A stretch of 64,000 bases of DNA from Aeromicrobium terrae (lineage in GTDB: Bacteria > Actinomycetota > Actinomycetes > Propionibacteriales > Nocardioidaceae). Positions within the stretch are counted from its first letter, which is position 1. The number at the start of each line of letters is the position of its first letter. This document shows positions 1 to 64,000 of the stretch, one piece after another. The DNA lies in NCBI RefSeq assembly GCF_008039565.1, contig NZ_VDUX01000002.1, positions 186,001 to 250,000 of the forward strand, written 5' to 3'. The translations under genes were made by a program, and so were the position numbers. The notes under the pieces were generated by a model, which saw only the letters and a program-made list of their open reading frames with translations, had not been told where the DNA came from and did not search any database.

Positions 1-282
1 CTCGATCTTGAGCCGGTTGCGGACGATGCCGGCGTCCGCCAGCAGGCGATCGACGTCGGCGTCGCCGTACTCCGCCACGGCGGTGGGGTCGAACCCGTCG
101 AAGGCCGCGCGGAAGCCCTCGCGCTTGCGCAGGATGACCGCCCACGACAGGCCGGACTGGAACGCCTCCAGGCTCAGCCGCTCGAACAGCGCGACGTCAC
201 CGCGCAGCTCGTGCCCCCACTCGGTGTCGTGGTACTCCTGCATCGCCGGGTCGGCGCCCCAGGGGCAGCGAACGACGTCCAT
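1..282 (-). CDS. tag: DNA-3-methyladenine glycosylase I, 5' part only
   Basis: Base-excision repair enzyme that removes 3-methyladenine from alkylated DNA. Only the first 94 residues lie in the window; the gene runs off the left edge. The N-terminus reads MDVVRCPWGADPAMQEYHD followed by TEWG, which is the conserved RCPWG / HDTEWG start of the Tag family, and later a GLSWAVIL-type segment. I chose the ATG at 282 because a GGAGAGG lies nine bases upstream; another in-frame ATG at 291 would sit on top of that site. The 208-bp inverted-repeat element lies upstream. Family identity is strong; function is inferred from the motifs. Confidence 0.88.
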   Translation of the reverse strand, partial: MDVVRCPWGADPAMQEYHDTEWGHELRGDVALFERLSLEAFQSGLSWAVILRKREGFRAAFDGFDPTAVAEYGDADVDRLLADAGIVRNRLKIE

Positions 283-308
283 GGGCCTCATCCTCTCCGC
301 CCGGCCGC

Positions 309-516
309 GGTTTACCAGGTTCAGTAGGCAAATCCGCACTCCTCAGGGCAGATCTGCCGTGAGGGGTGCGAGGTTCCCTTGGTAGGTGATGTGAGGTGGT
401 GACGTCGGACCGTCACAGCCCGACGCCGTGACGTAGAACGTACCGAGGCAAACCGACACATCACCGGGCAGATTCGCCTTGAGATGTGGAACCTTCCCTA
501 CAGAACCTGGTAAACC
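309..516. repeat. 208-bp intergenic element bounded by perfect 14-bp inverted repeats
   Basis: The ends read GGTTTACCAGGTTC (309-322) and its exact reverse complement (503-516). Inside are a 36-nt near-perfect hairpin at 335-370 with a single mismatch pair, centred on GGCAGATCTGCC, and a diverged second copy of the same module at about 448-489. No ORF with coding character is visible. It fills the gap between the stop of the LOG gene and the start of tag. I see no clear target-site duplication. It could be a non-autonomous mobile element or a structured RNA/termination region. Confidence 0.6.
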
Positions 517-517
517 G

Positions 518-1258
518 TCATCCCGGCGCGACGGCGTCGAAGAACTCGACGGCCTCGTCGACGTCGTCGGTGAGCTTGAGCATGTCGAGGTCCGGGGCAT
601 TGATCTTGGACGACTGGAGCATCGTGTCGCGCAGCCAGTCGATCAGGCCGCCCCAGTACGCGGTGTCGAACAGCACGATCGGGAACGACGTGACCTTCTG
701 CGTCTGGGCCAGGGTGAGCGCCTCGAACAGCTCGTCCATCGTGCCGAAGCCACCGGGCATCACGACGTAGCCCTGGGCGTACTTCACGAACATCGTCTTG
801 CGCACGAAGAAGTAGCGGAAGTTGATGCCGAGGTCGACCCAGTCGTTCAGGCCTTGCTCGTGCGGCAGCTCGATGCCGAGACCGACGGACACGCCGCCGC
901 ACTCGCTCGCGCCGCGGTTGGCGGCCTCCATGACGCCGGGGCCGCCGCCGGTGATGATGCCGTAGCCCCGCTGGCAGAGCTTCTCCGCGATGAGCCGCGT
1001 CTTCTCGTACGTGGGGTCGTCGGGCTTGATCCGGGCCGAGCCGAAGATGCTGACGGCCGGGCCGAGCTCCGCGAGCGCGCCGAAGCCCTCGACGAACTCC
1101 GCCTGGATGCGCAACACGCGCCACGGGTCGGTGTGCACCCACTCGCCGGGGCCGCGGGAGTCCAGCAGCCGCTGGTCCGTGGTGCTCGTCTCGAGGTGAC
1201 CGCGGCGCAGCCGGACCGGTCCCTTGTGACTCTCGCGCTCGATCATCTCGTCAGCCAT
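518..1258 (-). CDS. LOG family protein (TIGR00730-type Rossmann fold)
   Basis: 246 residues. Two glycine-rich signatures of the LOG/lysine-decarboxylase-like fold are present: GGGPGVMEA (about 104-112) and PGGFGTMDE (168-176). The family hydrolyses cytokinin-like nucleoside 5'-monophosphates or AMP to ribose phosphate and base; the real substrate here is unknown. Start at ATG 1258, with GAGGAGG about 10 bases upstream. It begins 16 bp inside the end of dapE, so the two are translationally coupled, an arrangement common in actinobacteria. The much longer reading frame upstream is the antisense frame of dapE, not an N-terminal extension. Confidence 0.9.
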   Translation of the reverse strand: MADEMIERESHKGPVRLRRGHLETSTTDQRLLDSRGPGEWVHTDPWRVLRIQAEFVEGFGALAELGPAVSIFGSARIKPDDPTYEKTRLIAEKLCQRGYGIITGGGPGVMEAANRGASECGGVSVGLGIELPHEQGLNDWVDLGINFRYFFVRKTMFVKYAQGYVVMPGGFGTMDELFEALTLAQTQKVTSFPIVLFDTAYWGGLIDWLRDTMLQSSKINAPDLDMLKLTDDVDEAVEFFDAVAPG

Positions 1259-2304
1259 CTGGTCAGTGCCTCCTCGACCGCCGTCAGGTGTGCCACCGGC
1301 ACGTGCTCGTCCGCCTTGTGGGCGTACAGCGGGTCGCCCGGTCCGTAGTTCACCGCCGGCACCCCGAGCTGGCTGAACTGGGCGACGTCGGTCCAGCCGA
1401 ACTTGGGCGCCACGTCGACGCCGATCGCCTCGATGAAGGCCGCGGCGGCCGGACGGTCCAGTCCGGGGAGCGCGCCGGGCGCGCTGTCGGTGACGACGAG
1501 CTCGTACCCGTCGAACAGGTCGCGGACGTGCGCGAGGGCCTCGGACTCGCTGCGATCGGGCGCGAACCGGTAGTTCACCGAGACACGCGCCTCGTCGGGG
1601 ATCACGTTGCCGGCGACGCCCCCGCTGATGCCCACCGCGTTCATGCCCTCGCGGTAGAGCATCCCGTCGATGGTGACCTGGCGCGGCTCGTAGCTCGTCA
1701 GGCGCGCCAGGACGTCCGACGCCGCGTGGATCGCGTTGACGCCGTTCCAGGACCGCGCGGAGTGGGCACGCTCTCCGCGGGTGACGACGTCCACCCGCAT
1801 CGTGCCCTGGCAACCGGCCTCGACCTGGGCGTTGGACGGCTCCATGAGGATCGCGAAGTCGGCGGCCAGCAGGTCGGGGCGCTCCCGGGCGAGGCGGCCG
1901 AGACCGTTGAACTCGGCCGCGATCTCCTCAGCCTCGTAGAAGACGTAGGTGACGTCGCGGGTGGGCTCCGGAACGGTGGCGGCCGTCCGCAAGGCGACGG
2001 CCACACCGCCCTTCATGTCGCAGGAGCCGAGGCCCCAGAGGACGTCCCCGTCGAGGCGCGACGGCAGGTTCGCGTTGGCCGGGACCGTGTCGAGGTGACC
2101 GGCGATCACCACGCGCTCGTCGCGGCCCAGCGAGGTGCGGGCGACGATCGAGTGCTGGTCGCGGACGACCTCGAGGTGCGCCAGCGGGGTCAGCGCGGCC
2201 TCGACGGCGTCGGCGATCTCCTGCTCCTGCTGACTCTCGGAGGCGATGTCGACCAGGTCCGCGGTGAGGGTGACGACGTCGCGGGAGAGGTCGAGGCTTG
2301 CCAT
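1243..2304 (-). CDS. dapE: succinyl-diaminopimelate desuccinylase
   Basis: 353 residues, M20 metallopeptidase fold. It hydrolyses N-succinyl-LL-2,6-diaminopimelate in the succinylase branch of lysine and meso-DAP (peptidoglycan) synthesis. Metal ligands and catalytic residues are visible: GHLDTVP (His70, Asp72), GSCDMKGG (Asp96) and the EAEEI pair near 125-128. Length matches actinobacterial DapE. The gene is followed by the LOG gene with a 16-bp overlap and is divergent from the MFS gene. dapD, the preceding step of the pathway, lies 3.2 kb away on the other strand. Confidence 0.93.
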   Translation of the reverse strand: MASLDLSRDVVTLTADLVDIASESQQEQEIADAVEAALTPLAHLEVVRDQHSIVARTSLGRDERVVIAGHLDTVPANANLPSRLDGDVLWGLGSCDMKGGVAVALRTAATVPEPTRDVTYVFYEAEEIAAEFNGLGRLARERPDLLAADFAILMEPSNAQVEAGCQGTMRVDVVTRGERAHSARSWNGVNAIHAASDVLARLTSYEPRQVTIDGMLYREGMNAVGISGGVAGNVIPDEARVSVNYRFAPDRSESEALAHVRDLFDGYELVVTDSAPGALPGLDRPAAAAFIEAIGVDVAPKFGWTDVAQFSQLGVPAVNYGPGDPLYAHKADEHVPVAHLTAVEEALTRWLTR

Positions 2305-2340
2305 GGCCCCACTCTCCCACGCGAGGCACAGTGGGTAGTG

Positions 2341-3705
2341 ATGAGCAACGAACAACGGGGGCGGCTCGTCCTGCTCGTGATGTGCGTCGGGTACTTCCTC
2401 GTCCTCCTCGACGTGACGGCGGTCAACGTCGCCCTGCCTCGCATCGACGCGGACCTGGGCGCCGGGGTGGACGGGCTGCAGTGGGTGGTCGACGCGTATG
2501 CCGTGGCGCTGGCAGCACTGTTGCTGGTCGGCGGGGCGGTCGGCGACGTCCGGGGTCACCGGCGGATCGTGCTCCTCGGGCTGGGGATCTTCGCGGCTGC
2601 TTCCCTCGCCTGCGGACTGGCGCCGACCATCGGCGTGCTCCTGGCGAGCCGCGCGGTGCAGGGTGTGGGAGCCGCGCTGCTCCTGCCCGGGACGCTCGCG
2701 ATCGTCGTCGACAGCGCACCCGACCGGCGGGCGCGGGCCCGAGCCATCGGCGTGTGGGCCGCCGTGGGCAGCTGCGCGCTCCCGGCCGGGCCGATCGTGG
2801 GCGGCGCGCTCGTCGACGCGGTCGGCTGGCGCTCGGTGTTCCTGATCAATGTTCCGATCGCGGTGGTCGCGGGAGCGGTGGCCATCCGCATCGTCGCCGA
2901 CGACCGGCCGGCGACCCGGCGTCGCGTGGACTGGGCCGGAGCGACCCTGGCAGCGCTCACCCTGGCCTCGCTCGTCTTCGCGATCATCGAGCTCGGGCGG
3001 ACCGGGCCAGGACCTACGGCTGACGCATCGATCGTGGCGGCCCTCGCACTCGGCAGCGCCTTCGTGCTCGCCGAGAAGCGGCAGGCCGATCCGATGCTGC
3101 CGCTCTCGCTGTTCCGGCGCCTCGAGTTCACCAGCGCGACACTGATCGCCGGGGCCATGAACCTGGGCACGCTCGGCCTGCTGTTCGTCGTCACGCTCTA
3201 CCTCCAGTCGGTGCACGGCGACTCCCCGCTCCGCGCCGGCGTCGCGCTGCTCCCGCTGTTCCTGCCGCTCACGGTGATCGCGCCGATCTCCGGCCGATGG
3301 ACCGCTCAGCAAGGCCCGCGCGTGCCCATGGCCGCGGGCCTGCTGCTCGCCGGAGCCGGCGTGGCGCTGATGACACGGCTGGAGCCGGACTCGTCGTACG
3401 CCGTCCTGCTGCCGGCGACCCTCGGTTGGGGCATCGGCATCGGCCTGCTGACGCCCGCGGTGGTGGCCGCCGCTGTCGGCGCCGCCGATCCCGCGAGGTC
3501 GGGCCTCGCCTCCGGCGTCAACAACACCTCGCGGCAGGCCGCCGGAGCCGTCGGCGTGGCGGCCTACGGCGCGGCGGCCGGACGACCGGCCCACACGGTG
3601 GCGTTCGTCGCCGGCCTGCACCAGCTCGCGGTTGCCACCGCGATCCTGTTCGGGATCGCCGCCCTCGTCGCCATCGCCACCACCACCCCAGGAGGAGACC
3701 CATGA
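2341..3705 (+). CDS. MFS drug/proton antiporter, DHA2 (EmrB/QacA) type
   Basis: 454 residues with roughly 14 hydrophobic segments. The motif D-x-T-x-V-N-V-A-L-P in TM1 (residues about 24-33) and the motif-C-like stretch after LLLPGTLAIV are typical of DHA2 exporters of cationic or lipophilic compounds. Substrate is unknown. Start ATG 2341 is 36 bp from the divergent dapE. The stop overlaps the next start in an ATGA, so the DinB-type protein is co-translated. Confidence 0.85.
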   Translation: MSNEQRGRLVLLVMCVGYFLVLLDVTAVNVALPRIDADLGAGVDGLQWVVDAYAVALAALLLVGGAVGDVRGHRRIVLLGLGIFAAASLACGLAPTIGVLLASRAVQGVGAALLLPGTLAIVVDSAPDRRARARAIGVWAAVGSCALPAGPIVGGALVDAVGWRSVFLINVPIAVVAGAVAIRIVADDRPATRRRVDWAGATLAALTLASLVFAIIELGRTGPGPTADASIVAALALGSAFVLAEKRQADPMLPLSLFRRLEFTSATLIAGAMNLGTLGLLFVVTLYLQSVHGDSPLRAGVALLPLFLPLTVIAPISGRWTAQQGPRVPMAAGLLLAGAGVALMTRLEPDSSYAVLLPATLGWGIGIGLLTPAVVAAAVGAADPARSGLASGVNNTSRQAAGAVGVAAYGAAAGRPAHTVAFVAGLHQLAVATAILFGIAALVAIATTTPGGDP

Positions 3706-4205
3706 CCGACACGATCACCCTGCTCGACGACGCCTTCGACCGGGTCGCCGAGCTCGTGCGCCGTACCTGCGCGGATCTCGACGAGGAGAGCGCGACGTTC
3801 CGCGTCGACCCGGAGGCGAACACGCCGACCTGGCTGTTGTGGCACCTCAGCCGCGTCCAGGACGACCACGTGGCCGAGCTCGCGGGCGTCGACCAGGTCT
3901 GGGAGCAGTGGCGGGACCGGTTCGGCCTGCCGTTCGACGACCATGCCACCGGCTACGGGCAGAGCAGCGACGACGTCGCGGCCGTGCGCGTGGCGCCGGA
4001 CCTGCTCGCCGGCTACCACGCCGACGTCGACGCGATGACGCGCTCGTACCTGCAGCGTCTGGACAGCGAGGAGCTGGCCCGCGTCGTCGACGAGCGCTGG
4101 GACCCGCCGGTCACGGCGTCAGCGCGGCTGGTCAGCGTGCTCGGCGACTGCCTGCAGCACGTCGGCCAAGCGGCCTACGTGGTCGGAGTCGCGCAGCGCT
4201 CCTAG
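3702..4205 (+). CDS. DinB / mycothiol-dependent transferase-like protein
   Basis: 167 residues, predicted four-helix bundle. The sequence TPTWLLWHLSRVQDDHVAEL carries the first metal-type histidine of the DinB/DUF664 family, and HVG near the C-terminus is another. In actinobacteria such proteins include mycothiol transferases and maleylpyruvate isomerase relatives. The ATGA overlap with the MFS pump suggests a linked role, perhaps detoxification (inference). The stop overlaps that of the convergent VOC gene by 3 bp. Confidence 0.75.
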   Translation: MTDTITLLDDAFDRVAELVRRTCADLDEESATFRVDPEANTPTWLLWHLSRVQDDHVAELAGVDQVWEQWRDRFGLPFDDHATGYGQSSDDVAAVRVAPDLLAGYHADVDAMTRSYLQRLDSEELARVVDERWDPPVTASARLVSVLGDCLQHVGQAAYVVGVAQRS

Positions 4206-4894
4206 ACGTCCGCGGGCGCGAAGACGCAGAACTCGTTGCCCTCGGGGTCGGCCATGACGGTCCAGCGGATCTCGTCGTCCGGCTCGCGCAGCACGGTGGC
4301 ACCGGCGGCGACCAGGTCGTCGACGGTGCCGTCGGCGAGCGTGACGTCCCAGTGCACGCGGTTCTTGACCGTCTTGGGCTCGGGCACCGGGACGAAGTCG
4401 AACGACTCCACCGGCGCCCCGGGGATGTTGTCGATCCAGTACCAGTCGTTCTCCGGCTTGGAGCCGAGGTCGCCGCCCCAGACGCTTTGCCACCACAGGG
4501 CGATGGCCTTCGGGTGGGCGGCGTCGACGACGACGTCCTTGAGCCGGAGCTCGCCCGGGTTGTCGACGACGAAGACACAGAACTCGTTGCCCTCCGGGTC
4601 GGCGAACACCGTCCAGGGGAACTCGCCGGGCTCGCTGAGCCGCGGCAGCTGCTCGAACGGCTCGAGCGACGAGGCCACGACGTCGAGGTGCACCCGGTTC
4701 TTCACGGGGTGCGGCTCCGGCACGACGCACGGCCAGATGGTGTGCTGCGGGTACGGGCCGACGAGGGCGATGCCGTCGGGATCGTCGGCCCCGAGGTCCT
4801 TCACCGAGAGCCCCAGCGTGGGCGCCCAGAAGTCACGGGCGACCGCGATGTCGTTGACGTCGATGCAGAGGTCCTTGTACGTCACCAGAGGCAT
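4202..4894 (-). CDS. VOC (glyoxalase-like) protein, two-domain, copy 1
   Basis: 230 residues made of two tandem betaalphabetabetabeta units. Each ends in the same signature, [11 protein letters not shown], near residues 99-109 and again at the C-terminus. Such Glyoxalase_6-type proteins are common in actinobacteria and mostly uncharacterised. It is a close paralogue of the next gene (4908-5510): both start MPLVT, both contain KNRVHLDV and FPWT segments. The TAGGTT box at 4901-4906 lies exactly six bases before the ATG, so the mRNA may be leaderless. Substrate unknown. Confidence 0.82.
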   Translation of the reverse strand: MPLVTYKDLCIDVNDIAVARDFWAPTLGLSVKDLGADDPDGIALVGPYPQHTIWPCVVPEPHPVKNRVHLDVVASSLEPFEQLPRLSEPGEFPWTVFADPEGNEFCVFVVDNPGELRLKDVVVDAAHPKAIALWWQSVWGGDLGSKPENDWYWIDNIPGAPVESFDFVPVPEPKTVKNRVHWDVTLADGTVDDLVAAGATVLREPDDEIRWTVMADPEGNEFCVFAPADV

Positions 4895-4900
4895 GGGCCC

Positions 4901-4906
4901 AACCTA
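4901..4906 (-). promoter_or_regulatory. candidate leaderless -10 box of VOC copy 1
   Basis: TAGGTT followed by exactly six bases and the ATG at 4894. Same geometry as twelve other boxes in this window. Confidence 0.45.
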
Positions 4907-4907
4907 G

Positions 4908-5510
4908 TCACGGGACCAGACAGAACTCGTTGCCTTCGGGGTCGGCGAGATCCGTCTCGCTGAGCACGGTCGCGCCGGCGGCGACCAGGTCGTCGACCGT
5001 GCCGCCGGCGAGCCGGACCTCCCACCGCACGCGGTTGGGCACGGTCTTCGGCTCCGGCACCGCGGCGAAGTCGAGGCCCTCGAACGGCACGCCGGGCAGG
5101 CCGGTGATCGACCAGCAGTCCTCGTCGTCCACGCTGAGCTCGCCGCCGAGCACCCCCTGCCACCAGCGTGCGGACACCTCCGCGTCGACGCAGTCGACCT
5201 CCACGGCCTTGAGCCGGTACTCCCCCGGGGAGTCGACGACGAACACGCAGAAGTCGTCGCCCTCCGGCGCGTGGAACGTCGTCCACGGGAACCGTCCCGG
5301 CTCGTTCACCAGCTCGAGCCCCTCGTACGGCGCCAGCGAGGCGTCGAACACGTCGAGGTGCACGCGGTTCTTCACCGTGTACGGCTCGGTCACGACCTCG
5401 GTGCGGACCGTCTGCTCGAGCGCGGAGCCGAGCGTCGGCGCCCAGAACTGCTCGACGACCGCGAGGTCGTTGACGTGCATGCGGATACCGGCGAACGTCA
5501 CCAGAGGCAT
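4908..5510 (-). CDS. VOC (glyoxalase-like) protein, two-domain, copy 2
   Basis: 200 residues, tandem paralogue of the gene at 4202-4894 with only 13 bp between them. Two VOC units are visible; the first carries [11 protein letters not shown] and the second ends [11 protein letters not shown] at the very C-terminus. The second unit is shortened relative to copy 1: the block before DPEGNEF lacks about ten residues. A TACGAT box (5517-5522) lies six bases before the ATG. The pair probably arose by local duplication. No substrate can be assigned. Confidence 0.82.
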
Positions 5511-5516
5511 CAACTC

Positions 5517-5522
5517 ATCGTA
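5517..5522 (-). promoter_or_regulatory. candidate leaderless -10 box of VOC copy 2
   Basis: TACGAT on the minus strand, six bases before the ATG at 5510. It abuts the oppositely oriented TACGTT (5531-5536) that would serve dapD with a 7-base gap. Confidence 0.45.
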
Positions 5523-5543
5523 TGCCCCGATACGTTGGGAGCC

Positions 5544-6503
5544 ATGACCGAGCAGTCCTCCCCCGGCGCTCACGCCTGGGGCGTCGCGACCCTCACGGAC
5601 GGCGCCTCGAACAGCGGTCGCGTCCTCGACGTCTGGTACCCCGAGCCCCGGCTCGGCGCGGCTCCGGAGCGCACGCGCGAGCCGGAGGAGCTGACGGCGT
5701 TGTCGGGCGAGGACAAGGTCCGGCAGGTCCGGACCGTCGTCGTGCACACCGTCATCGACGACCTGCAGCAGCCGCCCACCGACGCCTACGACGTCTACCT
5801 GCGACTGCACCTTCTGTCGCACCGGCTCGTGCAGCCCCGCGGCCAGAGCCTCGACGGCATCTTCGGGCTGCTCACCAACGTCGTCTGGACGTCGATCGGT
5901 CCGTGCGCCGTCCCGGGGTTCGAGACCACACGCGCCCGCGCCCGTGCCGCCGGGATCCCGCTGCAGGTGACCAGCATCGACAAGTTCCCGCGCATGACCG
6001 ACTACGTCGTGCCGTCCGGCGTCCGCATCGCCGACGCCGACCGCGTGCGCCTCGGGGCCCACCTCGCCGAGGGCACCACCGTGATGCACGAGGGCTTCGT
6101 CAACTACAACGCCGGCACGCTCGGCACCGCGATGGTGGAGGGCCGCATCTCCGCCGGCGTCGTCGTCGGCAACGGGTCCGACGTCGGCGGTGGCGCCTCG
6201 ATCATGGGCACGCTCTCCGGCGGCGGCACCACCGTCATCAGCGTCGGCGAGAACAGCCTGATCGGCGCGAACGCCGGCATCGGCATCTCCCTCGGCAACG
6301 ACTGCGTCGTCGCCGCCGGCACGTACGTCACCGCCGGCAGCAAGGTGCGGATGCCCGACGGCAGCGTGGTCAAGGCCGCCGAGCTGTCCGGCCAGGACGG
6401 CATCCTGTTCCTCACTAACACCGAGACGGGCGTCCTCGAGGCCCGGCCGCGAGGCGAGCGCACCGGCATCGAGCTGAACTCCGAGCTGCACGCCAACGAA
6501 TGA
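5544..6503 (+). CDS. dapD: 2,3,4,5-tetrahydropyridine-2,6-dicarboxylate N-succinyltransferase
   Basis: 319 residues, the long actinobacterial DapD type. It succinylates tetrahydrodipicolinate in the lysine/DAP pathway, two steps before DapE, which is also in this window. The middle and C-terminal parts show the left-handed beta-helix hexapeptide pattern (for example [21 protein letters not shown]). Residues typical of the active site appear in [11 protein letters not shown]. Start ATG 5544 follows TACGTT by seven bases. The stop overlaps the next start as ATGA. Confidence 0.94.
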
Positions 6504-7324
6504 GGTTGCGCTGGATCGTCGTCGCCGGACTGCTGGTCGCGGGGCTGCTCGTCGCCATCGTGGTCCGTGACCGCGAGCCCGCCCGCAGCGAGTACTGCGT
6601 CGCCGACGTCGGCACGACGCGGGCCCAGATCGACCTGGAACAGGCCCGCTGGACCACCCTGATGTCGGCCGTCGCCCAGCGCCGCGGCATGCCGCCCCGC
6701 GCCACGACGATCGCCATCGCCACGGCGTTCCAGGAGTCGAAGATCCACAACATCGACTACGGCGACCGCGACTCCGTCGGCCTGTTCCAGCAGCGGCCGT
6801 CCCAGGGGTGGGGCACGCGCGAGCAGATCCTCGACCCATTCCACTCGATCGCGAAGTTCTACGACGGCCTGGCCAAGGTGAAGGGCTACGGCTCGATGGC
6901 GATCACCGACGCCGCGCAGCGCGTGCAACGGTCCGCCCATCCCGGCGCCTACGCCCAGCACGAGGACTACGCCCGCGCGCTTGCCTCGGCCCTGCGCGGC
7001 TACAGCCCGGCGTCGTTCACCTGCCAGGTCGAGGAGCGCGGCGGCGGCCGGGCCCTCGGCGTCGCCGACGACCTCACGAAGGCGTTCGGCGAGGTCTCGG
7101 TGAACGTCGAGAAGAACACGCTCGCCGTCCCGCTGTCCGGCAAGGCTGCCGACGTGCGGGCGCGCGGGTGGATGTTCGCGCACTACCTGGTGGGCAACGC
7201 CGCCCGGCTGCGGATCACCGAGATCTCCTTCGACGGGAGACGGTGGACTGCTGCTGACTCCCCGGACGGCTGGGTGAAGGACGGCGACGCACGGGCCAAC
7301 CGGGTGTCGGTGGACGCCAGCTAG
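6500..7324 (+). CDS. membrane-anchored lytic transglycosylase-like protein
   Basis: 274 residues with an N-terminal membrane anchor or uncleaved signal (residues about 4-22). Residues 60-150 contain [20 protein letters not shown] then [12 protein letters not shown], the catalytic Glu and GLFQ pattern of actinobacterial SLT-like domains. The C-terminal part has no motif I recognise. It is coupled to dapD by an ATGA overlap, which would link peptidoglycan precursor supply to wall turnover (inference). Similar proteins are often labelled heavy-metal transporter in databases, which the sequence does not support. Confidence 0.72.
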
Positions 7325-9300
7325 TTGTTGACCAGCGCCAGCACCTCGTCGGCGTAGCGCTCCAGCTTGGCCGGCCCGACGCCCGGGACGTCGGCGAGTG
7401 CCGAGGAGTCGCTGGGCCGCGACGCCGCGATGGCGAGCAGCGTGGCGTCGTTGAAGACCGTGTACGCCGGTTTGCCGGTGTCGGTGGCCTGCTGGAGCCG
7501 CCAGGTCTTGAGCCGCTCGAACAGCGCGCGGTCCTCCGGCGGGAGCGCGGCCACGACGGACGCCTGCCGCTTGCGGGCCGTGCGCTTGGACGAGACCTGG
7601 CGTGACGGGTGGTCGGCCGGGAGCAGCGGGTCGAGGAACCGGCTCGGCTTCCGCTGGCCTCGGCCGCCCGGCTTGCGGGCCGCCGACCAGGAGATGACGA
7701 GGACCTGCCGAGCGCGGGTGACGCCGACGTAGAACAGCCGGCGCTCCTCCTCGACCGCCTCCGGGGTGTCGGCCTGCACGTACGGCACCATCCCCTCGTG
7801 CATGCCGGCGCAGAACACGGCGTCCCACTCCAGGCCCTTGGCCGAGTGCAGCGTGGCCAGGGTGACGCCGTCGGCCGCGGGAGCGTGGGCGCTCTGGGAG
7901 CGGCGGTCGAGGTCGGCGACGAGCATGGTGAGGTCGGCCGACGCGTCGGACTCGGCGAGGTCGGCGGCCATGGAGACGATGGCGTGCAGGGACTCCCAGC
8001 GGTCGCGCACCGCGCCGGCGCCGGCCGGCGCCTCGTCGGTGTGACCCATGCTCGCCAGCACGGCCCGGACCTCCTCGACGAGCGCGCCGTCCTGACCGGC
8101 CCGGGCGGCGCCGCGCAGCAGCGTGACCGCCTGACGGACCTCGGCCCGTTGGAAGAACCCCTCGCCTCCGCGCAGGGTGTACGGGATGCCGCGCTCGCCG
8201 AGCGCCTCCTCGAACGTCTCGGACTGCGCGTTGATGCGATACAGGACTGCGATCTCGCGGTACGGCACACCGTCGTCGTGCAGCTGCGCGATCTCGTCGG
8301 CGATGGCCGCGGCCTCGGCGACCTCGTCGGGGTGGCCGACGTAGGTGACCGGGTCACCCGGTGCGGCCTGGGCCTGCAGGGGTGCGATGTTCCCGCGGCC
8401 GAACACCGCGTTGGCGACGGCGACGACCTGCGGGGTGGAGCGGTAGTTGCGCACCAGCTCGAGCCGCTCGGCCTCGGGGAACTTCCGGGTGAAGTCGGTC
8501 AGCAGGCGGGGCGACGCACCGGCGAACGAGTAGATGGTCTGGCGCGGGTCGCCGACGACGCAGACGTCGTCGCGGCCGCCGAGCCAGAGGTCGAGCAACG
8601 TGGACTGCAGCGGGTTGACGTCCTGGAACTCGTCGACGACGAACCAGCGGTACTGACGCCGCACCTGCGCGGCGACGCGCTCGTCGTCGGCCAGGATGGC
8701 GGCGGTGATGAGGAGGATGTCCTCCATGTCGATGCGGCCGCGCTCACGCTTGACGTCCTCGTACGCGGCGAGGAGCGCGGAGACGTCGGCGGGGGTCATG
8801 CCGGCCACCTCGCGGTGGGCGCGCGCCGCGGCCTGCGGGTAGTCGGCGGCGCGGACGTTGCTGACCTTGGACCACTCGATCTCCGCGGAGAGGTCGCGCA
8901 TCAGGGCGGTGTCGCCGCGCTCGCCGACCCGGCGGAGCGCCTCGCCGACCAGCGCGAACTTGGACTGCACCACCTCGGGGAACTCGCTGCCGTAGACCTG
9001 CGGCCAGAAGTACCGGGCCTGCCGGAGCGCTGCGGAGTGGAACGTGCGGGTCTGGACGCCCGGGGCCTCGAGCTGGCGCAGCCGTTCTCCCATCTCTCCG
9101 GCGGCGCGGCGGGTGTACGTGACCGCCAGCACCTCCTGCGGGCGGTACAGACCGGTGGCGACGCCGTAGGCGATCCGGTGCGTGATGGCCCGTGTCTTGC
9201 CCGTGCCGGCACCGGCCACGACGCACACCGGACCGCGCAGGGTGGTGGCGACCTCGCGCTGCTCGGGATCGAGGCGTTGCAGCAGGTCGTCGGGAATCAT
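7321..9300 (-). CDS. uvrD2: ATP-dependent DNA helicase UvrD2
   Basis: 659 residues, superfamily 1A 3'-5' helicase. Walker A GAGTGKT at 30-36, DEFQD motif II, and GVTRARQVL motif VI are present. The C-terminus (about 585-659) is an HRDC-like domain with DVPGVGPAKLERY, as in actinobacterial UvrD2. In the mycobacterial protein I know, a tetracysteine segment links the motor and HRDC; here that linker is basic (RTARKRQAS) and contains no cysteine. Divergent from mycoredoxin, as in M. tuberculosis Rv3198c/Rv3198A. Confidence 0.9.
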   Translation of the reverse strand: MIPDDLLQRLDPEQREVATTLRGPVCVVAGAGTGKTRAITHRIAYGVATGLYRPQEVLAVTYTRRAAGEMGERLRQLEAPGVQTRTFHSAALRQARYFWPQVYGSEFPEVVQSKFALVGEALRRVGERGDTALMRDLSAEIEWSKVSNVRAADYPQAAARAHREVAGMTPADVSALLAAYEDVKRERGRIDMEDILLITAAILADDERVAAQVRRQYRWFVVDEFQDVNPLQSTLLDLWLGGRDDVCVVGDPRQTIYSFAGASPRLLTDFTRKFPEAERLELVRNYRSTPQVVAVANAVFGRGNIAPLQAQAAPGDPVTYVGHPDEVAEAAAIADEIAQLHDDGVPYREIAVLYRINAQSETFEEALGERGIPYTLRGGEGFFQRAEVRQAVTLLRGAARAGQDGALVEEVRAVLASMGHTDEAPAGAGAVRDRWESLHAIVSMAADLAESDASADLTMLVADLDRRSQSAHAPAADGVTLATLHSAKGLEWDAVFCAGMHEGMVPYVQADTPEAVEEERRLFYVGVTRARQVLVISWSAARKPGGRGQRKPSRFLDPLLPADHPSRQVSSKRTARKRQASVVAALPPEDRALFERLKTWRLQQATDTGKPAYTVFNDATLLAIAASRPSDSSALADVPGVGPAKLERYADEVLALVNN

Positions 9301-9356
9301 CGGGGGTCCGAAATGGTTGACATCAGCGCCAGAGTAATCGCCTGAGGAGACACTCG

Positions 9357-9599
9357 ATGACCGCCCAGTTCACGCTCTACTCCACCCCGTGGTGCGGCTA
9401 CTGCCACCGCTTGAAGGGGCAGCTGCAGCGGGAGGGCATCGACTTCGTCGAGGTCGACATCGAGCGCGACGAGGCCGCCGCGATCACCGTCATGAACATC
9501 AACCAGGGCAACCAGACCGTGCCCACCCTGGTGTTCGAGGACGGCACCGCGCTGACCAACCCGTCGGTCGCGCAGGTGAAGGCTCAGCTCACGTCCTGA
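9357..9599 (+). CDS. mrx1: mycoredoxin (glutaredoxin-like)
   Basis: 80 residues, full-length glutaredoxin fold. Active site Cys13-Gly-Tyr-Cys16 (TPWCGYC), cis-Pro in QTVPTLVF. Mycoredoxin-1 reduces mycothiol mixed disulfides on proteins in actinobacteria. SD sequence GAGGAGA lies seven bases upstream of the ATG. Divergent from uvrD2 with 56 bp between. The 3' end overlaps the convergent P450 gene by 16 bp. Confidence 0.9.
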   Translation: MTAQFTLYSTPWCGYCHRLKGQLQREGIDFVEVDIERDEAAAITVMNINQGNQTVPTLVFEDGTALTNPSVAQVKAQLTS

Positions 9600-10786
9600 T
9601 CCCTGCGGGTCCCGGGCGTGAACCGGATCGGGAACCGCACCGGCCCGGTGTTGCCGGAGACCGGCAGCCACTCGCCCGGACCGTCCGGCCGGGCGTCGGG
9701 CATGCGTGCTGCCAGCAGTGGCAGGGCCACCGACATGTCGACGCGGGCCACGAAGTGGCCGAGGCAGTGGTGCACGCCGGCGCCGAACCCGAGGTGCGGC
9801 GGCCGGACCTGCGTGATGTCGAACGCCGGGTCGGGCATCGCCGACGGGTCGGTCCCCGCCGCGTGTGAGATGACCTGGACGATGCCGCCGGCCGGGATGT
9901 GCAGCCCGCGGAAGTCGACGTCCTCGACGGCCTCCCGGGTCACCCACGTCACCGTCGGGTTCACCCGCATGACCTCCTCGACGGCCTGGCGACCGAGGTC
10001 CGCTCGCTCGCCGAGCAGCCTCCACTGGTCCGGGTGGGCGAGCAGGGTCTGCAGGGCGAGGCCGATCTGGTTCCGCGTCGTCTCCATGCCCGCGAAGGCG
10101 AGGAAGACGAGCGCGACGCTCAGCTCGTGCCGGTCCAGCCGGCCCTCGTCGGTGTGCGCCTGGAGGAGCGTCGTGACGAGGTCGTCGCGCGGGTTGGCCG
10201 CGCGGTCCTCGATGACCGCCTCGACGTAGCCCTCCAGTCCGGTCAGCGCAGCCTCGATGACCGGCACGTCGCGCGCGACGTTGACGCCGAAGCTCTTGCC
10301 GAGGTCGTCGGCCCAGTGCGCCACCTGCGGCCAGTCGTCCTCAGGCAGCCCGAGCAGGATGCAGATGATCCGCGCGGCATAGGGCTCGGCGAACTCCGAG
10401 ACGAGCTCGACCTCCCCGCGCTCGACGAATCCGTCGATCAGCTCGTGCGCCAGCTTCTGGAACGTCGGCGACATCGCGGCGATGGTCTTGTTCCGGAACG
10501 CCGGCCGCAGCAGCGTGCGCAGCCGGGCGTGGTCCTCGCCCTCGAGGCTCAGCAGCGTCTCCGCCCACCAGTCGGAGAACAGCCCGGAGTGGATGCCGTT
10601 CTGCGCCGGCCACTTCGCGTTGCCCTGGATGAACCGCCGGTCCTTGAGGATCGCCTGCGCCTCGTCGTACCGGAGCACCGCCCACCCGAGGTTCGTCTCG
10701 ACGTACCAGTCGTCCTCCCGCGCCGCATGCACCTGTGGCGCTGTGACGTCGAACGTCGGGTCGGAGAGGTCGAAGCGCGCCGGCAT
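9584..10786 (-). CDS. cytochrome P450
   Basis: 400 residues, soluble bacterial P450. Heme-binding signature FGAGVHHCLG with the ligand at about Cys341, I-helix AFAGMETTRNQ with the acid-Thr pair, and an ExxR in the K helix (EEVMR). Substrate is unknown. I chose the ATG at 10786, giving MPARFDLSD; a TACGCT box lies exactly six bases upstream. The longer frame to 10852 has no support. This gene sits between mycoredoxin and nudC, where the mycobacterial order I recall has none, so it looks like an insertion into an otherwise conserved block. Confidence 0.9.
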   Translation of the reverse strand: MPARFDLSDPTFDVTAPQVHAAREDDWYVETNLGWAVLRYDEAQAILKDRRFIQGNAKWPAQNGIHSGLFSDWWAETLLSLEGEDHARLRTLLRPAFRNKTIAAMSPTFQKLAHELIDGFVERGEVELVSEFAEPYAARIICILLGLPEDDWPQVAHWADDLGKSFGVNVARDVPVIEAALTGLEGYVEAVIEDRAANPRDDLVTTLLQAHTDEGRLDRHELSVALVFLAFAGMETTRNQIGLALQTLLAHPDQWRLLGERADLGRQAVEEVMRVNPTVTWVTREAVEDVDFRGLHIPAGGIVQVISHAAGTDPSAMPDPAFDITQVRPPHLGFGAGVHHCLGHFVARVDMSVALPLLAARMPDARPDGPGEWLPVSGNTGPVRFPIRFTPGTRRDQDVS

Positions 10787-10792
10787 GGCGTC

Positions 10793-10798
10793 AGCGTA
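10793..10798 (-). promoter_or_regulatory. candidate leaderless -10 box of the P450 gene
   Basis: TACGCT on the minus strand, six bases before the chosen ATG (10786). It supports that start over the upstream alternative. Confidence 0.45.
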
Positions 10799-10814
10799 GT
10801 GAGGCGCTCGGCCC

Positions 10815-10890
10815 CGGCCCCGAGATTTGCTCCGCCAACCACCACCAGTCACCCACCGCGTGGTGGTCAGGGGAGCACATCTCGTGGCCC
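10815..10890. terminator. long imperfect hairpin between nudC and the P450 gene
   Basis: Arms 10815-10833 and 10872-10890 match at 16 of 19 positions (core CGAGAT...ATCTCG, GCTCC...GGAGC). A second inner stem pairs ACCACCA with TGGTGGT. It lies directly after the nudC stop on the minus strand. There is no T-run, so it could be a terminator of the actinobacterial stem-only kind or an RNA processing site. Confidence 0.45.
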
Positions 10891-10895
10891 CGGGC

Positions 10896-11753
10896 TCACC
10901 ACTTGCCGCTGATCTCGCCGCCGTGCCACTCGTTGACGAGCCAGCGCGAGATGGACACGAGCGGCGGGAGCAGGAGCTCGTTCGCCTTGCTCAGCTCGGT
11001 CATCTCCGCGCGGGTGAACCAGCGGGCCTCCTCGATCTCGTTGCCGTCGACGCGGATGTCATGCGACAACGCCGTGCCGAAGAAGCCGAGCATCAGGCTC
11101 GACGGGAACGGCCACGGCTGGCTGCCCGCGTACGTCACCTCGCCGACCTCGACGCCGACCTCCTCCATCACCTCGCGGCGCACCGCGTCGGGCAGTGACT
11201 CCCCCGGCTCCACGAAACCGGCGAGGGTCGAGAACCGGTTCGGGGGCCAGACCTTCTGCCGGCCGAGCAGCGCGCGGTCGTCGCCGTCGGTGATGAGCAT
11301 GATCACCGCCGGGTCCGTGCGCGGGAAGTGGTGCGTGCCGCACGACGGGCACTGGCGCACGTGTCCGGCGTCGTGCACCTCGGTGGGGGAACCACAGTTC
11401 GAGCAGAAGCCGTTCAGCTGGTGCCACCGCGCCAGACCGACGGCGTGGACCGCGAGCGAGGCGTCCTCCGGGGCGATCGTGGGGCCCACCATGCGCAGGC
11501 TCTGCGGATGGAGGGAGTCGTCGACACGATCGACGACGACCGCGGCGTACGACTCGCCGTCGCGCTCGCCGAGGAACAGCCACTCGCCGTCCGGAGCCTG
11601 GTCCGCGGGGATCCAGCGGATGCCGCCGGTCTCGTCAGTCGCGAGGTGCTCGCCACCAAGGACCATCACCTTGAGGTCGCCCTCGCGCCAGGCCTCGTTC
11701 AGGCGGCGATGCGCGGCGCGGTCGTGCTGCGTGCTCTGGAACGCGTAGTCCAC
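10896..11753 (-). CDS. nudC: NAD(+)/NADH pyrophosphatase (Nudix, zinc ribbon)
   Basis: 285 residues. It hydrolyses NAD(H) to NMN(H) and AMP and, in some bacteria, decaps NAD-capped RNA. Zinc ribbon Cys117, 120, 135, 138; Nudix box GFVEPGESL...REVMEEVG (179-200); the NADH-diphosphatase marker SQPWPFPSS follows at 211-219. Start GTG 11753; a TAGGTT box inside the 3' end of adnB lies exactly six bases upstream. Position next to adnB matches M. tuberculosis Rv3199c. Confidence 0.93.
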   Translation of the reverse strand: MDYAFQSTQHDRAAHRRLNEAWREGDLKVMVLGGEHLATDETGGIRWIPADQAPDGEWLFLGERDGESYAAVVVDRVDDSLHPQSLRMVGPTIAPEDASLAVHAVGLARWHQLNGFCSNCGSPTEVHDAGHVRQCPSCGTHHFPRTDPAVIMLITDGDDRALLGRQKVWPPNRFSTLAGFVEPGESLPDAVRREVMEEVGVEVGEVTYAGSQPWPFPSSLMLGFFGTALSHDIRVDGNEIEEARWFTRAEMTELSKANELLLPPLVSISRWLVNEWHGGEISGKW

Positions 11754-11757
11754 GTCC

Positions 11758-14700
11758 TCAACCTAGACGGAGCAGCCTCACGAGCTCGTCGCGGCCGGGC
11801 AGCTGGTCCGGCGTGAACCGCTGCACCTCGTCGAGGCGGACGTAGTAGAACGCCGCGCTCACCCCGGACGGGTCGACGCCGGCCAGCTCCGACCAGGCCA
11901 GCCGGTACACGGCGAGCTGGAGCGGGTCGGCCGAGGCGGTGGCGTTGGTCTTCCAGTCGACCACCTCGAACCCCGCATCGGTGGCGAAGACCGCGTCGAT
12001 CCGGCCGATGACCTGCTCGCCGCCGACGTCGAACGCGAACGGCACCTCGACGCCCACCGGGGTCAGGTCGGCATACGGGCCGGCGAGGAACAGCTCCTTG
12101 ATGCGGTCGAGCTCGGCGTCGGTGTCGACGTCGGCGTCGCCGCGGCCGGGCAGCTCGGTGGGGTCGAGCAGCGGCTGGATGCCGTAGTGGGCCTCGACCC
12201 AGGCGTGGAACCGCGAGCCGAATCGGGCCGCCTCGGACGGAGCCCGCGGCACCGGCCGGGCCAGGGACCGGGCGAACGCCTGCTCGTCGTCGGCCAGCGC
12301 GAGCACCTGTGTGGCGGACAACGCAGACGGCAGCGGCACGACGACCGGGCCGGCCGCGAGCTCTTCCTCCGCGCGCCAGGCCGTCACCTCGGCGTCGAGC
12401 TTCTCGAGCGTGGCGAGCTCGGCGGCCTCGTCCTCGTCGCCCGTGGGATCGGCCGGCGGGTGGTCGACCGCCGCGCGACGGGCCGCCATCTCGGCGGGCT
12501 GGCGCGGCCAGGCGACCGGCTCGACGTCCAGCTCCGGGTTCTTCCCGCCGAGCGGGCCGTCGTCCCACACGTCGACCGTTCGCCCCTGGCCGCGGCAGAC
12601 GTCGGCGACCTCGAGCAGGAACGGCGAGACCTCGTACGGGTTCTTCGCGCGGCGCCCCCAGCGGTGACCGCTGACGTGCAGCGCGGTGCGGGCACGGGTG
12701 AACGCGACGTAGGCCAGACGGATCTCCTCGGAGAGGTCGTCGTCGCGGAACTGCTCGATCAGCTGGGACAGACCCTTGTTCGACCACTCCGGCAGGCTCG
12801 GCAGGACGTCGGCGTCGCCGCGCAGCGGGTACGGGAAGCCCTTGGAGGTGGACGTCCAGCGGTCGCGACCGCGCGTGGACGGGAACGTGCCCTTCACGAC
12901 GAGGGGGACGAAGACGCGGTCCCACTCGAGGCCCTTGGCGGTGTGGATGGTGAGCACCTGCACGGCACCCGGCCGGGCGCGGTCCGGCACCTCGAGGCCC
13001 TGGCCGAGCTCCTGCTCGGCGCGGAGGTAGGCGATGAACCCGGCGAGGGAGTCGATGTCGCTGCGGCCGCCGACGTCGGCCGCGACGTCGACGAGGCGGG
13101 CGAGGTCGTCGGACGCGCCGGTGTCGAGCAGGGCGGTCTCGATGTCCAGGTCGAGCCGGCGGATGGCCGCCTGCACGATGTCGGCGATCGAGCCGCCCAG
13201 CGACCGGCGCACGGTGCGGATGACGGCAGACACCTCCGCGAACCGTCGCAGCGCCTCGGCGGAGTATGCGAGATCGCCCGGGTCGTCGACCGCGTCGGCG
13301 AGCGAGACGATCTCGGTGGGGTCGCTGCCCGCGACGGCCGCGGAGAGCTTGCCGCTCAGCGACTCGTCGGGCTCCGGCTCCAGCTCGCGGGCCAGGGTGG
13401 AAGCCCGGTGGCCGAGCATGGCCAGGTCGCGGGCACCGATCCGCCAGCGGTCGCCGGTGAGCAGGCGCAGCATCGCCGGGTTGGCCGTGGCGTCGGCGAC
13501 GACCTCGAGCAGGCTGACGACGTCGCCGACGTGCGGCAGGGTGAGCAGGCCGGCGAGTCCGACGACCTCGGCGTCGACGCCGGCGCGGCGCAGTCCGGCC
13601 GTGATGACCGGCATCTCCTCACGCGTGCGGAGCAGGATGGCGACCGACTCCGCGGGGTCGGCCGCGCGCGCCGCGGCCACCCGCTTGACCAGCGCGTCGA
13701 GCTCCTCGGTGATCGTCGGGTGCAGCTCCACGGTGACGTCCGCACGGCCGAACGTGGTGTTCTCGTCGGGCAGCAGCGGCTCGAGCTCATCGTGCCGCTC
13801 GAAGTACGGCTCGGCCACCCGGTTGGCGACGGCCAGGATGTCCGGATGGCAGCGGCGGCTCACCCGCAGCCCGTACAACGGCCCCTCGGAGCCGTCGGCC
13901 GCCGGGAAGTGCTGCCGGAAGCGCGCGATGTTGTCCGACGACGCGCCGCGCCAGCCGTAGATGCCCTGCGTCGGGTCGCCGACTGCCGTGATCGGGTGCC
14001 CGTCGCCGAACAACCCCTGCAGCATCAGCCGCTGGGCGACCGAGGTGTCCTGGTACTCGTCGAGCAGCACCACGCCGAACCGCTCGCGCAGGATCTCGCC
14101 GACCTCCGGGCACTCGATGCCGAGCCGCGCTCCCCCGGCCATCTGGTCGGAGAAGTCCATGACGCCGGCCATCAGCTTGTCGGCGCGGTACGCCTCGACC
14201 AGCCGCGTGAGGTCGATGCGCTCGAGCGCTGCGGCGCGTGCCTTGGTGAGGTCGTTGGTCAGCTTGGGCAGCGCGTCGATGACGGCGACGACCTGCTGGT
14301 CGTGCTCGCGCAGCTTCTCGGGAGTGACCAGGTGCTCCGACAGCGCGCCGTCCAGCGCGAGGACGCGGTCGACGGTGGCAGCCAGCAGGATCGTCAGGTT
14401 GGGCAGCGGCTCGCGGTACCGGCGCACGACGCGCGCCGCCCGCTGGAACCGCGTGGCGTCGGACGTGACCAGCAGGTCGGTCTCGAGGCCGAGCCGCAGG
14501 CCGTGCTCGGTGATCAGCGACCCTGCGAACGCGTGGTACGTGGAGACGACGGGCTCGCCGTGCTCGTCGAACAGCGTGCGCATCCGCTCGGGGTCGCCGG
14601 CAGCGAGGAGGCTGGTGCGGACGCGGTGCCCCAGCTCGGCCGCGGCCTTCTTGGTGAACGTCAGGCCGAGCACCTGGCCGGGCGGCACCTCGTCGTGGCC

Positions 14701-14871
14701 GACCAGCCAGACGACCCGGGCCGCCATCACCGTGGTCTTGCCCGAGCCGGCACCGGCGACGATGACGCCGGGCGCGGTCAGTGGTGCGGTGATCGCCGCC
14801 ATCTGCTCCGCACTGAACGGGATGCCGAGCAGCTGGCGGAGGTGGTCCTCGTCGCGGACGAACCGGCTCAT
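11758..14871 (-). CDS. adnB: AdnAB helicase-nuclease, subunit B
   Basis: 1037 residues. N-terminal UvrD-like motor with Walker A GAGSGKTT at 40-47 and LLDEYQDT motif II; C-terminal RecB-family nuclease domain with the catalytic VVDWKTN (Asp972, Lys974). In mycobacteria AdnAB is the RecBCD-type end-resection machine, with both subunits carrying motor and nuclease domains, and AdnB is the main motor. The start is set by a 4-bp ATGA overlap with the adnA stop. Length and order (adnA then adnB then nudC) match Rv3202c-Rv3201c-Rv3199c. Confidence 0.92.
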   Translation of the reverse strand: MSRFVRDEDHLRQLLGIPFSAEQMAAITAPLTAPGVIVAGAGSGKTTVMAARVVWLVGHDEVPPGQVLGLTFTKKAAAELGHRVRTSLLAAGDPERMRTLFDEHGEPVVSTYHAFAGSLITEHGLRLGLETDLLVTSDATRFQRAARVVRRYREPLPNLTILLAATVDRVLALDGALSEHLVTPEKLREHDQQVVAVIDALPKLTNDLTKARAAALERIDLTRLVEAYRADKLMAGVMDFSDQMAGGARLGIECPEVGEILRERFGVVLLDEYQDTSVAQRLMLQGLFGDGHPITAVGDPTQGIYGWRGASSDNIARFRQHFPAADGSEGPLYGLRVSRRCHPDILAVANRVAEPYFERHDELEPLLPDENTTFGRADVTVELHPTITEELDALVKRVAAARAADPAESVAILLRTREEMPVITAGLRRAGVDAEVVGLAGLLTLPHVGDVVSLLEVVADATANPAMLRLLTGDRWRIGARDLAMLGHRASTLARELEPEPDESLSGKLSAAVAGSDPTEIVSLADAVDDPGDLAYSAEALRRFAEVSAVIRTVRRSLGGSIADIVQAAIRRLDLDIETALLDTGASDDLARLVDVAADVGGRSDIDSLAGFIAYLRAEQELGQGLEVPDRARPGAVQVLTIHTAKGLEWDRVFVPLVVKGTFPSTRGRDRWTSTSKGFPYPLRGDADVLPSLPEWSNKGLSQLIEQFRDDDLSEEIRLAYVAFTRARTALHVSGHRWGRRAKNPYEVSPFLLEVADVCRGQGRTVDVWDDGPLGGKNPELDVEPVAWPRQPAEMAARRAAVDHPPADPTGDEDEAAELATLEKLDAEVTAWRAEEELAAGPVVVPLPSALSATQVLALADDEQAFARSLARPVPRAPSEAARFGSRFHAWVEAHYGIQPLLDPTELPGRGDADVDTDAELDRIKELFLAGPYADLTPVGVEVPFAFDVGGEQVIGRIDAVFATDAGFEVVDWKTNATASADPLQLAVYRLAWSELAGVDPSGVSAAFYYVRLDEVQRFTPDQLPGRDELVRLLRLG
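11760..11765 (-). promoter_or_regulatory. candidate leaderless -10 box of nudC
   Basis: TAGGTT on the minus strand, six bases before the nudC GTG, overlapping the stop region of adnB. nudC could therefore be transcribed independently of adnAB. Confidence 0.45.
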
Positions 14872-17800
14872 GCGACGTCACCCACGGTGGGGCCGCCGTC
14901 GTGCTGAGCCGGGCAGGAGCGACGGAACGGGCAGCGGTCGCAGTGCTGGTTGAGGGTGGCGGCGAACCGCTCGAGCCGCACCGCGTCCCGTGACGTGGCG
15001 ATGAGGTCGTCGGCGAAGAACGGCTCACCGTCGCGCGGCGCGTCCTGCTCCTGGACGACCGGCATGCCCGGGTCGGCCTTGAGCTCCTTGCGGAGGTGCA
15101 CCAGCTCGGCACCGCCGCTCTGCGTGTGCTCCGGCACGGCGCCGTGCAGCACGGCGACCTGGTAGACGCCGAGCTGCGGGTGCTGCGAGATCTCCTCGAC
15201 GGTGGGCTTGTTCTTGCCGGTCTTGAAGTCGACGACGTGCACGCGGCCGTCGGCGTCGACCTCCACACGATCCATCGAGCCGCGCAGCCGGACCGTGTCC
15301 TCACCGACCGGCACATCGACGACGAACTCGTGCTCCGCGCCCACGGTGGTGCGGTCGCCGCGGTCCTGGTGCCAGCGGACCAGCCGGCGGACGGCGGCCG
15401 CCGCCTCGTCGCGCTCGCGGGCCGCGATCCACGGGGTGTCGTAGTCGAGCTGGTGCCAGATCGAGTCGAGGTGGGCGATGAGCTCGGTGGCGTCGGCATC
15501 GACGGTCAGCTGGTCGACCAGCTCCTTGGCGAGGACGTGGATGGCTGAGCCAAAGCCCTGCGCGGTGCTGGTGGGCTCGGTGCCCTTGGCCTCACGGGAC
15601 AGGAACCAGCGCAGCGAGCACAGTGAGAGGTCGGAGACGGCCGATCCGGACAGCGCGAGCGGCTCGTCAGCAGGACGGATCGGCACGTCGGCCTGGGTGT
15701 GCTCGCGGATGCCCCACCAGGTCTCCGGGTCGGCGGCCGGAACGACGTCGCGCAGCTCGCGCAGGCGGCTCGATGCCCCGGCCCGCACGGCCGGGGTGGC
15801 ACCGCGCTCGGCCAGCCACCGCAGCTGCGTGACCGCGCCGCGCAGGGTGACCGGGCGCATCGGACGGCGCAGCGGCTCCGGCGACGACCGGGGCACCCCG
15901 TGCTCGATCAGCTCCTCGACGAAGCGGGACGGCTGCTCGCCGTCGCTCGCCATGCTCTCGACCGCCGTGACGACCAGGCGCCGCTTGGCACGCGTCATCG
16001 CCACGTAGAACAGCCGGCGCTCCTCGGCGAGCAGGCTGCCGAAGCTCGGCGGCCGGCCGTCACCCCGCGGGTCGAGCCGTTCGGTGCGGAGCAGGGTGCC
16101 GGCCGTGCGGGTGGCCGGCCAGCGGCCGTCCTGGACGCCGGCCAGCACGACGAGGTCCCACTCCAGGCCCTTGGCGCGGTGCGCCGTCATGACGCGGACG
16201 GCGTGCGGTCGCGTCCCCCGCTCGGCGAGCGTGTCGCCCGGGATCTCCTGGCCCTGCAGGCCGTCGATGTAGGCGGCGATCTCGACGCGGGCCCCTCGCT
16301 CCTGCGAGCGCGCGGCGTCGTCGAACAGGGCCACCATCGCGTCGAGGTCGCGGTGCGCCGACTCGTCGCCGTGGTCCGCGGCGGCCGACAGCCGGCGCGG
16401 CCAGCCCGTGCCGTCCCACAGCGCCCAGAGGACGCGCTCGGCCGTGGCGCGGTCGGTGATCAGCGCAGCGGCCTTCTGCAGAGCCGTCGCGAGCCGTGCG
16501 GCCGGGCCGTCGGGCATGCCGAGCGGCTCGGCCAGGCGCTCGGCGACGACCTCGCGGGAGTCGCGCAGCACGCCGTTCTCCTCGGCGTCCTCACGTCGGA
16601 GCGTGCGAGCCAGCCGGCGCATCTCGCTGGGGTCGAGGTGGCCGAGCGGCCCGGTGAGCAGCGCCTCCGCCTCCTCCGGCACCAGCGGCCGGCCAGCGGC
16701 GAGCGCCATCGCGGCACGGGCGGCGAGCAGCAGCGACCGGACCGCGGGCTGCTCGGCGAGCGGGATCTCGTCGCCGGCCACCTCGACCGGCAGGCCGACG
16801 GCGCGGAGCGCCCGCTCGTACGGTCCGAGCGACTCCCGGCCGGTGCGGACCAGCACGGCCATCTGGTCGAACGGCACCCCGTCGTCGAGCGCGGCGCGAC
16901 GCAGCAGCGACGCGATGTGCTCCGCCTCGGCCCGTGGATCGGTGGCCGTGAGCACCTCGATCGACCCGTCGGCGTCGTCGGGCTCGGGGTTCCGGAACGC
17001 GGCGAACTGCTCGGCCGACAGCGATCCGGTGACGCCGATCCGGTTGATGATCGCCCGCGACGCGGCGCTCAGCGTGGGCCCGAACCGCCGGGTGCGCTGC
17101 AGCGCGAGCGTGGTGGCCGGCCGCTGCGGGGTGCCGAAGATGTCCGGGAAGTCCCAGATGCCGCGGACGTCGGCGCCGCGGAACGCGTAGATGGACTGGT
17201 CCGGGTCGCCGACGGCCACGAGCTCGGTGGCCGGGCCGACGAGTCGCTGCAGCAACGCCACCTGCGCCGGGTCCGTGTCCTGGTACTCGTCGACGACGAG
17301 CAGCCGCGGCTGCGGCACCTCCTCGAGCGACGTGGCGTCGTCCACGAGACCCGAGTAGTCGGTCTCGCCGGCGATGGCGAGCACCTGCTCGTACTCGGTC
17401 CAGAGGTCGGCGACGGGGTGCCAGGCGGCCTCGCCGCGCTCGTCGGCGAGCCGGTGCACGTCGGACGGGTCGAGGCCGTACGAGCGGGCGCGGCCGATGA
17501 AGTCGGCGAGCTCACGGGAGAAGCCACGCGTCCGCAGGGCCGGCTGGAGCTGCTGCGGCCAGGTGACGCGGCCCATCTCGGTGGCGCCGAGCAGCAGCTC
17601 GGACAGCCGCCACAGCTGCTCCGGCGCGCTGAGCAGCCGCAACGGCTCGGCGAACTGCTCCGGCGGCGCGGCCTGGCGCACCAGGGCGTAGCAGTAGGCG
17701 TGGAACGTCATGGCCGGCACGACGCCCTTGCCGGGCAGGCGGCGCGCGATGCGGGCGCGCAGCTCCTGCGCCGCCTTGCGCCCGAACGTCAGGACGAGCG

Positions 17801-17999
17801 CGTCGGCGGGGTCGAGGCCGCGCTCCACCCTGTCGACGACGAGCTCGACGAGCGTGGCGGTCTTGCCGGTGCCCGGCCCCGCGAGGACGAGCAGCGGGCC
17901 ACCCCGATGATCGACGACGGCTTGCTGGCTGGGATCGAGCTGAGGCGGCGCGTCCCCCGGCGGCGGGGGCTGCAGGACGTACTCAGGCACGGGCTCCAT
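14868..17999 (-). CDS. adnA: AdnAB helicase-nuclease, subunit A
   Basis: 1043 residues from ATG 17999. N-terminal motor with Walker A GPGTGKT (41-47) and VVDEYQDT; C-terminal nuclease with VVDFKTGK (Asp924, Lys926). Four cysteines (about 794, 1020, 1023, 1029; pattern C-x225-C-x2-C-x5-C) flank the nuclease core and would bind an Fe-S cluster as in AddB-type nucleases. An in-frame GTG at 18035 gives 12 more residues but overlaps the ATL gene by 53 bp; the ATG overlaps it by 17 bp and I prefer it. Confidence 0.9.
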   Translation of the reverse strand: MEPVPEYVLQPPPPGDAPPQLDPSQQAVVDHRGGPLLVLAGPGTGKTATLVELVVDRVERGLDPADALVLTFGRKAAQELRARIARRLPGKGVVPAMTFHAYCYALVRQAAPPEQFAEPLRLLSAPEQLWRLSELLLGATEMGRVTWPQQLQPALRTRGFSRELADFIGRARSYGLDPSDVHRLADERGEAAWHPVADLWTEYEQVLAIAGETDYSGLVDDATSLEEVPQPRLLVVDEYQDTDPAQVALLQRLVGPATELVAVGDPDQSIYAFRGADVRGIWDFPDIFGTPQRPATTLALQRTRRFGPTLSAASRAIINRIGVTGSLSAEQFAAFRNPEPDDADGSIEVLTATDPRAEAEHIASLLRRAALDDGVPFDQMAVLVRTGRESLGPYERALRAVGLPVEVAGDEIPLAEQPAVRSLLLAARAAMALAAGRPLVPEEAEALLTGPLGHLDPSEMRRLARTLRREDAEENGVLRDSREVVAERLAEPLGMPDGPAARLATALQKAAALITDRATAERVLWALWDGTGWPRRLSAAADHGDESAHRDLDAMVALFDDAARSQERGARVEIAAYIDGLQGQEIPGDTLAERGTRPHAVRVMTAHRAKGLEWDLVVLAGVQDGRWPATRTAGTLLRTERLDPRGDGRPPSFGSLLAEERRLFYVAMTRAKRRLVVTAVESMASDGEQPSRFVEELIEHGVPRSSPEPLRRPMRPVTLRGAVTQLRWLAERGATPAVRAGASSRLRELRDVVPAADPETWWGIREHTQADVPIRPADEPLALSGSAVSDLSLCSLRWFLSREAKGTEPTSTAQGFGSAIHVLAKELVDQLTVDADATELIAHLDSIWHQLDYDTPWIAARERDEAAAAVRRLVRWHQDRGDRTTVGAEHEFVVDVPVGEDTVRLRGSMDRVEVDADGRVHVVDFKTGKNKPTVEEISQHPQLGVYQVAVLHGAVPEHTQSGGAELVHLRKELKADPGMPVVQEQDAPRDGEPFFADDLIATSRDAVRLERFAATLNQHCDRCPFRRSCPAQHDGGPTVGDVA

Positions 18000-18321
18000 C
18001 AGACCAGAGGGCTCGGACAACGTCGACGTGCCCACGCACCACCGGCGTGCCCTCGGCGCGCCAGTGCTCCTGGGCGTCGGTCATCAGGTGCGGCGGGAGC
18101 GTCCCGTTGGCCCGGACGACGCGCCACCAGGAGACCGCTGCGCCCTCCAGCGACATCACCCGGCCGACCTGCCGCGCCCCGCCCTCGCCGAGCAGGTCGG
18201 CGATCCAGCCGTACGTGACGACGTGACCGGGCGGGATCGACTCCACCACCGACAAAACGCGTTCCGTGAAGTCCCCGTCCTCGCTGGCAGTGACGTTTTC
18301 GCCCTTGTTTTCCGGATTCAT
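17983..18321 (-). CDS. alkyltransferase-like protein (ATL/MGMT-fold)
   Basis: 112 residues. MGMT C-terminal DNA-binding fold: the segment FTERVLSVVESIPPGHVVTYG and VGRVM...WWRVVRANG. Where alkyltransferases have PCHRV, this protein has WWRVV with no cysteine, so it is an ATL that would flag O6-alkylguanine for nucleotide excision repair rather than repair it. Corresponds to the small protein beside adnA in mycobacteria. The only plausible start, ATG 18321, lies in the loop of a perfect 15-bp inverted repeat. Confidence 0.85.
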   Translation of the reverse strand: MNPENKGENVTASEDGDFTERVLSVVESIPPGHVVTYGWIADLLGEGGARQVGRVMSLEGAAVSWWRVVRANGTLPPHLMTDAQEHWRAEGTPVVRGHVDVVRALWSDGARA

Positions 18322-18336
18322 GGGCGAAAACGTCAC
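18290..18336. promoter_or_regulatory. perfect 15-bp inverted repeat enclosing the ATL start codon
   Basis: Arms GTGACGTTTTCGCCC (18290-18304) and its exact reverse complement (18322-18336), spacer 17 bp. On the ATL strand the ATG is the first codon in the loop, so an RNA hairpin would contain the start and hide sequence on both sides. As DNA it could be an operator. It also lies 19 bp past the moeZ stop and could end that transcript. I found no second copy in the window. Confidence 0.65.
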
Positions 18337-18355
18337 GCTCAGCGGGAGGGCGCGG

Positions 18356-19528
18356 TCAGTACGCGGGCTGCGACGGGTCGATCTGGTTGACCCAGGCGGA
18401 GACGCCGCCACCGACGTGCACGGCGTCCGCGTAGCCGGCGCCCTTGAGCACCGCGAGCGCCTCGGCGGACCGGACACCCGTCTTGCAGTACAGGACCGCC
18501 TGCTTGTCGGACGGGACCTTCTCCAGCGCCTTGCCGTTGAGGAACTCGCCCTTGGGGATCAGCACCGAGCCCGGGATCTTGTTGATCTCGTACTCGCCCG
18601 GCTCCCGGACGTCGACGAGGACGAAGTCACGTCCGCCGTCGTGGCGCTCCTTGAGCCAGCCGTCGAGCGTGTGCACCGAGATGGTGGAGTCGGCGGCGGC
18701 GTCGGCGGCCTCGTCGCTGAGCGCGCCGCAGAAGGCCTCGTAGTCGCTCATCAGCTCGGTGGGCAGGACGCCGTTCGGGTCGCGCTGGATCTTCAGCGTC
18801 GAGTACCGCATCTCCAACGCGTCGTAGACCATCAGGCGGCCGATCAGCGGGTCGCCGATGCCGGTGATGAGCTTGATGGCCTCGGTGACCATGATCGAGC
18901 CGATCGACGCGCACAGGACGCCGAGCACGCCGCCCTCGGCGCACGACGGGACCATGCCGGGCGGCGGGGGCTCCGGGTACAGGTCGCGGTACTGCGGACC
19001 CTCCTGGGCCCAGAACACCGACACCTGGCCCTCGAAGCGGTAGATGGAGCCCCAGACGTAGGGCTTGCCGAGGATGACCGCGGCGTCGTTGACGAGGTAG
19101 CGCGTCGCGAAGTTGTCCGTGCCGTCGAGGATCAGGTCGTACTGGCTGAAGATGTCGAGCACGTTGTCGTTGTCGAGACGTTCGTTGTGCTGGACGACCT
19201 TCACGTACGGGTTGATCTCGGCCACTGACTCCGCCGCCGACTGGGTCTTCGGCTTGTCGAGGTCGGACTGCCCGTGGATGACCTGGCGCTGCAGGTTCGA
19301 CTCGTCGACGACGTCGTCGTCGATGATGCCGAGCGTGCCGACGCCGGCCGCGGCGAGGTAGAGCAGCGCGGGGCTGCCGAGACCGCCGGCGCCGATGATC
19401 AGCACCTTGGCGTTCTTGAGCCGCTTCTGTCCGTCCATGCCGACGTCGGGGATGATCAGGTGCCGGCTGTACCGACGGACTTCGTCGATCGTCAGCTCAT
19501 CGGCGGGTTCCACGAGTGGCGCGACCAC
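18356..19528 (-). CDS. moeZ: MoeZ: E1-like adenylyltransferase/sulfurtransferase with rhodanese domain
   Basis: 390 residues. N-terminal ThiF/MoeB fold with GAGGLGSP (46-53) and the DESNLQRQ motif adenylates the C-terminus of ubiquitin-like sulfur carriers; the C-terminal rhodanese domain carries VLYCKTGVRS with catalytic Cys348. In actinobacteria MoeZ supplies sulfur to molybdopterin synthesis and to CysO. I chose GTG 19528 because AAGGAGA sits five bases upstream and the N-terminus then matches known MoeZ; the frame extends to 19633 without support. The molybdopterin oxidoreductase at 50.5 kb would need this pathway. Confidence 0.92.
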   Translation of the reverse strand: MVAPLVEPADELTIDEVRRYSRHLIIPDVGMDGQKRLKNAKVLIIGAGGLGSPALLYLAAAGVGTLGIIDDDVVDESNLQRQVIHGQSDLDKPKTQSAAESVAEINPYVKVVQHNERLDNDNVLDIFSQYDLILDGTDNFATRYLVNDAAVILGKPYVWGSIYRFEGQVSVFWAQEGPQYRDLYPEPPPPGMVPSCAEGGVLGVLCASIGSIMVTEAIKLITGIGDPLIGRLMVYDALEMRYSTLKIQRDPNGVLPTELMSDYEAFCGALSDEAADAAADSTISVHTLDGWLKERHDGGRDFVLVDVREPGEYEINKIPGSVLIPKGEFLNGKALEKVPSDKQAVLYCKTGVRSAEALAVLKGAGYADAVHVGGGVSAWVNQIDPSQPAY

Positions 19529-19637
19529 GGGATCTCCTTCTACGGGGGTTTCTCCAGTCAACAGTGGCTCGACCCTCCATGTTCCCCGACCGGTCACCAC
19601 AAGGGACCGCTCGTCCGGATCGTGGGCAGGCACCGTC

Positions 19638-19643
19638 TAGTGT
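19638..19643 (+). promoter_or_regulatory. candidate leaderless -10 box of the TetR gene
   Basis: TAGTGT, then six bases, then the GTG at 19650. Confidence 0.45.
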
Positions 19644-19649
19644 TGAGGC

Positions 19650-20288
19650 GTGACCGAAGCCCCGCCGGTGCGACCCCGCACCAACCGCCTCCCGCGGTCG
19701 GCCCGACGCGCGCAGCTCCTGCAGGTCGCGCTGGGCGTGTTCGTCGAGCAGGGCTACCACTCCGCGTCGATGGACGAGATCGCCGAGCGGGCGGGCGTCT
19801 CCAAGCCCGTGCTCTACCAGCACTTCCCCGGCAAGCTCGACCTCTACCTCGCGCTGCTGGAGACGTCGTGCGACACCGTGGTGGCCGAGGTCAAGGAGGC
19901 GCTCGCCTCCACCACCGACAACCGCCGACGCGTGCAGGCCACGATGGAGCTCTGGTACGACTACGTCGCCGACCAGGGCGAGGCGTTCCGGCTGGTGTTC
20001 GAGTCCGACCTCACCAACGACCCCGCCGTCCGCACCCTCGTCGACCGCGTGATCGACGAGTCCGCGTCGGCGATCGCCGAGATCATCCACGAGGACACCG
20101 GCCTGCCGGGCCCGGCCGCGCACCTGCTGGCCGTCAGCCTGGTCGGCATGGGCCACGTGGGCGCCCGCAACTGGCTCTCCACGGACTCGGCCCTGAGCCG
20201 GTCCGAGGCCGCCGAGCTCGCAGCCGGCCTGGCGTGGCGCGGCATCGGTGGATTCCCGAAGGACCCCGACCAGAACGAAGGAGACTGA
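19650..20288 (+). CDS. TetR-family transcriptional regulator
   Basis: 212 residues. Helix-turn-helix at about 20-62 (Q-LLQVALGVFVEQGYHSASM then DEIAERAGVSKPVLYQHFPGK), a textbook TetR N-terminus; the C-terminal ligand domain is not diagnostic. Position beside DUF3107 and divergent from moeZ matches M. tuberculosis Rv3208. GTG start, six bases after TAGTGT. The DUF3107 gene follows after 2 bp. Target and ligand unknown. Confidence 0.88.
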   Translation: MTEAPPVRPRTNRLPRSARRAQLLQVALGVFVEQGYHSASMDEIAERAGVSKPVLYQHFPGKLDLYLALLETSCDTVVAEVKEALASTTDNRRRVQATMELWYDYVADQGEAFRLVFESDLTNDPAVRTLVDRVIDESASAIAEIIHEDTGLPGPAAHLLAVSLVGMGHVGARNWLSTDSALSRSEAAELAAGLAWRGIGGFPKDPDQNEGD

Positions 20289-20290
20289 CC

Positions 20291-20524
20291 ATGGAGGTCA
20301 AGATCGGCGTCCAGAACGCCGCGCGCGAGCTGTCCGTCGAGACCGACGGCGACGCCGACTCGGTGCTCGACGCGCTGCAGCAGTCGATCAAGGACGAGTC
20401 CGTCTTCAGCCTGACCGACGACAAGGGCCGCACCGTCGCGGTCCCGGCCGACAAGGTGGCGTACCTCTACTTCACCGACAACTCCGGCCGCAAGGTCGGG
20501 TTCGGCCTCGTCTCAGGCGGCTAG
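20291..20524 (+). CDS. DUF3107 protein
   Basis: 77 residues, full family length, starting MEVKIGVQNAARELSVE. This small conserved actinobacterial protein corresponds to Rv3208A (TB9.4). Function unknown. The SD GGAGACTGACC overlaps the end of the TetR gene, so the two are co-translated. Its last 12 bp overlap the convergent ferritin-like gene. Confidence 0.9.
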   Translation: MEVKIGVQNAARELSVETDGDADSVLDALQQSIKDESVFSLTDDKGRTVAVPADKVAYLYFTDNSGRKVGFGLVSGG

Positions 20525-21211
20525 ACCCAGCGTCTCCATGCGGGCCGCGTGCGCCTCGGTGATCCGGGTGAACATGCGGCCGATCGCGGCGAGGTCCATG
20601 CCGGGCCGGTCGATCCCGCCGACGAGCACCGTGCTCAGCGCGTCGCGCTCGGCCACCACCATCTGGGCCTGGCTCAGCGCCTCGCCCATCAGGCGTCGGC
20701 CCCACAGCGCCAGGCGTCCGCCGACGCGGGGTTCGGCCTCGATCGCCGCGCGCACCTGGTCGACGACGAACTCGGAGTGGCCCGTGCCGCTCATCGTGTC
20801 CAGCACGAGCTCGCGCGTGCTCGGGTCCAGGTACGTCGCGACCTCACGGTAGAAGTCGGACGCGAGCCCGTCGCCCACGTACGCCTTGACCAGGCCTTCC
20901 AGCCAGTCCGACGGCGACGTCTGGCGGTGGAACCGCTCGAACGTGTCACGGAACGGCGCCATCGCGTCGAACGGGTCCTCGCCCATCTCGACGAGCCGGT
21001 CGCGGAGCTGCTCGAAGTGCCCGAACTCCGCCACCGCCATCGCCGCGATCTCCACCTTGACCCGGAGGTCGGGCGCCATGCGGGCGTCCTCGGCGAGCCG
21101 CTCGCAGGCGCTGATCTCGCCGTAGGCGAGGACGCCGAGCAGCTCGACGATGCCGGTGCGGTAGGTGGGGTCGTCGAAGGCCGATGGTGCGGCGGTCTCG
21201 GTCGGTGCCAT
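20513..21211 (-). CDS. ferritin-like fold protein (MiaE-like)
   Basis: 232 residues, mostly helical. Glu/His pairs expected of a diiron four-helix bundle appear as YGEISACERLAEDA, AVAEFGHFEQL and SGTGHSEFVVDQ. Actinobacterial homologues (Rv3210c position) are annotated ferritin-like or tRNA hydroxylase-like, but the reaction is not established. Divergent from the DEAD-box helicase with 20 bp between start codons, a conserved pairing. Confidence 0.78.
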   Translation of the reverse strand: MAPTETAAPSAFDDPTYRTGIVELLGVLAYGEISACERLAEDARMAPDLRVKVEIAAMAVAEFGHFEQLRDRLVEMGEDPFDAMAPFRDTFERFHRQTSPSDWLEGLVKAYVGDGLASDFYREVATYLDPSTRELVLDTMSGTGHSEFVVDQVRAAIEAEPRVGGRLALWGRRLMGEALSQAQMVVAERDALSTVLVGGIDRPGMDLAAIGRMFTRITEAHAARMETLGLAA

Positions 21212-21231
21212 GGCCGATACGATAGGACGAA

Positions 21232-22593
21232 ATGACTACCTTCAAAGATCTGGGCGTGATGCCCGAGATCGCCGACGCACTCGACGCGGTCGGCATCACG
21301 AATCCCTTTCCCATCCAGGAGATGACGCTCTCGGTGGCCCTCATGGGTACCGACCTCATCGGCCAGGCTCGAACCGGCACGGGCAAGACCCTCGCGTTCG
21401 CCATCCCCGTCATCCAGCGCACCGTCGCGCCGCACGACCCCGACTACGACCAGCTCGCCGCCCCCGGCAAGCCGCAGGCTCTGATCGTCACGCCCACCCG
21501 TGAGCTGACGATCCAGGTCGCCAACGACGTCGAGACGGCGTCGTCCAAGCGCGGCACGCGCAACCTGACCATCTACGGCGGTGTGCCCTACGAGCCGCAG
21601 CTCGACGCGCTCAAGTCCGGCGTCGACATCGTGGTCGGCACCCCCGGCCGACTGCTCGACCTCGCCAACCGCGGTGCGCTCGACCTCTCCCACGTGAAGT
21701 CGCTCGTGCTCGACGAGGCCGACGAGATGCTCGACCTCGGCTTCCTGCCCGACGTCGAGGCGATCCTCGCCAAGACGCCGGAGCTGCGCCAGACGATGCT
21801 GTTCTCGGCCACCATGCCGTCGGCGATCGTCGGCCTCGCCCGCAAGCACATGCGGCACCCGATGAACATCCGCGCGGAGGCGCCGGACGAGGACCACATG
21901 GTCCCCACCACCGCGCAGTTCGTGTGGCAGGCGCACGACATGGACAAGCCGGAGGTCGTGGCCCGCATCCTGCAGGCCGAGGACGTCGGCCGCGTCATCA
22001 TCTTCACGCGCACCAAGCGCACCGCCCAGCGCGTCGCCGACGACCTCGCCGACCGTGGCTTCCCGGCCGCCCCGCTGCACGGCGACATGGCGCAGACGGC
22101 CCGTGAGAAGGCGCTCCAGCGCTTCCGTGACGGCAAGATCAACATCCTCGTCGCCACCGACGTCGCCGCCCGCGGCATCGACGTCGCCGGCATCTCGCAC
22201 GTCATCAACTACAACTGCCCCGAGGACCACAAGACCTACGTGCACCGCATCGGCCGCACGGGTCGCGCGGGCGCCTCGGGCATCGCGGTGACGTTCGTCG
22301 ACTGGGCCGACCTGACGCGCTGGAAGCTCATCAACAAGGAGCTCGACCTGCCGTTCGACGAGCCCCAGGAGACGTACTCCACGTCGGAGCACCTGTTCCA
22401 CGACCTCGGCATCCCGCACGACGCCAAGGGCCGCCTCAAGCCGGCCGCTCCCAAGGAGCCGCGCCGCGAGGCTGGGTCGCGTCCCCGCTCGGAGGGCCAG
22501 AAGTCCTCGTCGGGCGGTGGCCAGCAGCGCAGCCGCAACCGGCGTCGCCGCAACCGCACCCGCGGCGGCGAGGCCGTCAAGAAGGCCGAGTAG
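21232..22593 (+). CDS. rhlE: DEAD-box RNA helicase
   Basis: 453 residues. Motifs in order: Q motif FPIQ, ARTGTGKT (46-53), PTREL, TPGR, DEAD (about 162), SAT, ARGID and HRIGRTGR. The last 60 residues are a low-complexity Arg/Lys/Gly/Ser tail typical of RNA-binding extensions. Corresponds to RhlE in the M. tuberculosis block. Probably acts in RNA unwinding and ribosome or RNA decay complexes. TACGAT lies eight bases before the ATG, so its leader is very short. Confidence 0.92.
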   Translation: MTTFKDLGVMPEIADALDAVGITNPFPIQEMTLSVALMGTDLIGQARTGTGKTLAFAIPVIQRTVAPHDPDYDQLAAPGKPQALIVTPTRELTIQVANDVETASSKRGTRNLTIYGGVPYEPQLDALKSGVDIVVGTPGRLLDLANRGALDLSHVKSLVLDEADEMLDLGFLPDVEAILAKTPELRQTMLFSATMPSAIVGLARKHMRHPMNIRAEAPDEDHMVPTTAQFVWQAHDMDKPEVVARILQAEDVGRVIIFTRTKRTAQRVADDLADRGFPAAPLHGDMAQTAREKALQRFRDGKINILVATDVAARGIDVAGISHVINYNCPEDHKTYVHRIGRTGRAGASGIAVTFVDWADLTRWKLINKELDLPFDEPQETYSTSEHLFHDLGIPHDAKGRLKPAAPKEPRREAGSRPRSEGQKSSSGGGQQRSRNRRRRNRTRGGEAVKKAE

Positions 22594-22602
22594 ACCCGAC
22601 CG

Positions 22603-23268
22603 TCAGGCCGTGACGACGACCGGCGTGCCCACCGGAGCGAAGTTCCACAGGGCGATGGCGTCGTCGCGCCACTGACGCACGCACCCGGCCGACAACGGGG
22701 TGCCGAGCTGGGCCTTGGTCTGCTCGAGCTTCCCGGACCGGTCCACGGGAACGGTGTGGAAGCCGATCGGCGCGGTCCAGCCGGTGGCGAACCGCACGAA
22801 GTACTCCATCGTGCCGCTGGAGTCGAACGCGGTGGCGTGCCGCTGCTTCGACTGCACGCGGTACGAGCCGGGGTCCAGGTTGTCGAACTTGCTGCCGGAG
22901 ACCAGGTAGGTGCGGTCGACCTTGCCGTCGTCGCCCACCAGCCACACGCGCTGCTGCGACTCCGAGAACACGATCCGGCGTCCGGATCCCGATGCCTGCG
23001 GCAGCGCGACGGACACGGTCTTCGCCGCGGGCGTCACCTCCGGCTTCGGGGCCGGCAGCGTCAGCGCGTCCATCGAGGCACGCTCCAGCGAGCTGACCCC
23101 GGCGGCCGCCGCGGGCGGCGTGGTGGCGCGCAGGTGCGGCAGCACGCCGACGGCCGCGGCGCCGATCACGACGGTCAGCATGATCGCGCCACCGAGCGCG
23201 CCGATCCGACGCCGGCGTTCCGCCCGGTGGCGGGCGGCTCGACGTGAGTTCGGGCGGCGCTGGTTCAC
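22603..23268 (-). CDS. L,D-transpeptidase (YkuD) family protein
   Basis: 221 residues with an N-terminal basic segment and one transmembrane anchor (about 22-45), then a low-complexity linker and a YkuD domain. The catalytic motif is HTVP...GTPLSAGCVR with Cys196. It would cross-link peptidoglycan stems (3-3 links) or attach proteins outside the membrane. GTG start, six bases after TAGAAT. The stop is 9 bp from the convergent rhlE stop. Confidence 0.85.
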   Translation of the reverse strand: MNQRRPNSRRAARHRAERRRRIGALGGAIMLTVVIGAAAVGVLPHLRATTPPAAAAGVSSLERASMDALTLPAPKPEVTPAAKTVSVALPQASGSGRRIVFSESQQRVWLVGDDGKVDRTYLVSGSKFDNLDPGSYRVQSKQRHATAFDSSGTMEYFVRFATGWTAPIGFHTVPVDRSGKLEQTKAQLGTPLSAGCVRQWRDDAIALWNFAPVGTPVVVTA

Positions 23269-23274
23269 CCCTCG

Positions 23275-23280
23275 ATTCTA
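23275..23280 (-). promoter_or_regulatory. candidate leaderless -10 box of the L,D-transpeptidase gene
   Basis: TAGAAT on the minus strand, six bases before GTG 23268; it overlaps the parA-like stop codon. Confidence 0.45.
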
Positions 23281-24030
23281 GGCGAGGAGAGAGGCCGCAA
23301 CCTGGCGATACGCCTCAGCGCCCTTGTGCGTCCTGCTGGTGCCGAGGATGGAGCGACCGAATGCCGGGGCCTCCGCGAACCGGATGGTCTTCGGGATGGC
23401 CGGCTCGATGATCGGCAGCTCGTAGGTCTCCTGGATCGCAGTGATCACCGCCTGCGCGTGCCGGGTGCGGCCGTCGAACATCGTCGGCAGCACGCCGAGG
23501 ACGTGCAGCTCGGAGTTCACGAACTGCTTCACGTCGTGGATCGTGTCGAGCAGCTGGCCGACGCCGCGGTGCGACAGCGTCTCCGCCTGGAGCGGGATCA
23601 GCACCTGCTGGGCGGCCGAGAGGGCGCCGACGGTCATGACGCCGAGCGTGGGCGGGCAGTCGATGAGGATCCAGTCGTACTCGTCCGCCACCTTGGTCAG
23701 CGCCACGCGGAGACGCTGCTCGCGGCCGGTGCGGCTGACCAGGGCCTCCTCAGCCTGGGTGACGGTGATGTTGCTCGGGAGCAGGTGCATCCCGTCGTCG
23801 GTGACGACGATGGCGTCCTCGGTCTTCGAGGTGCCCAGCAGCACGGCCCCGACGGTGACGTCGACGTCCTCGGGATCGATGCCGAGGGAGAAGGTCAGGC
23901 CGCCCTGCGGGTCGAGGTCGACGAGCAGCACACGCTGCTTCTTCTCGGTGAGTGCTGCACCCAGGGAGGCGACGGTCGTGGTCTTGCCGACGCCGCCCTT
24001 CTGGTTCACCACCGCGATCGTCGTCGTCAT
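23278..24030 (-). CDS. ParA/Soj-like ATPase
   Basis: 250 residues. Deviant Walker A KGGVGKTT at 10-17, motif A' DLDPQGG, and Walker B LIDCPPTLG. No ParB gene is adjacent, so this is an orphan ParA relative, matching Rv3213c in the mycobacterial block. It may position a cellular cargo other than the chromosome (inference). ATG 24030 is preferred over GTG 24039; TAGCGT lies seven bases before that ATG and overlaps the promoter of the divergent SDR. Confidence 0.87.
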   Translation of the reverse strand: MTTTIAVVNQKGGVGKTTTVASLGAALTEKKQRVLLVDLDPQGGLTFSLGIDPEDVDVTVGAVLLGTSKTEDAIVVTDDGMHLLPSNITVTQAEEALVSRTGREQRLRVALTKVADEYDWILIDCPPTLGVMTVGALSAAQQVLIPLQAETLSHRGVGQLLDTIHDVKQFVNSELHVLGVLPTMFDGRTRHAQAVITAIQETYELPIIEPAIPKTIRFAEAPAFGRSILGTSRTHKGAEAYRQVAASLLA

Positions 24031-24041
24031 AGGTGGCACGC

Positions 24042-24047
24042 TACCGT
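24042..24047 (+). promoter_or_regulatory. candidate leaderless -10 box of the SDR gene
   Basis: TACCGT, six bases, then ATG 24054. It interlocks with the opposite-strand TAGCGT box (24038-24043) for the ParA-like gene; the two start codons are only 23 bp apart. Confidence 0.45.
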
Positions 24048-24053
24048 TTCGCC

Positions 24054-24812
24054 ATGAGAGGTCGCGCGCTGATCACCGGGCCCACTGCGGGCATCGGGAA
24101 CGCGTTCGCGCGGGAGCTGGCCAAGCGTGGTCACGACCTCGTCCTGGTGGCCCGCGACACCGCCCGGCTGGAGAAGATCGCCGCCGAGCTGCGCGAGAAG
24201 CACGGCGTCGCCGTCGACGTCATCACCGCCGACCTCACCACCGACGACGGCCTCGCGGCGGCGGTCAACGCGCTCACCGACACGTCGCACCCGGTCGACC
24301 TTCTGGTGAACAACGCCGGGTCGTCCATCGCCGGCTGGTTCGGCACCACCGACATCGTCGAGGAGGACCGCCACCTCGACCTCATGGTCCGTGCTCCCAT
24401 GCACCTGATGGACGCCGCGATCAAGGCCATGGCGGGTCGCGGCCACGGCGAGATCATCAACGTCGCGAGCGTCGCCGCGTTCACGCCGCGCGGCACGTAC
24501 TCCGCGCACAAGGCGTGGATGGTGAACCTGTCGCGCTGGGCCCACATGCAGTACTCCGACGCCGGCCTCACGATCATGGCGCTGTGCCCGGGCTTCGTGC
24601 GGACCGAGTTCCACCAGCGCATGGGCGCCGACACCTCGACGATCCCGCGCTGGATGTGGCTGAAGGCCGACAAGCTCGTGAAGGCCGCACTGAAGGACCT
24701 CGACAAGGGCAAGTCGCTGTCGATCCCGTCGGTCCGCTACAAGGTGCTCGCGACGATCTCCCAGTACGCGCCGAAGTCCGTGGTCATGCGGGCGGCTAAG
24801 CGGGGGCGCTGA
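24054..24812 (+). CDS. short-chain dehydrogenase/reductase
   Basis: 252 residues, classical SDR. Cofactor motif TGPTAGIG (8-15), NNAG, catalytic Ser in NVASVAAF and Tyr-x3-Lys in YSAHK. The N-terminus with R at the end of strand 2 (VARDTARLE) suggests NADP(H). Substrate unknown. ATG 24054 is preferred over GTG 24033. Its 3' end overlaps the convergent PHP gene by 17 bp. Confidence 0.87.
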   Translation: MRGRALITGPTAGIGNAFARELAKRGHDLVLVARDTARLEKIAAELREKHGVAVDVITADLTTDDGLAAAVNALTDTSHPVDLLVNNAGSSIAGWFGTTDIVEEDRHLDLMVRAPMHLMDAAIKAMAGRGHGEIINVASVAAFTPRGTYSAHKAWMVNLSRWAHMQYSDAGLTIMALCPGFVRTEFHQRMGADTSTIPRWMWLKADKLVKAALKDLDKGKSLSIPSVRYKVLATISQYAPKSVVMRAAKRGR

Positions 24813-25629
24813 GCAGCCGCTCCAGCTGGTCGGGCGCGGTGGTGTTGGCGCCGAGCGCGAAGGCCTCCGACTTCCCGAGCCCGTGGTAGTCGCTGGACCC
24901 GGTGACCACCAGGCCCAGGTCCTCGGCGAGGCCGCGCAGCTGCGCCCGCTGGTCGGCGTCGTGGTCGGTGTGGTCGACCTCGAGTCCGTCGAGTCCTGCG
25001 GCGCACAGCTCGGCGATGCGCTCCGCGGTGAGCACGCGGTGGCTCCCCCGTGACCACGGGTGCGCCAGCACCGTGACGCCGCCGGCGGCCGAGACGAGGC
25101 GGATGGCCTCGTCGGTCGGCACCGCGTAGCGGCTCACGTAGCCGGGCCGTCCGGGGTTGAGGTAGGCGTCGAACGCCTCGTTCCGGTCGGCGACGACGCC
25201 CTTGTCGACGAGCACGTCGGCCACGTGCGGGCGGCCGGACGCCTCCGCGGCACCCGAGCGGGCTCGCACCTCGGCCTCGGTGATGTCGATGCCGACCTCG
25301 TTGAGGGCGGCGATGATGCGCGGGAGCCGGTCGTCGCGGCCGCCGAGGATGCGGTCGAGCTCGGCGAGGAGCGGCGCGTCGGTCGGGTCCATCTCGTAGC
25401 CGAGCAGGTGGATGCTCTTGTGCTCCAGCTTGGTGGAGATCTCGATGCCCTTGACCAGCCGGACGCCGACCTCGTCGGCGGCGGCCTGCGCCTCGACCCA
25501 GCCGACGGTGGTGTCGTGGTCGGTCAGCGCGACGACGTCCAGCCCCACCCGAGCGGCGTTGCGCACCAGCTCACCCGGGGTGTCGGTGCCGTCCGAGCGG
25601 TTCGAGTGGGTGTGGAGGTCGATGCGCAC
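24796..25629 (-). CDS. PHP-domain phosphoesterase
   Basis: 277 residues. Metal-binding DLHTHSNRSDG (His6, His8), LTDHDT and GSSDYHG motifs identify the PHP family of the TrpH/YciV type, which includes 3',5'-nucleoside bisphosphate phosphatases and 5'-3' RNA exonucleases. GTG start with TAGCCT six bases upstream. Confidence 0.85.
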   Translation of the reverse strand: MRIDLHTHSNRSDGTDTPGELVRNAARVGLDVVALTDHDTTVGWVEAQAAADEVGVRLVKGIEISTKLEHKSIHLLGYEMDPTDAPLLAELDRILGGRDDRLPRIIAALNEVGIDITEAEVRARSGAAEASGRPHVADVLVDKGVVADRNEAFDAYLNPGRPGYVSRYAVPTDEAIRLVSAAGGVTVLAHPWSRGSHRVLTAERIAELCAAGLDGLEVDHTDHDADQRAQLRGLAEDLGLVVTGSSDYHGLGKSEAFALGANTTAPDQLERLLSAPA

Positions 25630-25635
25630 GGGCTC

Positions 25636-25641
25636 AGGCTA
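25636..25641 (-). promoter_or_regulatory. candidate leaderless -10 box of the PHP gene
   Basis: TAGCCT on the minus strand, six bases before GTG 25629. Confidence 0.45.
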
Positions 25642-25645
25642 GCGA

Positions 25646-26212
25646 TCAGCCTGGTGCCGGAACGTTCCAGCGCAGCAGGACCGGGTACTCGTGCTCGTGG
25701 CCGAGGACGGAGCACGTCGCGGTGTCGAGCCGGAAGAACCGGCCCTCGGCGACCGGCTGGTCGAGCCAGCGAGCGGCGAGGACCCGGAGTGCGTGTCCGT
25801 GCCCGATGACGAGGGTGTCGCCGTCGACCGCCCTGGCGCGGGCCACGACGCGGTCGAGCCGCGCGCCGACCTCCTCGGCAGTCTCGCCGCCGGGCGTCGG
25901 GTGGGTCCAGACCGTCCAGCCCGGCACCGTCTCGCGGATCTGCTGGGTGGTGATCCCCTCGTAGTCGCCGTAGAACCACTCGGCGAGGTCGTCGTCGACC
26001 TCGGCGTCGGGGAAGCCGGCGAGCTCGGCGGTGCGCCGGGCTCGCAGGCGCGGGCTGACCAGGACCTGCGCCAAGTCCCACGTCGCGAGCACGCCACGCA
26101 GCGCTCGTGCAGCGTCCTCCCCCGCCGTCGTCAGCGGGAGGTCGGTGACCGACGTGTGCCGGCCGGCCGCGCTCCACTCGGTCTCGCCGTGACGGACGAC
26201 GACGACGCTCAC
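25646..26212 (-). CDS. histidine phosphatase (phosphoglycerate mutase-like)
   Basis: 188 residues. VVRHGETEW with catalytic His8, SPRLRARRTAE and GHGHALR motifs define the branch-1 histidine phosphatase fold. Located where M. tuberculosis has Rv3214 (gpm2/entD-like), whose product is an acid phosphatase rather than a mutase. GTG start is 1 bp from the stop of the preceding mesaconyl-CoA hydratase gene, so the two are likely co-transcribed. Confidence 0.87.
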   Translation of the reverse strand: MSVVVVRHGETEWSAAGRHTSVTDLPLTTAGEDAARALRGVLATWDLAQVLVSPRLRARRTAELAGFPDAEVDDDLAEWFYGDYEGITTQQIRETVPGWTVWTHPTPGGETAEEVGARLDRVVARARAVDGDTLVIGHGHALRVLAARWLDQPVAEGRFFRLDTATCSVLGHEHEYPVLLRWNVPAPG

Positions 26213-26213
26213 G

Positions 26214-27251
26214 TCAGGCCTGTGGCGCGAGGGCCCAGTAGTCGAGGTCGAGCAGCACGCCCTCGGCGTACTTGCCGTCCTCGGTGCGCAGCATCATCGA
26301 CTCGTCGCGGCCCTTGGTGGCGACGAGGCGGAGGCGCAGTGCGCCCACGCCGGGGGCGTCGACGTCGGCCTTGTCGAGCACCTCGGACCATGCGTAGACG
26401 GTGTCGCCCGCGAGCGCCGGGGCTGTGTGGGCTCCGGCGTTGATGGCGGCGATCAGCTGCGCGTTGGCCAGCCCGTTGAAGGACAGCGCTCGCGCCATCG
26501 AGATGACGTGACCGCCGTAGACCAGCCGGGTGCCGTCGGGACGCGCCTCGGTGTTGAAGTGCACCTTGGCGGTGTTCTGCCACAGGCGCGTGGCGAGCAT
26601 GTGCTCCGGGTCGGTGAGCGTGACGCCGTCGACGTGGTCGATCTTCTCGCCGACCTCGTAGTCGTCCCAGCGGTGCGGCTCGCCGGCGGCGGCAAAGTCG
26701 TAGCCGGTGAAGTCGAGACCGTCCGGGATCACGAGGTCCTCGGCGGCGACGGCGTCGGTCAGCTCGGGGACCACGGTCTCCGGGGCCGGGGCGTCCTGGT
26801 CACGCTTGTGCACCATCACCCAGCGGGCCCAGTCGATCGCGACCTCACCGCGCTGGTTGGTGGCGGTGGAGCGGACGTAGACGACGCCCGTCTTGCCGTT
26901 GGAGTTCTGCTTGAGGCCGATGACCTCGGACGACGTGCGGAGCGTGTCGCCCGGCACGACCGGACGGTGGAACCGGCACTCGGCGTAGCCCAGGTTGGCG
27001 ACCGCGTTGAGCGACACGTCGGGGACGGTCTTGCCGAACGCCACGTGGAAGCCGATGAGCTCCTCGACCGGGTGCGGGTCCAGCCCGACCGACGCGGCGA
27101 ACTCCGCCGACGACGGGATCGCGAATCGCGTCGGGTAGAGCGCGGTGTACAGCGCCCGGTCGCCCTCGGTGATCGTGCGCGGCGTCGCGTGCTCGATCAC
27201 CTGCCCCAGCGTGAAGTCCTCGAAGTAGTTGCCGGGGTTGGTCTTGCTCAC
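26214..27251 (-). CDS. mch: mesaconyl-CoA hydratase-type MaoC protein
   Basis: 345 residues, double hot-dog fold. The N-terminus KTNPGNYFEDFTLGQVIEHA and blocks such as FGKTVPDVSLNAVANLGYA, WDDYEVGEKIDHVDGVT and YGGHVISMARALSFNGLANA match what I know of mesaconyl-CoA hydratase from the ethylmalonyl-CoA pathway (Rhodobacter type, about 343 residues). It would hydrate mesaconyl-CoA to beta-methylmalyl-CoA, which a lyase like those at 54.5-56.5 kb would split. GTG start overlaps the previous stop as GTGA. Confidence 0.85.
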   Translation of the reverse strand: MSKTNPGNYFEDFTLGQVIEHATPRTITEGDRALYTALYPTRFAIPSSAEFAASVGLDPHPVEELIGFHVAFGKTVPDVSLNAVANLGYAECRFHRPVVPGDTLRTSSEVIGLKQNSNGKTGVVYVRSTATNQRGEVAIDWARWVMVHKRDQDAPAPETVVPELTDAVAAEDLVIPDGLDFTGYDFAAAGEPHRWDDYEVGEKIDHVDGVTLTDPEHMLATRLWQNTAKVHFNTEARPDGTRLVYGGHVISMARALSFNGLANAQLIAAINAGAHTAPALAGDTVYAWSEVLDKADVDAPGVGALRLRLVATKGRDESMMLRTEDGKYAEGVLLDLDYWALAPQA

Positions 27252-27721
27252 AGGATGGTTCTTCCCGGCATCTTGGCCAGCAGCTCCTGGCCCTGGGCCA
27301 GGAACTTGTGCTCGACCAGCACCTCGTACTTGGTGGCGACGACCTTCTGGACGGAGCTGAAGTCACGCTGTCCGCGCGTCGCGGCGTAGCCGAGCAGGCT
27401 CCAGACCACGCCGAACACCACGCCCAGCAGGACGGCGCCGAGCACGGTGCCGAGCCAGCTGCCCTCCTCGGCGAAGATCCCGACCAGCAGGCCGATGAGC
27501 AGGCCGAGCCACGCACCCGACGCGGCGCCGGCCAGGGCGACGCGACCGTTGGTGAGACGACCCGTGACCCGCTCCACCTGCTTGAGGTCGGTGCCGACGA
27601 TCAAGCAGTTCTGCACCGGGAAGTGCTCGTCGGACAGGAAGTCGACGGCCTTCTGCGCCGCGGCGTAGTCGTCGAACACCCCCAGCGACTGCGGGTACTG
27701 CAGCTCGAAGATCTCAGGCAT
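27248..27721 (-). CDS. general-stress-protein-like membrane protein
   Basis: 157 residues. N-terminal domain (about 1-55) resembles the YflT/general stress protein 17M-like domain (LGVFDDYAAAQKAVDFL); the middle holds two glycine-rich transmembrane segments (about 66-110) and a soluble C-terminal part follows. Function unknown. ATG 27721 is preferred over the frame extension to 27808, which enters the palindromic repeat. Followed by the mesaconyl-CoA hydratase gene with a GTGA overlap. Confidence 0.75.
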   Translation of the reverse strand: MPEIFELQYPQSLGVFDDYAAAQKAVDFLSDEHFPVQNCLIVGTDLKQVERVTGRLTNGRVALAGAASGAWLGLLIGLLVGIFAEEGSWLGTVLGAVLLGVVFGVVWSLLGYAATRGQRDFSSVQKVVATKYEVLVEHKFLAQGQELLAKMPGRTIL

Positions 27722-27772
27722 GGGTTCGATCGTAGTGGTGCGGCCCCGATCCCCGGCCCTCTCCCCGGGCGT

Positions 27773-27878
27773 GATCTCGATACGCCCGCTCGCAGAGCTC
27801 GCAGGCACTCGATCACCGAGGGCCCGGTGGTCGAGTGCGCCCGCGAGCGCCAGCGAGCTGGGCGTGTATCGAGACCAC
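27773..27878. repeat. REP-like palindromic repeat pair, copy 1
   Basis: Two inverted modules: TCTCGATACGCC...CACTCGATCACC and, facing it, GGTGGTCGAGTGC...GTATCGAGACCAC, with internal GCTCGC/GCGAGC. It ends exactly at the stop codon of the acyl-CoA dehydrogenase gene. Related modules recur at 57044-57162 in the other order. The element could form a long stem in RNA. Confidence 0.75.
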
Positions 27879-29072
27879 TCAGGCCTTGTAGTCCTCCAGC
27901 AGGCGGCGGCCGATGATCATCTTCTGGATGTCGGCCGTGCCCTCGCCGATCAGGAGCATCGGGGCCTCGCGGTAGAGGCGCTCGATCTCGTACTCCTTGC
28001 TGAAGCCGTAGCCGCCGTGGATGCGGAACGAGTCCTCCACGACGTCGCGGCAGTACTCGCTCGCGAGCAGCTTGGCCATGCCCGCCTCGAGGTCGTTGCG
28101 CTTCCCGGCATCCTTGATGCGGGCGGCCTTCACGACCATCTCGTGGGCGGCCTCGACCTTGGTGCCCATCTCGGCGAGACGGAACAGGACGGCCTGGTGG
28201 TCGGCGATCTTCTTGCCGAACGTCTCGCGCTGCTGCGAGTAGGCGATGCCCAGCTCGAAGGCACGAGTCGCGAGGCCCACGGCACGGGCGGCGACGTTCA
28301 CGCGGCCGACCTCGACGCCGTCCATCATCTGGTAGAAGCCCTTGCCGGGCTCGCCGCCGAGGATCTGGTCGGCCGAGATCTTGTGGCCCTCGAAGACCAT
28401 CTCCGTGGTGTCGACACCCTTGTAGCCCATCTTCTCGATCTTGCCCGGGATGGTGATGCCCTGAGCCGTCTCGCCGAAGCCGGACTCCTTCTCCACCAGG
28501 AAGGTGGTCATGTTCTTGTAGACCGAGTCGGCACCCTCGTCGGTCTTCACCAGCACCGCGACGAGGTTGGCCGAGCCGCCGTTCGTCAGCCACATCTTCT
28601 GGCCGTCGATCGTGTAGTTGCCGTCGTCGCCCTTGACCGCCTTGGTGGAGATGGCGGAGACGTCCGAGCCGAGCGACGGCTCCGACATGGAGAAGGCGCC
28701 GCGGATCTCACCGGTGGCCATCTTCGGCAGGTACTTCTGCTTCTGCTCGTCGGTGCCGTGGTGCATCAGCATGTAGGCGACGATGAAGTGCGTGTTGATG
28801 ACGCCGGAGACGCTCATCCAGCCGCGGGCGATCTCCTCGACCACCAGCGCGTAGGTGAGCAGCGACTCGCCGAGCCCGCCGAACTCCTCGGGGATCATCA
28901 GGCCGAAGATGCCGAGCTCCTTGAGGCCCTCGACGATGTCCGTCGGGTACTCGTCCTTGTGCTCGAGCTCGGTGGCGACGGGAAGGATCTCCTTCTCGAC
29001 GAACTGGCGGACGACCTTGAGGATCTCCTGCTGCTCCTCGGTCAGACCGTCGGTGGTGGCGAGACGCGCCAT
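27879..29072 (-). CDS. acyl-CoA dehydrogenase
   Basis: 397 residues, canonical single-domain-set acyl-CoA dehydrogenase (FAD). FSMSEPSLGSD and QMDG-like MMDGVEVGRVNVAARAVG are visible, as is the C-terminal IHGGYGFSKEYEIERLYRE with catalytic Glu. SD AAGGAG lies seven bases before ATG 29072. Its nearness to mesaconyl-CoA hydratase makes methylsuccinyl-CoA one possible substrate, but it lacks the long N-terminal part of the proteobacterial methylsuccinyl-CoA dehydrogenase. Substrate therefore open. Confidence 0.9.
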   Translation of the reverse strand: MARLATTDGLTEEQQEILKVVRQFVEKEILPVATELEHKDEYPTDIVEGLKELGIFGLMIPEEFGGLGESLLTYALVVEEIARGWMSVSGVINTHFIVAYMLMHHGTDEQKQKYLPKMATGEIRGAFSMSEPSLGSDVSAISTKAVKGDDGNYTIDGQKMWLTNGGSANLVAVLVKTDEGADSVYKNMTTFLVEKESGFGETAQGITIPGKIEKMGYKGVDTTEMVFEGHKISADQILGGEPGKGFYQMMDGVEVGRVNVAARAVGLATRAFELGIAYSQQRETFGKKIADHQAVLFRLAEMGTKVEAAHEMVVKAARIKDAGKRNDLEAGMAKLLASEYCRDVVEDSFRIHGGYGFSKEYEIERLYREAPMLLIGEGTADIQKMIIGRRLLEDYKA

Positions 29073-29095
29073 GGGGGGCTCCTTAGGGGCTAGGG

Positions 29096-29794
29096 CTAGG
29101 CGAGGGACTCGTTGGCGCGCACGAGGTCGGCGTCGAAGTCGACCTCGATGGCGGGGAACTGGGAGATGTCGATGGGAACGATCTTGAGGCCATCCGCCTC
29201 GATCGCAACCTCGATGCCACGCTCGAAGTAGTCCTGGTCGTCGCAGGCCTCGAGCTGGGCGATGAGCGCCGCCTTCTCGGAGGGGGCGACGTAGTTGATG
29301 CCGACTGCCTCGCCGAGGCCGCCGACGACCGTCTTGGAGAGCTCGGCGATGTTGCCGGCGTCGTCGAGCGTGTACTTGACCTCTTCGTCGGCGACGGAGT
29401 CGGTGTTGACCGAGACGAAGCTCTGGCCGGCCTCGATCGACTCGCTGAGCAGGCCGAGCAGGTCGGGGTGGAACACGACGTCGCCGTTCAGCCACAGCAC
29501 CCCCGACTCGCCGGTGAGCTGCAGCGCCTTGAGCAGGCTCTTGCTCGTGTTGGTGGTGTCGTAGAAGGGGTTGTAGACGAACGAGCAGTCCGCGTTGTCC
29601 TCGATGATCCAGTCGAGCTTGTAGCCGACGACCACCGTGATGCGCAGGTCGGGACCGAACGTCTCGCGCAGCAGGGAGATCTGGCGCCGCATGATCGTCT
29701 CACCCGTGGTCAGCTTGGTGAGCGGTTTCGGGTGGGGTCGGCCGAGCCGGGTACCCATGCCCGCCGCCAGGATGACGGCCTCGAAGGACGGCAT
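29096..29794 (-). CDS. sugar-nucleotide/choline-type nucleotidyltransferase
   Basis: 232 residues. N-terminal ILAAGMGTRLGRPHPKPL is the nucleotidyltransferase signature G-x-G-T-R-x..P-K-P; WLNGDVVF provides the metal-binding Asp. The size and the NTSKSLLKAL segment resemble LicC/choline-phosphate or sugar-phosphate cytidylyl/uridylyltransferases. Product unknown. SD GGGAGGAAC immediately precedes ATG 29794. Confidence 0.82.
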   Translation of the reverse strand: MPSFEAVILAAGMGTRLGRPHPKPLTKLTTGETIMRRQISLLRETFGPDLRITVVVGYKLDWIIEDNADCSFVYNPFYDTTNTSKSLLKALQLTGESGVLWLNGDVVFHPDLLGLLSESIEAGQSFVSVNTDSVADEEVKYTLDDAGNIAELSKTVVGGLGEAVGINYVAPSEKAALIAQLEACDDQDYFERGIEVAIEADGLKIVPIDISQFPAIEVDFDADLVRANESLA

Positions 29795-29802
29795 GTTCCT
29801 CC

Positions 29803-30654
29803 CTAGAGTTGACCCGCCGACTCTACCGGGCGGCGGACGGTCACGATCACCAGGCCAGCGAGGATGAGACCCAGGCCGACGTACACACCGACCGCCGGCG
29901 ACTGGTCGAGGAACACCCCGGCGAGCAAGGCGGCGCCCGGCACCTCGAGCAGCAGGAGCAGCGAGATCAGCGTCGGGCTCATGACCGCGAGCAGGTGGTT
30001 GAGGATCGAGTGGCCCAGCAGCTGGGCGCAGATCGTGACGGCCACGAGCAACCACCACGCCTTGGCCGAGTAGCCCGTCAGATCCACGCCGGTGACCAGG
30101 CAGACCACCAGCAGCACCGCGGCGCAGATGCCGTAGCAGGCGACGACGTAGGCCAAGGTCGACGTGCGGGTGCGTACGCCCTCCCCCGCGACCAGGTAGA
30201 CCGCGGCGCCGAGGCCACCGAGCACTGCGAGGGCGTCGCCGGCCAGCGCCTCCTTGGAGATCGTGAAGTCGACGCCGGTCACCACGAGCACCCCGGCGAC
30301 GGCGATGGTCAGGCCGAGGAGCACCCCTCGGCGGATGGTGGCCCCGCGCCACCGGTCGACGAGCACGACCCACACGATCTGCGTCGTCACGAGAGCCGTC
30401 GCGGCCGCGACCGACGTGTGCTTCAGCGCCGAGACCCAGGCCGCGAAGTGGACGGCCAGCGCGAGCCCCGCGACGACCGTCGCCCGGTCGGGGCGGGTCA
30501 GCTCACCGCGAGCGGCTCCGTACGGCGCGAGGACCGCGGTCGCCATCGCGTTGCGCCAGAACGCGATCGCCAGCGCGGGCGCAGCCGTGCCCGCCATCAA
30601 CGGCCCCGACGCCGAGACGCCGAGCACGGCGATCGCAGCGAAGAGCCAGTTCAC
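29803..30654 (-). CDS. EamA-type (DMT) transporter
   Basis: 283 residues, about ten transmembrane helices in two EamA repeats; WVSALKHTSVAAATALVTTQ is the typical end of repeat 1. Likely exports a small metabolite; substrate unknown. GTG start overlaps the stop of the VWA gene as GTGA; the nucleotidyltransferase follows 8 bp later, so the three form one minus-strand operon. Confidence 0.83.
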   Translation of the reverse strand: MNWLFAAIAVLGVSASGPLMAGTAAPALAIAFWRNAMATAVLAPYGAARGELTRPDRATVVAGLALAVHFAAWVSALKHTSVAAATALVTTQIVWVVLVDRWRGATIRRGVLLGLTIAVAGVLVVTGVDFTISKEALAGDALAVLGGLGAAVYLVAGEGVRTRTSTLAYVVACYGICAAVLLVVCLVTGVDLTGYSAKAWWLLVAVTICAQLLGHSILNHLLAVMSPTLISLLLLLEVPGAALLAGVFLDQSPAVGVYVGLGLILAGLVIVTVRRPVESAGQL

Positions 30655-32495
30655 CCGTCGACGGTAGTGGCATCACTGTCACGACGACGACGGAAGGCCG
30701 CGAGGAGCCCGGCGATCAACGCGGCGAGCACCACGAGGCCGCCGACGATCCAGCCCCAGCCGACACCCCCGTCGTCGCTCTGCGCGTCGTTCGCGGACTG
30801 CTTGGGCTTCGACGCGTACTGCGGCTCGCCGGTCTTGTCACCGGTGACCGCGACGCTCAGGGTCACGGGGACCTCGCCGACCTTCTCGTCCACCGTGGGC
30901 GTGGACGTGAAGAGGGTCAGCGCGCAGTAGTGGTCGCCGTCGAGGGCGTCGGCGCGGATGCGCTCGTCCGACGAGGTGCGGTTCTGGTACGCCACGGTGG
31001 GCCCGGCCACGTGCAGCGGCTGGTTCGCCGCGCCCGCGTACTGCACCCGGTTCGTGGTGGCCGACGGGTCGGTGACCAGCGCCTTCGTGGGTCCGTAGAC
31101 GTTGGCGAGCGCGACCTCGAAGTAGCCGCCGCCCTTGAGCGCGTCGCCCGCCTGCGGCGTGGACCCGAGGGTGAAGTCGCAGACCGGCTGCTGCCCCCAC
31201 CCGACGTCCGGCACGCGGTAAAGCAGCGTCTCCCCGGGCAGGATGCTGTCGGAGTACAGGCCCGGCGCGACCGGCGGTGCTCCCGCGAAGCTCGGCGACC
31301 CGAGCGCCGGCTGGGCCTCCCCCGACGCCTTCGGCGCGGTGGCGTCGTCGGAGTAGCCGGACGACTCGCTCGCACCGGGCAGTCCCTCGGTGGTCTTCAC
31401 CGCGGGCTCGGTGCGGACCAGCACCTCGAGCGGCTTCACGCCCTCCACCTGGGGAGGCTCGACGCTGACGACGTACGGGCCCTTGCCGCAGTCCTTGCGG
31501 TCCGCAGGTGTGGACGTGAGGTCGACCGCGTACGGCGCCTTCTGGTTGACCGACCCCTGCACGGAGATCGAGGCGGAGTCGCCGCACTCCGTGCCGTCGG
31601 CCGACGTCAGCGAGATGGACAGGCCCTCGGTCGCCGACAGCTCCGGCGAGGTGGTGCGGGTCGAGGCGCTGACGTGCAGCGTGCCCTTGCCCGGGTCGGG
31701 GACGGTGTAGTGCTCGGCACCGGTGTCGCCGATCGTGTCGAGCCACTGGCCGTCCTCGATCTCCGGGGCGTCCGCCGACGCGGACTCCGCGCCCTCGACC
31801 GGCAGGCCGGCCTCCTTGTAGCCGCGGGCGGCTCGCACCGACGTCCGCGTCAGCGTGCTCGGCAGGTCCTCGATGTCCGACACGTCGTAGTACGTGCCAC
31901 CGCCGGCCGACGCAACACAGGTGAGCTGGCTGCGCGACTTGGCGTCGACCTGCAGGCCGACGACGTCCACGTAGAAGTCGGCACCCTTCTTCTTCAGGTC
32001 GCGCGCGACCTTGCACGGGTCGCCGCCGCAGTTCTCCTCGCCGTCGGAGACGAGCACGATGCTGCGCGGGCCCTCCTTCGGCAGGTCCTTGTACGCCTGC
32101 TTCAGGCTGTACGCGATGGGGGTGTTGCCGAGCGGCTTCAGCTTGTCGATCCCGGCCTTCAGCTTCGCCTTGTCGACGTCGCCGACCGGCACGAGCAGCT
32201 CGGAGTCCTTGCACGACCCCTTGCCGTCCTCGATGGTCGAGCCGTAGACGCGCAGGCCGACCTTCGAGTCGTCGGGCAGTCGGTCGACCACCGTGCGGAG
32301 GCTCTTCTGCGCCGCCTTCATGCGGGTCTGACCGCCCGCGGACTCCTTCATCGATCCGGAGCCGTCCAGCACCAGGATCAGTGAGCCCCCGTCCTGGCCG
32401 AGCACCGACTCGTCGTCCGCGCTGGCAGGTGCGGCCACCGACAGCAGACCGGCGACGAGGCATGCGACGACAGAGCCATGAATCCCCCGAGTCAT
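30651..32495 (-). CDS. secreted VWA-domain membrane protein
   Basis: 614 residues. Signal peptide (cleavage near ASA-DD, about residue 26), then a von Willebrand A domain with an intact MIDAS, DGSGSM (Asp44, Ser46, Ser48), a cysteine-containing loop EENCGGDPC, a long Ser/Asp-rich extracellular region, one transmembrane helix (about 580-603) and an Arg-rich cytoplasmic tail. Likely a surface or metal-dependent adhesion protein. It is divergent from the Tad/Flp island, so a role with the pili is possible but unproven. Confidence 0.82.
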   Translation of the reverse strand: MTRGIHGSVVACLVAGLLSVAAPASADDESVLGQDGGSLILVLDGSGSMKESAGGQTRMKAAQKSLRTVVDRLPDDSKVGLRVYGSTIEDGKGSCKDSELLVPVGDVDKAKLKAGIDKLKPLGNTPIAYSLKQAYKDLPKEGPRSIVLVSDGEENCGGDPCKVARDLKKKGADFYVDVVGLQVDAKSRSQLTCVASAGGGTYYDVSDIEDLPSTLTRTSVRAARGYKEAGLPVEGAESASADAPEIEDGQWLDTIGDTGAEHYTVPDPGKGTLHVSASTRTTSPELSATEGLSISLTSADGTECGDSASISVQGSVNQKAPYAVDLTSTPADRKDCGKGPYVVSVEPPQVEGVKPLEVLVRTEPAVKTTEGLPGASESSGYSDDATAPKASGEAQPALGSPSFAGAPPVAPGLYSDSILPGETLLYRVPDVGWGQQPVCDFTLGSTPQAGDALKGGGYFEVALANVYGPTKALVTDPSATTNRVQYAGAANQPLHVAGPTVAYQNRTSSDERIRADALDGDHYCALTLFTSTPTVDEKVGEVPVTLSVAVTGDKTGEPQYASKPKQSANDAQSDDGGVGWGWIVGGLVVLAALIAGLLAAFRRRRDSDATTVDG

Positions 32496-32527
32496 GGAGG
32501 CAGTCTGGCACAGGACGTTTTGGGGGC

Positions 32528-32556
32528 CTGACGTGCGGCGGTGTACGTTACGTCAG
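32528..32556. promoter_or_regulatory. divergent promoter region of the VWA gene and Tad operon
   Basis: CTGACGT (32528-32534) and ACGTCAG (32550-32556) form a perfect 7-bp inverted repeat with a 15-bp spacer. TACGTT (32544-32549), inside it, is a candidate -10 for the Tad operon. A repressor bound to the repeat would cover that box. Only one copy is seen. Confidence 0.4.
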
Positions 32557-32608
32557 TCGTCAACGCGGCTCGGGCACCATGCCGGGCCGCTCACCGGGGG
32601 GTGCGTCA

Positions 32609-33439
32609 ATGGGCAGCCGCATGGTCCTGGCGACCCCGTTGAGGTCCTCCTTGGGACTCTCCGGCGAGCACGACGGCCTCGCCGTCGTCGATCTCCGCCA
32701 CCCTGACGCGGTCGAGTCCGTCCTCGGGCGCCTCCACGACGGCGGCGACGTCCCGATCGTCACCTGCGCGGCCGCCGACGAGGAAGCCGTCCGCCGGCTC
32801 ATCACCTTCACGCAGATCCGCTACCCCGGGTTCCGTGCCTGCCTCGAGCCGCTGCCCGGCACCCCGCTCGCCGTCGGCGTCGTCTCCTCCCTCGTCGACG
32901 ACCTGCACGGCGACGACGTCTTCGCCTGGCGCCTCGCCGCGCTCGACCTGCTGCGCGCGTCGCTGTGGTCCGCAGTGTGGCTGCCGAGCGTCACCGGCCT
33001 CTCGACGCCGACGCCGTCCCTGTTCCAGCACGTCCGTTCCTGGCTGCCCGGCTCGGGCTTCCTGGCGGTCGCCGCCCCGGAGCCGCGCGTCCTGCCCGCT
33101 CGCTCCGCCCCGGTCTCCGGCGTCGAGGCCCGGCCCGACTCCGCCCTGATCCACTCCCCGCTGACGCGGCCCACCTGGGTCGTCGACGCCGTCGCGAAGG
33201 CTGTGCAGCCACAGTCCGTCAGTGCCGTGGAGACCGTCCGTGAGCCGATCGACGTCTACGGCACCGAGGCCGCGGTCGAGCTGGTCGCCGTCCCGGTCTC
33301 CTTCGCGTCGGCCTCCCGGCCCGACTCGGCGGCCGTCGTCGCCTGTCCGGCGTGCGGCGTCCGCCACGCTCGGCCCACCTGCCCCGTCTGCAAGATGAGC
33401 GCCCAGCCCGGGCGCGCGACCCAAGGAGCTCGTCCGTGA
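32609..33439 (+). CDS. zinc-ribbon protein of unknown function heading the Tad operon
   Basis: 276 residues. I do not recognise the N-terminal 240 residues: a predicted alpha/beta region (VVDLRHPDAVESVLGRLHD; GVVSSLVDDLHGDDVFAWR) followed by a Pro/Ala/Ser-rich stretch. The C-terminus is a zinc ribbon CPAC-x8-CPVC (Cys246, 249, 258, 261). It is overlapped as GTGA by cpaB, so it is the first gene of the pilus operon. Candidate regulator, chaperone or scaffold; no function can be assigned from sequence. Confidence 0.7.
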   Translation: MGSRMVLATPLRSSLGLSGEHDGLAVVDLRHPDAVESVLGRLHDGGDVPIVTCAAADEEAVRRLITFTQIRYPGFRACLEPLPGTPLAVGVVSSLVDDLHGDDVFAWRLAALDLLRASLWSAVWLPSVTGLSTPTPSLFQHVRSWLPGSGFLAVAAPEPRVLPARSAPVSGVEARPDSALIHSPLTRPTWVVDAVAKAVQPQSVSAVETVREPIDVYGTEAAVELVAVPVSFASASRPDSAAVVACPACGVRHARPTCPVCKMSAQPGRATQGARP

Positions 33440-34158
33440 ACCCCCGTCAACGACGTGGCGTGATCTTCATGCTGCTCGCCGGCCTGACGGCCCTCATCCT
33501 GTTCTTCGTCGCGGTGAACTACGTCAGCTCGGTGAACGCCAAGGTGTCGCCCACCGTCACGGTCTACCAGGCGGCCAAGCAGATCGACGCGTACTCCGTC
33601 GTCGACGAGGGCGACCTCGAGGCCGTGAAGGTCCCCAAGAAGTGGACGTCGCCGGAGACCATCGACGAGAAGCGCACCCTCGTCGGCCGCCGGGTCAGCT
33701 TCAACGTCGCCAAGGGCACGTACCTCGGCACCGACATGCTCCTGCCGCCGTCGTCGCTGAACCGCGACGAGCGCGAGATCGCCCTGACCGTCGACGCCAA
33801 GACCGGCATCGCCGGCCGCGTGCGCTCCGGTGACTTCGTCGACGTGTACGCCGTGTTCGGCGAGGACGCCGGCCGCGGCGCGTCGCGGGTGCTCGTGCGC
33901 GGTGTCCGCGTGGTGTCGGTGCGCGGCATCGAGACCCGCAGTGAGACGTCGTCGCGCGACGAGCTCGAGCAGCAGCAGGTCATCCCGGTGACCCTGGCGC
34001 TCAAGCCCACGGCGGCCCTGGCCGTCACGTACGCCGACGCGTTCGCGAAGTCCGTCCGGCTCGTCGGCCTCCCGCCGGAGGCCAACGCCCAGAACCGCTC
34101 GTCGGAGCGCTCCTCCATCGACGCCGACGACCTGTCACTCCCGGGAGGTGGCGGCTGA
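33436..34158 (+). CDS. cpaB: Flp pilus assembly protein CpaB/RcpC (SAF domain)
   Basis: 240 residues. N-terminal membrane anchor (about 8-28), then an SAF-type domain (VYQAAKQIDAYSVVDEGDL) and the RcpC/CpaB region with the signature ALTVDAKTGIAGRVRSGDFV and DVYAVF. It supports the pilus channel outside the membrane. GTG 33436 has AAGGAG nine bases upstream and overlaps the previous stop; it shares one base with the next start. Confidence 0.87.
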   Translation: MNPRQRRGVIFMLLAGLTALILFFVAVNYVSSVNAKVSPTVTVYQAAKQIDAYSVVDEGDLEAVKVPKKWTSPETIDEKRTLVGRRVSFNVAKGTYLGTDMLLPPSSLNRDEREIALTVDAKTGIAGRVRSGDFVDVYAVFGEDAGRGASRVLVRGVRVVSVRGIETRSETSSRDELEQQQVIPVTLALKPTAALAVTYADAFAKSVRLVGLPPEANAQNRSSERSSIDADDLSLPGGGG

Positions 34159-35741
34159 TGTCGCACAGCGTCCTCATCGCAGCAGCCGAGCAGACCACCG
34201 GCTACGAGCTCCGCGCCCGGGTCGAGGAGCTCGAGGACTTCTTCGTCATCGACCTCGCCGACTCCACCGAGCGGCTGCACCGCCTGGTCGCGCAGCACGA
34301 CCCGGAGATCGTGCTCGTGCACGACGCCCTCGGGCCGGTCCCGGTGCTGCAGACCATCCGGGACGTCGTGGCCCGTCGTCCCGGCACCGCCATCGTGCTG
34401 GTCACCGACGACGTCTCCCCCGCGTCGTTCACCGCGGCCATCGACGCCGGCGCGCGCGCCGTCCTGCCCGACCCGATCACCCACGAGGAGCTCGAGCTGC
34501 GGCTCACCGCGGCCGCCGACTGGGTGGTCCAGATGCGGCGCCACCTCTCGGCCGAGGCGCTCGACCCCGAGCTCGGCTCGCGCGGCCGGCTCGTCAGCGT
34601 CGTCGGCGCCAAGGGCGGCGTCGGCACGTCCACGATCGCCGTCCACCTTGCGCACGACGCGGTCACCCGCGTGCCCGGGCGCAGCGTCTGCCTGCTCGAC
34701 CTGGACCTCGACCACGGCGACGTCTCCGACCTGCTCGGCATCACGCACCGCCTCGACGTCTCCGACCTGGCGAAGGTCGCCGACGACCTCACCGCCCAGA
34801 CGATCGGCTCGGCCATCCACCGCGGGCCCACCGGCCTGTCCACCCTCCTCGCGCCGCAGCGCATCGAGGACGTCGGCGAGGTGGGCGAGCGGGAGACGGT
34901 GCTGATCCTCGCTGCCGTCCGGCGCCAGTTCGACCTGGTGATCGTCGACTGCGGCGCCTCAGTGACGCCCGCGTCGGCCGCGGCCGTCGAGTCCGCGGAC
35001 GACGTCCTCCTGGTCACCACGCCGGACCTGCTGGCGCTGCGCGGCGCGCACCGCGTCGCCGAGCAGTGGAAGCGGGTCGGCGCCCGGTCGATCGAGACGG
35101 CGAAGATCGTGCTCAACCGGGTCAGCCGCGACAGCGACATCCAGCCCGACACCGCGGCGCGGCTGCTGCCGGCAGCGCCCCTGGAGGTCACGCTCCCCGA
35201 CGCGTTCAAGACGCTGCAGCGCGGGCTGAACCACCAGGACCCGGCCCAGATCCAGGCCAAGGCCTGGTGGAGCCGCATCGAGGACCTCGCCGCCGAGGTC
35301 GACACGGTCCCGCGCGAGCGCCGGTCGGAGTCGCGCGGGCGGCAGCGCAAGTCGCTGTTCCGTCAGCGCAAGGAGGCCGAGCCCACGACGGAGCCGGTCG
35401 CCGAGGAGGGCCAGGCCACGCTCGAGTTCGTCGGCACGATCTGGCTCGTCATCACCCTGATGGTCGTGATGTGGCAGGTCGCCCTGTGGGGCGTCTCGGC
35501 CGCGTTCACCAGCCACGCCGCCGACGAGGCCGCACGCGAGGCCGGCCTCGGCAGCAGCATCGAGAAGATCACGGACGAGGCCGAGAACTCGGTGCCGACG
35601 TGGTTCCGCAGCGACATGCACGTCACGCGCACGGCCAGCGGCACGGTGAAGGTCCGCAGTGAGCTGCCGATCCTCCTGCCGGCGGTCAGCGTCGACGGCC
35701 TGTCGTTCACCTCCGAGGTCGAGGTGGTGGAGGAACGGTGA
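34158..35741 (+). CDS. cpaE: CpaE/TadZ ATPase fused in frame to a TadE-like pseudopilin
   Basis: 527 residues in one uninterrupted frame. Residues 1-125: receiver-like domain without an obvious phospho-Asp. About 143-385: ParA/MinD-type ATPase with KGGVGTST (152-159), LLDLDLDHGD and VIVDCGAS; this part is a complete CpaE/TadZ, the pilus localisation factor. A basic linker follows (about 386-412). From 415 on, a TadE-like prepilin signal: EEG418/QATLE423 then a hydrophobic helix and an extracellular tail to 527. An AAGGAGG (35370-35376) lies eight bases before an in-frame ACG (35385), where a separate tadE would be expected to start. Confidence 0.85.
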   Translation: MSHSVLIAAAEQTTGYELRARVEELEDFFVIDLADSTERLHRLVAQHDPEIVLVHDALGPVPVLQTIRDVVARRPGTAIVLVTDDVSPASFTAAIDAGARAVLPDPITHEELELRLTAAADWVVQMRRHLSAEALDPELGSRGRLVSVVGAKGGVGTSTIAVHLAHDAVTRVPGRSVCLLDLDLDHGDVSDLLGITHRLDVSDLAKVADDLTAQTIGSAIHRGPTGLSTLLAPQRIEDVGEVGERETVLILAAVRRQFDLVIVDCGASVTPASAAAVESADDVLLVTTPDLLALRGAHRVAEQWKRVGARSIETAKIVLNRVSRDSDIQPDTAARLLPAAPLEVTLPDAFKTLQRGLNHQDPAQIQAKAWWSRIEDLAAEVDTVPRERRSESRGRQRKSLFRQRKEAEPTTEPVAEEGQATLEFVGTIWLVITLMVVMWQVALWGVSAAFTSHAADEAAREAGLGSSIEKITDEAENSVPTWFRSDMHVTRTASGTVKVRSELPILLPAVSVDGLSFTSEVEVVEER

Positions 35742-36100
35742 CTGCTCGGCAGGGGTGCCGGGCCCTGGGCGGCAAGAATGAGCAGGGCACGAGCACGCTC
35801 GAGGTCGCGGGCATGGCGCCGCTGGTGGCGCTGCTCGTCCTCATCCTGGTGCAGTCGGCGGTGACGCTCTACGCCGTCACCACCGCCCAGACCGCGGCCC
35901 GCCAGGGGGCGCGGGCGATGTCGCAGGGCGACGCCCCGTCCGGTGTCGTGCGCGGCTCCGTGCCCGACTGGATGGACGTCACCACGACCACGTTCGGGCC
36001 CGGCAGCGGCGTGAAGGTCGTCGTCGACGTCCCCGACCTCATCCCCGCCATGAACCTGACGATCACCCGCAAGGCGGTCATGCCAGGAGACAGCCCATGA
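35738..36100 (+). CDS. TadE/TadF-like minor pseudopilin
   Basis: 120 residues. Prepilin-type signal EQG/TSTLE followed by a hydrophobic segment VALLVLILVQSAVTLYAVTT, then a short extracellular domain. Such pseudopilins are processed by the Tad prepilin peptidase and support pilus assembly. GTG start overlaps the previous stop (GTGA) and its own stop overlaps the CpaF start (ATGA). Confidence 0.8.
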   Translation: MTARQGCRALGGKNEQGTSTLEVAGMAPLVALLVLILVQSAVTLYAVTTAQTAARQGARAMSQGDAPSGVVRGSVPDWMDVTTTTFGPGSGVKVVVDVPDLIPAMNLTITRKAVMPGDSP

Positions 36101-37449
36101 GACGCAACACCTTCGGCGCCGGATCGGTGCGCCAGAGCGACCCCGAGAGCCGCCCCGACAACGTCCTGGCCGAGGAGGCCGACGACGCTCTGGTGGCGGA
36201 CTTCCGCGAGAAGCTGCTCGACGAGATCGACCTGACCGAGCTGTCGAAGCTCGACCTGACCCAGCGACGCGCCCGTCTCGAGCGGGTGATGACCCACCTC
36301 GTCGCGAGCAAGGGACCGCTGCTCTCCAGCCGCGAGCGCACCGCCCTGATCCGCCGCGTCGTCGCGGAGGCGCTGGGTCTCGGCGTGCTCGAGCCCCTGC
36401 TCGCCGACGACGCCATCACCGAGATCATGGTCAACGGTCCGGACCAGATCTTCGTCGAGCGCAACGGCCAGGTGCAGCTCGCGAACGTCCGGTTCGTCAA
36501 CAACGAGCAGCTGCTGCAGACCATCGACCGCATCGTGTCGCAGGTCAACCGCCGCGTCGACGAGTCCAGCCCGATGGTCGACGCCCGTCTCCCCGAGCGC
36601 GGCGAGCGCGTCAACGTCATCCTCCCGCCGCTGTCCCTCGACGGGCCCGTGGTCACCATCCGCAAGTTCCCCCGCGCGTTCACGCTGGAGGAGCTGATCG
36701 GCAACGGCACGCTCGACGCCGACACTGCGCGGCTGCTCGGCGCCTGCGTCCGCGCGAAGCTGAACATCCTGGTGTCCGGCGGCACCGGCTCCGGCAAGAC
36801 GACGCTGCTGAACTCGCTGTCGGCGTTCATCCCCGACCGCGAGCGCATCGTCACCATCGAGGACGCCGCCGAGCTGTCGCTGCAGCAGAACCACGTCATC
36901 CGCCTGGAGTCCCGCCCACCGAACGTCGAGGGCAAGGGCCAGGTCACGATCCGCGACCTCGTTCGCAACTCGCTGCGCATGCGGCCTGACCGCATCGTCG
37001 TCGGCGAGGTCCGCGGCGGCGAGACGATGGACATGCTCTCGGCGATGAACACCGGTCACGAGGGGTCGCTGACGACGATCCACGCCAACAGCCCGATCGA
37101 GGCGCTCAGCCGCGCCGAGACGCTCGCGAGCATGAGCGACCTCGAGCTGCCGTTCGCCGCCGTGCAGGAGCAGGTGAACAACGCGATCGACATCATCGTG
37201 CAGCTCGACCGCGGGCCCACGGGCTCGCGCCGCGTCAGCGAAGCGGTGTACGTCGCGTCCAAGGGGCGCGAGCCGTACCGCCTGCAGCCGATCTCGGTGT
37301 TCGAGCTCGACGACTCCGTCGGCCCCAACGGTGAGCTGCACGGCCGGCACCGCATCCGCGCACTCCCCCTCGCCCTGGCCCGACGCCTCCGCCACACCGG
37401 CGAGGAGTTCGTCGTGAACCCCGAGGCGGCACCGGAGGAGTCCGCCTGA
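36097..37449 (+). CDS. tadA: Flp pilus assembly ATPase TadA/CpaF
   Basis: 450 residues, secretion ATPase of the GspE/VirB11 superfamily. Walker A GGTGSGKTT (about 228-236), Asp box IEDAAEL, VGEVRGGE Walker B and TIHANSP His box all present. It powers Flp pilus polymerisation at the inner face of the membrane, with TadB and TadC as platform. Overlaps its neighbours by 4 bp (ATGA) and 1 bp (TGATG). Confidence 0.93.
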   Translation: MRRNTFGAGSVRQSDPESRPDNVLAEEADDALVADFREKLLDEIDLTELSKLDLTQRRARLERVMTHLVASKGPLLSSRERTALIRRVVAEALGLGVLEPLLADDAITEIMVNGPDQIFVERNGQVQLANVRFVNNEQLLQTIDRIVSQVNRRVDESSPMVDARLPERGERVNVILPPLSLDGPVVTIRKFPRAFTLEELIGNGTLDADTARLLGACVRAKLNILVSGGTGSGKTTLLNSLSAFIPDRERIVTIEDAAELSLQQNHVIRLESRPPNVEGKGQVTIRDLVRNSLRMRPDRIVVGEVRGGETMDMLSAMNTGHEGSLTTIHANSPIEALSRAETLASMSDLELPFAAVQEQVNNAIDIIVQLDRGPTGSRRVSEAVYVASKGREPYRLQPISVFELDDSVGPNGELHGRHRIRALPLALARRLRHTGEEFVVNPEAAPEESA

Positions 37450-38369
37450 TGGCCCTGACCCTCCTGCTCGTCTGCGTCGTCCTCGCCCTGGTCATCTACG
37501 CGCTGTTCCAGTTCTGGACCGACCTCGGAGAGCAGGCGCAGGTGCTGCGGGCGGTCAACCCCGACCTGGTCGAGACGGCCGCGCTGCAGCGACGCACCCG
37601 GCTCGACCGGGCCGTCGTCCGCAGCCCGTGGGGGCCGCAGGTGCAGGACGCGCTCATGCTCACCGGGCTGTCCCTGTCCCCCAGCCGGTTCGTGATCGCG
37701 TGTGCCGTCATCTGCCTCACGATCGGGTTCGTCCTCGGCCTGATGCTGTCGTGGCTGCTCTTCCCGGTCGGCGCGTTCCTCGGCTTCCTGCTCATCCGGC
37801 AGTACGTCCGGCGTCAGCGCGAGCGGCGCAAGGAGGACTTCATCGCCCAGATGCCGGAGCTGGCGCGCACCCTCTCCAACGCGTCGTCGGCCGGCCTGTC
37901 CATCCGGACGTCCGTGGCCATGGCCGCCGACGAGCTGTCCGAGCCGGCCCGTACCGAGCTGCGCACCGTCTCCGAGGAGCTGAACCTCGGCGTCCCGCTC
38001 GACCAGGCGCTCTCGGACATGGAGCGCCGGCTGCCGTCGCGCGAGCTGGCGATCCTGGTGAGCTCGCTGATCGTCAGCGCCCGCTCCGGCGGCGCCCTCG
38101 TCAGTGCCCTCCGCGACATCTCCGACACCCTCGAGACCCGCAAGGAGGTGCGGCGCGAGATCCGCACCACCTACGCCCAGACCGTTGCCACCGCGTACGC
38201 GGTCCTGGGCGTCGGCACGCTGTCGCTGTTCCTGCTCGAGGGCCTGCACTCCGGCACCGTCGACGCGATGCTGCGCAACCCCATCGGCACGGCGTCAATC
38301 GTCTTCGCCGGGGCCGTCTACGCCGGGAGCATCTGGGCCATCCGCCGCATGACGAGGATCGACATCTGA
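37449..38369 (+). CDS. tadB: Flp pilus platform protein TadB
   Basis: 306 residues. N-terminal hydrophobic helix, two central transmembrane helices (about 77-110), a GspF-like cytoplasmic domain (QMPELARTLSNASSAGLSI...) and two C-terminal helices. Pairs with TadC to form the inner-membrane platform. Starts in a TGATG overlap with tadA and ends in one with tadC. Confidence 0.9.
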   Translation: MALTLLLVCVVLALVIYALFQFWTDLGEQAQVLRAVNPDLVETAALQRRTRLDRAVVRSPWGPQVQDALMLTGLSLSPSRFVIACAVICLTIGFVLGLMLSWLLFPVGAFLGFLLIRQYVRRQRERRKEDFIAQMPELARTLSNASSAGLSIRTSVAMAADELSEPARTELRTVSEELNLGVPLDQALSDMERRLPSRELAILVSSLIVSARSGGALVSALRDISDTLETRKEVRREIRTTYAQTVATAYAVLGVGTLSLFLLEGLHSGTVDAMLRNPIGTASIVFAGAVYAGSIWAIRRMTRIDI

Positions 38370-39262
38370 TGTTCCCCCTCGTCTTCGGCCTCGCCCTCAC
38401 CGGCTGCTTCGTGCTGTTCGTCGTCGGCTGGCGCATGGCCGGCGCCGACACCCTGGCCAACTGGGACGTCGCCGACATCATGCTGCTGCGCGACGAGAAC
38501 CGGCGGAAGCGTCGCGCCGGACCCGTCGACCGCCTGGCCCGACGGCTCGCCCCGCAGCTCTCGATCCTGCTCGGCCCTCGCATCCTGGCCAACATCCGGC
38601 GCCGCATCGACCTCGCCGGCCGGCCCGAGGGCATGACGGTCGAGTCGTTCCTGCAGCTGATCGTCAAGTACGGCCTGTTCCTCGGCACGGCTGCGTTCGC
38701 GTTCATCCTGCTCGGCAACTTCCTGTCGGCGATCATCGCGATCCTCGCCATCCCGGTGCTGCCGTTCACCCGGCTGTCCGGGCAGCAGCGCAAGCGGCGC
38801 ACCCAGATCGACGACGACCTCCCCGACTTCCTCGACGTCCTCGCGGTCACCGTCGGTGCGGGCATCGGCTTCCGGTCCGCGCTCGACCGCGTGTCGGCCC
38901 GGTTCACCGGCCCGCTGCGCGACGAGCTGAGCTTCACGCTGCACCAGCTCGACGTCGGCGTGCCGCGTCGTCAGGCCTTCACGAACCTGCGCGACCGCAG
39001 CGACTCCGAGGCGATGGGCTCGTTCGTCTCGGCGTTCCTGCAGGCCGAGGAGCTCGGTGCGCCACTGGCCGAGACGCTGTCCGGCATCGCCCAGGACAGC
39101 CGGCGCGAGGCGTCGCAGCGGGCCAGGCAGCGTGCGGCCCGCATGGTGCCGCGCGTGACGCTGCTCGTGTCCACGGTCATGGTGCCGCCGAGCATCATCA
39201 TGATCGTCGTCGGCCTCTACCTCGGCTCGGACGTCGACTTCGGGAGCCTCTTCAATGGATGA
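38369..39262 (+). CDS. tadC: Flp pilus platform protein TadC
   Basis: 297 residues, GspF-type membrane protein parallel to TadB. DDDLPDFLDVLAVTVGAGIGF and FLQAEELGAPLAETL are the expected T2SS-F segments; transmembrane helices lie near the N-terminus, at about 90-130 and at the C-terminus. Start ATG 38369 is fixed by the TGATG overlap with tadB. The histidine kinase gene begins 8 bp before its end. Confidence 0.9.
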   Translation: MFPLVFGLALTGCFVLFVVGWRMAGADTLANWDVADIMLLRDENRRKRRAGPVDRLARRLAPQLSILLGPRILANIRRRIDLAGRPEGMTVESFLQLIVKYGLFLGTAAFAFILLGNFLSAIIAILAIPVLPFTRLSGQQRKRRTQIDDDLPDFLDVLAVTVGAGIGFRSALDRVSARFTGPLRDELSFTLHQLDVGVPRRQAFTNLRDRSDSEAMGSFVSAFLQAEELGAPLAETLSGIAQDSRREASQRARQRAARMVPRVTLLVSTVMVPPSIIMIVVGLYLGSDVDFGSLFNG

Positions 39263-40406
39263 GCAGCCTCTCGTCGAGCGGATCGTCCGCTTCGCGTTCC
39301 TGATCCGGCTCGCCGCGCTGCTGCTCGTGGTCTTCGTCCCGAGCGAGATCAGCCGATCGCCCGTCGGCCTCACCGCGGTCGGATTCATCACGCTGACCAG
39401 CGCGTTCGGCCTCTACGTCACCTCGTCGTTCACGAGCAGCGTGTCCGCGCACCCGATCCTGCTGGTGCTCGACGTGCTGGTGGCGTCGGTGATCGGCGCC
39501 GTCGTCGGCCCGGACAGCCCGCTCATGCTCTACACGCTGAGCACGGCCGTGCTGATCGGCATCCTGCTCAGGCCGCGCACGGGGGTCATGGTGCTGGCCA
39601 TCCTGCTGTCGTCGTTCGCGCTCGTCGGCATCGCGCAGTCCGACCCGGCCCCGATCGCCACCCAGGTCCTGCTCCCGGTCTGCTGCGTGACCGTGTGCGC
39701 GCTCGGCACCATCACGCGGGTGCTGCACACGACGGCGATGCGCGAGGCCGCGGAGGTCCGGCGGCTGAGCGAGGACGCCGCCCGCGAGCGCGAGCGCGCC
39801 CGGCTGGCCCGCGACATGCACGACTCCGTCGCCAAGTCCCTGCACGGCATCGGCCTGGCCGCCGCGGCACTCCCCACCTGGGCCGAGACCGCGCCCGAGC
39901 TGCTGCCGGAACGGGCCCGTGAGCTCCAGCAGGCCGCCGAGGTGGCCTCGCAGGACGCCCGCGAGATCCTCGTCGACCTGCGCACCACCACCGACGACCG
40001 CACCCTCGCCCAGCAGCTGCGCGCCATGACCGACGACCTCGCCCAGGGCGGCGTCAAGGCCGAGCTGACCGTCGAGGGCATCGGCGACTGCGACCACGCC
40101 ATCAAGCGCGAGCTGGTCAGCATCGCCGGCGAGGCCGTCGAGAACGTCCGCCGGCACAGCGGCGCCCGCACCGTCGAGCTGAGCTGCGTCGGCACCGACG
40201 GCGAGATCGTCGTCCGCATCACCGACGACGGCCGCGGCTTCGAGCCCGGCCACACCCCCGACGGCCACTACGGCCTGGTGGGGATGCGCGAACGCGCGGA
40301 GGCGGTCGGCGGCCGCCTCGAGGTGACCTCGGCGCCAGGCCGCGGCACCACGGTCGAGGTGCACGCACCTCGCCAGTCAGCATCACTTCCGGGGGGAACA
40401 CGATGA
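39255..40406 (+). CDS. sensor histidine kinase, NarL-partner type
   Basis: 383 residues. Five or six transmembrane helices in residues 10-155, no large sensor domain, then HisKA_3 with RLARDMHDSVAKSLHGI (His189) and an HATPase_c domain (EAVENVRRHSG, DDGRGF, GLVGMRERAE). It would phosphorylate the response regulator 67 bp downstream. Being inside the Tad chain, overlapped by 8 bp with tadC, it very likely controls pilus genes. Signal unknown; the sensor is probably membrane-embedded. Confidence 0.88.
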   Translation: MDEQPLVERIVRFAFLIRLAALLLVVFVPSEISRSPVGLTAVGFITLTSAFGLYVTSSFTSSVSAHPILLVLDVLVASVIGAVVGPDSPLMLYTLSTAVLIGILLRPRTGVMVLAILLSSFALVGIAQSDPAPIATQVLLPVCCVTVCALGTITRVLHTTAMREAAEVRRLSEDAARERERARLARDMHDSVAKSLHGIGLAAAALPTWAETAPELLPERARELQQAAEVASQDAREILVDLRTTTDDRTLAQQLRAMTDDLAQGGVKAELTVEGIGDCDHAIKRELVSIAGEAVENVRRHSGARTVELSCVGTDGEIVVRITDDGRGFEPGHTPDGHYGLVGMRERAEAVGGRLEVTSAPGRGTTVEVHAPRQSASLPGGTR

Positions 40407-40477
40407 GCACCCCACGGCGTTCTTCGCCTCCCCCGCTTCGCTCCGCCGTCGAACAACACCGAGGGGACCCCGCATGA
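40403..40477 (+). CDS. 24-codon micro-ORF bridging kinase and regulator
   Basis: ATG 40403 overlaps the kinase stop as ATGA, and its TGA (40475-40477) overlaps the regulator start as ATGA, so it is exactly fitted between the two. SD-like GGGGGGAA precedes it, and GAGGGG inside it serves the regulator. The peptide begins MSTPRRSSPPPL and is Pro/Arg/Ser-rich. It may be a translation-coupling device, a stalling leader (three consecutive Pro codons) or a real small protein. Too short for normal gene finders. Confidence 0.5.
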   Translation: MSTPRRSSPPPLRSAVEQHRGDPA

Positions 40478-41121
40478 CCGATCCGATCCGCGTGCTGGTG
40501 GTCGACGACAACGCCGTCGTCCGCATGGGCCTGCGCAACCTCCTCGACGCCCGCGAGGAGATCGAGGTGGTCGGCGAGGCCGACAACGGCGAGGACGCCG
40601 TGAAGGAGAACCTCCGGCTCGAGCCCGACGTCGTGCTGTGCGACGTGCGGATGCCCGGTCTCGACGGCGTCGGCGCTGCCACCCAGATGTCGCCCACCAC
40701 CAACGTCCTGATGCTCACCTACTCCGACGACCTCGACGTCATCCGCGGCGCGATGGCCGCCGGCGCCAAGGGCTACCTCGTGCACGGGGCGCACCAGCCT
40801 GACGAGATCGTCGCCGCCGTCGTCAGCGCGTCGCGGGGCTCGTCGGTGCTCGGCCCGGCGGCGGCGAAGGCGTTGCTGACCGATCCCGCGCCGGCCCCGT
40901 CGGTCGACCGCTCCCGCTGGGGACTGACGGCCCGCGAGGGCGAGGTGATGGAGAAGGTGGCCCTCGGCCTCACGAACCGCGAGATCGCGAAGGCCTGCTT
41001 CCTGGCCGAGAAGACGGTCAAGAACCACCTCAACAACATCTTCCCGAAGCTCGGCGTCACCACCCGGGCCGAGGCGGTCAGCGTGTGGCTCGGCGCCGCC
41101 AGACCCACTGAGAACGCCTGA
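40474..41121 (+). CDS. NarL/LuxR-family response regulator
   Basis: 215 residues. Receiver domain with DDN (11-13), phospho-acceptor Asp57 (VLCDVRMPG), and a C-terminal LuxR-type helix-turn-helix (LTAREGEVMEKVALGLTNREIAKACFLAEKTVKNHL). Partner of the upstream kinase. The palindrome shared by the promoters of the two prepilin genes (41139 and 43419) is a natural candidate for its binding site (inference). Confidence 0.9.
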   Translation: MTDPIRVLVVDDNAVVRMGLRNLLDAREEIEVVGEADNGEDAVKENLRLEPDVVLCDVRMPGLDGVGAATQMSPTTNVLMLTYSDDLDVIRGAMAAGAKGYLVHGAHQPDEIVAAVVSASRGSSVLGPAAAKALLTDPAPAPSVDRSRWGLTAREGEVMEKVALGLTNREIAKACFLAEKTVKNHLNNIFPKLGVTTRAEAVSVWLGAARPTENA

Positions 41122-41138
41122 GAAGTTGGGCCCGGCTT

Positions 41139-41182
41139 GGGCCTTCGGGCCCATGAAAGCGGGCTTCCGGGCCACCTAACGT
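41139..41182 (+). promoter_or_regulatory. flp promoter with GGGCC-N4-GGCCC operator
   Basis: Perfect inverted repeat GGGCC TTCG GGCCC (41139-41152), then CATG, then a -10 box TAACGT (41177-41182) 24 bp after the palindrome. The -35 region lies directly beside the palindrome, the usual place for an activator. The same layout is found at 43419-43462. A further GGGCCC half-site lies just upstream (41128-41133). Confidence 0.65.
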
Positions 41183-41237
41183 CGTGGTCATCAAGGACCT
41201 CCCGAAACACCAGAAGCTCACCAACAAAGGGGAAACC

Positions 41238-41447
41238 ATGTACGACCAGGCTCTGAAGCTCTACAGCACGATGATCGCCCTCACCGTCGCACCGAAGGAC
41301 GAGAAGGGCCAGGGCACGCTCGAGTACCTCGGCATCGTCATCATCGCCGCGCTGCTCGTCACCGCCATCGTCGGTGCGGTCAAGGGCGTCGACATCGCCA
41401 AGGTGGTCACCGACCAGATCAAGAAGATCACGGACCTCGGCGGCTGA
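41238..41447 (+). CDS. flp: Flp-type major pilin
   Basis: 69 residues. Prepilin signal KG24/QGTLEY with Glu at +5 and Tyr at +6, then a hydrophobic helix LGIVIIAALLVTAIVGAVKGV, as in Flp/Fap pilins. The long leader of 24 residues lacks a strong signal sequence, as usual. SD AAAGGGG lies seven bases before ATG 41238, which I prefer over GTG 41184. Own promoter upstream; the stop overlaps the next gene. Confidence 0.88.
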   Translation: MYDQALKLYSTMIALTVAPKDEKGQGTLEYLGIVIIAALLVTAIVGAVKGVDIAKVVTDQIKKITDLGG

Positions 41448-42079
41448 TGAAGCTCCGTCCCACTCAGCAGGGAGATCGCGGCGCCGCCGCGGTCTCCCTG
41501 CTGACGGTCGGGATCATCATCTCCCTCGCGATCATCGCGGTGATGGCGATCCCGCTCACCCAGGCGTCGGACGCGAAGGCGAAGAGCCGGTCCGCCGCCG
41601 ACGCCGCCGCCCTCGCCGGCGCCGACCACGTCCGCCTCGAGCTCAAGGAGCAGCTGTCCCTCAAGGGCTGGCTCGGCGGCTGGGGCAACCTGCCGATCTT
41701 CGACGGCGGTCTTGCCGCCGCGCGAACGTACGCCGAGCGGAACGACGCCACCCTCGTGGCCTACCAGCGGCCGTCGTTCGACAACGGCTTCACCGCCTAC
41801 GCCCGCGTGGAGGGCCGCACCGTCAAGGGCGAGGTCACCCGCAGCGAGGCGTGGGCGAAGCTCTCGCTCCCGGACTGCCAGAAGAAGGACGACCCGGAAC
41901 CCACCGAGCCGCCCCCGGACGACGACGAGGACGACGACGACGAGGACGAGCCGCCGCCCCCGCAGGGCTGGGAGTGTGCCGGCATCGAGTTCGACGTCCC
42001 GGTCGAGGGCCCGCCGCACCTGAGCGTCGACATCATCGACGCCCTGTTCAACGACTCCAACGCGAAGCTGGTCGACTAG
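41447..42079 (+). CDS. TadG/TadE-like pilus protein with acidic stretch
   Basis: 210 residues. N-terminal QQGDRGAAAVSLLTVGIIISLAIIA resembles the Flp pilus TadG/Rv3660c-like N-terminus (DRGAAAV), one transmembrane segment, then an extracellular domain with a Pro/Asp/Glu-rich stretch (about 146-172, a long DDDED run) and one cysteine pair (about 144 and 176). Overlaps flp by one base (TGATG). Probably envelope-facing and part of the pilus; exact role unknown. Confidence 0.72.
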   Translation: MKLRPTQQGDRGAAAVSLLTVGIIISLAIIAVMAIPLTQASDAKAKSRSAADAAALAGADHVRLELKEQLSLKGWLGGWGNLPIFDGGLAAARTYAERNDATLVAYQRPSFDNGFTAYARVEGRTVKGEVTRSEAWAKLSLPDCQKKDDPEPTEPPPDDDEDDDDEDEPPPPQGWECAGIEFDVPVEGPPHLSVDIIDALFNDSNAKLVD

Positions 42080-42420
42080 TCGTGACCTGCCTCCACGACC
42101 GAGCCGGGCTTCAGGCCCCACGGCTCGAACGCCCCGGCCTCCGCCTCGATCACCGAGCGGCACCGCAGCTTCACGGCCGACAGCCGACCCGGGCGCATGG
42201 TCTGCGTGTGCAGCACGACGCCGTCCTTGTCCACGAGCGCGACGTCGATCGCGAATCGCATGCCGAACGTGTGCACGTGGCGGCACGGCCGCAGCCAGAA
42301 CGCCCCGTCGACCCTGTCGCGCCTCAGGAGCCCGTGCCGTCGCCTGCCGAAGGTGTCCGCCAGCTCCAGCGGCGCCACCTCGCGTCCGTCGACCAGCAAC
42401 GAGTCCCCCGTCGTGTTCAC
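42076..42420 (-). CDS. DUF192 protein
   Basis: 114 residues, DUF192 fold: LADTFGRRRHGLLRRD, HTFGMRFAIDVALVD and the Cys/Glu segment near the C-terminus. Function unknown in bacteria. It is the only minus-strand gene inside the pilus island, and its last 4 bp overlap the TadG-like gene. GTG start with TACCTT six bases upstream and no SD, suggesting a leaderless mRNA. Confidence 0.8.
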   Translation of the reverse strand: MNTTGDSLLVDGREVAPLELADTFGRRRHGLLRRDRVDGAFWLRPCRHVHTFGMRFAIDVALVDKDGVVLHTQTMRPGRLSAVKLRCRSVIEAEAGAFEPWGLKPGSVVEAGHD

Positions 42421-42426
42421 AGTGGA

Positions 42427-42432
42427 AAGGTA
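42427..42432 (-). promoter_or_regulatory. candidate leaderless -10 box of the DUF192 gene
   Basis: TACCTT on the minus strand, six bases before GTG 42420. It overlaps the SD (GGAAAGG) of the divergent membrane-protein gene. Confidence 0.4.
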
Positions 42433-42437
42433 ATCGC

Positions 42438-42827
42438 ATGAGAGCCCGCATCGTTCTCGGGACCGCCCTGACCGGGGCCGTCCTGGCCATGGTCGCCGGG
42501 GTGATCGGCGGCCTCGTGGCCGCCGACCAGCTCTCCGTCGACGGCGGCGTGGGCGTCCGCGCGTTCCTCGTCGTCGCCGCCCTCGCCGTCACCGCCGTGT
42601 TCTGGTGGCTGCGGATGGAGCCGGGCGACAAGCCCGAAGCACTCTTCGCCGGCCTCATGGGCGCGTGGCTGCTCGCCATCAACACCTGGAACGGCCACGG
42701 GTTCGTCGCCCAGGTCTTCACCGACTCCTACGGCCTCGCCGCCGTGATCGACCTCGTGCTGTGGGCTGCCATCTCCTACGGCCTGGTCGCCGTCCTCGTC
42801 CGTACCTCCACACCCGCCAGGAGCTGA
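42438..42827 (+). CDS. four-helix membrane protein, unknown
   Basis: 129 residues, four predicted transmembrane helices (about 5-28, 40-60, 67-88, 98-122), no soluble domain and no family I recognise. SD GGAAAGG precedes ATG 42438. It lies in tandem with the lipoprotein gene (4 bp gap) within the pilus island. A role in pilus export or as an accessory is inference only. Confidence 0.7.
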   Translation: MRARIVLGTALTGAVLAMVAGVIGGLVAADQLSVDGGVGVRAFLVVAALAVTAVFWWLRMEPGDKPEALFAGLMGAWLLAINTWNGHGFVAQVFTDSYGLAAVIDLVLWAAISYGLVAVLVRTSTPARS

Positions 42828-42831
42828 CCCG

Positions 42832-43416
42832 ATGCTGCGCATCCCCGTCACGATCGCCGTCCTCGCCCTCTTGCTCGCGTCCTGCGGCTCCGACGGCGGC
42901 GACGTCCCGTCCGACCAGCCGGTCAAGCCGCTGAGCGCGACGCCGAGCGGGTGGGACACCACCGACCTCGACGCCGTCACCGTCGCCACGCCGCCGGAGT
43001 GGACGAAGCTGGAGACCCAGCAGCTGTCCAAGACGCTGGAGTCCACCACCTGGCGCTCGGCCGCCCTGCCCGACGGGACGTCGGCGTCCGGGGCCGAGGT
43101 GCGCGTCATCAGCACGCCGCAGCAGTCGGCCAAGCGCGCCGCGCGAGCCCTGGCCATCGACGCGACGGCCCAGCTCCAGGGCGGCTCCATCGAGCCGGTC
43201 AAGGTCACCTGGCCGGACGCGAAGAGCGCCTACTTCCTCAGCTACACGGCGAAGACCGGCAAGCCCGGCGAGGAGAAGTCCTTCGCGACCCGCACGCTCG
43301 TGCTCGATCTGGAGGACGGCCGCCAGGTGCAGGTGACGGCGCTCTCCGGCGACCCGGCCACCACGAAGGTCCCGGCCCAGGTCCTGGGCACCGTCACGGT
43401 CACGACTGGGTCCTGA
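42832..43416 (+). CDS. secreted lipoprotein, unknown
   Basis: 194 residues. Lipobox LLASC puts the lipidated cysteine at about residue 18, followed by a GSDGGD linker and a compact alpha/beta domain (PPEWTKLETQQLSKTL; VRVISTPQQSAKRAARALAI). Resembles many actinobacterial envelope lipoproteins but no named family is evident. Between the pilus genes, so may help at the cell surface. Confidence 0.75.
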   Translation: MLRIPVTIAVLALLLASCGSDGGDVPSDQPVKPLSATPSGWDTTDLDAVTVATPPEWTKLETQQLSKTLESTTWRSAALPDGTSASGAEVRVISTPQQSAKRAARALAIDATAQLQGGSIEPVKVTWPDAKSAYFLSYTAKTGKPGEEKSFATRTLVLDLEDGRQVQVTALSGDPATTKVPAQVLGTVTVTTGS

Positions 43417-43418
43417 TC

Positions 43419-43462
43419 GGGCCGTCAGGCCCATGCGTCCGGTCGACCGGGCGCCCTACCGT
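43419..43462 (+). promoter_or_regulatory. promoter of the large prepilin gene, twin of the flp promoter
   Basis: GGGCC GTCA GGCCC (43419-43432), then CATG, then a -10 box TACCGT (43457-43462), with the palindrome-to-box distance again 24 bp. CCGGGC and CCTA lie at the same places as in the flp promoter. It begins just after the lipoprotein stop. Confidence 0.65.
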
Positions 43463-43498
43463 CACAGCACCACGCAAGACACAGACCAGGGGAAACGC

Positions 43499-44794
43499 AT
43501 GTTCATCGGGGGAAAGCCGCGCAGTGAACGCGGTCAGGGCTCGCTGGAGTCCGTCGGGATCGTCGTGCTCGCGGCGATCCTGGCGACGTCGATCGTCGGC
43601 GTCGTCGTGCAGGCCAGTCCGAACCTGCGCGACAACGTCGCCTACCAGCTGTGCCGGATCGTCCACGTCGTCGACGGCGGCGGCTGCGACAAGCCGGGCG
43701 ACCTCCGCACCGCCGACGAGCGTGTCCCCGACGAGCCGTGCGTGTCCGGCTCGCAGAGCATCTCCGCCGAGGCGTCCGCATCGGTCGTCGTCACGGTGAA
43801 GCGCGGCTACTCGTTCCTGATCGAGCGGATGTCCGACGGCACGTACAAGGTCACCCGCGTCGACACCCTCGGCGTCGGCACCGGCGTCGGGCCGGGCATC
43901 GACATCAGCCTCACCCTGGACGGCAAGAAGTACGGCGTCACGGCCATCGCCTCGGCCGACGCCATGCTCGCGGGGAAGATGGGCGAGACCTGGTACGCCG
44001 ACAGCGAGGACGGCGCCAACGACATCATCAAGGACGTCATCGCGAACGACGTCGTCGACGAGGTGGTCCCCGATGCCGGCGTCGGACCGTTCAAGGCTCC
44101 GAACCCGGTGAAGTGGGCGATCAAGAAGCTCATCGGCGAGCCGGGCGACCCGGACGAGGAGTACGCCGAGGGCGGCATCGAGGGCAGCGCCGAGGCCACC
44201 GTCTCCGGCATCACCGCCGGCGCAGGTGCCAACGTGAAGGCCGAGAACTACCTGGGCGGCAAGAAGACGCCGGACGGCTACACCGCCTACTTCCGGGCGG
44301 GCATCTCCGGCAGCGCCTGGGCGAACGTCCTCAACGCCGAGGGCACCAACTACGACGGCGCGTCCGCGATGGCCGGCGGCGAGATGCTCGCCGAGCTGAA
44401 CTTCGACAAGAGCGGCAAGCCGACGTCCATCAAGATGACCACCACGGTCACCCTGGACGCGGCCACCCAGGACGGCGTCGCCGAGACCGACGACCAGAAG
44501 GTCACCGAGTACTCCTTCGAGGTCCCGCTCACCGGCGACCCCGTCCACGACGCCCCGCTGTACGCCGCGCTCGCCAGCCCGGTCGCCCTGCCCGGGTTCA
44601 TCGACGAGGCGCGCAAGAACGGCTACGCCACCCAGAACGTCTACTCGCAGGACCCGAACACCTACGGCCTGAACGTCGGCGGCGAGCTGCTCGGCGAGTA
44701 CGGCGGGTCGATCTCCGGCGACGTCACCAACAAGGACCTCCAGGAGGCCCTGTACTGGGACGGCGAGAAGATGGCCCCCCGCCCGGACTGCTGA
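43499..44794 (+). CDS. Flp-type prepilin signal joined to a large extracellular domain
   Basis: 431 residues. The first 40 residues are a Flp-like leader and helix: ERG12/QGSLE17 then SVGIVVLAAILATSIVGVVV. The remaining 390 are extracellular: a Cys-containing N-terminal part (four Cys within about 48-90), then an Ala/Gly/Asp-rich region with repeats of the type EGSAEATVSG / GISGSAWANV and a terminal Cys. A pilus-incorporated adhesin or tip-type subunit is a reasonable guess. ATG 43499 follows AGGGGAAACGC and its 5' end resembles that of flp. Confidence 0.78.
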   Translation: MFIGGKPRSERGQGSLESVGIVVLAAILATSIVGVVVQASPNLRDNVAYQLCRIVHVVDGGGCDKPGDLRTADERVPDEPCVSGSQSISAEASASVVVTVKRGYSFLIERMSDGTYKVTRVDTLGVGTGVGPGIDISLTLDGKKYGVTAIASADAMLAGKMGETWYADSEDGANDIIKDVIANDVVDEVVPDAGVGPFKAPNPVKWAIKKLIGEPGDPDEEYAEGGIEGSAEATVSGITAGAGANVKAENYLGGKKTPDGYTAYFRAGISGSAWANVLNAEGTNYDGASAMAGGEMLAELNFDKSGKPTSIKMTTTVTLDAATQDGVAETDDQKVTEYSFEVPLTGDPVHDAPLYAALASPVALPGFIDEARKNGYATQNVYSQDPNTYGLNVGGELLGEYGGSISGDVTNKDLQEALYWDGEKMAPRPDC

Positions 44795-45210
44795 TGCAGA
44801 CCTGGCAGGCCATCCTCCTGATCACCGGCGTGCCGGTCGGCCTCGGCCTGGTGTTCTGGACGATCGCGACCCTGCGCACCCGCATGACCCGCGACTGGGT
44901 GCGCACCACCGGGCTCGTGGTCGACCGGCGCACCGGCCGGGCCGACGGCGGCATGCCGGCCATCTACCCGACGTTCCGGTGGCAGGACGGCCACGGCAAC
45001 GTGCACCAGCGCACCTCGTCGGTCCGCGCGTCCCTCGGACCGGCCCCGGGCAAGCAGGTGCCGGTGCTCTACGACCCGATCGAGCCGTCCCGCGGGATCA
45101 TCGACAGCTACGTCCAGAGCGGCCGGATCTTCTACCTGGTCGGCGGCATCCTGCTGGGGCTCGGCCTGGTCGCGGGGCTGCTCGCGACGTACCTCGCCTG
45201 GTCGATCTAG
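44794..45210 (+). CDS. DUF3592 membrane protein
   Basis: 138 residues. A transmembrane helix at each end (about 6-28 and 107-134) flanks a small domain VVDRRTGRADGG...YPTFRWQDGHG...GKQVPVLYDP, the DUF3592 pattern. Function unknown. Starts in a TGATG overlap with the large prepilin gene, so the two are co-translated. Confidence 0.8.
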   Translation: MQTWQAILLITGVPVGLGLVFWTIATLRTRMTRDWVRTTGLVVDRRTGRADGGMPAIYPTFRWQDGHGNVHQRTSSVRASLGPAPGKQVPVLYDPIEPSRGIIDSYVQSGRIFYLVGGILLGLGLVAGLLATYLAWSI

Positions 45211-45368
45211 GGGTCTGAGCGCTTTCGTCGCCGATGTGCGCTCGGCGGTGAGCAGGCGTCCACCGTCCTGGCGTGTCGGCACATCAGCGTCCGCCACCCA
45301 GGTCGATCCGCGCATACCGCTGATCGCTCCTCACGGTTGTCGGTGGCGAGTGCTAGCGCGACCTGCAG

Positions 45369-45392
45369 AAAACCCTGAATTCACAGGGTTTT
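45369..45392 (+). terminator. hairpin with T-run at the end of the pilus island
   Basis: AAAACCCTG (45369-45377), 6-nt loop, CAGGGTTTT (45384-45392): 9-bp perfect arms ending in four T. It could end transcripts from the pilus island or, on the other strand, oppose them. It lies 10 bp before the SOS box. A weaker stem (GCCGA/TCGGC) lies at 45230-45246, right after the DUF3592 stop. Confidence 0.55.
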
Positions 45393-45402
45393 CCACTGGT
45401 AT

Positions 45403-45418
45403 TCGAACGCTCGTTCGA
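45403..45418 (+). promoter_or_regulatory. LexA SOS box
   Basis: TCGAAC GCTC GTTCGA, an exact match to the mycobacterial SOS box TCGAAC(N4)GTTCGA. It is followed by a possible -10 TAGAGT (45420-45425) and the start of the 13E12-type gene at 45432, so that gene is predicted to be DNA-damage induced. Several 13E12 genes in M. tuberculosis are known to carry such boxes. Confidence 0.8.
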
Positions 45419-45431
45419 GTAGAGTGGGAGC

Positions 45432-46620
45432 ATGTTCGGGGGAACGACCACCACCATCGCGGCGATGCGCGACGCAGCGCGGGCGATGACGTCGGTGGCG
45501 GTCTCCACGGCCGACGAGCTCCGGGCCCTGGCCGCCGCGCGCGACGCGATCGAGGCCGCGATGTGCGAGCGGCTGGCCGAGATGGACCAGACCAAGGCTC
45601 ACGAGGACGAGGGCGCGTCGTCGATCCGGACCTGGGGTCGCCGTGAGCTGCACCAAGACGCCGGTCGCACCGTTGCGATGGTGCGTGCCGCGTCCACGTT
45701 CCGGGACCTGCCGGCGGTAGCCGTCGCGGCTCGGGCGAGCCAGATCAGCTTCGAGCACGTCCAGGCGTTCACGTTCGCGCTCAAGCACGTCGGTCGCGCC
45801 GAGACCATCGCGTTGGCCGAGCCGTTGCTCGACGTCGCCAAGACCGTCACGCCCGGTGAGCTGTTCGCGAAGGTCCGTCAGGCCAAGGCCGTGATCCACG
45901 GCGAGGACCTGGACAAGGCCTGGCTGCGCGGCATGGCCAAGCGCGACATCAAGATCACCCGCTGCGGCGACGGCTGCTCCGCCGCGGCTATGCCCCTCGT
46001 GCGGCGGCTCCATTGTCACCGGATTCCTGGACGTGGAGACCGGCGCCAAGCTCAAGACGATCCTGACCAACCTGTCGGTTCCGCGCGACGCCGGCGATGA
46101 GCGCAGCCCGGCCGAACGCCGGATGGATGCCCTCGACGACGTCTGCACCAGCGTCCTGGAGAACGGTCTGCCGGCCGACAACGGCATCAAGCCGCACGTC
46201 TTCGTCACCGTCGAGGCCGACACCCTCCAAGCCATGGCCGACCAGGCCGCCGCCAACACCCTGGACCTGGACCTGAAGCCGGCGCACCTCGAAGGATTCG
46301 GCCCGATCGGACCCCAGCTCCTCGACCACCTCCTCTGCGGCGCCGAGATCACCCCCATCCTCATCAAGACCATCGGCGCCAACACCGAAGTCCTCGACGT
46401 CGGACGCACGGAGCGCTACGCCACCCTCAAGCAGGCCACAGCGATCCGCCTCAGACAAGGCGGCGTGTGCGCCTCACCCGGATGCCACCACCCCATCGCC
46501 CACCTCCACCACGAACGATGGTGGTCACGAGGCGGCCCCACCGACCTCGACAACCTCGTCGGCCTCTGCCGAAAGTGCCACACCCTCGTCCACACCGGAC
46601 AGCTCCAGCTCACCGGATGA
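45432..46620 (+). pseudogene. 13E12/DUF222-type HNH protein, frameshifted
   Basis: The first frame (45432 to about 45970) gives a DUF222-like N-terminus (DELRALAAARDAIEAAMCERLAEM). A +1 shift then moves the reading to the second frame, which continues GGSIVTGFLDVETG and ends with an HNH motif HLHHERWWSRGGPTDLDNLVGLCRKCH. The break lies between about 45970 and 46017. Either half alone is not a complete family member. It is a disrupted gene unless the shift is a sequencing error or programmed. Controlled by the SOS box at 45403. Confidence 0.8.
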
Positions 46621-46640
46621 CCGCGTGATTCGATGAGGCG

Positions 46641-47420
46641 GTGACCGATGACCGATCCGACGTCGAGGTGGCGATCGCAGCCGCCCAGGCCGGCGCAGGC
46701 GTGCTGATGGACATGTATGGCACGGCGCTCGAGCAGGACGCCAAGTCCGCCACCGACTTCGCCACCGCCGCCGACGTGGCGTCCGAGCGAGCGATCCTCG
46801 ACATCATCCGCTGAGCTCGGACCGACGACGGATTCGTCGGCGAAGAGCTTGGCGAGGTCGGCCGCGGCAGCCGGGTCTGGCTGGTGGATCCCTTGTGCGG
46901 CACCCTCAACTTCGCCGCCAGGACGACCACGTTCTCCGTCAACGTCGCCCTGGTCCAGGACGACGCGACGACAGCAGCCGCGGTGAGCCACCCACCGAGC
47001 GGCGAGGTCCACTGGGCCGCGGACGGGTCGTTCGGCATGCTCGGGCGCGAGGGTGCGACGACTACGACACCGAACCGGCTCGTCGACATCAACGCGGACG
47101 GCCCTCTCGACCGACCCTTCGTCGGCGCTCAGCTCGCCGCCGACCCCGACCTCCGTGGACAGTTCAGCCCCCGGGTCGAGTCCACGACCCTCGCCCTCGC
47201 CTGGGTCGCGACCGGGCAGCGTCTGGCCTACCTCACCGACGGCATGCACCAGGGCAGCGTGCACTTCACCGCCGGGATCGCCCTGTGCGATGCTGCCGGG
47301 TGCGTCGTCACCGACTTCGACGGGAACGCCGTCCACACCGGACCTGGGATCGTGGCGGCCGCCGACGCCGAGACTCACACCACACTCCTGGCGTTGATCG
47401 CGAGGTACCGGGCCCGCTAG
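46641..47420 (+). pseudogene. inositol monophosphatase-family gene, inactivated
   Basis: From GTG 46641 the frame encodes the N-terminus (DFATAADVASERAIL) of an inositol monophosphatase/histidinol-phosphatase-like protein, hits TGA at 46812-46814 and resumes in the same frame: EELGEVGRGSRVWLVDPL then CGTLNFAARTTTF. The catalytic DPLDGT is DPLCGT here, replacing a metal-binding Asp, so two independent lesions exist. The rest of the fold continues to 47420. Confidence 0.8.
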
Positions 47421-47480
47421 CCCCAGGCGGCCTCGAGCTCGGCCAGTGCCGTCTCGAAGATGCGTGAGCAGTCGCTGGAG
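47417..47480 (-). pseudogene. 3' stub of a lost WS/DGAT paralogue
   Basis: Read on the minus strand, this stretch encodes a C-terminus LQRLLTH(...)ETALAELEAAWG-stop with one frameshift, nearly the same as the end of the intact WS/DGAT gene (ETALSELESAWG) at 47494. The stop overlaps that of the phosphatase pseudogene. It indicates that a second WS/DGAT gene once lay here and was removed. Confidence 0.7.
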
Positions 47481-47492
47481 CAAGCTCCAGCG
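47473..47492 (-). terminator. hairpin after the WS/DGAT gene
   Basis: CGCTGGAG CAAG CTCCAGCG, perfect 8-bp stem with a 4-nt loop, starting 1 bp past the WS/DGAT stop. No T-run. It uses the end of the paralogue stub as one arm. Confidence 0.5.
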
Positions 47493-47493
47493 A

Positions 47494-48882
47494 TCAGCCC
47501 CACGCCGATTCCAGCTCCGACAGCGCCGTCTCAAGGTGAGTGAGCAGTCGCTGGAGATGAGGGACAGACTTCCGGCAGCCGATGAGGCCGAAGTCCAGGT
47601 ACGCGTCGCGGCTGCAGAGGGTGATGTTGATGGCCTGGCCGTCGAGCACGATCGAGACCGGGTACATGCCGTCGAGCCGGGCGCCGTTGTAGTACATCGG
47701 CTCGTTCGGGCCGGGGACGTTGGACACGATGACGTTGAACGGCGGCCGCGCGTACTTGATGTAGCCGGGCACCGGCGCCAGCGCGAGCGGGAACACCTGC
47801 AGGGCGGAGTAGGCCAGGATCTGCGTCGGGGTCAGGCCGCCCAGGACCTTCTTGGCCGACCGGGACGACAGCGCGATCTCCTCCAGGCGCGTGGGGCCGC
47901 TGTCGACGTCGGTCGCGAGGTTCACGATCACCGCGCCCACCGCGTTGCCGTCCTTCGACGACGACTGGCCCGCCGACTCCGACCTCAGGGCCAGCGAGAC
48001 CGGCACCATCGCGGTCATCGGCTCGTCCGGCAGGGCGTGCTGCTCGAGCAGGTACTCGCGCAGCGCACCGGACACCATCGCCAGCACGACGTCGTTCATC
48101 GTGGTGGCCGACGACTTCGCGACCCGCTTGATCCGGTCGATCTCCCACGACTGCGCGGCGAACCGTCGGGCTCCACCGACCCGGCCGTTGAGGATGGTCT
48201 TCGGAGCGCGCGGCATGGCGACGTCGCCGTCGCGGAACATCTGGCCGGCCGCCTTCAGCGCCACCGGCAGCAGCCCGGCGGCCTCACCACCCAACGCGCC
48301 GACACTGCGCAGTGCGCCCAGCACCGGCTCCAGCCCACGCTGCTCGACGTCCTTCGACGGCTTGCGGCTCGGCAGCGCCCACGGCGGCACGCAGTCGCGC
48401 CCGTCCGGGTCCTTGGACAGCGAGCGCTGCATCAGCCGCAGGGCCGAGACGCCGTCGACCATCGAGTGGTGGATCTTGTTGTAGACCGCGATGCGCCCGT
48501 CCTGCAGGCCCTCGACGACGTGCGTCTCCCACAGCGGGCGGTGGCGGTCGAGCAGCCCGCCGTGCCAGCGGGACGTCAGCTGCAGAAGCTCCCGGATGCG
48601 TCCTGGCTGAGGTAAGGCAGAGTGGCGCAGGTGGTAGTCGAAGTCGATCGTGTCGTCGTAGGTCCACCAGGCGTTGCCGAGGGAACTCACCGGCTCGGCC
48701 GGACGCTTGCGGAACAGCGGCGAGACGTTGTCCGTGGCCCGGAACGAGTCGAGCAGCTCGCGCACGAACTCGGGACCGGAGTCCTCGGGCGGCTCGAAGA
48801 GCTGCAGGCCACCGACGTGCATGGGGTGCTCTCGCGACTCCGCGAGGAGGAACATCGCGTCAGTCGGCGGCATGAACGACAT
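47494..48882 (-). CDS. wax ester synthase/diacylglycerol acyltransferase (WS/DGAT)
   Basis: 462 residues, full length for the family. Catalytic HHxxxDG motif as KIHHSMVDG (His138, His139, Asp143) and the C-terminal SNVPGPNEPMYYNGARL signature. It esterifies acyl-CoA with diacylglycerol or fatty alcohol to make storage lipid. I chose ATG 48882 because GGGAGG lies about ten bases upstream. Divergent from an esterase, which suggests a synthesis/mobilisation pair (inference). Confidence 0.92.
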   Translation of the reverse strand: MSFMPPTDAMFLLAESREHPMHVGGLQLFEPPEDSGPEFVRELLDSFRATDNVSPLFRKRPAEPVSSLGNAWWTYDDTIDFDYHLRHSALPQPGRIRELLQLTSRWHGGLLDRHRPLWETHVVEGLQDGRIAVYNKIHHSMVDGVSALRLMQRSLSKDPDGRDCVPPWALPSRKPSKDVEQRGLEPVLGALRSVGALGGEAAGLLPVALKAAGQMFRDGDVAMPRAPKTILNGRVGGARRFAAQSWEIDRIKRVAKSSATTMNDVVLAMVSGALREYLLEQHALPDEPMTAMVPVSLALRSESAGQSSSKDGNAVGAVIVNLATDVDSGPTRLEEIALSSRSAKKVLGGLTPTQILAYSALQVFPLALAPVPGYIKYARPPFNVIVSNVPGPNEPMYYNGARLDGMYPVSIVLDGQAINITLCSRDAYLDFGLIGCRKSVPHLQRLLTHLETALSELESAWG

Positions 48883-48983
48883 CCGGGAAACCTCCCTCAT
48901 CGGGGACCACGCTCGCACTACGCTAGCGATCGGACGTGCTGCACGTCACTCGACGTCGGTTCGTCCCCGGACGAAAGGGCCCC

Positions 48984-50036
48984 ATGGGTAACCATCTGAC
49001 GCTCGCCGCCGAACCGCGTTACTTCCGGGCCACGAGCCTCCAGTCCAAAATCCTCGGGCAGACGTTGCGCCACACGATCCGTCCGGTCCTCGGCGTCTGG
49101 GCCAAGCTCCCCTTCGACCTGTTCCCGCCGAACGTCATCGAGCAGATCGCCCGGCTCCTCCCCGTGCACGAGGGCACCAGCTGGCGCGGCGTCGACCTCG
49201 GCACCTGTGGCAGCGAGTGGCTGATGGCCAAGGACGTGAAGGACCTGGCCGCCGGCAACAAGAAGGCCATCGTCTACTTCCACGGCGGCGCGTTCCTCAC
49301 CTGCGGCCTCAACACCCACCGTCGGCTCGTCTCGCGCATCTCGTACGCATCCGGACAGCCCGTCCTCAACGTCGGGTACCGCCAGATGCCGCGCGAGCCG
49401 ATCGCCGAGTCCGTCGCCGACGGCGTCCGCGCGTTCGAGTGGCTGATGCAGCAGGGCTACCAGGCCGAGGACATCACCATCGCCGGCGACTCCGCCGGCG
49501 GCTACCTCGCCTTCAGCGTCGCCCGCGCCGTGCTCGACGAGGGCTGGGGCCGCCCGGCCGGCGTCGTGGCCATCTCACCGCTGCTCGACATCGACTCCGA
49601 GCGCAAGCGGTCGCACCCGAACGCCGACGCGTGCGAGGTGTTCCCGCTCAACGCCCTGATCCGGTTCACCGACGTCACCCTGCGCATGGACACCCGCCGC
49701 GGCATCAACGGCCGGCGCGTCTGTCCGGTCAACATGCCGTTGGCCGACATGCCGCCGTCGCTCATCCACATCGGCTCCAACGAGATCCTGATGGCCGACG
49801 CCGAGCTGATGGCCAACCGCCTCGTGGCCGCGGGCGTGCCCTGCGACCTGCATATCTGGGAGAACCAGGTCCACGTATTCCACGCTGCCGCGTCGTGGCT
49901 GCCGGAGGCGCGCCAGGCGATCGACGAGATCGCCCTGTTCCTCCAGCGGGTGGCCGACGGCTCGATCGAGGCCCCCGCGGCGGCGCCGCGTCGCACCGCC
50001 AAGCGTCGGACCGTGCAGCGCGCGGCGGCCCAATAG
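48984..50036 (+). CDS. alpha/beta-hydrolase esterase, HSL type
   Basis: 350 residues. Oxyanion-hole HGGAF (His100-Gly-Gly) and nucleophile elbow GDSAGG (Ser170) place it in the hormone-sensitive-lipase/BD-FAE group; the C-terminal HVFH supplies the catalytic His. Residues 1-90 form a cap-like region and the tail (about 325-350) is Ala/Arg-rich. ATG 48984 follows AAAGGG. Likely acts on acyl esters beside the divergent WS/DGAT; no signal peptide seen. Confidence 0.87.
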   Translation: MGNHLTLAAEPRYFRATSLQSKILGQTLRHTIRPVLGVWAKLPFDLFPPNVIEQIARLLPVHEGTSWRGVDLGTCGSEWLMAKDVKDLAAGNKKAIVYFHGGAFLTCGLNTHRRLVSRISYASGQPVLNVGYRQMPREPIAESVADGVRAFEWLMQQGYQAEDITIAGDSAGGYLAFSVARAVLDEGWGRPAGVVAISPLLDIDSERKRSHPNADACEVFPLNALIRFTDVTLRMDTRRGINGRRVCPVNMPLADMPPSLIHIGSNEILMADAELMANRLVAAGVPCDLHIWENQVHVFHAAASWLPEARQAIDEIALFLQRVADGSIEAPAAAPRRTAKRRTVQRAAAQ

Positions 50037-50039
50037 ATT
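50034..50039 (+). promoter_or_regulatory. candidate leaderless -10 box of the 50046 gene
   Basis: TAGATT, six bases, then ATG 50046. Confidence 0.45.
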
Positions 50040-50045
50040 GAGCGC

Positions 50046-50495
50046 ATGACCCAGCTGGACGTCGTCGCCGAGCTCGCGAAGAAGTCCGGGCTGCTCTGGA
50101 TCCGCCATGACGACCGCACGTACCCGGTGTGGCACGAGTGGATCGCAGACGAGGACGGCGGTGGGGCGGTCTGCGTCGTGGGCGACGGCGGCGAGCAGCC
50201 CCTGCCTCCTGTGGCCGACGGCGGGGTCGTGACCCTGCTGCTCCGCGCGAAGTCCGACCGGCACCTCGTGGCGTCGGTCGACGCCACGGTCGAGCAGATC
50301 TCCCCTGACGACGACCGCTGGCCGGCGATCACCGACACCTTGAAGTCCGGCCGACTGAACCTCCCCGACTCCGACAACGCGGTCGAGCGCTGGGCCCGGG
50401 AGTCACGCGTCCTGCGCATGGTCCCGCGGGAGCCGGTCGCCCTCGCGAGCGAGATGGCGACCGACCGGGCGCGGACCTACCCTCGACTCGCATGA
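50046..50495 (+). CDS. conserved-looking hypothetical protein
   Basis: 149 residues, alpha/beta with a WIRHDDRTYPVWHEW segment and AVCVVGDGGEQP, no transmembrane part, no recognised motif. The overall shape recalls small pyridoxamine-phosphate-oxidase-like proteins but I cannot support that. Starts six bases after TAGATT; overlaps the next gene as ATGA, so it is coupled to the molybdopterin oxidoreductase and may be its accessory factor (inference). Confidence 0.65.
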   Translation: MTQLDVVAELAKKSGLLWIRHDDRTYPVWHEWIADEDGGGAVCVVGDGGEQPLPPVADGGVVTLLLRAKSDRHLVASVDATVEQISPDDDRWPAITDTLKSGRLNLPDSDNAVERWARESRVLRMVPREPVALASEMATDRARTYPRLA

Positions 50496-52756
50496 CCGAG
50501 ATCCATCGCCCGAAGACCGCCGCGGCCGGGGTCACGGGTGTCCGGGTGGCTCTCCAACGGTCGCTCTCGAGCATGGGGATCTCCCGTTCTGCCCGAACCC
50601 TGCTGCGCGTCAACCAGATCGACGGCTTCGACTGCATGAGCTGCGCGTGGCCCGACCCGGACCCGGAGCACCGGCACACCGCGGAGTTCTGCGAGAACGG
50701 CGCGAAGGCCGTCGCCGAGGAGGCCACCAAGCGGCGGGCGACTCCGGACTTCTTCGCCCGGCACTCGATCGCCGAGCTCGACGGGCACGACGAGCGCTGG
50801 CTCGGCGAGCAGGGCCGCATCACCCAGCCGATGGTGAAGCGACCGGGCGGCTCGCACTACGAGCCGATCGAGTGGGACGCCGCGTTCACGCTGATCGGCG
50901 AGCACCTGAACCGACTCGGGTCCCCGGACGAGGCGATCTTCTACACCTCCGGGCGCACCTCCAACGAGGCCGCGTTCGTCTACCAGCTGTTCGTCCGCGC
51001 CTTCGGCACCAACAACCTGCCCGACTGCTCGAACATGTGCCACGAGTCCACGAGCATCGCGCTCGCGGAGTCCATCGGCATCGGCAAGGGCAGCGTCAGC
51101 CTGCGCGACGTCTACGACGCGCAGTGCATCGTGATCGCCGGCCAGAACCCGGGCACCAACCACCCGCGGATGCTGCAGGCGCTGGAGACCGGAAAGCGCC
51201 GCGGCGCGAAGATCATCGCGATCAACCCCCTCCGCGAGGCCGGACTCGTCAACTTCCGCAACCCGCAGAAGCCGCGCGGTGTGGTGGGCAAGGGCACCGA
51301 CCTCGCCGACCTGCACCTGCCGATCCGCGTGAACGGCGACCTCGCCCTGTTCCAAGCCATCGGCTCGCTCCTCGTCGAGTGGGACGCGCTCGACCACGAC
51401 TTCATCGAGGCTCACACGCACGGGTTCGAGGCCTGGGCGGAGCACGTCCGGAACGTCGACCGGCTCGTCGTCGAGCAGGCCACCGGCCTCACCTGGGCGC
51501 AGATCACCGAGGCGGCCCGCATGATCGCCGCCTCCGACGCCACGATCTACTGCTGGGCCATGGGGCTCACGCAGCACCGCAACGCCGTGGCCACCATCAA
51601 GGAGGTCGCGAACGTCGCGCTCGTCCGCGGCGACATCGGCAAGCGAGGCGCGGGCCTGTGCCCGGTGCGCGGCCACTCGAACGTGCAGGGCGACCGGACG
51701 ATGGGCATCTGGGAGCGCCCGCCTGACCACTTCCTTGACGCCCTCCAGGCCGAGTTCGGCTTCGACCCGCCCCGCGAGCACGGCTTCGACACCGTCGATG
51801 CGATCCGCGCCCTGCGCGACGGACGGGCGTCCGTGTTCGTCGGGCTCGGCGGCAACTTCATCCACGCCGCGCCGGACACCCCGGTCACGCGTCGTGCGCT
51901 GGAGTCGGCCGCCCTCACGGTGCAGATCTCGACGAAGCTCAACCGCTCGCACCTCTCCTGCGGCGACACCGCCCTGATCCTCCCGACGCTCGGTCGCACC
52001 GAGAAGGACGTGCAGGCGAGCGGCGAGCAGTTCGTCTCCGTCGAGGACTCGATGTCCGCGGTGCACGCGTCGCGGGGCCCGCTCGCCCCGGCCAGTCCGT
52101 ACCTGCGCTCGGAGGTCGCGATCGTGACCGGCATCGCGCACGCCACCCTCGGCGACCGTCACGGGATCGACTGGCCCTCGTTCGCTGCCGACTACTCGCG
52201 CATCCGCGGGCACATCTCGCGCGTGGTGCGGGGCTGCGACGACTACGAGACCAAGGTCGACCGTCCGGGCGGGTTCGTCCTGCCGCACCCGCCCCGCGAC
52301 AGGCGCGAGTTCCCCACCGACAGCGGCAAGGCGGAGATCGCGGTCTCTCCCATCGACGTCGTGCAGGTGCCCGACGGCCACCTCCTGCTGCAGACGCTGC
52401 GCAGCCACGACCAGTTCAACACCACGATCTACGGCGACAGCGACCGCTACCGGGGCATCGAGAACGCCCGCAACGTCGTGCTCGTCCACCCGGACGACAT
52501 CGCCGCGCTCGGCCTCGTGGCCGACCAGCCCGTCGACCTCACCACCCGCTGGGAGGACGACGACGTCCAGCGGGTGGTCCGCGACTTCCGTGTCGTCCCG
52601 TACGAGACCCCGCGCGGAACCGCGGCCGCGTACTACCCCGAGGCCAACCCGCTCGTGCCGCTCGACTCCACGGCCGTCGGCAGCAACTGTCCGGCGTCGA
52701 AGTCCGTGGTCATCCGCGTGCTGCCGGCCGGCGAGGTCGACCGTCCGGGGGCATGA
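50492..52756 (+). CDS. FdhF/YdeP-type molybdopterin oxidoreductase
   Basis: 754 residues, full length. N-terminal cysteines in GFDCMSCAWPDP and FCENGAK (Cys48, 51, 67), then a bis-MGD domain (FYTSGRTSNEAAFVYQLF; NMCHESTS) and a C-terminal molydop-binding domain (HDQFNTTIYGDSDRYRGI). This family is often annotated formate-dehydrogenase-like, with true substrate unclear. No electron-transfer partner is adjacent. The MoeZ gene at 18.4 kb would support its cofactor. Confidence 0.9.
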   Translation: MTEIHRPKTAAAGVTGVRVALQRSLSSMGISRSARTLLRVNQIDGFDCMSCAWPDPDPEHRHTAEFCENGAKAVAEEATKRRATPDFFARHSIAELDGHDERWLGEQGRITQPMVKRPGGSHYEPIEWDAAFTLIGEHLNRLGSPDEAIFYTSGRTSNEAAFVYQLFVRAFGTNNLPDCSNMCHESTSIALAESIGIGKGSVSLRDVYDAQCIVIAGQNPGTNHPRMLQALETGKRRGAKIIAINPLREAGLVNFRNPQKPRGVVGKGTDLADLHLPIRVNGDLALFQAIGSLLVEWDALDHDFIEAHTHGFEAWAEHVRNVDRLVVEQATGLTWAQITEAARMIAASDATIYCWAMGLTQHRNAVATIKEVANVALVRGDIGKRGAGLCPVRGHSNVQGDRTMGIWERPPDHFLDALQAEFGFDPPREHGFDTVDAIRALRDGRASVFVGLGGNFIHAAPDTPVTRRALESAALTVQISTKLNRSHLSCGDTALILPTLGRTEKDVQASGEQFVSVEDSMSAVHASRGPLAPASPYLRSEVAIVTGIAHATLGDRHGIDWPSFAADYSRIRGHISRVVRGCDDYETKVDRPGGFVLPHPPRDRREFPTDSGKAEIAVSPIDVVQVPDGHLLLQTLRSHDQFNTTIYGDSDRYRGIENARNVVLVHPDDIAALGLVADQPVDLTTRWEDDDVQRVVRDFRVVPYETPRGTAAAYYPEANPLVPLDSTAVGSNCPASKSVVIRVLPAGEVDRPGA

Positions 52757-52792
52757 AGAAGGGGAGCCGGCCGAGTCCGACTCCCCTCCTTC
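52755..52792. terminator. hairpin between convergent oxidoreductase and surface-protein genes
   Basis: GAAG-A-AGGGGAG (52755-52766), 14-nt loop, CTCCCCT-C-CTTC (52781-52792): a strong stem with one mismatch. It begins within the oxidoreductase stop codon and lies 12 bp from the stop of the convergent gene, so it can serve both. Confidence 0.7.
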
Positions 52793-52804
52793 AGATCCCT
52801 TTCC

Positions 52805-54091
52805 TTACGAGCGCTTGCCCGTCAGGATCCAGGCCCAGCCCTGGCGCCGGCTCTTGCCGCGGTGCGACTTCAGCTCACGCGTGGTCAGCACCTCCTGCGT
52901 CCAGGTCATCGGCGCCGGCGACGGAGCGCCGACCGGACCGGAGCCGGCAAGACCGAGCGAGGCGCGGGCGCTGAGGAGCAGCACACCGCCGACGGTCAGA
53001 CCGGCGCCCATGAGGAGGATCCACGGCGAGCTGCCGCCCGTGTTCGGCAGGACGGCCTCGTCCTCCGGCTCGATGCAGTCGGCTGCCGACCCGGCGTCAC
53101 CAACCACCTCGTGGACGGCGTCCGGACCGAACTCGAAACCGTCCTTCGGGGTGAACACCAGGTCCCACGGACCGTTCTGGCCGTCGCCCTCGACGAACTC
53201 CCACGTGTAGCCACCGTCACCGGCGAGCGGGACGATGCGCGTGGTGTCGTCGGCATTGACGTCGACGAGGTCGCCGGTGCAGCGGTCGGTCAGCACGAAC
53301 GACGGGTTCGTCGGATCGCAGCGACCACCGTCGATGTCCGGATCCACCACGACCTCCCAGGTCCAGTCGCCAGGGGCCAGGACGAAGCCCGGCAGCGCGA
53401 CGGCGGTGATGTCGTACGTGTCAGCTCCGTGGAACGGCGGATCGATGACGTAGTCCACACCGGGGACGTTCGGGATGTTGAGCGTGCCGTCCTCGGTGCA
53501 CGTCGGCGGGTTGGCCGTCGGCTCGAGCGGCGTCACGGTGGTCACCTCGACGTCGGTCAGGTTGCAGCCGTTCTCCCAGATCGCGATGCCGGCGTCGTTC
53601 CAGTTCAGACCACCGAAGCCGAGGTCCGGGATCGGCGGGATGATGTCGCCCCAGTCGTCACCCTGCACCATGGAGTCGTCGAACACCGGGCCGGTGTGGC
53701 CGGCGTGACCATGAAGGTCGCCCTCAGCAGCCGGGCGGTTCTGGACGTACGGGTTCTTGACGGCCGAGGTCGCGTGACAGATCGTCACCTTCTCCTTCGG
53801 CGCGGCAGGCTTGGCGATCGCAGCCTTCGCCTCGGGGGCGGGTGCCTCCTCGGCCGGAGCAGCCTCCTCAGCCGGAGCAGCCTCCTCAGCCGGAGCAGCC
53901 TCCTCAGCCGGAGCGGCCTCCTCAGCCGGAGCGGCCTCCTCGGCCGGAGCAGCTTCCTCGGCAGGTGCCTCAGTCGTGGTCTCAGCCGACGTGGTGACGG
54001 TGTCACCGGCGGCGGCGTCCTCAGCGCTGGCGGGAGCGGCCATGAAGGCGCTGCCGGCAACGATGGCGAGGACTAGAAGAATCCTTTTCAT
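52805..54091 (-). CDS. LPxTG-type surface protein with AEEAAP repeats
   Basis: 428 residues. Signal peptide (cleavage about 24, ASA-ED), a seven-fold AEEAAP-type repeat, then extracellular domains containing CHATSAVKNPYVQNRPAA (a widespread actinobacterial surface module) and several conserved Cys, and a sortase motif LPNTG (348-352) followed by a hydrophobic helix. The cytoplasmic part after the helix is unusually long (about 50 residues, ending GKSRRQGWAWILTGKRS) instead of a short basic tail. No sortase lies in the window. ATG 54091 chosen as signal-peptide start. Confidence 0.82.
   Translation of the reverse strand: MKRILLVLAIVAGSAFMAAPASAEDAAAGDTVTTSAETTTEAPAEEAAPAEEAAPAEEAAPAEEAAPAEEAAPAEEAAPAEEAPAPEAKAAIAKPAAPKEKVTICHATSAVKNPYVQNRPAAEGDLHGHAGHTGPVFDDSMVQGDDWGDIIPPIPDLGFGGLNWNDAGIAIWENGCNLTDVEVTTVTPLEPTANPPTCTEDGTLNIPNVPGVDYVIDPPFHGADTYDITAVALPGFVLAPGDWTWEVVVDPDIDGGRCDPTNPSFVLTDRCTGDLVDVNADDTTRIVPLAGDGGYTWEFVEGDGQNGPWDLVFTPKDGFEFGPDAVHEVVGDAGSAADCIEPEDEAVLPNTGGSSPWILLMGAGLTVGGVLLLSARASLGLAGSGPVGAPSPAPMTWTQEVLTTRELKSHRGKSRRQGWAWILTGKRS
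53844..53969. repeat. seven tandem 18-bp repeats inside the surface-protein gene
   Basis: Unit GCCTCCTCAGCCGGAGCA on the plus strand (six residues Ala-Glu-Glu-Ala-Ala-Pro per unit on the coding strand), with small changes in the outer units. The 18-bp length keeps the frame, so changes in copy number would lengthen or shorten the stalk. Confidence 0.85.
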
Positions 54092-54532
54092 CGCGATCTC
54101 TCTTTCTCGGGAAGTGATGCGGAACGGGACCACTGATCGGTCCCCCTGGTGATCAGTGGTCGGTCGCGCACCTCGATCCCGCCTGCGACGCGGCCGGTGT
54201 GCGGACAGCACGAAGCGGGTGACGAGCCTCGAGCTCGCCACCTGCGGCACCGCGGTTACGTCGGCGGTACGACGGGGACCTGAGTCGCACGGACCCTCTC
54301 CTGTCGGTCCCTCCCACGGAGAATCGTATTGATCCAGGTAGACCGCGCACCATAGACAGCAAGGACGAGCAGGAAATGGTCCTAAAGAACTAGTTTTGAG
54401 CCTCTGACCAGCGCAAACTCGATGCTTGACGCAACGACGTCGAGTGCGGAAGGCGGCCAGCGCACCCGTCCCACACGCCCCGCTGGTCCACCTCTGTGGG
54501 GCGCCGGGAACCAGGCTCGACATACTGGGGGA
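54092..54532. other. 441-bp gap between divergent surface-protein and CoA-lyase genes
   Basis: No convincing ORF. It holds a perfect inverted repeat at 54128-54161 (listed separately), an A/T-richer patch around 54377-54400, and CATACT at 54521-54526 six bases before the CoA-lyase start. If the surface-protein transcript starts far upstream, its leader is long. I found no match to a riboswitch class I know. Confidence 0.6.
54128..54161. promoter_or_regulatory. perfect 11-bp inverted repeat in the surface-protein leader
   Basis: GACCACTGATC (54128-54138), 12-bp spacer, GATCAGTGGTC (54151-54161). It lies 37-70 bp before the surface-protein start, so it is either an operator or an RNA hairpin in the leader. 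Confidence 0.6.
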
Positions 54533-55582
54533 ATGCGACCCCCTCGTACGTTCCTCCGTCCGCTGGCCGTCGGGGCTCCGGCGCCGGTCACCGAGATCCC
54601 GGTGAAGCCGTCCCGGATGATCCACTTCTTCGACCCGAGCAACGAGAAGATGGCGGCCAAGGTGCCGGACATCGCCGCGAAGGTGGACATCATCCTCGGC
54701 AACCTCGAGGACGCCATCAAGACGGAGATGAAGGAGGCCGCGCGACAGGGCCTCGTCGACATCGCGAAGAAGACCGACTTCGGCGAGACGCAGCTCTGGA
54801 CCCGCGTCAACAGCCTCGACTCCCCCTGGGTGCTCGACGACCTCACCACCCTGGTCACCGAGATCGGCGACAAGCTCGACGTCATCATGGTGCCGAAGGT
54901 CGAGGGCGCCCAGGACATCCACTACGTCGACCGGCTGCTCGCCCAGCTCGAGGCGCGTGCCGGCCTCGACCGCCCGATTCTCGTCCACGCGATCCTGGAG
55001 ACCGCGCAGGGCATGGTGAACGTGGAGGAGATCGCCGGCGCCAGCCCGCGCATGCAGGGCCTGTCGCTCGGCCCGGCCGACCTCGCTGCCAGCCGCCGCA
55101 TGAAGACGACGCGCGTCGGCGGCGGCCATCCCGGCTACCTCGTGCGCACCGACCCGGTGTCCGACGACCTCACCGAGGGCCGCACCACCGCTCAGCAGGA
55201 CCTGTGGCACTACACGATCGCGCGGATGGTCGACGCGTGCGCGGCGCACGACATCCTCCCCTTCTACGGGCCCTTCGGTGACATCAAGGACGTCGTCGCC
55301 TGCGAGGATCAGTTCCGCAACGCGTATCTCCTCGGCTGCGTGGGCGCCTGGAGCCTCCACCCCGTGCAGATCGACATCGCCAAGAAGGTCTTCTCCCCCG
55401 ACCCCGCCGACGTCGCGCACGCCAAGCGCGTCGTCGAGGCCATGGGCGACGGCTCCGGCGCCGTGATGATCGACGGGAAGATGGAGGACGACGCCTCCTG
55501 CAAGCAGTGCCTGGTCATGCTCGACCTCGCCAAGGCGCTGGCCGAGCGCGACCCCGAGCTTGCGGAAGCGTACGACCTCTGA
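54533..55582 (+). CDS. CoA-ester lyase, malyl-/beta-methylmalyl-CoA lyase type
   Basis: 349 residues, HpcH/HpaI (CitE-like) TIM barrel. Metal/CoA residues in [16 protein letters not shown] and [34 protein letters not shown], with a C-terminal SLHPVQI; the layout resembles Rhodobacter Mcl1. It would cleave malyl-CoA or beta-methylmalyl-CoA to glyoxylate and acetyl- or propionyl-CoA. ATG 54533; CATACT lies six bases upstream. Followed by a paralogous lyase in a TGATG overlap. Confidence 0.85.
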
Positions 55583-56457
55583 TGGCTGAGCAGACGCTGC
55601 GACCGCGCCGCTCGGTCCTCTACATGCCGGGCGCCAACGAGCGCGCCCTCGAGAAGGCCAAGGGCATCGACGCCGACGCGCTCATCCTCGACCTCGAGGA
55701 CGCCGTCGCTCCGGAGTCCAAGGCCGAGGCGCGCGACCGCGTGTGCGCCGCCGTCCAGTCCGGCGAGTACGGGCACCGCGAGCTCGCGATCCGCGTCAAC
55801 AGCATCGGCACCGAGTGGCACGAGGCGGACATCGCCGCCGCGGCCGCCGCCGGACCGGACGCCGTGCTCGTCCCGAAGGTCGGTTCCGCCGAGGAGGTGC
55901 GCACCCTGGTCGGCGCGCTCGAGTCGGCCGGCGCCCCGGACCACACCCAGCTCTGGGCGATGGTCGAGACCCCAGCGGGCCTGCTGCACGTCGAGGAGAT
56001 CGCCGCCGCGCACGAGCGGCTGACCGTGCTCGTCATGGGCACCAACGACGTCGTGAACGAGACGTACGGGCTGCACGTCCCGGGCCGCAACCCGCTCGTG
56101 CTGACGTCGCTCTCGCTATGCCTGCTCGCCGCTCGGGCCGCGGGCAAGGTCATCATCGACGGCGTCTACAACGACGTGAAGGACCTCGAGGGCTTCGAGG
56201 CCGAGGCCCGGCAGGGCCGCGAGATGGGCTTCGACGGCAAGACCCTCATCCACCCGAGCCAGGTCGAGCCGGCGAACGTCGCGTTCGCACCGTCGGCCGA
56301 GGACGTCGAGCACGCCCAGCAGATGATCGCCACCTTCGAGGAGGCGAAGGCCGCGGGCCAGGGCGTCGTGACGTTCAACGGCCGCATGGTGGAGGAGCTG
56401 CACGTGCGCGATGCACGCCGCATCCTCGCCTTCCACGAGGCCATCACGAGCCGCTGA
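55582..56457 (+). CDS. CoA-ester lyase, CitE-like
   Basis: 291 residues, standard CitE-like length. RRSVLYMPGANERALEKA, LDLEDAVAP, WAMVETPAGLLHVEEIA and GKTLIHPSQVEPAN are the family blocks. Close relative, but not the same subtype, as the preceding lyase; candidate for citramalyl-/malyl-CoA lyase or thioesterase partner. Co-translated with the upstream gene. Together with mesaconyl-CoA hydratase at 26.2 kb it points to the ethylmalonyl-CoA pathway. Confidence 0.87.
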   Translation: MAEQTLRPRRSVLYMPGANERALEKAKGIDADALILDLEDAVAPESKAEARDRVCAAVQSGEYGHRELAIRVNSIGTEWHEADIAAAAAAGPDAVLVPKVGSAEEVRTLVGALESAGAPDHTQLWAMVETPAGLLHVEEIAAAHERLTVLVMGTNDVVNETYGLHVPGRNPLVLTSLSLCLLAARAAGKVIIDGVYNDVKDLEGFEAEARQGREMGFDGKTLIHPSQVEPANVAFAPSAEDVEHAQQMIATFEEAKAAGQGVVTFNGRMVEELHVRDARRILAFHEAITSR

Positions 56458-56485
56458 CCCGCGGCCCTTCTATCCATTGAGAGGT

Positions 56486-56746
56486 TCAGCGACTGAACCA
56501 CATGCCGTTCCGCTCATTGATCACCGCGCGCTTGCGCGCCTGCGCCTTACGACGCTGACGGACACGCTCGAGGAGCACAGCGCGGTCGATCTCACTCGTG
56601 TCATCCCAGGCGCGCTTGCCGCGGACCCGGCGGGACTCGAAGATGGCCACTGCCTTCACCCCCTTCCCGTCGTCCGTAGCGGTGCTCGGGGTCGGTTTCG
56701 TGGGGTTCTGTGCGGGCATGAGTCGTAGATCGGTGTTCGTGGTCAT
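56486..56746 (-). CDS. small basic protein, unknown
   Basis: 86 residues. N-terminal half Thr/Pro-rich, then FESRRVRGKRAWDDTSEIDR and a strongly basic C-terminal helix (VRQRRKAQARKRAVINER). May bind nucleic acid. Very strong SD AAAGGAGG eight bases before ATG 56746. It begins 35 bp after a Rho-independent terminator that follows a 32-codon ORF, so its expression may be controlled by read-through. Confidence 0.68.
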   Translation of the reverse strand: MTTNTDLRLMPAQNPTKPTPSTATDDGKGVKAVAIFESRRVRGKRAWDDTSEIDRAVLLERVRQRRKAQARKRAVINERNGMWFSR

Positions 56747-56780
56747 GGCGCGCCTCCTTTCTGGTTGGGGGATGGATGGA

Positions 56781-56817
56781 CAAACAAAAACGCTCCGGAA
56801 TCGGGTTCCGGAGCGTT
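56781..56817 (-). terminator. Rho-independent terminator / attenuator hairpin
   Basis: On the minus strand: AACGCTCCGGAA, 5-nt loop, TTCCGGAGCGTT (plus coordinates 56789-56817) then TTTGTTTG. A 12-bp perfect stem with a T-rich tail is rare in such a G+C-rich genome. It stands 21 bp after the stop of the 32-codon ORF and before the 86-residue gene. Confidence 0.8.
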
Positions 56818-56838
56818 GGGTCGACGAGCGACGAGAGG

Positions 56839-56937
56839 TTACGTCGAGGTCGGAGCTCCGGAGGTGGAACCGGCGGTGAGCATGGCGTCGCCACGGTCCG
56901 TGATGACGGCCGGGACGAACAGCGTGATGTTCTGCAT
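56839..56937 (-). CDS. 32-residue leader-type peptide gene
   Basis: Starts at ATG 56937 with a very strong SD (AAGGAGGTGG) six bases upstream and ends with TAA. The peptide begins MQNITLFVPAVITDRG and has a Ser/Thr/Ala-rich end; no cysteine. Its coding region contains TCCGGAGC, which matches the 3' arm of the following terminator and could pair with its 5' arm instead. It may be a regulatory leader, a small secreted peptide or a modified-peptide precursor; nothing nearby decides. Confidence 0.6.
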   Translation of the reverse strand: MQNITLFVPAVITDRGDAMLTAGSTSGAPTST

Positions 56938-56961
56938 GGGTCCACCTCCTTCGATGTGTTC

Positions 56962-56979
56962 TCGCCCCGAGCGGGGCGA
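56962..56979. promoter_or_regulatory. palindrome at the leader-gene promoter
   Basis: TCGCCCCG AG CGGGGCGA, perfect 8-bp arms. On the minus strand a -10 box TAACGT lies at 56992-56987, so the palindrome would cover about +1 to +18: an operator or a 5' mRNA stem. Confidence 0.5.
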
Positions 56980-57043
56980 AGTGCTGACGTTAGCGCAGGT
57001 CGGCACCCCTTGTCGATGCGACGGGCCGACGAGCGCGACTCTC

Positions 57044-57162
57044 GGTGGTCGAGTGCCTCGCGAGCCCCAGCGAGTGAGGTGTATCGAGACCACGACTGAA
57101 GCGAGCCTCATGCCCCACCGGGTCTCGATACGCCGGGCGGCTTCGCCGCAACGCACTCGACC
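57044..57162. repeat. REP-like palindromic repeat pair, copy 2
   Basis: GGTGGTCGAGTGC...GTATCGAGACCAC (57044-57093) and GGTCTCGATACGCC...GCACTCGACC (57121-57162). The same two modules as at 27773-27878 but in the opposite order, 3' of the FUSC gene. Confidence 0.75.
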
Positions 57163-57200
57163 TGGCCGGACGCTCGCGCGCAGAGCGCGCTCGGTCCGTC

Positions 57201-58286
57201 TCAAAAGTCAAGGCGCTCGTCGATCTCGTCGCGGGTGTAGCCGCTGGCGTAGAGCAGGTCGGCGGCGAGCGAGCGGACCTGGGCGGCGATGGCGGCGCTG
57301 TTCATCGTGACGGCTTCGGGCAGCGCGAGCGACGCCATGCGGGCGGCCTGCACGAGCTCGTTGCGGGCCTCCTCGAAGTCGTCCTGCTCGGAGAGGTCGT
57401 CGGCGAAGACCTCCACCGCGGCGGCCAGGGCGTCGACCGCCAGCGCCATGTCGGGCGAGATGGCCTCGCGGTGCCGCAGCAGCGCCGACGTCTTGCGCGC
57501 CAGGACGCGCGCGTCGCGCACGGCGTTGTCGACGTCGAGCACCGCTGAGGCGTAAAGCTCCACGTGCTGACGTTGTCGCCAGCGGATCGGGGACATCCTC
57601 GCCACCTCGGCGGCGTTCTGCGTCGTCGAGCGCATCGAGTCGACCATGTGCTGCATGCCCCGGGCACTCGCCAGTGCGCGGTCGGCCTGGGTGCTGTCGT
57701 CCTCGCGCAGCCCCGACGCCACGAGGGTGAGCACTGCCGCCAGCCGGGTGAGGATGCCCTGGACCTCGCGGTCGATGTCGCGCACCGGGTGACGCGGGAT
57801 GGCCAGCACGCACAGCAGTCCGACCAGCCCGCCGACGAGCGCGTCGCTGAACCGCGTGACGGCCGGGTTGCCCGATCCGGGCGGCGGCAGGACCGCGGTC
57901 AGCAGCACCGAGGATGTCGCCGCCTGGGTCAGGGCGATGCCGGTGAGTCCGAGGATCGTGCTGATCGCGACCGCGAGAACGACGACGAGCGCGATCTGCC
58001 AGGCGCCGCGACCGATGGCGAGGATGAGCAGCTCGCCCACGAGCACGCCGGTGGCGACGCCGATGACCAGCTCGATGACAGTACGGAGGCGTGCGCCGCC
58101 GCCGGCCATGAGCGTGATGATCGCGGCGATGGGCGCGAAGAAGGCCTGCCGGTGGTCGAGGGCGTCGGTGGCCACCAGATAGGCCACGGCCGGCCCGATC
58201 GCGAGGCGGAGCAGCAGGCGCCAGCGGCGTCGCAGGATCTGCCAGCGGTCCGCCAGCGAGACCTCGGGCGCACGCAGGCGGGCCAG
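57201..58286 (-). CDS. FUSC/aromatic-acid-exporter-like membrane protein
   Basis: About 361 residues. Six hydrophobic segments in the first 190 residues (AYLVATDALDH; ITLMAGGGARLRTVIELVIGVATGVLVGELL; ...), then a long soluble helical C-terminal domain. This is the FUSC/ArAE pattern. The start is unclear: no ATG, GTG or TTG lies in frame between about 58190 and the DUF3618 stop. CTG 58286 (giving a LARLRAPEV start) fits the family best. In-frame GTG 58187 would cut into the first helix. Coupled to DUF3618. Confidence 0.75.
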   Translation of the reverse strand: MARLRAPEVSLADRWQILRRRWRLLLRLAIGPAVAYLVATDALDHRQAFFAPIAAIITLMAGGGARLRTVIELVIGVATGVLVGELLILAIGRGAWQIALVVVLAVAISTILGLTGIALTQAATSSVLLTAVLPPPGSGNPAVTRFSDALVGGLVGLLCVLAIPRHPVRDIDREVQGILTRLAAVLTLVASGLREDDSTQADRALASARGMQHMVDSMRSTTQNAAEVARMSPIRWRQRQHVELYASAVLDVDNAVRDARVLARKTSALLRHREAISPDMALAVDALAAAVEVFADDLSEQDDFEEARNELVQAARMASLALPEAVTMNSAAIAAQVRSLAADLLYASGYTRDEIDERLDF

Positions 58287-58287
58287 G

Positions 58288-58536
58288 TCAGCGCACCAGA
58301 CGACGGAGGATGACGATCGCGGTGACCACCGCGGCGGCGCCGGCCACCACGGGCACGACCGTTTCGAGCCGCACGGAGCCCTGCTCGTCGACGAACCGGC
58401 CCTTGACCGACGCCAGGCCACGGCGCGCGATGCTCTTGGGATGAGCGCGGTCGACCAGGGCGTCGACGGTGTCGGCGAGGTGGAGCCGGGTCTCCTCGAT
58501 CTCACGGACGAGTCGGGTCGTGTCGGCCTTGGCCAC
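58288..58536 (-). CDS. DUF3618 protein
   Basis: 82 residues. An N-terminal amphipathic helix REIEETRLHLADTVDALVDRA is the DUF3618 signature, and a C-terminal transmembrane helix VVAGAAAVVTAIVIL ends in RRLVR. Small actinobacterial membrane protein of unknown role. GTG 58536 has GAGG about eight bases upstream. Followed within 2 bp by the FUSC protein. Confidence 0.82.
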   Translation of the reverse strand: MAKADTTRLVREIEETRLHLADTVDALVDRAHPKSIARRGLASVKGRFVDEQGSVRLETVVPVVAGAAAVVTAIVILRRLVR

Positions 58537-58584
58537 GGGATGCCTCGCTCTTCTCGGGTGGACGTCTACGTCAGGATAGGGCCC

Positions 58585-59061
58585 ATGACGACGCGACTGC
58601 AGCCCGGAGACCCCGCACCCGACTTCACCCTGCCCACCGACACCGGCGAGACCGTCACCCTCTCCGACCTGCGAGGGCGCCGCGTCATCGTCTACTTCTA
58701 CCCGGCCGCCCTCACCCCGGGCTGCACGAAGCAGGCGTGCGACTTCAGCGACAACCTCGACGCGCTCAAGGCCGAGGGCTACACCGTCCTCGGCATCTCT
58801 CCGGACCAGCCGGAGAAGCTCGCGAAGTTCCGTGAGAAGGAGGGCCTGACCATCACGCTGCTCTCCGACGTCGACAAGGAGGCGCTCCTCGCCTACGGCG
58901 CGTTCGGCGAGAAGAAGCTGTACGGCAAGGTCGTCGAGGGCGTGCTCCGCTCGACGTTCGTCGTCGACCCGGACGGCAAGATCGAGGTCGCGCAGTACAA
59001 CGTCAAGGCCACCGGCCACGTCGCCAAGCTGCGCCGGGACCTGGGGCTCGACGCGGCCTGA
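58585..59061 (+). CDS. bcp: thioredoxin-dependent peroxiredoxin, BCP type
   Basis: 158 residues. Active site ALTPGCTKQACDF with peroxidatic Cys in TPGCT and the second Cys five residues later, the atypical 2-Cys BCP/PrxQ arrangement. Reduces H2O2 and organic peroxides using thioredoxin or mycoredoxin-type donors. Start ATG 58585; the upstream region has CAGGAT seven bases before the start and no clear SD. Confidence 0.92.
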   Translation: MTTRLQPGDPAPDFTLPTDTGETVTLSDLRGRRVIVYFYPAALTPGCTKQACDFSDNLDALKAEGYTVLGISPDQPEKLAKFREKEGLTITLLSDVDKEALLAYGAFGEKKLYGKVVEGVLRSTFVVDPDGKIEVAQYNVKATGHVAKLRRDLGLDAA

Positions 59062-59079
59062 ACTGTCACCGCACGCGGC

Positions 59080-59085
59080 TAGCGT
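59080..59085 (+). promoter_or_regulatory. candidate leaderless -10 box of the 59092 VOC gene
   Basis: TAGCGT, six bases, then ATG 59092. Confidence 0.45.
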
Positions 59086-59091
59086 CGGGAC

Positions 59092-59460
59092 ATGGACTAC
59101 AAGCTCGAAGTCGTCTTCGTCCCGGTCAGTGACGTCGACCGCGCCAAGGAGTTCTACGTCGACAAGGTCGGCTTCAACGCCGATCACGACCAGAGCCCGG
59201 GCGGCGGGATCCGGTTCGTCCAGTGCACCCCGCCGGGCTCGGCCTGCTCCATCGCGTTCGGCACCGGCCTCGCCGACGCCGTCCCCGGCAGCATCCGCGG
59301 CCTGATGCTCGTCGTCGACGACGCCGACGCCGCCCGCGCCGACCTCGCCTCCCGTGGTGTCGAGGTCAGCGAGGTCGACGAGCAGGCGTGGGGCCGGTTC
59401 GTGTACTTCGCCGATCCCGACGGGAACACCTGGAACGTGCAGGAGCTGCCCAAGAGGTGA
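59092..59460 (+). CDS. VOC (glyoxalase/bleomycin-resistance) protein
   Basis: 122 residues, single VOC fold: VFVPVSDVDRAKEFYVDKVGF at the start and YFADPDGNTWNVQEL at the end, with His/Glu metal positions partly conserved (the first strand has Val where many have His). Substrate unknown. Not a close paralogue of the two-domain VOC genes at 4.2-5.5 kb. Confidence 0.85.
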   Translation: MDYKLEVVFVPVSDVDRAKEFYVDKVGFNADHDQSPGGGIRFVQCTPPGSACSIAFGTGLADAVPGSIRGLMLVVDDADAARADLASRGVEVSEVDEQAWGRFVYFADPDGNTWNVQELPKR

Positions 59461-59564
59461 CTTGCTCGTCTGCCGCTTCTGCGGCCGGCGACTCCCGCTT
59501 CGGCCGGGCTGGGTGACGGAGACACAACCTCGCGCTGGGTTCCCTTAGTCTTCGTGGAGTACGG

Positions 59565-59649
59565 GCCGAAGTGGTGGAACTGGCAGACACGCGGCGTTTA
59601 GGTCGCCGTGCCCTCGGGCGTGCGGGTTCGAGTCCCGCCTTCGGCACCA
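59565..59649 (+). tRNA. tRNA-Leu (UAG anticodon)
   Basis: 85 nt including CCA. Acceptor GCCGAAG (59565-59571) pairs with CTTCGGC (59639-59645); anticodon loop TTTAGGT gives UAG; long variable arm as expected for leucine; T-arm GCGGGTTCGAGTCCCGC. CCA is encoded. Confidence 0.95.
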
Positions 59650-59653
59650 CGAG

Positions 59654-59659
59654 TAGGCT
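59654..59659 (+). promoter_or_regulatory. candidate leaderless -10 box of the LysE gene
   Basis: TAGGCT, six bases, then GTG 59666, only 5 bp after the tRNA. Confidence 0.45.
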
Positions 59660-59665
59660 TTTTCC

Positions 59666-60295
59666 GTGGTCAGTCTCGGAGCCGTCGTCGGGGTCGCGCT
59701 CATCGCGCTCGGCCTCGTGCTGACGCCCGGGCCCAACATGATCTACCTTGTCAGCCGGTCCCTGTCGCAGGGCCGGGCCGCCGGGCTCGTCTCGCTGGCC
59801 GGTGTCGCGTGCGGCTTCCTCGTGTACCTGGTCGCGACGTCCATCGGGCTGGCGGCGCTGTTCGCCGCGGTCCCGGCCCTGTTCGTGATCGTCAAGCTCG
59901 CCGGCGCCGCCTACCTGCTGTACCTCGCGTGGAGCATCGTCCGGCCTGGCGGCCGCAACGTCTTCGCCGGCGACCACGACCAGCCCGGGCACTCGACGCG
60001 CCGGCTGTTCTCCATGGGCCTGGCCACCTGCCTGCTGAACCCGAAGATCGCGCTGATGTACGCCGCGCTGCTGCCCCAGTTCGTCGACCCGTCGGCCGGG
60101 CCCACGGCGGTGCAGCTGCTCCAGCTCGGCCTCGTCCAGGTGGTTGTCGCGGTCACCGTGAACGCCGCCTGGGTCGTGGCCGCGGCGTGGGTGGCGGCTC
60201 TCCTCCACGAGCGGCCGGTGGCCCAGCGGATCCAGCGGTGGATCACCGCCTCGGTGCTCGGCGGGTTCGCGGTGCACCTCGGCACGACCTCCTGA
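59666..60295 (+). CDS. LysE/RhtB-family exporter
   Basis: 209 residues, six transmembrane helices. The TPGPNMIYLVSRSLSQGR motif after TM1 and CLLNPKIALMYAALLPQFV are the LysE/RhtB signatures. Exports an amino acid or related compound; substrate unknown. GTG 59666 sits six bases after a TAGGCT box. Confidence 0.88.
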   Translation: MVSLGAVVGVALIALGLVLTPGPNMIYLVSRSLSQGRAAGLVSLAGVACGFLVYLVATSIGLAALFAAVPALFVIVKLAGAAYLLYLAWSIVRPGGRNVFAGDHDQPGHSTRRLFSMGLATCLLNPKIALMYAALLPQFVDPSAGPTAVQLLQLGLVQVVVAVTVNAAWVVAAAWVAALLHERPVAQRIQRWITASVLGGFAVHLGTTS

Positions 60296-60312
60296 CCAGG
60301 CGCGAGCGCGTC

Positions 60313-60318
60313 TAGGCT
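60313..60318 (+). promoter_or_regulatory. candidate leaderless -10 box of the DUF4032 gene
   Basis: TAGGCT, six bases, then ATG 60325; the same box as for the LysE gene. Confidence 0.45.
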
Positions 60319-60324
60319 GGCGGC

Positions 60325-61599
60325 ATGGTCCAGGCCACGCCGGAGATCCTGCTGCGGGCGCCGAGCCCGGACCTGCTCTCGCTGCCGTGGGACCTGCCGC
60401 TGGCGGACTGGACGATCGTCGAGGCGCCGTTGCGCGACGTCTCCGTCGGTCCGAGCCGACACCTGGTCAAGTTCGTCGAGGCCGACGGGAAGCTGTGGGC
60501 CGTCAAGGAGCTGTCGCCACGGCTTGCCCGCAAGGAGTACGAGGTCTTGCGGAGGCTCGAGGACATGGACCTGCCCGCCGTCCGCCCGGCCGGGCTCGTG
60601 ATCCAGGCCGACCGCGAGACGGCACTCCTCGTCACGCGCTTCCTGGAGTCGTCCTGGCAGTACCGCCGCCTGTTCATGCGGCTGCCGCCCGACCAGCCGA
60701 AGCACCGCGAGCGACTGCTCGATGCGATGGCGGGACTGCTCGTCGAGCTGCACCGCCACGGCGTCTTCTGGGGCGACTGCTCCCTGGCCAACACGCTGTT
60801 CTCCCGTGACGGGCAGATCCTGCAGGCCTGGCTCGTGGATGCGGAGACCAGCGAGATCCACCCGCGGCTGACCGACGGCCAGCGCCAGCACGACCTCGAG
60901 ATCCTCACCGAGAACGTCGCGATGGGCATGATCGACCTCGCGGCCCGGCTCGAGCGGGACCCCGAGATGAACACCACCCTCGTCGCCGAGGCGCAGGGCA
61001 TCGCCGACCGCTACACGCAGCTGTGGGAGCTGCTGAACTCCGAGCCCACCTTCGCCTACGACGACCGCTACCGGATCGAAGGCGCCGTGCGTCAGCTCAA
61101 CGAGCTGGGCTTCATCGTCGACGAGGTGGCGTTGGAGCCCGTCGACGGCCAGGAGATCCGGCTGCACGTCGCCGTCGGCGGCCGCGGCTACCACTCCCGG
61201 CACCTGCGCGAGCTCACCGGACTCGCCGTCGGCGAGGGCCAGGCCCGACCGCTGCTCGCCGACCTGCACGCCTACCAGGGCCACATCAGCCGCGAGTCCG
61301 GCGAGGACGTCAGCGAGGAGGACGCCGCGGCCCGCTGGCTGGTCGAGGTCCTGCGGCCCAACATGCGCCGCGCCCACGCCGAGATCGGCGAGGTCGGGAC
61401 GGCGGTCCAGGCCTACTGCGACCTGCTCGAGGTGCGCTGGCTGCTCAGCGAGGAGGCCGGCGAGGACGTCGGGTTCGACGCCGCGCTCTCCGCCCTCGGC
61501 CAGAAGGCGCCCACCCACTCCGCCGCGACGATGAGCGTCGCCGACGCACCCACCGGGACGTTCCCGGCCATCACCGACGACGAGGAGGACCCGGCATGA
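60325..61599 (+). CDS. DUF4032 / kinase-like-fold protein
   Basis: 424 residues. The first ~230 residues look like a small kinase fold (AVKELSPRLARKEYEVLRRLEDMDLP; HRHGVFWGDCSLANTLF; VDAETSEIH as an Asp-containing loop), followed by the DUF4032 region. Widespread in actinobacteria and of unknown function. Overlaps the sugar-kinase gene as ATGA. Confidence 0.82.
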   Translation: MVQATPEILLRAPSPDLLSLPWDLPLADWTIVEAPLRDVSVGPSRHLVKFVEADGKLWAVKELSPRLARKEYEVLRRLEDMDLPAVRPAGLVIQADRETALLVTRFLESSWQYRRLFMRLPPDQPKHRERLLDAMAGLLVELHRHGVFWGDCSLANTLFSRDGQILQAWLVDAETSEIHPRLTDGQRQHDLEILTENVAMGMIDLAARLERDPEMNTTLVAEAQGIADRYTQLWELLNSEPTFAYDDRYRIEGAVRQLNELGFIVDEVALEPVDGQEIRLHVAVGGRGYHSRHLRELTGLAVGEGQARPLLADLHAYQGHISRESGEDVSEEDAAARWLVEVLRPNMRRAHAEIGEVGTAVQAYCDLLEVRWLLSEEAGEDVGFDAALSALGQKAPTHSAATMSVADAPTGTFPAITDDEEDPA

Positions 61600-62405
61600 T
61601 CCTGGTGATCGGCGAGGCGCTCGTCGACGTGGTGGACGGCGTGCCGCACCCCGGGGGCAGTCCGACGAACGTCGCGGTCGGACTCGGCCGGCTCGGGCTC
61701 GACGTCACGCTCGTCGCGACCCTCGGTGACGACGAGCACGGCTCCCTGCTGCGCCGCCACGTCGAGGCGGCCGGTGTGACCGTGCAGGCCACCGCGGCGG
61801 ACCGCACGTCCAGCGCGATCGCCAGCATCGGGCCGGACGGCGCCGCCACCTACGAGTTCGACATCGCCTGGGATCCCGGGCGGATCGACGTCCCGCCGGG
61901 CGTGACCGCCGTGCACGTCGGGTCCATCGGGGCGGTGCTCGAGCCCGGGGCGGCGGCGGTCGAGAAGCTCGTGCTCGACCTGCCGTCCGCGACCCGGGTG
62001 TCGCTCGACCCGAACGTCCGGCCCGCGCTCGTGGCGGACCGGGCCGAGGCGGTGGCGCGGCTCGACCGGCTCGCCGCGCGCGCCGACGTCGTGAAGGTCA
62101 GCGACGAGGACCTCGCCTGGTGGCACCCGGACACGTCCGAGGACGAGCTGGTGGAGCGCTGGCTCGCCGGCACGACGTCGCTGGTGGCCGTCACGCGCGG
62201 CTCGGCCGGCGCCACGCTCGTCACGGCGGAGGAACGCCTGGACGTCCCGCCGGAGCCGGTCACGGTCGTCGACACCGTCGGCGCCGGCGACGCGTTCATG
62301 GCCGGGCTGCTCGGCGCGCTGGAGCGCGGCGAGCGGACCGTGGCTGAGATCGGCGTGGCGGCCGCACACTCGGCCGCGCTCGCCGTCGGGCGTGCCGGAC
62401 CTTAA
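61596..62405 (+). CDS. PfkB-family carbohydrate kinase
   Basis: 269 residues. N-terminal GGSPTNVAVGLGRLG and C-terminal DTVGAGDAFMAGLL (anion hole and catalytic Asp) give PfkB/ribokinase; the short length and GEALVDVV start resemble fructokinase. ATGA overlap with DUF4032. The stop overlaps the convergent SRPBCC stop in TTAA. Confidence 0.88.
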   Translation: MILVIGEALVDVVDGVPHPGGSPTNVAVGLGRLGLDVTLVATLGDDEHGSLLRRHVEAAGVTVQATAADRTSSAIASIGPDGAATYEFDIAWDPGRIDVPPGVTAVHVGSIGAVLEPGAAAVEKLVLDLPSATRVSLDPNVRPALVADRAEAVARLDRLAARADVVKVSDEDLAWWHPDTSEDELVERWLAGTTSLVAVTRGSAGATLVTAEERLDVPPEPVTVVDTVGAGDAFMAGLLGALERGERTVAEIGVAAAHSAALAVGRAGP

Positions 62406-62827
62406 GGAACGAGCTTGCCGATGTTCTTGCCGAGCTGCATCGTCAGCACCTTGCCGACGATCGGGGCCAGGCCGGGCACCTTGGCGTCGAAGCCGATCCG
62501 GTAGTCGAGGACCGTGCCGCCGTCGGCGGTCGGCGTCAGGCGCTGCACGCCCCAGTGGCCGGTGAGCGGCGTGCCCTTGCTGACCTTGTACTCGATCAGC
62601 GTGTTCGGCTCGGCCGCCGTGACGGTCTCCTCGAACGCCGGCAGCGGGCCGATCTTGAGCCGCCGCGTGGTGCCGGGGCCGTTGCGCGACGTGTCGCCGT
62701 CGCAGACCCGGGTGATCTTGCAGCCGAGGACCGGGCCGAGGTTCTCGTGCTCGGCGAGGGCCTCGAAGACCGTGGCGGGGTCGGAACGGAACGTGTGGGT
62801 GACGTGGACGCGCTGGGGGGCTGCCAT
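62402..62827 (-). CDS. SRPBCC (START-like) protein
   Basis: 141 residues, lipid/ligand-binding helix-grip fold: VHVTHTFRSDPATVFEALAEHENL at the start and a C-terminal helix TMQLGKNIGKLVP. Ligand unknown. TAGACT lies eight bases before ATG 62827. Divergent from trmL with 42 bp between. Confidence 0.82.
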   Translation of the reverse strand: MAAPQRVHVTHTFRSDPATVFEALAEHENLGPVLGCKITRVCDGDTSRNGPGTTRRLKIGPLPAFEETVTAAEPNTLIEYKVSKGTPLTGHWGVQRLTPTADGGTVLDYRIGFDAKVPGLAPIVGKVLTMQLGKNIGKLVP

Positions 62828-62869
62828 GGTCGGGGAGTCTAGGGGATGGGCTGGCTACGCTGACGAGCG

Positions 62870-63331
62870 ATGTTCCGCATCCTCTTCCACGAGCCCAGCA
62901 TCCCCGGCAACACGGGGAACGCGATCCGGCTCGCAGCCGCCACCGGTGCCGAGCTGCACCTCGTCGAGCCCCTCGGCTTCACCCTCGACGACGCCCGGCT
63001 GCGGCGCGCCGGCCTCGACTATCACGACCTCGCCGTCGTCACGGTCCACGCCGACCTCGACGCGGCCTTCGCGTCCTTCGGGGACGCCCGCGTCCTCGCC
63101 TTCACCACGAAGGCCGAGCGCCGCTACACCGACGTCGCCTACGAGCCGTCGGACGTGCTGCTGTTCGGGACGGAACCGACCGGGCTCCCGGACGACGTCC
63201 TCGCTGATCAACGCATCGACGAGCACCTGCGGCTGCCGATGCTGCCGGGGCGACGCTCGATGAACCTGGCGAACTGCGCCTCCATCGTCGTCTTCGAGGC
63301 GTGGCGCCAGCACGATTTTTCGGGTGCATAG
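62870..63331 (+). CDS. trmL: tRNA (cytidine/uridine(34)-2'-O)-methyltransferase
   Basis: 153 residues, SPOUT trefoil-knot enzyme. NTGNAIRLAAATGAELHLVEPLGF, LLFGTEPTGLP and MLPGRRSMNLANCASIVVFEAW are the SpoU motifs 1-3 in the TrmL-sized form. TrmL methylates the wobble ribose of certain tRNA-Leu in E. coli. TACGCT lies eight bases before the ATG. Confidence 0.92.
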   Translation: MFRILFHEPSIPGNTGNAIRLAAATGAELHLVEPLGFTLDDARLRRAGLDYHDLAVVTVHADLDAAFASFGDARVLAFTTKAERRYTDVAYEPSDVLLFGTEPTGLPDDVLADQRIDEHLRLPMLPGRRSMNLANCASIVVFEAWRQHDFSGA

Positions 63332-63360
63332 GGAGACGATCTACGGGGTACTGCTGAGGC

Positions 63361-64000
63361 ATGGCCACCACCACGTCTGCTGAACCGCACCTCAAGCGCC
63401 ACGTGGGAGTCGTCGGACTCCTCTTCGCCAGCGTCGGCTCGATCATCGGCTCCGGATGGCTCTTCGGCGCCCTCGACGCCTCCAAGGCCGCCGGACCCGC
63501 CGCGATGATCTCCTGGGCCCTCGGCGGGTTCCTCATCCTGCTGCTCGCCCTGGTCTACGCCGAGCTCGGCACCATGTACCCGCTGTCCGGCGGCGTCGTC
63601 CGGTATCCGCACATGTCGTACGGCACCTTCGCCAGCTTCACCAGCGGCTGGATCACGTATGTCGCCGTCGTGACCACCGCGCCCATCGAGGTCGAGGCGG
63701 CCCTGCAGTACGGCACCAAGTACGCGGAGTTCACCAAGGAGCACTGCCTCTCGGCCTGCAAGAGCGACGCTCCCGAGGTCGTCCACACGCTGACGCCGCT
63801 CGGCTACGCGGTGGCGGTCCTGCTGATGGCGCTCTTCGTGGTCGTCAACTACTACGGCATCCGCTGGTTCGCCCGCATCAACAACGTGCTCGTCTGGTGG
63901 AAGCTCGGCGTCATCCTCCTCGTCATCGCGGCGTTCTTCGTCACCGCGTTCCACGGGAGCAACTTCACCGACCACGGCTTCAAGCCCGAGGGCTGGCACG
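63361..64000 (+). CDS. APC-family amino-acid permease, 5' part only
   Basis: First 213 residues, running off the right edge. GLLFASVGSIIGSGWLFGAL at TM1 is the APC consensus (GSIIGSG), and TMYPLSGGVVRYPH is its TM2/3 part; helices follow at about 90-120, 140-165 and 180-205. Two cysteines in KEHCLSACKSD form an unusual small loop. Substrate unknown. Confidence 0.87.
   Translation, partial: MATTTSAEPHLKRHVGVVGLLFASVGSIIGSGWLFGALDASKAAGPAAMISWALGGFLILLLALVYAELGTMYPLSGGVVRYPHMSYGTFASFTSGWITYVAVVTTAPIEVEAALQYGTKYAEFTKEHCLSACKSDAPEVVHTLTPLGYAVAVLLMALFVVVNYYGIRWFARINNVLVWWKLGVILLVIAAFFVTAFHGSNFTDHGFKPEGWH

Follow-up and report, generated by a model that had tools for sequence, protein, structure and literature searches.

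The cytoplasmic positioning ATPase CpaE of Caulobacter, and its counterpart TadZ of A. actinomycetemcomitans, are encoded in tad operons and consist of a REC-like domain and a MinD/ParA-type ATPase with an atypical P-loop (PMC13170226, PMC6668835). The ATPase and the tad context, together with a probable REC-like domain, recur in the first part of a gene of Aeromicrobium terrae that we analysed within a 64,000-nucleotide stretch of contig NZ_VDUX01000002.1 (hereafter the window). CpaE/TadZ is a separate protein in Caulobacter and A. actinomycetemcomitans, whereas the C-terminus of the protein in the window runs on into a minor prepilin. With the TadE/TadF minor pilins (CpaJ/CpaK) the fusion shares the G/xxxxE site, a single N-terminal hydrophobic helix and a small C-terminal domain, but the leader of TadE/TadF is a short peptide and that of the fusion is an enzyme-like chain of 418 residues. 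A Caulobacter model from tomography and predicted structures has CpaF at the inner membrane encircled by six CpaE dimers, with the minor pilins sitting on the platform (PMC13170226). A review of monoderm pili left open what keeps the Tad assembly complex together and whether TadZ/TadG does so (PMC6916266).

Other joined or extended pilus proteins have been described. In the type IVa pili of Clostridioides difficile, PilM and PilN are naturally joined, and this has been taken as support for their interaction (PMC6916266). That fusion belongs to a different pilus class than the Tad fusion of the window. PilN, moreover, is not known to be a pilin. A gene fusion in an actinobacterial Tad locus is also known from the tad-2 cluster of Micrococcus luteus, where TadB is joined to TadC (PMC4322843), but it combines two platform proteins and not an ATPase with a pilin. 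Lastly, some prepilins of T4bP and of Streptococcus sanguinis have, like the fusion, a leader that is longer than usual (PMC10191384). The joined cpaE-tadE gene belongs to a known system, the Tad/type IVc pilus. The long leaders of T4bP and Streptococcus sanguinis are peptides and are not known to comprise a whole domain. No description of a CpaE/TadZ-TadE fusion was found in searches of open-access literature, including the accessible text of PMC2947987, PMC6916266, PMC7332563, PMC10499894, PMC6668835, PMC3244431, PMC4322843, PMC11300603, PMC13170226, PMC10191384, PMC3666418 and PMC9531140, although subscription papers, preprints or domain-architecture databases may list it.

The joined gene and its locus

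The original prediction described an uninterrupted frame of 527 codons, and this was recovered as an open reading frame with an ATG start (Table 1). The ATG overlaps the stop codon of the upstream cpaB in the string TGATG, with GGGAGG at 34143-34148, and the stop codon of the fused gene shares bases with the GTG at which the next gene starts. The assignment of the first 385 residues or so to a CpaE-type ATPase also held. Pfam AAA_31 matched residues 144-310 of the fusion with 39.7 bits (cut-off 27), CbiA and ParA likewise exceeded their cut-offs in this part, and the closest solved structures are ParA/MinD relatives (best 3ea0_A, E 4.8e-19). Response_reg matched residues 18-115 with 27.7 bits, just below the cut-off of 30.2, and was matched at E<=0.01 by 42 of the 48 aligned fused proteins. 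A REC-like domain and an ATPase would make up the architecture of CpaE/TadZ, and alignment of the 48 fused proteins shows that K152, G153, G154 and G156 of the deviant Walker A motif are invariant. The NCBIfam model TIGR03815 (CpaE_hom_Actino, i.e. Ssd) gave 50.1 bits, which is below its curated cut-off of 154.45.

The TadE-like prepilin end, with its site G418/QATLE, had been placed correctly as well. When the C-terminal 142 amino acids were searched, the Pfam TadE profile matched over its full length from G418 onwards, with a score of 19.6 bits that is below the cut-off of 22.9; in a genome-wide search the same part scored 21.6 bits. The profile was matched at E<=0.01 by 34/48 fused proteins. 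Since two fused relatives do exceed the TadE cut-off (L008, 33.0 bits; L010, 29.5 bits), we name the C-terminal part TadE-type.

Table 1. Features of the fused gene and the surrounding tad locus (positions in the window)
Feature	Position	Strand	Description
cpaB/rcpC	33436..34158	+	Pfam RcpC and SAF, TIGR03177; start approximate, chosen by eye
Fused cpaE-tadE gene	34158..35741	+	One open frame, ATG start, 527 aa, 57.0 kDa predicted
CpaE/TadZ-type part, residues 1-385 (about)	34158..35312	+	Putative REC-like domain and MinD/ParA-type ATPase, KGGVGTST loop
Linker, residues 386-417	35313..35408	+	No in-frame ATG, GTG or TTG
SD-like AAGGAGG and in-frame ACG	35370-35376; 35385-35387	+	Judged not a start site
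Putative prepilin peptidase site G418/Q419 A T L E423	35409..35426	+	Class III signal: G-1, E+5, then hydrophobic segment
TadE-type minor pilin, predicted mature part, residues 419-527	35412..35738	+	Pfam TadE; 11.8 kDa predicted
Second TadE-like minor pilin (tadE2)	35738..36100	+	GTG start overlaps stop of fusion; Pfam TadE 29.1 bits, cut-off 22.9
tadA/cpaF motor ATPase	36097..37449	+	Pfam T2SSE 228.3 bits
tadB	37449..38369	+	Pfam T2SSF 70.4 bits
tadC	38369..39262	+	Pfam T2SSF 73 bits, DUF5936
Histidine kinase within tad locus	39255..40406	+	Pfam HisKA_3, HATPase_c
LuxR-type response regulator within tad locus	40474..41121	+	Pfam Response_reg, GerE
Flp-type major pilin	41184..41447	+	G/QGTLEY site; identity inferred from motif and place in locus
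TadG-like protein	41447..42079	+	Pfam Tad PF13400 22.4 bits, cut-off 22.3

The locus has the order cpaB, [cpaE-tadE], tadE2, tadA, tadB, tadC, histidine kinase, response regulator, flp, tadG, of which the flp reading frame had no match in Pfam or NCBIfam. A histidine kinase and a LuxR-type regulator follow tadC in 15 of 19 relatives and were not found there in L059, L089, L090 and L100; the pair therefore seems to be part of this type of tad locus. Further downstream, at 43433-44794, lies a reading frame of 453 amino acids (true start perhaps Met23) that begins like a Flp prepilin (SERGQGSLESVGIVVLAAILA) and gave a tblastn match to Flp, and of which the roughly 380 residues after the Flp-like start had no Pfam match at E<=0.01. 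Lying close to the tad locus, it would encode a large, modular pilin of the Flp type, perhaps an adhesin.

The genome of the window encodes five TadA-like ATPases above the Pfam cut-off, two of which adjoin separate cpaE genes. These ordinary cpaE genes form reading frames of their own of 424 and 404 amino acids. A separate orthologue of the fused TadE was sought elsewhere in the genome and rejected: there are seven Pfam TadE matches, including the fusion and its neighbour at 35738-36100. When a profile built from the fused TadE was used, the neighbour reached 48 bits and, among the other five, only L038 matched it, with 23 bits.

Distribution and history of the fusion

Alignment with related Tad loci had been suggested as a check on whether the two parts are separate genes elsewhere, and both arrangements were found. 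Searches with profiles of both parts classified 89 distinct loci as fused (43, window included), split into two genes (43) or undetermined (three). Eight more loci, from other classes within the phylum, bring the total to 51 distinct fused loci, window included, and the fused frame recurs down to 32% identity. The seven strongest matches among 148 genomes, the window and its genome included, all have one open frame over both parts. An even sample of 197 genomes from the class contained 27 with a match, of which 11 were fused and 16 split. Among 396 genomes drawn from the phylum 26 had a match, and all eight strong matches that were classified outside the class were fused; of the nine genomes with strong matches there, G406 was left unclassified, as were two further matches of G592 and five weak CpaE-only matches. 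The search was deep within the phylum, and a two-pattern scan of named genomes (63 loci) was the only route to other phyla; the titled loci it returned were actinobacterial. No plasmid-borne relative was found at E<=1e-20 in a plasmid collection. Before counting, L055 and L087 (contig ends before TadE) and L103 (CpaE broken between two frames) were dropped and the duplicates L114, L126, L127 and L128 removed; L001, L044 and L110, which are the window again, and L011 and L012, whose match is the same as that of L045 and L077, were not counted.

Fused loci occur in Aeromicrobium, Nocardioides caldifontis, Microlunatus, Desertihabitans, Cellulomonas, Oerskovia, Xylanimonas and Georgenia, and also in four named Nocardiopsis and three named Streptomyces. 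Within the Streptomyces-group clade 15 rows are split and six fused, the 23 rows of the Nocardiopsidaceae clade are all split, and so are the four of Actinomadura/Spirillospora. The subfamily is patchy: within the genus of the window a strong full-length match was present in 4/49 genomes, the window's own among them. This could fit a decayed or chimeric gene without function. However, cpaB, cpaE, tadA, tadB and tadC have kept their order in all 19 relatives compared, 17 of them fused, and both the P-loop and the processing residues are conserved, so that loss of function seems extremely improbable; a chimera made in assembly was rejected on the strength of the 51 distinct fused loci.

A tree of 86 CpaE parts requires six changes between the fused and the split state, against 28.8 when the labels are shuffled, and at least three of the six are forced by well-supported branches. 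The eight loci of other classes were then added, and 21 ordinary CpaE sequences served as outgroup to root the tree. The number of changes was still six, and the window's clade contained nothing but fused loci, as did the group to which the other classes belong; the rooting used a quick method and came with long-branch warnings. Since every group with split loci includes fused ones as well, one old fusion is favoured and the simplest reading is that several splits followed it, with gain and loss not securely told apart by a quick rooting with long branches. Because the state changed repeatedly, the covalent link appears to be dispensable. It may nevertheless help, and is probably not essential, since homologues keep the locus with two separate genes.

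The linker and the start of TadE

In the window the TadE part has neither a start codon of its own nor a short leader. One alternative is that TadE is made mainly by internal initiation, for example at ACG 35385 or CTG 35355, or that its start codon was lost by sequencing error, in which case the fused frame would be incidental. The string AAGGAGG does lie eight bases before the in-frame ACG, as the original prediction had pointed out, and open frames come cheaply in GC-rich DNA, where stop codons are rare. This string, proposed as the mark of a tadE start, does not appear to have that role: read in frame it is AAG GAG G, part of Lys-Glu-Ala, and it is absent from the four nearest relatives. 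The window has no in-frame ATG, GTG or TTG between codon 318 and codon 435, and the four nearest relatives, which are all fused, have none in the stretch that separates the CpaE profile from the TadE profile. Each of the four does carry start-like codons at residues 380-389, where the CpaE part ends just before the linker, and in L010 the ATG at residue 383 is preceded by GAGGT.

In a wider comparison, these three codons are absent between the profile ends in 22/43 fused loci and an in-frame one is present in the other 21; it follows an SD match of at least four bases in seven of the 43 and one of five bases in three. Counted from residue 386 to the site, the stretch is free of them in 27 of 48 aligned fused proteins (21/40 of those counted among the 43). 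Upstream of TadE, an in-frame start was found in 41 of the 43 split loci, and in 29 with an SD match of at least four bases, in a scan of up to 80 codons that is longer than most fused linkers. This indicates that a start in use tends to be retained. Internal initiation is possible in some loci, since 21/43 linkers and the CpaE ends of the nearest relatives hold start-like codons.

The lengths of the linkers point in the same direction as the missing starts. The window belongs to an all-fused clade of 24 rows with 100/100 support, in which the distance from L353 to G418 takes 16 values and changed at least 21 times on the tree. The length between the profile ends takes 18 values there, again with at least 21 changes; profile ends shift by a few residues while L353 and G418 are invariant, and both measures give the same minimum. 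All of these changes kept the frame, for which the chance would be about (1/3)^21, or 1e-10, if insertions and deletions ignored it. A comparison of fused genes in 11 pairs gave 137, 125 and 198 linker differences at the first, second and third codon position, an excess at the third position that is partly built in because the codons were aligned through the protein. Codon differences in the linker are nonsynonymous in 198 cases and synonymous in 86, as expected of a loose linker. The linker frame thus appears to be under selection, with a coding signal inflated by the protein-guided alignment. Given these observations we consider it improbable that TadE arises mainly from a start of its own, and a start codon lost in the window, the rival that accompanied the original prediction, is very unlikely. 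The linkers of L089, L090, L100 and L129, which belong to the Streptomyces group, extend over 87-267 residues and are still in one frame; in L090 and L100 the linker has a high content of Pro, Gly and Ala.

Probable processing of the fused chain and its possible role

According to PMC10191384, the last residue of a prepilin leader is always Gly or Ala, and position +5 is often Glu. The fused loci have Gly at -1 in 43/43 cases, as located by a motif that demands Gly and that none of them failed, together with Glu at +5 in 42 and Asp in one. Position -3 is acidic in 42/43, and most surrounding positions are variable. An alignment made without the site motif, covering 48 of the 51 fused loci (A2; L089, L090 and L100 with linkers of more than 90 residues left out), has 16 invariant columns, 15 in the CpaE part and one at G418. 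The 26 residues up to the Gly carry a net positive charge in 35/43 fused loci and are not positive in eight. Residues +6 to +26 have a mean hydropathy of 1.8-2.7, and no 21-residue stretch upstream exceeds 1.67. Charge and hydropathy together suggest one membrane segment with the CpaE side in the cytoplasm. The genome encodes one Peptidase_A24 protein above the cut-off, with a GYGD motif. The site motif is also present in 37/43 split loci, where CpaE ends in a tail of 15-85 amino acids past its profile and so resembles the product expected from cleavage. L084, L093, L099 and L104 of Actinomadura/Spirillospora have a separate TadE with the Glu closer to the Gly than +5.

It could also be that the chain stays largely uncut and that the TadE helix anchors CpaE permanently, replacing the amphipathic helix probably used elsewhere. 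In Caulobacter CpaE likely reaches the membrane by a C-terminal amphipathic helix (PMC13170226), and the TadE helix at that place would be a natural anchor. The linkers are short, 7-25 residues between the profiles, in the eight fused loci outside the class, which would suit such an anchor. A mere anchor would not need Gly at -1, yet it is present in all 43 loci and all 48 aligned proteins, and we count this residue as an argument for cleavage. A permanent 1:1 ratio would moreover be awkward for a machine with a dozen CpaE and presumably few minor pilins, and sister lineages manage without the link. It therefore seems unlikely that the chain remains uncut, if somewhat less so than that TadE has a start of its own.

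We consider it likely that the prepilin peptidase cuts the fused chain at G418. The original prediction that the chain is made as one and then processed is borne out strongly for the fusion by the comparative data, and for the processing the Gly at -1, the Glu at +5, the mostly basic linker, the single hydrophobic segment and the peptidase gene agree with it at the level of sequence. With good confidence we thus regard the gene as a genuine and long-conserved cpaE-tadE fusion of one actinobacterial Tad (type IVc) subfamily, made as one chain that is probably cut after G418. A single chain would be translated from the fused frame, the hydrophobic segment of TadE would insert in the normal prepilin orientation, and the CpaE part with the linker would stay in the cytoplasm. 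Cleavage after G418 by the aspartyl prepilin peptidase would then give a 45 kDa CpaE that ends in a short basic tail, and a mature TadE of 12 kDa ready to prime the pilus. These products would match those of sister lineages with two separate genes.

From the fusion we propose that CpaE and TadE are supplied at 1:1 and that CpaE is delivered where the minor pilin inserts; placing CpaE at the pilus base in this manner, as the original prediction had suggested, is a hypothesis. More tentatively, and with more doubt than confidence, the peptidase might also mature CpaE, which would arrive at the membrane as the N-terminal portion of a minor prepilin, with the cut at the invariant Gly freeing the ATPase for its ring and licensing TadE for priming. 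If true, assembly of the machine and priming of the filament would be coupled by one proteolytic event.

In many actinobacteria one gene thus probably gives rise to two matched pilus parts. That the fusion occurs naturally in more than one class of the phylum points to joint action of CpaE and TadE in similar numbers. The fusion also predicts that prepilin peptidase can release a cytoplasmic protein of 45 kDa as a 'leader'. Both ideas, joint action and leader release, could be tested in the related lineages that have the genes fused and split.
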